Assembly (NCBI GenBank): GCA_020050375.1
Contig: JAGVKR010000437.1
Coordinates: 1-13,458 of the forward strand
Reading direction: 5' to 3'
DNA: 13,458 nucleotides
Source of the DNA: Planctomycetales bacterium
GTDB taxonomy: Bacteria; Planctomycetota; Planctomycetia; Planctomycetales; Planctomycetaceae
Shown here piece by piece: positions 1 to 13,458 of this stretch. Both the position numbers and the translations under genes were made by a program. Position 1 is the first letter of the stretch. Every line of letters starts with the position of its first letter. A model generated the notes under the pieces. It was not told where the DNA came from, did not search any database, and saw nothing but the letters and a program-made list of their open reading frames with translations.

Positions 1-1
1 C

Positions 2-187
2 GTGGCGATGAACCCCGTCGCCCACCCCATGGGGGGTGGCGAAGGTCGCAGCAAGGGGGGGCGGCATCCGTGCAGCCCGACCGCCAAGCTGGCCAAGGGA
101 GGTCGGACACGGAAACGCCGAAAACCGTCGAGTGCGGCGATCGTTCGTCGGCGTCGTTCGCGGCGATATGGTCAATTGAAAGTTTAG
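2..187 (+). CDS. rplB: 50S ribosomal protein L2, C-terminal 61 residues (5' end outside window)
   Basis: This is the tail of L2, a 23S rRNA-binding protein of the large subunit that reaches towards the peptidyl-transferase centre. The fragment opens inside the family's most conserved loop, read here as [14 protein letters not shown]. It continues with the basic [10 protein letters not shown] stretch and the [12 protein letters not shown] tail, and stops with TAG at 185-187. E. coli L2 reads MNPVDHPHGGGEGR in this loop, so the Asp and the second His are Ala and Met here, while the central His (E. coli His229) is kept. The upstream part is cut by the window edge. An unrelated gene starts 12 nt after the stop, where rpsS is normally found. 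Identity is certain; what the substitutions mean is not known. Confidence 0.97.
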
Positions 188-199
188 CGCAAGACAATA

Positions 200-1306
200 A
201 TGGTACATGTTCGGCGACGAATGTTTGTCTATGTATGCTGCGCATCTATTCTGTACGCATTGACTCCATTAGCAGTTGCCGATGATGTGTCACCATCCTT
301 AGATGATGTGCGCGTTGCATGGGAGGCACGGCAAGATGCGTGCCATTCTGTGCGGTATGTTTGGATTGAACTTGAGACTACAATGAAAGGCGTCGAACTT
401 GCTTCACTCCCGGAACCCAATGGCATCTATCCCGCAGAAGATACCAAGTCTGAACACCGTTGCTCGCTGTCGATTTCAGAAATGAAGATCGCGATTGAGC
501 GACGCGGGCCTTACTGGAGTACGGAGCTTCGCCGATTCGAACAAAAGGCTTACCGCGCAGTCTTCGACGGCGCTGCCAGCAAGAATCTGTATTCGGGGCC
601 GGCGTATCCAATGAACGCTGTAGGTTTTATCACCAGCGAAGTTGCCTTCCAAGATCGTACCGATTTTCATCTCCGAGCTGTGGCACTTTTACATCGACCT
701 CTTGTGCCGGCGTTAGGAGGCATCGATCTTGAACGGTGGACAGCGTCGGAGAATACGGAAGCTTTACGTGACCTCAACTGCTTAATCCTGACGGATGAAG
801 CCAGCGGAGAGCGGTTATGGCTGGATGTGGCACGCGGCTTCTTGGTCGTACGGCAAGAGATCGTTTCCAACGGCAGTGCTGTTCAGCGTCTTGAGGTGGA
901 GTATACCCGCGATACAAATGGTTTCGACCTCGTTCAAAAATGGGAAAATGCTTTACTCCATCCCGGGTCAGGTACAATACGGAAGTCACTGTCATCGCGA
1001 GTCGTTGAAACGGTTGTCAATGAACCGATCGGTGAATCCGAGTTCGACATCAAATATCCAGCAAACACGATCATTCGTGATGACCGTGATGAAAACACGT
1101 ATCGCGTAGACCGCCAAGGAAAGCTTGTGCTTCTTCCCAAGGATATCCAGCGAAGCAGCGTCGCGATTGACGAAGACAACAGCAATGGGATTGACAATAA
1201 CAGCAGGCCTAACGGTCGTTGGACCACGTTAATCATTGTAAATTCAGTTTTAGCGCTTCTATTAATTGCCGGCTTGTTGTGCCGAAGGCTGTATAAGTCA
1301 AAATAG
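200..1306 (+). CDS. Unrecognised exported protein with C-terminal membrane anchor; possibly LolA-like fold
   Basis: This 368-residue protein is not recognised with certainty. Residues 1-27 form a signal peptide: MVHVRRR, a hydrophobic core, and AVA|DD as probable cleavage site. Residues 28-316 are a soluble domain. Residues 317-340 are an Asn/Asp-rich linker. Residues 341-361 are one hydrophobic helix followed by RRLYKSK, which predicts a type I topology with most of the protein outside the cytoplasm. The opening WEARQ..C.SVRYVW, the segment SGERLWLDVARGFLVVRQE (202-220) and the later NEPI.ESEFDIKYPA..II (274-292) recall LolA/LolB-like beta-sheet proteins frequent in planctomycetes. That is inference from pattern only. 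No Shine-Dalgarno site is clear before ATG 200 or before the alternative ATG 221. It lies 12 nt after rplB, so it is probably co-transcribed, and its base composition is less GC-rich than the ribosomal genes. Confidence 0.75.
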   Translation: MVHVRRRMFVYVCCASILYALTPLAVADDVSPSLDDVRVAWEARQDACHSVRYVWIELETTMKGVELASLPEPNGIYPAEDTKSEHRCSLSISEMKIAIERRGPYWSTELRRFEQKAYRAVFDGAASKNLYSGPAYPMNAVGFITSEVAFQDRTDFHLRAVALLHRPLVPALGGIDLERWTASENTEALRDLNCLILTDEASGERLWLDVARGFLVVRQEIVSNGSAVQRLEVEYTRDTNGFDLVQKWENALLHPGSGTIRKSLSSRVVETVVNEPIGESEFDIKYPANTIIRDDRDENTYRVDRQGKLVLLPKDIQRSSVAIDEDNSNGIDNNSRPNGRWTTLIIVNSVLALLLIAGLLCRRLYKSK

Positions 1307-1517
1307 CGGACTGTGTGGACATTAGGACGTCATTGGCAATTATTGTTGTTTCGTCGTTTTGCTGAACTATACCTATGGCTGTCGCGACCTCGAATCAGCT
1401 GAGCGGGGGTAAAGGTCGAGGTGGAGATCCGGAAACGGTGATATTTGTCAATTTCCCGCAAAGTAGAATTGGCTCAGCTTCGACAGACTTGTTCAGGAGG
1501 CTTTGAGTGCTTTCGTA

Positions 1518-1534
1518 TCGACTATAGTAGTCGA
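1518..1534 (+). promoter_or_regulatory. Perfect 7-bp inverted repeat, 3-nt loop
   Basis: TCGACTA-TAG-TAGTCGA. The element lies between the two copies of the ribosome-binding region and contains the stop codon of the six-codon upstream reading frame. It could be a leader hairpin controlling translation of the next gene or a protein-binding dyad. Function is inferred only. Confidence 0.5.
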
Positions 1535-1566
1535 GCGTTGGTGATTGTGGATTAAGCGACTTTTTC

Positions 1567-1573
1567 AGGAGGG
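1567..1573 (+). promoter_or_regulatory. Strong ribosome binding site deciding start 1581
   Basis: AGGAGGG lies 7 nt before ATG 1581. It is among the strongest Shine-Dalgarno sites in the window and fixes the start of the Cys-rich gene. The in-frame ATG at 1632 has no such site. Confidence 0.85.
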
Positions 1574-1580
1574 TTAACGA

Positions 1581-2024
1581 ATGCTTTCTCAAGAACTTCG
1601 TGGGTGGCGTCTTGGCCCGTCAATTGATTTTATGAATGCTGTTGTTGCGATAATGCTGATCGCAAGTGCTGGTCGGGCTGTGCATGCCGCGTGTGCGGCA
1701 AAGTGCATTAACACCCTGGACTTCACGCAATGGACCTCTTCGGGTGACACGGATCCTAACCATATTATGACATACAGGATCATTACAAGTGGCGGGTGTA
1801 ACCGAATTTGGATGACAGCAGAAACCACTGCAAAAGGATGCACTAAAGGCAGTTCCAACAGCAATAGGCAGTACAAGCAATTAACCGGTCCAACGTGTAC
1901 GATTGACTGCTGGTCGAACGGAGGCGTTAATGGGCGATGGAAAACGTGCTCTGGTGGTAATCTGATCGGGGATGCGAATACAATCGAGTGCTGGGATATG
2001 GGTTGCGAGGATTGTGCAGGCTAA
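1581..2024 (+). CDS. Unrecognised small secreted cysteine-rich protein
   Basis: This 147-residue protein belongs to no family that I recognise. Residues 1-36 look like a signal peptide: basic start (MLSQELRGWR), hydrophobic core around VVAIMLIASAG, and probable cleavage at VHA|AC. The mature part of about 111 residues has ten cysteines (38, 42, 73, 87, 106, 110, 123, 137, 142, 145), an even number that allows five disulfides. It is rich in Gly, Thr, Ser, Asn and Trp, like a small stable extracellular domain. ATG 1581 is chosen for its AGGAGGG site and because an ATG 1632 start would lose the charged N-region. It lies 274 nt after the anchored exported protein and 47 nt before rpsS, and sampled stretches are less GC-rich than the ribosomal genes. 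A partner role with the upstream gene is possible, but only position suggests it. Confidence 0.8.
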   Translation: MLSQELRGWRLGPSIDFMNAVVAIMLIASAGRAVHAACAAKCINTLDFTQWTSSGDTDPNHIMTYRIITSGGCNRIWMTAETTAKGCTKGSSNSNRQYKQLTGPTCTIDCWSNGGVNGRWKTCSGGNLIGDANTIECWDMGCEDCAG

Positions 2025-2031
2025 ATAGCCT
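2018..2031 (+). terminator. Small hairpin over the stop of the Cys-rich gene
   Basis: AGGCT-AAAT-AGCCT forms a 5-bp stem that includes the TAA stop at 2022-2024. No T-run follows, so it is a weak terminator candidate. It may simply mark the 3' edge of the inserted block. Confidence 0.25.
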
Positions 2032-2071
2032 AAGGCATTAACAACGTGCGTGGAGTGCAGGAGCTGAAGTC

Positions 2072-2362
2072 ATGGGTCGTTCGCTGAAAAAAGGTCCCTT
2101 TGTGGACGTCAAGCTCATGAAGAAAGTCGAGCAGAGGATCCGCTCGAGCTCCAAGGAGCCGATCAAGACCTGGTCGCGGCGGTCGACGATCCCTCCCGAG
2201 TTCATCGGCTATACGTTTCTGGTCCACAACGGACGGACGCACCTGAATGTCTATGTGACCGAAGAGATGGTGGGACACAAGCTCGGAGAGTTCGCTCCGA
2301 CGCGCACGTTCCGCGGCCATGGTGGCAAGACGTCGAAGAAGGAAGCCGCTGCCGCCGGGTAG
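2072..2362 (+). CDS. rpsS: 30S ribosomal protein S19
   Basis: S19 binds the 3' domain of 16S rRNA in the head of the small subunit, next to S13. The 96-residue product opens with the family signature [12 protein letters not shown]. It carries the conserved core [20 protein letters not shown] (about 30-52) and the motif [17 protein letters not shown] (about 68-84). The length is normal, with an Ala-rich end (KKEAAAAG). The start ATG has GGAG in CAGGAGCTGAAGTC upstream. It would normally follow rplB directly, but here a block of nearly 1.9 kb with two unrelated genes comes between them. rplV follows after 107 nt. Confidence 0.98.
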
Positions 2363-2469
2363 CCACAATTGTCAGCGGGGTACGCGGCGCGAGTCGTCGC
2401 GACGGACGTGTTTCGAGCACGGCCGGAGTGAGAGAAAAAAAGGCAGATCGAGTTTGAGGAGCGTGGTCC

Positions 2470-2808
2470 ATGGCATTTACCGCCAAACACAAGTTCGCCC
2501 GCATTGCCGCGACGAAGGTTCGGCCGTTCACAGATTTGATCCGCGGCCGGGCCGCGGGCGAAGCGCTGGAACTGTTGCGCTACGTCCCCAATCGCGGCGC
2601 GAGAATGCTCGAGAAGGTGCTGAAAAGCGCGATGGCGAACGCCGAAGACCAGGGGGCGCGGAACGTCGACCGCATGCGAATCGTCGACGCCCGGGCCGAC
2701 AACGGGCCGATGTTCAAGCGAATCATGCCTCGGGCCCGCGGAATGGCCTACCTGATCCGACGGCGTTTCGCGCATATTCAGGTGGCAATCGAATCGCCCG
2801 CGGCGTGA
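2470..2808 (+). CDS. rplV: 50S ribosomal protein L22
   Basis: L22 binds 23S rRNA, and its long beta-hairpin lines the peptide exit tunnel. The 112-residue product has the expected course: a basic start (AKHKFARIAATKVRPFTDLIRG), the helix EALELLRYVPNRGARMLEKVLKSAMANAE (about 32-60), and the tunnel-loop end with ARGMAYLIRRRFAHIQV (about 90-106). Length is typical of the family. The start ATG follows GAGGAG (2456-2461) by 8 nt. The gap from rpsS is 107 nt with no gene. After the stop comes a 186-nt spacer with tandem repeats and hairpins before rpsC, where most bacteria have the two genes touching or overlapping. Confidence 0.98.
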   Translation: MAFTAKHKFARIAATKVRPFTDLIRGRAAGEALELLRYVPNRGARMLEKVLKSAMANAEDQGARNVDRMRIVDARADNGPMFKRIMPRARGMAYLIRRRFAHIQVAIESPAA

Positions 2809-2821
2809 TGCGAGGCCATCC

Positions 2822-2875
2822 GGGTTGAAGAGGTGCAGACGGGTTGAAGAGGTGCAGAGTTGAAGAGATAGAGAG
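2822..2875 (+). repeat. Tandem 19-bp repeat, two and a half copies
   Basis: GGGTTGAAGAGGTGCAGAC (2822-2840) and GGGTTGAAGAGGTGCAGAG (2841-2859) differ at one base. A partial third unit, TTGAAGAGATAGAGAG, follows. The core GTTGAAGAG appears three times here and twice in reverse complement in the rplR-rpsE gap (8304-8312 and 8320-8328), so it is a dispersed spacer repeat. Confidence 0.85.
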
Positions 2876-2890
2876 CAAAAAGCAACGATC

Positions 2891-2934
2891 CAATTCGCGA
2901 CAACAGGGCTTGCCCTCTTCGCGTGTCTGAATTG
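2891..2934 (+). repeat. Imperfect inverted repeat in rplV-rpsC gap
   Basis: Outer arms CAATTC (2891-2896) and GAATTG (2929-2934) enclose the inner arms AGGGC-TT-GCCCT. The middle part pairs poorly. It is a weak RNA hairpin or dyad candidate. Confidence 0.4.
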
Positions 2935-2948
2935 AAAGCAATAAAGTC

Positions 2949-2970
2949 GCGTGGAATCCACCACGCTTTT
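2949..2970 (+). terminator. Terminator-like hairpin or attenuator upstream of rpsC
   Basis: GCGTGG-AATCCA-CCACGC is a perfect 6-bp stem followed by TTTT. It sits 24 nt before the rpsC start, inside the operon. A full stop here would cut off all the downstream genes, so partial termination or attenuation is more likely. The T-run is short, which limits confidence. Confidence 0.4.
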
Positions 2971-2994
2971 CGAGTCTTAAAGGTGTGATTGGCT

Positions 2995-3696
2995 ATGGGT
3001 CAAAAAACACGACCGACGGGTTTCCGGGTTGGGATCGTCGAAGATTGGCGCAGCCGCTGGTACGCCTCGAAGAAGGAATTCGGGGACCTGCTCGTCGAAG
3101 ATTTCAAGATCCGGCAGTTCGTCAAGAAAAAATACCTGTTCGCCGGCATCCCGAAGATCGAGATCGAGCGGACGCGCGACATGGTGATCGTGATTCTGCA
3201 CTGCGCGCGGCCGGGGATCATCATCGGTCGCAAGGGGCAGGAAGTCGATCGGTTGAAAGCGGAGCTCGAAGATCTGACCGGCCGACGGATGGATCTGAAA
3301 ATCATCGAGATCAGCAACGCCAATCGCAGCGCGCAGCTCGTGGCGGAAGACATCGCGCAGCAGCTCGAAAAGCGGTCGAGCTTCCGCCGAACAATCAAGC
3401 GAAGCCTCGACCAGGTGATGGAAGCCGGCGTCAAAGGGATCAAGATTCAGTTGTCGGGCCGTCTCGGGGGAGCGGAAATGTCGCGGTGCGAGAAAGCCGG
3501 CCGCGGCTCGATTCCACTCTCGACGTTGCAGGAACATATCGATTACGGGTTCGCTCAGGCACAGACCGCGCAAGGCGTGATTGGCGTGAAGGTCTGGATC
3601 GGCCTGGGCCCATATGCAGAAGAGGAAGCCAACGATGGCGTTAATGCCAAAGCGGGTCAAGCACCGCAAAAGCCAAAGAAGGCGCATAAGAGGTAA
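2995..3696 (+). CDS. rpsC: 30S ribosomal protein S3
   Basis: S3 sits at the mRNA entry of the small subunit. The 233-residue protein starts MGQKTRPTGFRVGI, followed by W.SRWYA. It has a KH domain with the GRKG loop at about residues 78-81. The C-terminal S3 domain carries SGRLGGAEMSR.E (about 154-166), IDYGFA and GVKVWI (about 182-202). ATG 2995 is chosen over the in-frame TTG 2989 because AAAGGTG (2979-2985) lies 9 nt upstream of it and MGQK is the family start. The last 20 codons overlap the start of rplP in another frame, and the S3 tail (NAKAGQAPQKPKKAHKR) is therefore produced by that overlap. Such basic variable tails are common in S3. A 186-nt structured spacer precedes the gene. Confidence 0.97.
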   Translation: MGQKTRPTGFRVGIVEDWRSRWYASKKEFGDLLVEDFKIRQFVKKKYLFAGIPKIEIERTRDMVIVILHCARPGIIIGRKGQEVDRLKAELEDLTGRRMDLKIIEISNANRSAQLVAEDIAQQLEKRSSFRRTIKRSLDQVMEAGVKGIKIQLSGRLGGAEMSRCEKAGRGSIPLSTLQEHIDYGFAQAQTAQGVIGVKVWIGLGPYAEEEANDGVNAKAGQAPQKPKKAHKR

Positions 3697-4054
3697 TGCG
3701 ACTCGCGGCCATCGGGTCTCACTTGGAGACTACGGGTTGCAGTCGCTGCAGGGGGGTTACGTCAAGGCCACGACCATCGAGGCCTGCCGCGTCGCCGCCA
3801 TGCAATACATTCGCGGCGACGGCAAGCTGTATATCCGGATCTTCCCGCACAAGCCCGTGACCGCGCGTCCTCTGGAAACGCGGATGGGTAAGGGAAAGGG
3901 AGAGCCCGATCACTGGGTGGCCGTCGTCAAGTCGGGAACCGTGATGTTCGAAGTCGCGGGTTTGCCGCAGGAAGCGGCGCGGGAATGCCTGGCGCGGATC
4001 GCCTACAAGTTGCCGGTGCGCGTTCGAATGGTCGGACGCCGTCCCGGCGAATGA
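3635..4054 (+). CDS. rplP: 50S ribosomal protein L16
   Basis: L16 binds 23S rRNA near the A-site tRNA and helps organise it. The 139-residue protein shows MPKRVKHRKSQRRRIRG, the GDYGLQ..QGGYV motif, IEACRVAAMQYI, KLYIRIFPHKPVTARPLETRMG (about 67-88), GKGEPDHWVAVVKSG and AR.CLARIAYKLPV. ATG 3635 is chosen because GAGGAAG (3621-3627) lies 7 nt upstream. The next ATG, 3644, would also give a normal protein, and ATG 3614 is too far upstream. The gene begins 62 nt inside the 3' end of rpsC in a different frame, so both proteins share that stretch and translation may be coupled. A 127-nt gap with a repeated GC-rich motif follows. Confidence 0.97.
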   Translation: MALMPKRVKHRKSQRRRIRGNATRGHRVSLGDYGLQSLQGGYVKATTIEACRVAAMQYIRGDGKLYIRIFPHKPVTARPLETRMGKGKGEPDHWVAVVKSGTVMFEVAGLPQEAARECLARIAYKLPVRVRMVGRRPGE

Positions 4055-4088
4055 GCGTTTGAGAACTGCGGGTGTGTGAGTCGTGCAG

Positions 4089-4133
4089 GGTGGGCCAGGC
4101 CCGCCAGAACCAGTCCGGTGGGCCTGTCCCGCC
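4089..4133 (+). repeat. GC-rich dispersed motif, two copies
   Basis: GGTGGGCCAGGCCCGCC (4089-4105) and GGTGGGCCTGTCCCGCC (4117-4133) differ at two bases and are 28 nt apart. Each is partly self-complementary. A related form, GGTGGGCCGTCCCACC, occurs at 7118-7133 in another gap. It looks like a small spacer repeat and overlaps no gene. Confidence 0.7.
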
Positions 4134-4181
4134 AATGTTTCATCAGTGTTGCCGGTCGGTACGATCGCCGGAGTGAGAATC

Positions 4182-4406
4182 ATGGCCAAAGCCAAAGAGT
4201 TGCGGGAGATGAGCGAAGATCAGCTCAACTTCTCGCTGAAGGAAGCGCGCGAAGATCTGTTCAAGTTGAAGTTTCAGGCGTCGACCGAAAAGCTCGACGC
4301 CCCCAGCAGCTTGCGTAAGATGCGCCGCGAGATTGCCCGCATGCAGACGATCCTCGGCGAACGTGCGCGAGCCGCAGCCGGAAAAGCATCGGCCGCCGGC
4401 GCCTGA
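4182..4406 (+). CDS. rpmC: 50S ribosomal protein L29
   Basis: L29 is a small, mostly helical protein at the exit of the peptide tunnel, near L23, where nascent-chain factors dock. The 74-residue product begins MAKAKELREMSEDQL, continues EAREDLFKLKFQAST (about 21-35), and ends with the second helix LRKMRREIARMQTIL.ER (about 44-62) and an Ala-rich tail. This is the normal family pattern and length. ATG 4182 is chosen because the homologous sequence starts there and GGAGTGAG (4170-4177) lies just upstream. The open frame extends back to 4083 but encodes unrelated GC-rich spacer sequence. rpsQ follows after 118 nt that contain a small hairpin. Confidence 0.95.
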   Translation: MAKAKELREMSEDQLNFSLKEAREDLFKLKFQASTEKLDAPSSLRKMRREIARMQTILGERARAAAGKASAAGA

Positions 4407-4418
4407 ACGAACCACCAG

Positions 4419-4435
4419 GCCGCAAACTGTGCGGC
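4419..4435 (+). repeat. Hairpin in rpmC-rpsQ gap
   Basis: GCCGCA-AACTG-TGCGGC is a perfect 6-bp stem with a 5-nt loop just after the rpmC stop. No T-run follows. It may stabilise mRNA or be incidental in GC-rich sequence. Confidence 0.4.
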
Positions 4436-4524
4436 GACGAAGCAAAACAAGATAAAACAACACGACTAATCAGCGACAGCACTCGCAACAGAATAACGAA
4501 CAGAGTTAACGAGGAACGGCAGAC

Positions 4525-4788
4525 ATGCGTAGACGAGCGATTGGCACTGTAACGCGCGACAAGACGCTGAAAACGCGACGGGTTGAAGTCCCTCGGCTGT
4601 ATCAGCATCCGAAATACGGGAAGACGCTCAAAACGACAACGATCTGTTACGCCCACGACGAGACCAACCAGTCGCACAACGGCGACCTGGTCGAGATCGT
4701 CGAGAGCCGGCCGCGGTCGAAAACCAAGCGTTGGGAACTGGTTCGGATCGTGACCAAGTCGACGAGCGTAAAGGTCGAGACAGTTTGA
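4525..4788 (+). CDS. rpsQ: 30S ribosomal protein S17
   Basis: S17 is a primary 16S rRNA-binding protein with an OB fold in the body of the small subunit. The 87-residue product has RRRAIGTVTRDKTLKTRRVEV at the start, the KYGKTLKTTTICYAHDE segment (about 30-46), the conserved GDLVEIVESRP (about 53-63) and SKTKRWELVRIV (about 65-76). Length is typical. The start ATG is preceded by GAGGAA about 8-10 nt upstream. The spacer before it (4436-4510) is unusually A-rich for this window. The 147-nt gap to rplN shows no gene and no clear structure. Confidence 0.97.
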   Translation: MRRRAIGTVTRDKTLKTRRVEVPRLYQHPKYGKTLKTTTICYAHDETNQSHNGDLVEIVESRPRSKTKRWELVRIVTKSTSVKVETV

Positions 4789-4935
4789 TGTGAGCGTCCG
4801 CCGGAGCCGCCGAACGGGAGGTGACGTGCCTTCCCAAGAGGCCGTCCGGCGACTCGCGGTTGGTCCCTGGGGGTTTCCGCCGGCAAGGCAGACAGAGCGC
4901 GAAGGCGCGCCACGGACAAGAGGCAGGATAACGTT

Positions 4936-5304
4936 ATGATTCAGATGCAGTCGTTGATGGACGTCGCCGACAACACCGGCGCCAAGGTCGCTTATTGCAT
5001 CAAGGTGCTGGGGGGGACGAGCCGTCGGACTGCCGGTCTGGGCGACATCGTCGTCGTCAGCATCAAGAAGGCGATTCCCGGGGCCGCGGTCAAGGCGGGC
5101 GATGTGGTGCGGGGGGTCATCGTTCGCTGTCGCAAGGCGACGCGCCGCTCCGACGGGAGCTATGTGCGGTTCGACAAGAACGCCATTGTGCTTATCGACG
5201 GCGAATTGAATCCCAAGGGAACCCGCATTTTCGGAGCCGTCGCCCGCGAGTTGCGCGACCGTCGCTTCATGAAGATCATCAGTCTGGCGAGTGAGGTGGT
5301 GTGA
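4936..5304 (+). CDS. rplN: 50S ribosomal protein L14
   Basis: L14 binds 23S rRNA and forms part of the intersubunit bridge with 16S helix 14. The 122-residue length is exactly that usual for the family. Visible signatures are [17 protein letters not shown], the [23 protein letters not shown] stretch (about 35-57), [23 protein letters not shown] (about 56-79), NAIVLID, and the end [25 protein letters not shown]. An AGGCAGG site lies before ATG 4936. The TGA stop (5302-5304) lies 2 nt before the rplX start, so the two genes are probably translationally coupled. Confidence 0.98.
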
Positions 5305-5306
5305 AG

Positions 5307-5660
5307 ATGAAAATCAAGCGCGGCGACATGGTGCAGGTGACTGCGGGAGACGACGCCAGCAGTTCGCCTCGAAAGGTTCTGCAAGTCGTGGACGACGGCA
5401 AAAAGGTCGTTGTCGAAGGGGTCAATCGCGTCTACAAGCATGTGAAGCGGGGCCATCCCAAGAGTCCGCAGGGGGGCCGTCTCTCGCTGGAGATGCCGAT
5501 TGACATCTCGAATGTGCTGCTTTACTGTAACGCCTGCGGCCGCGGGGTCCGGGTGGGATTCAAATACAAAGCGGATGGCAGCAAGGCCCGGCTCTGTCGT
5601 AAGTGCCAGGCCGAGCTCGGGGTCGTGAGTCCACCGAAGGCGAAATATGCGGCGCGCTAA
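5307..5660 (+). CDS. rplX: 50S ribosomal protein L24, with zinc-ribbon cysteines
   Basis: L24 is an early-assembly 23S rRNA-binding protein. The 117-residue product starts with the KOW-type segment MKIKRGDMVQVTAG and continues VLQVVDDGKKVVVEGVNRVYKHV (about 24-46). Near the C-terminus the pairs C74-x2-C77 and C97-x2-C100 (CNACGRG...CRKC) predict a zinc ribbon, a form known in many L24 proteins. ATG 5307 is preferred over GTG 5301 because GAGGTGG in the end of rplN then has suitable spacing. GTG 5301 would instead overlap the rplN stop by 4 nt. rplE follows after 74 nt. Confidence 0.96.
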   Translation: MKIKRGDMVQVTAGDDASSSPRKVLQVVDDGKKVVVEGVNRVYKHVKRGHPKSPQGGRLSLEMPIDISNVLLYCNACGRGVRVGFKYKADGSKARLCRKCQAELGVVSPPKAKYAAR

Positions 5661-5734
5661 ACCGGCCGCGCCGAGTGCCCGCTTCTTACGCTGTCGATGC
5701 GAAAGCGACGGCGATTTCAGGGTGATGTGACGTT

Positions 5735-6298
5735 ATGGCGAGATTGTCCGAGAAGTACACCAAAGAAATCCAACCGCGACTGGCCAAGTCGCTGGGGCAG
5801 AACAATACGCACGCCGTCCCGCGGCTGACAAAAATTGTTGTCAACATGGGAGTTGGCGCAGCCTCGCAAGACCGCAAGCGGCTTGAAGAGGCCGTCGGCC
5901 ACCTGGCGACGATCACCGGGCAGAAGCCGCTCGTGACCAAAGCCAAGAAAGCCGTTTCGGCGTTTCGGCTCCGGGAAGGGATGGAGATTGGCGCCAAAGT
6001 CACGTTGCGCGGCCGACGGATGTACGAATTCCTCGACCGGCTGATCTCGCTGGCCCTGCCTCGCGTTCGCGACTTTCGTGGACTCAGCCCCACGGCGTTT
6101 GACGGGCACGGCAACTACACGCTGGGGCTCAGCGAGCAGCTCGTGTTTCCCGAAATCGACGCCGACAAGGTCACGCACACGCAGGGAATGCACATCACGC
6201 TGGTGACGACGGCCCACAGCGACGACGACGCACGGGCGCTGTTGAAAGAGCTGGGGATGCCGCTGAGTGTCGAGGAGACGAAAAAAGCCCGATCGTGA
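5735..6298 (+). CDS. rplE: 50S ribosomal protein L5
   Basis: L5 binds 5S rRNA and helps place the central protuberance. The 187-residue product has the family marks [12 protein letters not shown] (about 30-41), [20 protein letters not shown] (about 65-84), [23 protein letters not shown] (about 85-108), [28 protein letters not shown] and the C-terminal [10 protein letters not shown]. Length is normal for bacterial L5. Only a weak AGGGTGAT-type site precedes ATG 5735. A 118-nt gap with a small hairpin leads to rpsZ. Confidence 0.98.
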
Positions 6299-6388
6299 TG
6301 CGGCCCGATCGACGCGCGAGCGTCAGCCGCAACCGACCGCAGTGACTAGTACGAAACATCGCGATCCCAAGTGCCCCTGAAACGAGTA

Positions 6389-6403
6389 CGGGGTAACGCC
6401 CCG
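6389..6403 (+). repeat. Hairpin just before the rpsZ ribosome binding site
   Basis: CGGGG-TAACG-CCCCG is a 5-bp stem with a 5-nt loop. Its 3' arm runs into the CGGAG (6402-6406) that serves rpsZ, so folding could partly hide that site. The stem is short and the idea is speculative. Confidence 0.3.
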
Positions 6404-6416
6404 GAGTAGAACAGCT

Positions 6417-6602
6417 ATGGCGAGCAAGGCGAAAATCGAAAAGGCGAACCGTACGCCGAAGTTCAGTTGCCGCGGCGAGCGGCGCTGCCAGTTGTGCGGC
6501 CGCCCGCGGGCGGTTTACCGCAAGTTCAAGGTGTGCCGGTTGTGCTTCCGCAACCTGGCCCTCGATGGTTTGATTCCTGGTGTGAAGAAGGCGAGCTGGT
6601 GA
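6417..6602 (+). CDS. rpsZ: 30S ribosomal protein S14, zinc-binding short type (type Z)
   Basis: S14 binds 16S rRNA in the head of the small subunit. At 61 residues this is the short form that holds one zinc ion. The ligands are visible as C24-x2-C27 (CQLC) and C40-x2-C43 (CRLC), with [19 protein letters not shown] between and around them. It starts [16 protein letters not shown] and ends IPGVKKASW, both usual. CGGAG lies 10 nt before ATG 6417. The stop is only 4 nt from the rpsH start, so the two are tightly linked. The long zinc-free S14 was not seen in this window. Confidence 0.97.
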
Positions 6603-6606
6603 TCCG

Positions 6607-7002
6607 ATGATGACCGACCCCATTGCCGACATGTTGACGCGAATTCGCAATTCGGTGGCGATCGAGCGTCCCTCGGTTGATATTCCGGCTTCTCAGGAGA
6701 AGCTCGGCCTGGCGCAGGTGCTGCAGCGCGAAGGATACATCTGGGATTTCGAAGTTGTCGAAGAGCGCCCGGTCAACGTGCTGCGAATCAACCTCAAGTA
6801 CGGTCCCAACGGCGAGCGCGTCATCCAGGAAATCAAACGGGTCAGCAAGCCCGGTTGCCGCGTGTACCGCAAAGCCAAAGATGTCCCCGTCGTGCTGCAG
6901 GGATTGGGGATCAGCATCCTGTCGACGAGCCAGGGGATCCTCAGCAACCGTGAAGCCAAGCAAAAAGGGATCGGCGGCGAAGTTCTGTGCAGCGTGCTCT
7001 GA
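6607..7002 (+). CDS. rpsH: 30S ribosomal protein S8
   Basis: S8 binds the central domain of 16S rRNA and in E. coli represses its own spc operon by binding mRNA. No such mRNA site was identified here. The 131-residue product opens MTDPIADMLTRIRNS and ends with the highly conserved STSQGILSNREAKQKG.GGEVLCSV. The start is either ATG 6607 or the adjacent ATG 6610 (MTDP, the commoner family form); the data do not decide. It lies 4 nt after rpsZ. The following 153-nt gap contains an AT-rich nested inverted repeat. Confidence 0.97.
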   Translation: MMTDPIADMLTRIRNSVAIERPSVDIPASQEKLGLAQVLQREGYIWDFEVVEERPVNVLRINLKYGPNGERVIQEIKRVSKPGCRVYRKAKDVPVVLQGLGISILSTSQGILSNREAKQKGIGGEVLCSVL

Positions 7003-7020
7003 ACAGCGAAGCACGAAAAA

Positions 7021-7106
7021 CAAATGTCTAATGAAATCCAAAACTTCAAAAGACAAAAGCTTCGGAATTTGGACGTTTTTGATTTTTGTCTTTCCTAAGA
7101 CATTTG
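7021..7106 (+). repeat. AT-rich nested inverted repeat between rpsH and rplF
   Basis: The outer arms CAAATGTCT (7021-7029) and AGACATTTG (7098-7106) match perfectly. The inner arms AAAGACAAAA (7049-7058) and TTTTGTCTTT (7084-7093) also match perfectly. The whole 86-nt block is strikingly AT-rich against its GC-rich neighbours. It could form a long hairpin and might be a small non-autonomous mobile element, an attenuator or an mRNA-processing site. No target-site duplication is obvious. Confidence 0.75.
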
Positions 7107-7117
7107 AATTTCCGTTC

Positions 7118-7133
7118 GGTGGGCCGTCCCACC
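7118..7133 (+). repeat. GC-rich dispersed motif, third copy
   Basis: GGTGGGCCGTCCCACC is a near-perfect short hairpin (GGTGGG/CCCACC around CCGT). It is related to the two copies at 4089-4133. Confidence 0.6.
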
Positions 7134-7155
7134 CAGTGAATAAGGTCAACGTGCC

Positions 7156-7707
7156 ATGTCTCGGATTGGAAAAAAGCCGGTGCCCGTTCCTGCGGGGGTG
7201 ACCGCCAAGGTGAGCGCGGGAACCTTCTCGGTCAAAGGGCCGCAGGGGGAGCTCTCGCTCAAGTTTCATGCGGCGATGAAAGTCGTTATCGATGAAGCAG
7301 CCAAGCAAGTCGTCGTCGAGCGTCCGGACGACGAACGGGCCAACAAGGCACTGCACGGGCTGACGCGAAGCCTGATCAACAACATGGTCGCCGGCGTCGT
7401 CACGCCGTTCGAGCGCAAGCTGGAAATCGTGGGGGTTGGCTACCAGGCGTCGATCAGCGGCAAGACACTCAATCTGCAGGTCGGTTACGCCAACGTGATC
7501 AAGCTGCCGATTCCGGCGGGGGTCAAGTGTGCCCTCCCCGACAATACTCATATCACGCTGCAAAGCGCCGACAAGCAGGCCGTCGGGCAGTTTGCCGCCG
7601 TGATTCGCAAGGTTCGCCCGCCGGAGCCTTACAAGGGAAAAGGCATTCGATACGAAGGGGAGTACGTGCGTCGCAAGGCGGGCAAGGCGTTCGCCAGCGG
7701 CGGTTAG
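7156..7707 (+). CDS. rplF: 50S ribosomal protein L6
   Basis: L6 binds 23S rRNA near the sarcin-ricin loop and the factor-binding site. The 183-residue product starts MSRIGKKPVPVPAGV, as in most bacteria. It has the two alpha/beta repeats of the family: the first with VKGPQGEL, the second with FERKLEIVGVGYQA (about 78-91). It ends with the signature RPPEPYKGKGIRYEGEYVRRKAGKA. Length is normal. The upstream Shine-Dalgarno match is weak (AAGG at 7142-7145). A 123-nt gap with hairpins separates it from rplR. Confidence 0.98.
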   Translation: MSRIGKKPVPVPAGVTAKVSAGTFSVKGPQGELSLKFHAAMKVVIDEAAKQVVVERPDDERANKALHGLTRSLINNMVAGVVTPFERKLEIVGVGYQASISGKTLNLQVGYANVIKLPIPAGVKCALPDNTHITLQSADKQAVGQFAAVIRKVRPPEPYKGKGIRYEGEYVRRKAGKAFASGG

Positions 7708-7722
7708 GCTACAGATCCGGTG

Positions 7723-7750
7723 GCCGGAACTTGCTTCCGGCGGTCGACCG
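7723..7750 (+). repeat. Hairpin plus 10-bp palindrome in rplF-rplR gap
   Basis: GCCGGAA-CTTGC-TTCCGGC (7723-7741) is a perfect 7-bp stem with a 5-nt loop. It is followed directly by the palindrome CGGTCGACCG (7741-7750). No T-run is present. It could stabilise mRNA or bind a protein. Confidence 0.5.
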
Positions 7751-7830
7751 GCCTTCCCCAGTGGAATGTCATCGGGCAGCAGTCGAAATCGAACAACAGT
7801 CGAAAAGATTCTTGCGGTTGGTTGTGCATC

Positions 7831-8199
7831 ATGAAAATCGAAAAGCGGATCAACAAGCAGCGGCAGGTACGGGCGTGGCGCGTGCGGAAGCGCGTTCGCG
7901 GCACGACGGCGCGTCCGCGGTTGACGGTCTTTCGCAGCAATAAGCACATCTATGCCCAGATCATTGACGATCACGAGGGGCGTTCGATCGTGGCTGCGAG
8001 TACCGCCGAGACGGGCATCTGTCCAAAGGGTGAAAACGGGGGGAACAAGTCGGCGGCCGTGAAGGTCGGGCAGACTCTGGCCGCCCGCGCCCTCGAAAAG
8101 GGAATCAAACTGGTCGCGTTCGATCGCGGACGCTATCGCTATCACGGGCGGATCGCCGCGCTGGCCGAAGCGGCTCGCGACGGCGGCCTGCAGTTCTGA
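7831..8199 (+). CDS. rplR: 50S ribosomal protein L18
   Basis: L18 binds 5S rRNA together with L5 in the central protuberance. The 122-residue product has the basic start [42 protein letters not shown] (about 28-49), a typical S.AE.G...G.NK.AA..VG..LA.RA...GI segment (about 59-93), and the family end [26 protein letters not shown]. No good Shine-Dalgarno site precedes ATG 7831, though the family start fits. The frame extends upstream to 7720 but encodes only spacer-like sequence there. A 149-nt repeat-rich gap follows. Confidence 0.96.
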
Positions 8200-8306
8200 G
8201 TTCAAGAGTGGAAGAGATTGAGAGTTCAAGAGTGGAAGAGTGGCTGGTCGAATGAGCGAGCAATTGACCCGAAGCCGGCCCTTGGCCGGCTGTGTCTCTT
8301 GAACTC
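8198..8306 (+). repeat. Direct repeat and nested inverted repeat between rplR and rpsE
   Basis: GAGTTCAAGAGTGGAAGAG occurs perfectly twice (8198-8216 and 8222-8240). The complement of its first 11 bases, CTCTTGAACTC, lies at 8296-8306. Between these arms is a strong hairpin, AGCCGGCC-CTT-GGCCGGCT (8273-8291). Two more inverse GTTGAAGAG cores follow at 8304-8312 and 8320-8328. The first copy begins in the rplR stop codon. The element could fold into a long two-tier hairpin in DNA or mRNA. Confidence 0.8.
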
Positions 8307-8348
8307 TTCAACTCAGAAACTCTTCAACACCTCCAACAGGGGATCGTC

Positions 8349-8846
8349 GTGGCGGAACAACGCGAAGGCAGAGACAAGCAGCGGAACGATGGCCAGGAAA
8401 AGGTCATTCAGATTCGGCGATGCGCCTGCGTGGTGAAGGGGGGGCGTCGCTTCACCTTCACGGCACTGGTCGTCCTGGGTGACAAATCGGGCAAGGTCGG
8501 CTGGGGCTACGGCAAGGCCACCGAAGTTCCGCAAGCGGTCGAGAAGGCCGTCAAAGGAACCAACCGCAACACGGTCTCGGTCCCGCTGGCCGAGACGACG
8601 ATTCCGCATCAGGTCGAAGGGCGGTACGGCGCCGCACGGGTTGTGCTGGTTCCGGCCATGCCGGGCACCGGCGTGATCGCCGGCAACACGGTGCGGGCCG
8701 TGCTCGAATCGGCGGGAGTCCACGATGTGCTCACCAAGAGCCGCGGCTCAACCAATCCCATGAATCTCGTTCGGGCAACGATGAACGCCCTGAGCAAACT
8801 GCGAACGCGCGACCAGATCGCCCGTTTGCGGGGAGTGACATTCTAA
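8349..8846 (+). CDS. rpsE: 30S ribosomal protein S5
   Basis: S5 lies near the mRNA entry and the decoding region and affects translational fidelity. The 165-residue product has the N-terminal dsRBD-like part ([25 protein letters not shown], about 19-45; [16 protein letters not shown], about 51-67). The C-terminal part carries [34 protein letters not shown] (about 102-137). GTG 8349 is chosen because AGGGGAT lies 4 nt upstream. The in-frame GTG 8292 would add residues read from the repeat-rich spacer. Its TAA overlaps the ATG of rplO by 1 nt, leaving no room for rpmD (L30), which sits here in many bacteria. Confidence 0.96.
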
Positions 8847-9295
8847 TGATACTCAACGACGTCCATCGCGGGATCAAGAAGCGCAAATCGCGGAAGCGCA
8901 TCGGCCGCGGCCCGGGATCGGGCCACGGCAAAACGGCCGGTCGCGGCGAGAAGGGGCATTCGAGTCGGTCGGGCTTTTCGTTCCGACTCGGGTTCGAAGG
9001 GGGCCAGATGCCCATGATGCGCCGCATCGCCAAGCGGGGCTTCAACAACAAGTTTTTTGCCACGAAATATGCGATCCTCAACGTTGCCGCTCTCAACGAG
9101 CTGTTCGACGCGGGGGCGACCGTCGATCCGGCGGCGCTCGAGGCCAAAGGCCTGGTCAAGGGACGCTACGACGCGGTCAAGATTCTCGGCAACGGAGAGC
9201 TGACCAAGAAACTGACAGTGAAGGCGCACCAGTTTTCCGCCTCGGCGATCGCCAAGATCGAGGCGGCGGGCGGAGCGATTGAACGGATTCAATGA
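8846..9295 (+). CDS. rplO: 50S ribosomal protein L15
   Basis: L15 binds 23S rRNA and is needed in late large-subunit assembly. The 149-residue product shows the Gly/Arg-rich N-terminal arm with [21 protein letters not shown] (about 17-37), [19 protein letters not shown] (about 50-68), the [11 protein letters not shown] segment and the C-terminal [21 protein letters not shown]. Length is typical. ATG 8846 overlaps the rpsE stop (TAATG), which suggests coupled translation. A 126-nt gap without visible gene or clear structure precedes secY. Confidence 0.97.
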
Positions 9296-9421
9296 CATCT
9301 CGTCGATCTCCAGGTGCCGGGTCCGATTGTGCGGCGTCCCTCCGGTGGCGTCGGTCCATTGGAGGTCGGCTGTCGGGATCGAAGGCTCCGGTCCTTTCGC
9401 GATTGAGAGGATGACCTGCTC

Positions 9422-10780
<1,359 letters not shown>

Positions 10781-10826
10781 GCGGCCAACGGCGCTGAGAT
10801 GATGAGCGGCAAACGGAGCGTATGGC

Positions 10827-11609
10827 GTGATATCTCTCAAGCGTCCACGTGAAATCGAGTTGATGCGCGAAGCGGGCCGTCTGGTGGCAACGGCACATCG
10901 CGTGATTCGCAGTATGGTCGAACCGGGGGTGACGACGGCCCAGATCGACGAAGCGGTCGAACGGTTGTTCGGCAAGCATGGGGCGACACCGCTGTTCAAG
11001 GGCGTGCCCAACTCGACTCCGGGCAAGTCCGACTTTCCCTCGGTGTGTTGTATTTCGGTCAACGAGCAGATCGTGCACGGCATTCCGGGAGACCGACGGC
11101 TCGAGGCGGGAGATATCGTCAAGGTCGACACCGGTTGCCGGCTGAATGGATGGTGCGGCGATTCGGCATGGACGTATGCGGTGGGTGAAATTGATCCGCT
11201 CAAGCGGCGGTTGATGCAAATCGGTGAAGAGAATCTGTATCTGGCAATCCGCGAGACCGGTCGGAAGAAACGGTGGTCGGAAGTCGCCGACGTGATGGAG
11301 CGACACGTCCGGCAGGCCGGATTCAGCGTGGTGGAGCAGTTCGTCGGGCATGGAATCGGTCGGGAGATGCACGAAGACCCGCAGGTGCCGAATTTCCTGA
11401 GCAGCCAGTTGAAGCGGCACGATTTTCGGCTGGAGCCGGGGTTGGTGGTGGCCATCGAGCCGATGGTCAACGCGGGAACCAAGCATGTCCGGGTGTTGAA
11501 GGACCATTGGACGGTCGAAACGAAGGATCGGAAGCCAAGCGTCCATTTCGAGCATACGGTGGCGATCACGGCCGATGGGCCCGACATTCTGACGCAGCCG
11601 GTGGAATAG
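10827..11609 (+). CDS. map: Methionine aminopeptidase, type I
   Basis: This cytoplasmic enzyme removes the initiator methionine from new proteins whose second residue is small. The 260-residue product has the full set of metal ligands by comparison with the family: D101 (KVDTG), D112 (GDSAWT), H175 (GHGIG), E211 (AIEPM) and E242 (HFEHT). His84 ([10 protein letters not shown]) is the usual conserved substrate-side histidine. The N-terminal extension seen in some type I enzymes is absent, and so is the type II insertion. GTG 10827 is the start: CGGAG (10814-10818) lies 8 nt upstream, and the nearby ATG 10822 meets a stop at once. A 188-nt gap with a promoter follows. Confidence 0.97.
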
Positions 11610-11714
11610 AAGAGCAGAGTTTCGACAATCGTCAAAGGGGGCCAAAGGGCCGCAGTCGGCCGGCGGCGTGTGGATCGGGCCAAAGGTGGATTTTCGTCCC
11701 CAAAACGGCCTCGG

Positions 11715-11732
11715 GTGCCTTGTGAAAGGCAC
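11715..11732 (+). promoter_or_regulatory. Perfect hairpin with GTGA loop, overlapping the -35 region
   Basis: GTGCCTT-GTGA-AAGGCAC is a 7-bp stem closed by a GNRA-type tetraloop. GTTTCGTTACTT follows, which is T-rich. As RNA it could be the intrinsic terminator of the transcript ending in map. As DNA it is a dyad covering the -35 box of the promoter at 11720-11749. Both readings fit the sequence. Confidence 0.5.
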
Positions 11733-11749
11733 GTTTCGTTACTTATAAT
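11720..11749 (+). promoter_or_regulatory. Sigma70-type promoter candidate for rpmJ-rpsM-rpsK-rpsD
   Basis: TTGTGA (11720-11725) and a perfect TATAAT (11744-11749) are separated by 18 nt. Transcription would begin near 11756, about 42 nt before rpmJ. It is the best promoter match seen in the window and would make the alpha-type block separately transcribable. Confidence 0.65.
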
Positions 11750-11797
11750 CCGGGGTCCGCCCAGACCGGGCTCCTTGCATGATTTATGTGATTCGCC

Positions 11798-11914
11798 ATG
11801 AAGATTCGAGCCAGCGTCAAACGCATTTGTGAAGGTTGCAAGATCGTCCGCCGCAAGGGGCGCGTGTACGTCATTTGTTCGGCGAATCCCAGGCACAAGC
11901 AGCGTCAGGGGTGA
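11798..11914 (+). CDS. rpmJ: 50S ribosomal protein L36
   Basis: L36 is the smallest large-subunit protein and stabilises 23S rRNA around a bound zinc ion. The 38-residue product reads [20 protein letters not shown], then [18 protein letters not shown]. Its zinc ligands C11, C14, C27 and H33 are all present, so this is the zinc-binding form. The length of 37-38 is usual. No strong Shine-Dalgarno site is seen before ATG 11798. It is the first gene after the candidate promoter at 11720-11749 and is followed by rpsM after 130 nt. infA, which often precedes rpmJ, is not found between map and rpmJ. Confidence 0.96.
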
Positions 11915-12044
11915 AGCGGCGATCGGGTCGGCTTTGGCGCCGGCTGCGAGTGGTCGGGCGATGGTCTCGGGCGAGACGGTCGCGAAAAATGGTCGCGGAC
12001 AGGTGTCGCTGTAATTCGGGTTCAGTGTTTACGGAGTTTTGCGA

Positions 12045-12428
12045 ATGCCGCGTATTTCCGGTGTCGATATCCCGGGCGACAAGCCCACCTATATCTCGCT
12101 GCAGTACCTGTACGGGGTCGGGCAGGCGACGGCGATCAGCATTTGCCGAACGCTCGGCGTCGATCTGCAGCGGCCGGCGAAAGAGCTCAGCGACGACGAC
12201 CTGGCCCGGGTCGCCAACCTGCTCGACAAGGAATACACGATCGAAGGGCAGTTGCGACGCAAGGTTCAGCAGGACATCGCCCGCCTGCGCGACATCGGCT
12301 GCTACCGTGGGCTGCGTCATCGCCGCGGCCTACCGGTGCGCGGGCAGCGAACGCGAACCAACGCCCGCACCCGCAAGGGTGTGCGGAAGACGGTCGCGGG
12401 CAAGAAGGGCGTTAAGGAAATGCGGTAA
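12045..12428 (+). CDS. rpsM: 30S ribosomal protein S13
   Basis: S13 sits in the head of the small subunit, contacts the P-site tRNA and forms intersubunit bridges with the large subunit. The 127-residue product starts [19 protein letters not shown]. It has the helix-two-turn-helix segment [14 protein letters not shown] (about 21-34), and ends with the signature [28 protein letters not shown] and a Lys-rich tail. ATG 12045 is chosen over the in-frame TTG 12039, since CGGAG (12032-12036) lies 8 nt upstream of it. rpsK follows after 101 nt that contain a small hairpin and CAGTC-rich sequence. Confidence 0.98.
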
Positions 12429-12439
12429 CGTATCGGGCG

Positions 12440-12456
12440 CGGGGCGTCGAGCCCCG
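12440..12456 (+). repeat. Hairpin in rpsM-rpsK gap
   Basis: CGGGGC-GTCGA-GCCCCG is a perfect 6-bp stem with a 5-nt loop. It is followed, before rpsK, by several near copies of CAGTC (12471-12511). No T-run is present. Confidence 0.45.
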
Positions 12457-12516
12457 GCTATCGTTCGCCAGTCAGCAGGCTTCTCAGTTCGTCAGTCAGT
12501 CGGCCAGTCATCGATC

Positions 12517-12522
12517 AAGGAG
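12517..12522 (+). promoter_or_regulatory. Ribosome binding site deciding the rpsK start
   Basis: AAGGAG lies 7 nt before GTG 12530. The in-frame TTG at 12524 would be only 1 nt away, so GTG is the start. Confidence 0.8.
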
Positions 12523-12529
12523 CTTGTGC

Positions 12530-12910
12530 GTGAGCAAATCCGCTCGAAAAAAGATTCGCCGCAACGTGACGCGCGCGGTCGCCCACATCAAGGCGACGTT
12601 CAACAATACGACCGTGACGATCACGGACGTCAACGGCGACGTTTTGTGCTGGGCAACAGCCGGCACGTCGGGCTTCAAAGGCAGCCGCAAGAGTACGCCG
12701 TTCGCCGCACAGCGGGCGGCCGAGACCTGCGCCGAGAAGGCCTCGAAGTTCGGCGTCAAGGAGATTGAAGTCCGCGTCAAGGGACCGGGGTCGGGGCGCG
12801 AAAGCGCGATCACCGGGCTGCAGTCGGCGGGACTCACGATCAAGGCGATCGAAGATGTCACGCCGCTGCCGCACAACGGCTGTCGTCCTCCCAAGCGCCG
12901 TCGCGTCTGA
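12530..12910 (+). CDS. rpsK: 30S ribosomal protein S11
   Basis: S11 lies on the platform of the small subunit near the mRNA exit and helps in start-site selection. The 126-residue protein starts at GTG ([20 protein letters not shown]). It carries [18 protein letters not shown] (about 24-41), the conserved [18 protein letters not shown] (about 48-65), [12 protein letters not shown] (about 86-97) and the near-invariant end [18 protein letters not shown]. All core motifs are intact. It is followed by rpsD after 99 nt that hold a small hairpin, as in other alpha-type operons where rpsM, rpsK and rpsD adjoin. Confidence 0.98.
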
Positions 12911-12930
12911 GCCGCGTCAACGTCACGATC

Positions 12931-12954
12931 GAGCTGGGCGCCAGGCGCCGGCTC
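12931..12954 (+). repeat. Hairpin in rpsK-rpsD gap
   Basis: GAGC-TG-GGCG-CCAGG-CGCC-G-GCTC: an inner GGCG/CGCC stem and an outer GAGC/GCTC stem separated by small bulges. No T-run follows. It lies about 55 nt before rpsD. Confidence 0.45.
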
Positions 12955-13009
12955 CCACGAAATATCGTTCAAAGACCACAACGAGCCGACATACGGAAAC
13001 CAATCGACC

Positions 13010-13458
13010 ATGGGACGTTATACAGGACCGGTTTGCAGATTGTGCCGCCGGGAAGGCGTCAAGCTGTTTTTGAAATCTCTGCGGTGCGATTCGCCGAAGT
13101 GCGCCATCGAGCGTCGCGGCGATCAGCAGCCCGGCATGCACATCGTCAAGCGCCGCAAGATCAGCGACTACGGCGCGCGGCTGCGTGAGAAGCAGAAAGT
13201 CAAGCGGTACTACGGCGTGTTCGAGCGGCAGTTCCGCCGCTACATGGACCTCGCCGGCCGCTCGAAAGGGAACACGGGAAGCACGCTGATGAGCCTGCTC
13301 GAACGGCGGCTCGACAACATCGTGCATCGCCTGGGGTTTGCCGGCTCGCGGCGCGCGGCGCGGCAACTGGTGGCGCACGGGCACATCTGCGTCAACGGTC
13401 GCAAGGTGAACATCCCCAGTTTTCTGATCCGGGCGGGAGACACGGTGACGGTCAAGTC
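13010..13458 (+). CDS. rpsD: 30S ribosomal protein S4, N-terminal 149 residues (3' end outside window)
   Basis: S4 starts assembly of the small-subunit body by binding the 5' domain of 16S rRNA. In E. coli it also represses the alpha operon. The fragment begins [16 protein letters not shown] and has four cysteines (C9, C12, C26, C31) that fit the zinc-binding form of S4. Further marks are [21 protein letters not shown] (about 51-71), FRRY, and the S4 RNA-binding domain starting at about residue 98: [38 protein letters not shown]. The frame is open to the window end. No strong Shine-Dalgarno site is clear before ATG 13010. Confidence 0.97.

Follow-up and report, generated by a model that had tools for sequence, protein, structure and literature searches.

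The stretch of DNA analysed here, referred to as the window, is 13,458 nt long and represents one complete contig (C773) of a planctomycete draft genome of 4.38 Mb, which is distributed over 845 contigs and is 66.6% complete. The window opens with the 3' end of rplB (L2; 1 to 187, + strand), the 5' part of which is cut by the contig start, with the C-terminus and the TAG stop codon (185 to 187) present. This is followed by a block at 188 to 2071 on the + strand and then by ribosomal genes from rpsS to rpsD, including secY and map. The rpsS gene (S19; 2072 to 2362, + strand) is intact, with its ATG at 2072 and an AGGAG-like site upstream. Further downstream, rpsC and rplP, which are read in different frames, share about 60 nt (3635 to 3696), an overlap also seen in two close relatives.

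The block carries two genes for exported-type proteins, both on the + strand. ORF1 (200 to 1306) encodes 368 aa and displays two hydrophobic stretches, a signal-like one from residue 8 and a C-terminal transmembrane one from residue 343. ORF2 (1581 to 2024) encodes a small Cys-rich protein of 147 aa with a single hydrophobic stretch from residue 20 and 10 Cys at residues 38 to 145, a C-x3-C pair being found after the signal-like stretch; its start is preceded by AGGAGG. The two genes are separated by an intergenic spacer of 274 nt (1307 to 1580, + strand, GC 0.474), in which no Rfam match was found at gathering scores, and the folding of 1304 to 1580 was no better than that of shuffles (z 0.97). 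An imperfect repeat of the ORF2 ribosome-binding-site region lies at 1486 to 1575 on the + strand, its copies (1486 to 1503 and 1558 to 1575) being 89% alike; the first copy, 72 nt upstream, opens by reading only a very short frame. No ORF of at least 100 aa clear of ORF1 and ORF2 was found in the block, and PADLOC returned nothing. An earlier note on this DNA had described a block of about 1.9 kb with two exported-type genes between rplB and rpsS, and the coordinates, the hydropathy and the ten Cys all agree with that description. The absence of a ribosomal role, claimed in the same place, is likewise supported, since no Pfam or NCBIfam family of any kind, including the ribosomal ones, is matched by ORF1 or ORF2.

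The rplB-rpsS junction in related genomes

In bacteria, the junction between rplB and rpsS is strongly conserved. The junction was surveyed in 170 genomes of the same family, own genome included, using the rplB tail and rpsS as queries, and the gap was taken as the distance between the last aligned position of the rplB tail and the point at which the rpsS match begins. The rplB tail was matched in 149 of the 170 genomes and rpsS in 150, with both ends usable in 149 (own included). Among the 21 genomes with no usable end pair is G103, in which rpsS is at a contig end; in this relative, which belongs to the genus of G009, the contig stops one base before the rpsS start (L091, end of G103:C111).

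In all 149 genomes with both matches, the rplB tail and rpsS are on one contig and in the same orientation. The gap measures 11 to 171 nt in each of the 148 other family genomes compared to 1887 nt in the window, so that the tightness which had been claimed for this junction holds in every other genome measured. G001, which alone among the other genomes carries the same genus label, shows a gap of 148 nt, and G009, which has the best-scoring rpsS, a gap of 23 nt. Direct reading of the locus in 29 relatives, of which 27 belong to the same family and 2 to other families of the class, likewise showed a short junction. Furthermore, over the stretches compared, G009 and G001 share the gene order of the window except for the block, and neither ORF1 nor ORF2 has a match in the corresponding stretches of these two genomes. 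The comparison across relatives proposed in the earlier note hence places the pair at this position in none of the 148 others, and the possibility of an old fixed feature was rejected because of the short gap in all of them. As far as the sequence can show, the insertion is real, and the 148 other genomes compared all lack it.

Expression signals in the block

No obvious Shine-Dalgarno site precedes ORF1, and ORF2 and rpsS each have one. Terminator-like sites number 4 for 2.8 expected (sd 1.8), which is within chance, and the two + strand hits of the block have 5-pair stems. A growth-coupled expression of the pair fits this layout: ORF1 and ORF2 would be transcribed by read-through from rplB, and the expression of rpsS would be left intact by the inserted pair. 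Codon adaptation, which is low compared to that of the ribosomal genes around the block, counts against this reading.

Alternatively, the pair could form an independent transcription unit with its own promoter, read-through playing no part. The codon usage of the pair, which is unlike that of ribosomal genes, is consistent with such a unit, and the 274-nt spacer could hold regulatory DNA, a + strand promoter-like site being found at 1316 to 1343; moreover, the scan used reaches one kind of promoter, other types being outside its scope. However, just 12 nt separate the rplB stop codon from ORF1, the total of promoter-like sites is at chance (2 versus 1.6 expected, sd 1.4) and the + strand site lies past ORF1; we regard an independent unit as unlikely.

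ORF1 and its protein family

Searching 59 relatives with ORF1 gave matches in 7 of them (own included), the best outside the own genome being in G024 at 27% identity, and in 392 genomes of the phylum only the own genome and G005 were matched (2/392, E ≤ 1e-8). No ORF1 match was found in named genome contigs, viral contigs, plasmids or PHROGs. At E ≤ 1e-5, the family to which ORF1 belongs is present in 68 of the 170 family genomes, often in multiple copies and with up to 8 matches per genome. The relatives of ORF1 are planctomycete proteins of about 20-28% identity, one of which is encoded in the same genome, and a leave-one-out profile retrieves ORF1 at E 1.3e-58 with a full-length match. ORF1 is thus a member of a dispersed planctomycete family. 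The possibility of orphan genes was rejected, given how widespread this family is and the profile match. By hydropathy and alignment, ORF1 displays the family features, namely a signal-like N-terminus and a C-terminal membrane stretch followed by basic residues, although the C-terminal stretch is missing from some rows of the family alignment. At two loci, L093 (975 to 3872) and L102 (1852 to 5226), the ORF1-family match lies inside a longer ORF (965 and 1124 aa respectively), suggesting putative domain fusions.

A LolA-like signal was detected in the family. The Pfam family LolA_like (PF17131) matches 1 of 18 ORF1-family members at E 1.5e-4, and the family consensus at E 0.04 with 14 bits for a cut-off of 30, over positions 77 to 178 of 184; ORF1 itself shows no LolA_like match and the family cut-off is not reached. 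Profile searches against solved structures gave weak hits only, the best at E 0.21 and 0.6. The structure model of ORF1 computed with two rows has a mean pLDDT of 36, which is too poor to judge a half-barrel fold, and the model of ORF2 alone (mean pLDDT 38) is unusable. On the basis of this weak LolA-like signal, ORF1 may be a periplasmic carrier tethered to the membrane, its partner being a small protein rich in disulphides. The periplasmic part of ORF1 would be a LolA-like carrier or chaperone domain attached to the inner membrane by the C-terminal helix and would handle ORF2 or a lipid-like ligand, a reading more tentative than that of expression by read-through.

RseB also has a LolA-type fold, and ORF1 could accordingly be an RseB-like envelope stress sensor instead of a carrier, ORF2 being its signal. 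At one ORF1-family locus, L129 (same place as L043), the neighbouring ORFs of the opposite strand resemble, by reading, an ECF sigma factor and a Ser/Thr kinase. The block, however, contains no ECF sigma factor or kinase-type gene and the LolA-type assignment is itself weak; we therefore regard a stress sensor as quite improbable.

ORF2 and the gene cassette

In order to describe the surroundings of the family, 27 ORF1-family loci were examined, which were taken from the stronger matches and not at random, many more matches being listed. A Cys-rich exported-type ORF is found 4-275 nt downstream in 10 of the 27 loci (window included) and upstream in 1, by a rule that was written after the partners had been seen; the other 16 have no Cys-rich neighbour by this rule, some of them being at contig ends. 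As a control, such a Cys-rich ORF was found downstream of none of 101 other ORFs of at least 300 aa in the same loci. At L048, the Cys-rich partner runs antisense to another ORF. In 10 of the 27 loci, the ORF1-family gene is preceded by a DUF1573-like one, 4 of these 10 hits being seeds of the profile used. In Pfam, DUF1573 scores above its cut-off in 4 of 5 upstream proteins scanned (L129, L046, L094 and L095), and below it in L104 and the own-genome copy.

The cassette hence recurs in part of the family. In the own genome, contig C718 bears DUF1573-like, ORF1-like and Cys-rich genes in a row, which form a fuller cassette; in the window, rplB is upstream of ORF1 and there is no DUF1573 gene directly upstream. 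The members of the ORF1 family have differing surroundings in different genomes. Neighbours confirmed by Pfam are a PMT-type glycosyltransferase at L103 and L104 and a DUF1559 pseudopilin at L106, further neighbours of similar kind being assigned by reading. The loci L103, L104, L096 and L107 adjoin a large membrane protein, by reading only in the case of L096 and L107. The content of the block is thus an uncharacterised planctomycete gene family, and its location is the surprising part.

The Cys-rich partners were compared with each other. ORF2 aligns with the Cys-rich protein of L095 at 27% identity over 129 aa (pairwise E 8e-8), and a profile of the nine other partners scores it at 13.9 bits, a marginal result given that the best of 999 shuffles reached 13.4. 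Used alone, ORF2 retrieves only itself among the 59 relatives, and no match to it was found in viral contigs or PHROGs. A profile of all ten partners finds 3 genomes only among the 392 of the phylum, all of them sources of the profile rows. Two Cys following the signal-like stretch are common to all ten partners in the alignment. In view of these results, the Cys-rich partners are very divergent, and common descent is less secure for them than for the ORF1 family. The assignment of ORF2 as the Cys-rich partner of the cassette is fairly supported.

Base composition and codon usage

The block has a GC content of 0.496 compared to 0.604 for 2072 to 13458. The counts made by hand in the earlier note on 60-nt samples, 27 G+C at 1201 to 1260 and 28 at 1741 to 1800 versus 39 at 7381 to 7440, are exact. 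The GC3 and codon bias, which the note had proposed to set against the flanks, set the block apart as well. GC3 is 0.495 for ORF1 and 0.497 for ORF2, whereas it ranges from 0.72 to 0.84 for the genes from rpsS to rpsD including secY and map (rplR excluded) and is 0.656 for the partial rplB end. The CAI relative to ribosomal genes is 0.381 and 0.388 for the two ORFs of the block versus 0.58-0.75 for the ribosomal genes left out in turn, 0.70 for secY and 0.43-0.70 for other genes of the genome. The dinucleotide distance between block and flank, 111, is just over those of all 48 flank windows of the same length (30-108).

The own genome was sampled through 23 contigs, 20 at spaced numbers and 3 holding ORF1-family matches. 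Two of them (L110 and L126) are wholly N and were excluded from the GC windows, giving 21 readable contigs with 139,623 bases and a GC of 0.614. None of the 348 overlapping windows of 1825 bp is as GC-poor as the block, the minimum being 0.542. In mechanically called ORFs of the own genome (73 after filter, of 74), the median GC3 is 0.728 and the minimum 0.506, with none below 0.50.

The earlier note had taken the composition to suggest a different origin. The block is indeed a composition outlier; this does not establish a foreign source, given planctomycete relatives at about 20-28% identity, one of them in the own genome, and a family whose genes tend to be AT-rich themselves. Of 9 other loci that could be compared, which include one from the own genome, 8 have an ORF1-family gene with a GC3 below the neighbour median, by at most 0.015 in 3 cases, and one shows the reverse. 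This test relies on few neighbours per locus; the neighbour value of the window itself was excluded on account of antisense ORFs, and L095 has no neighbours. The GC3 shift of the window is larger than at other ORF1-family loci. No donor was found among the 392 phylum genomes searched with ORF1. As a low GC is frequent in genes of the cassette and the search gave no donor, foreign origin is not claimed: the idea that composition proves it was set aside, and status as a composition outlier does not prove transfer.

The block might also have arrived as the cargo of a mobile element, in keeping with its outlying composition and with a family whose members occur in differing surroundings and at up to 8 matches in one genome. 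Yet ORF1 and ORF2 leave no room for a recombinase gene, as there is no further ORF of at least 100 aa; no repeat of at least 11 nt was found at the block ends except imperfect ones at 76-78%; and searches of viral contigs and PHROGs with both proteins, and of plasmids with ORF1, gave no match. We consider mobile cargo very improbable.

Integrity of the contig

An assembly or binning artefact, in which a metagenome contig would have fused ribosomal operon DNA to an unrelated piece, was considered. The genome is a fragmented draft, the block begins only 187 nt from the contig start, and no second, independent copy of the junction was found in the family genomes or the named genome contigs. Furthermore, rplB (from 153) and rpsS (from 2076) have a 9-base word in common, probably by chance, which sits within an imperfect 21-nt repeat (76%). 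Repeats between both flanks are short and imperfect (21-23 nt at 76-78%). Against an artefact, two joins would be required, both intergenic and both sparing intact genes, and the flanks match the same relatives, the rplB tail being 92% identical to G009 and 90% to G001, and rpsS 86% and 89%. Elsewhere in the (incomplete) genome, the first 2400 nt find only brief matches, of which the best span 23 nt (96%) and 33 nt (85%), and a long repeat of the kind that produces false joins is thus not seen. An error of assembly in the window thus appears unlikely, in view of the like relatedness of the flanks, the intergenic position of the joins, the intact genes and the shortness of all repeats and matches, and a fused metagenome contig is highly improbable.

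Discussion

We lean, with some reserve, towards the reading that the block consists of the two downstream genes of the cassette, placed in the rplB-rpsS spacer after the split from the sampled relatives, with ORF1 as a LolA-like carrier and expression through read-through. An anchored exported protein followed by a small Cys-rich one would have been placed as a pair into this short spacer, and the insertion would date from after the lineage had separated from the relatives sampled here. A bolder proposal, which we regard as possible but doubtful, is that the ribosomal protein operon has captured a small disulphide-rich secreted protein together with the membrane-bound protein that handles it, the output of both now tracking growth rate, and that the cassette is self-contained and has repeatedly dispersed among planctomycetes. 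If this were true, the cassette would be an envelope module able to function at any site it reaches.

An intact two-gene insertion would show that unrelated coding DNA of nearly 1.9 kb can be accommodated at the rplB-rpsS junction. More generally, the results point to a recurring and uncharacterised envelope cassette of planctomycetes, composed of DUF1573, the ORF1 family and a Cys-rich protein and sometimes close to a gene for a PMT-type glycosyltransferase or DUF1559 pseudopilin; the function of this cassette is open to experiment.

Three known systems can be compared with the block. Among the residents of the S10-spc-alpha operon, secY and map are likewise non-ribosomal genes located among ribosomal ones; however, both close relatives examined have them in the same position, whereas ORF1 and ORF2 are absent there. 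The likeness of ORF1 to LolA_like (PF17131), an outer membrane lipoprotein-sorting protein family, consists of the weak matches of one member and of the consensus. LolA is soluble, whereas ORF1 carries a C-terminal membrane anchor. Finally, compared to the planctomycete cassette of DUF1573 (PF07610), ORF1 family and Cys-rich protein, as assembled in the present analysis, the copy in the window has no DUF1573 gene and is located inside the ribosomal operon, but it displays the same succession, an ORF1-family protein being followed by a small Cys-rich one of exported type and identical orientation.
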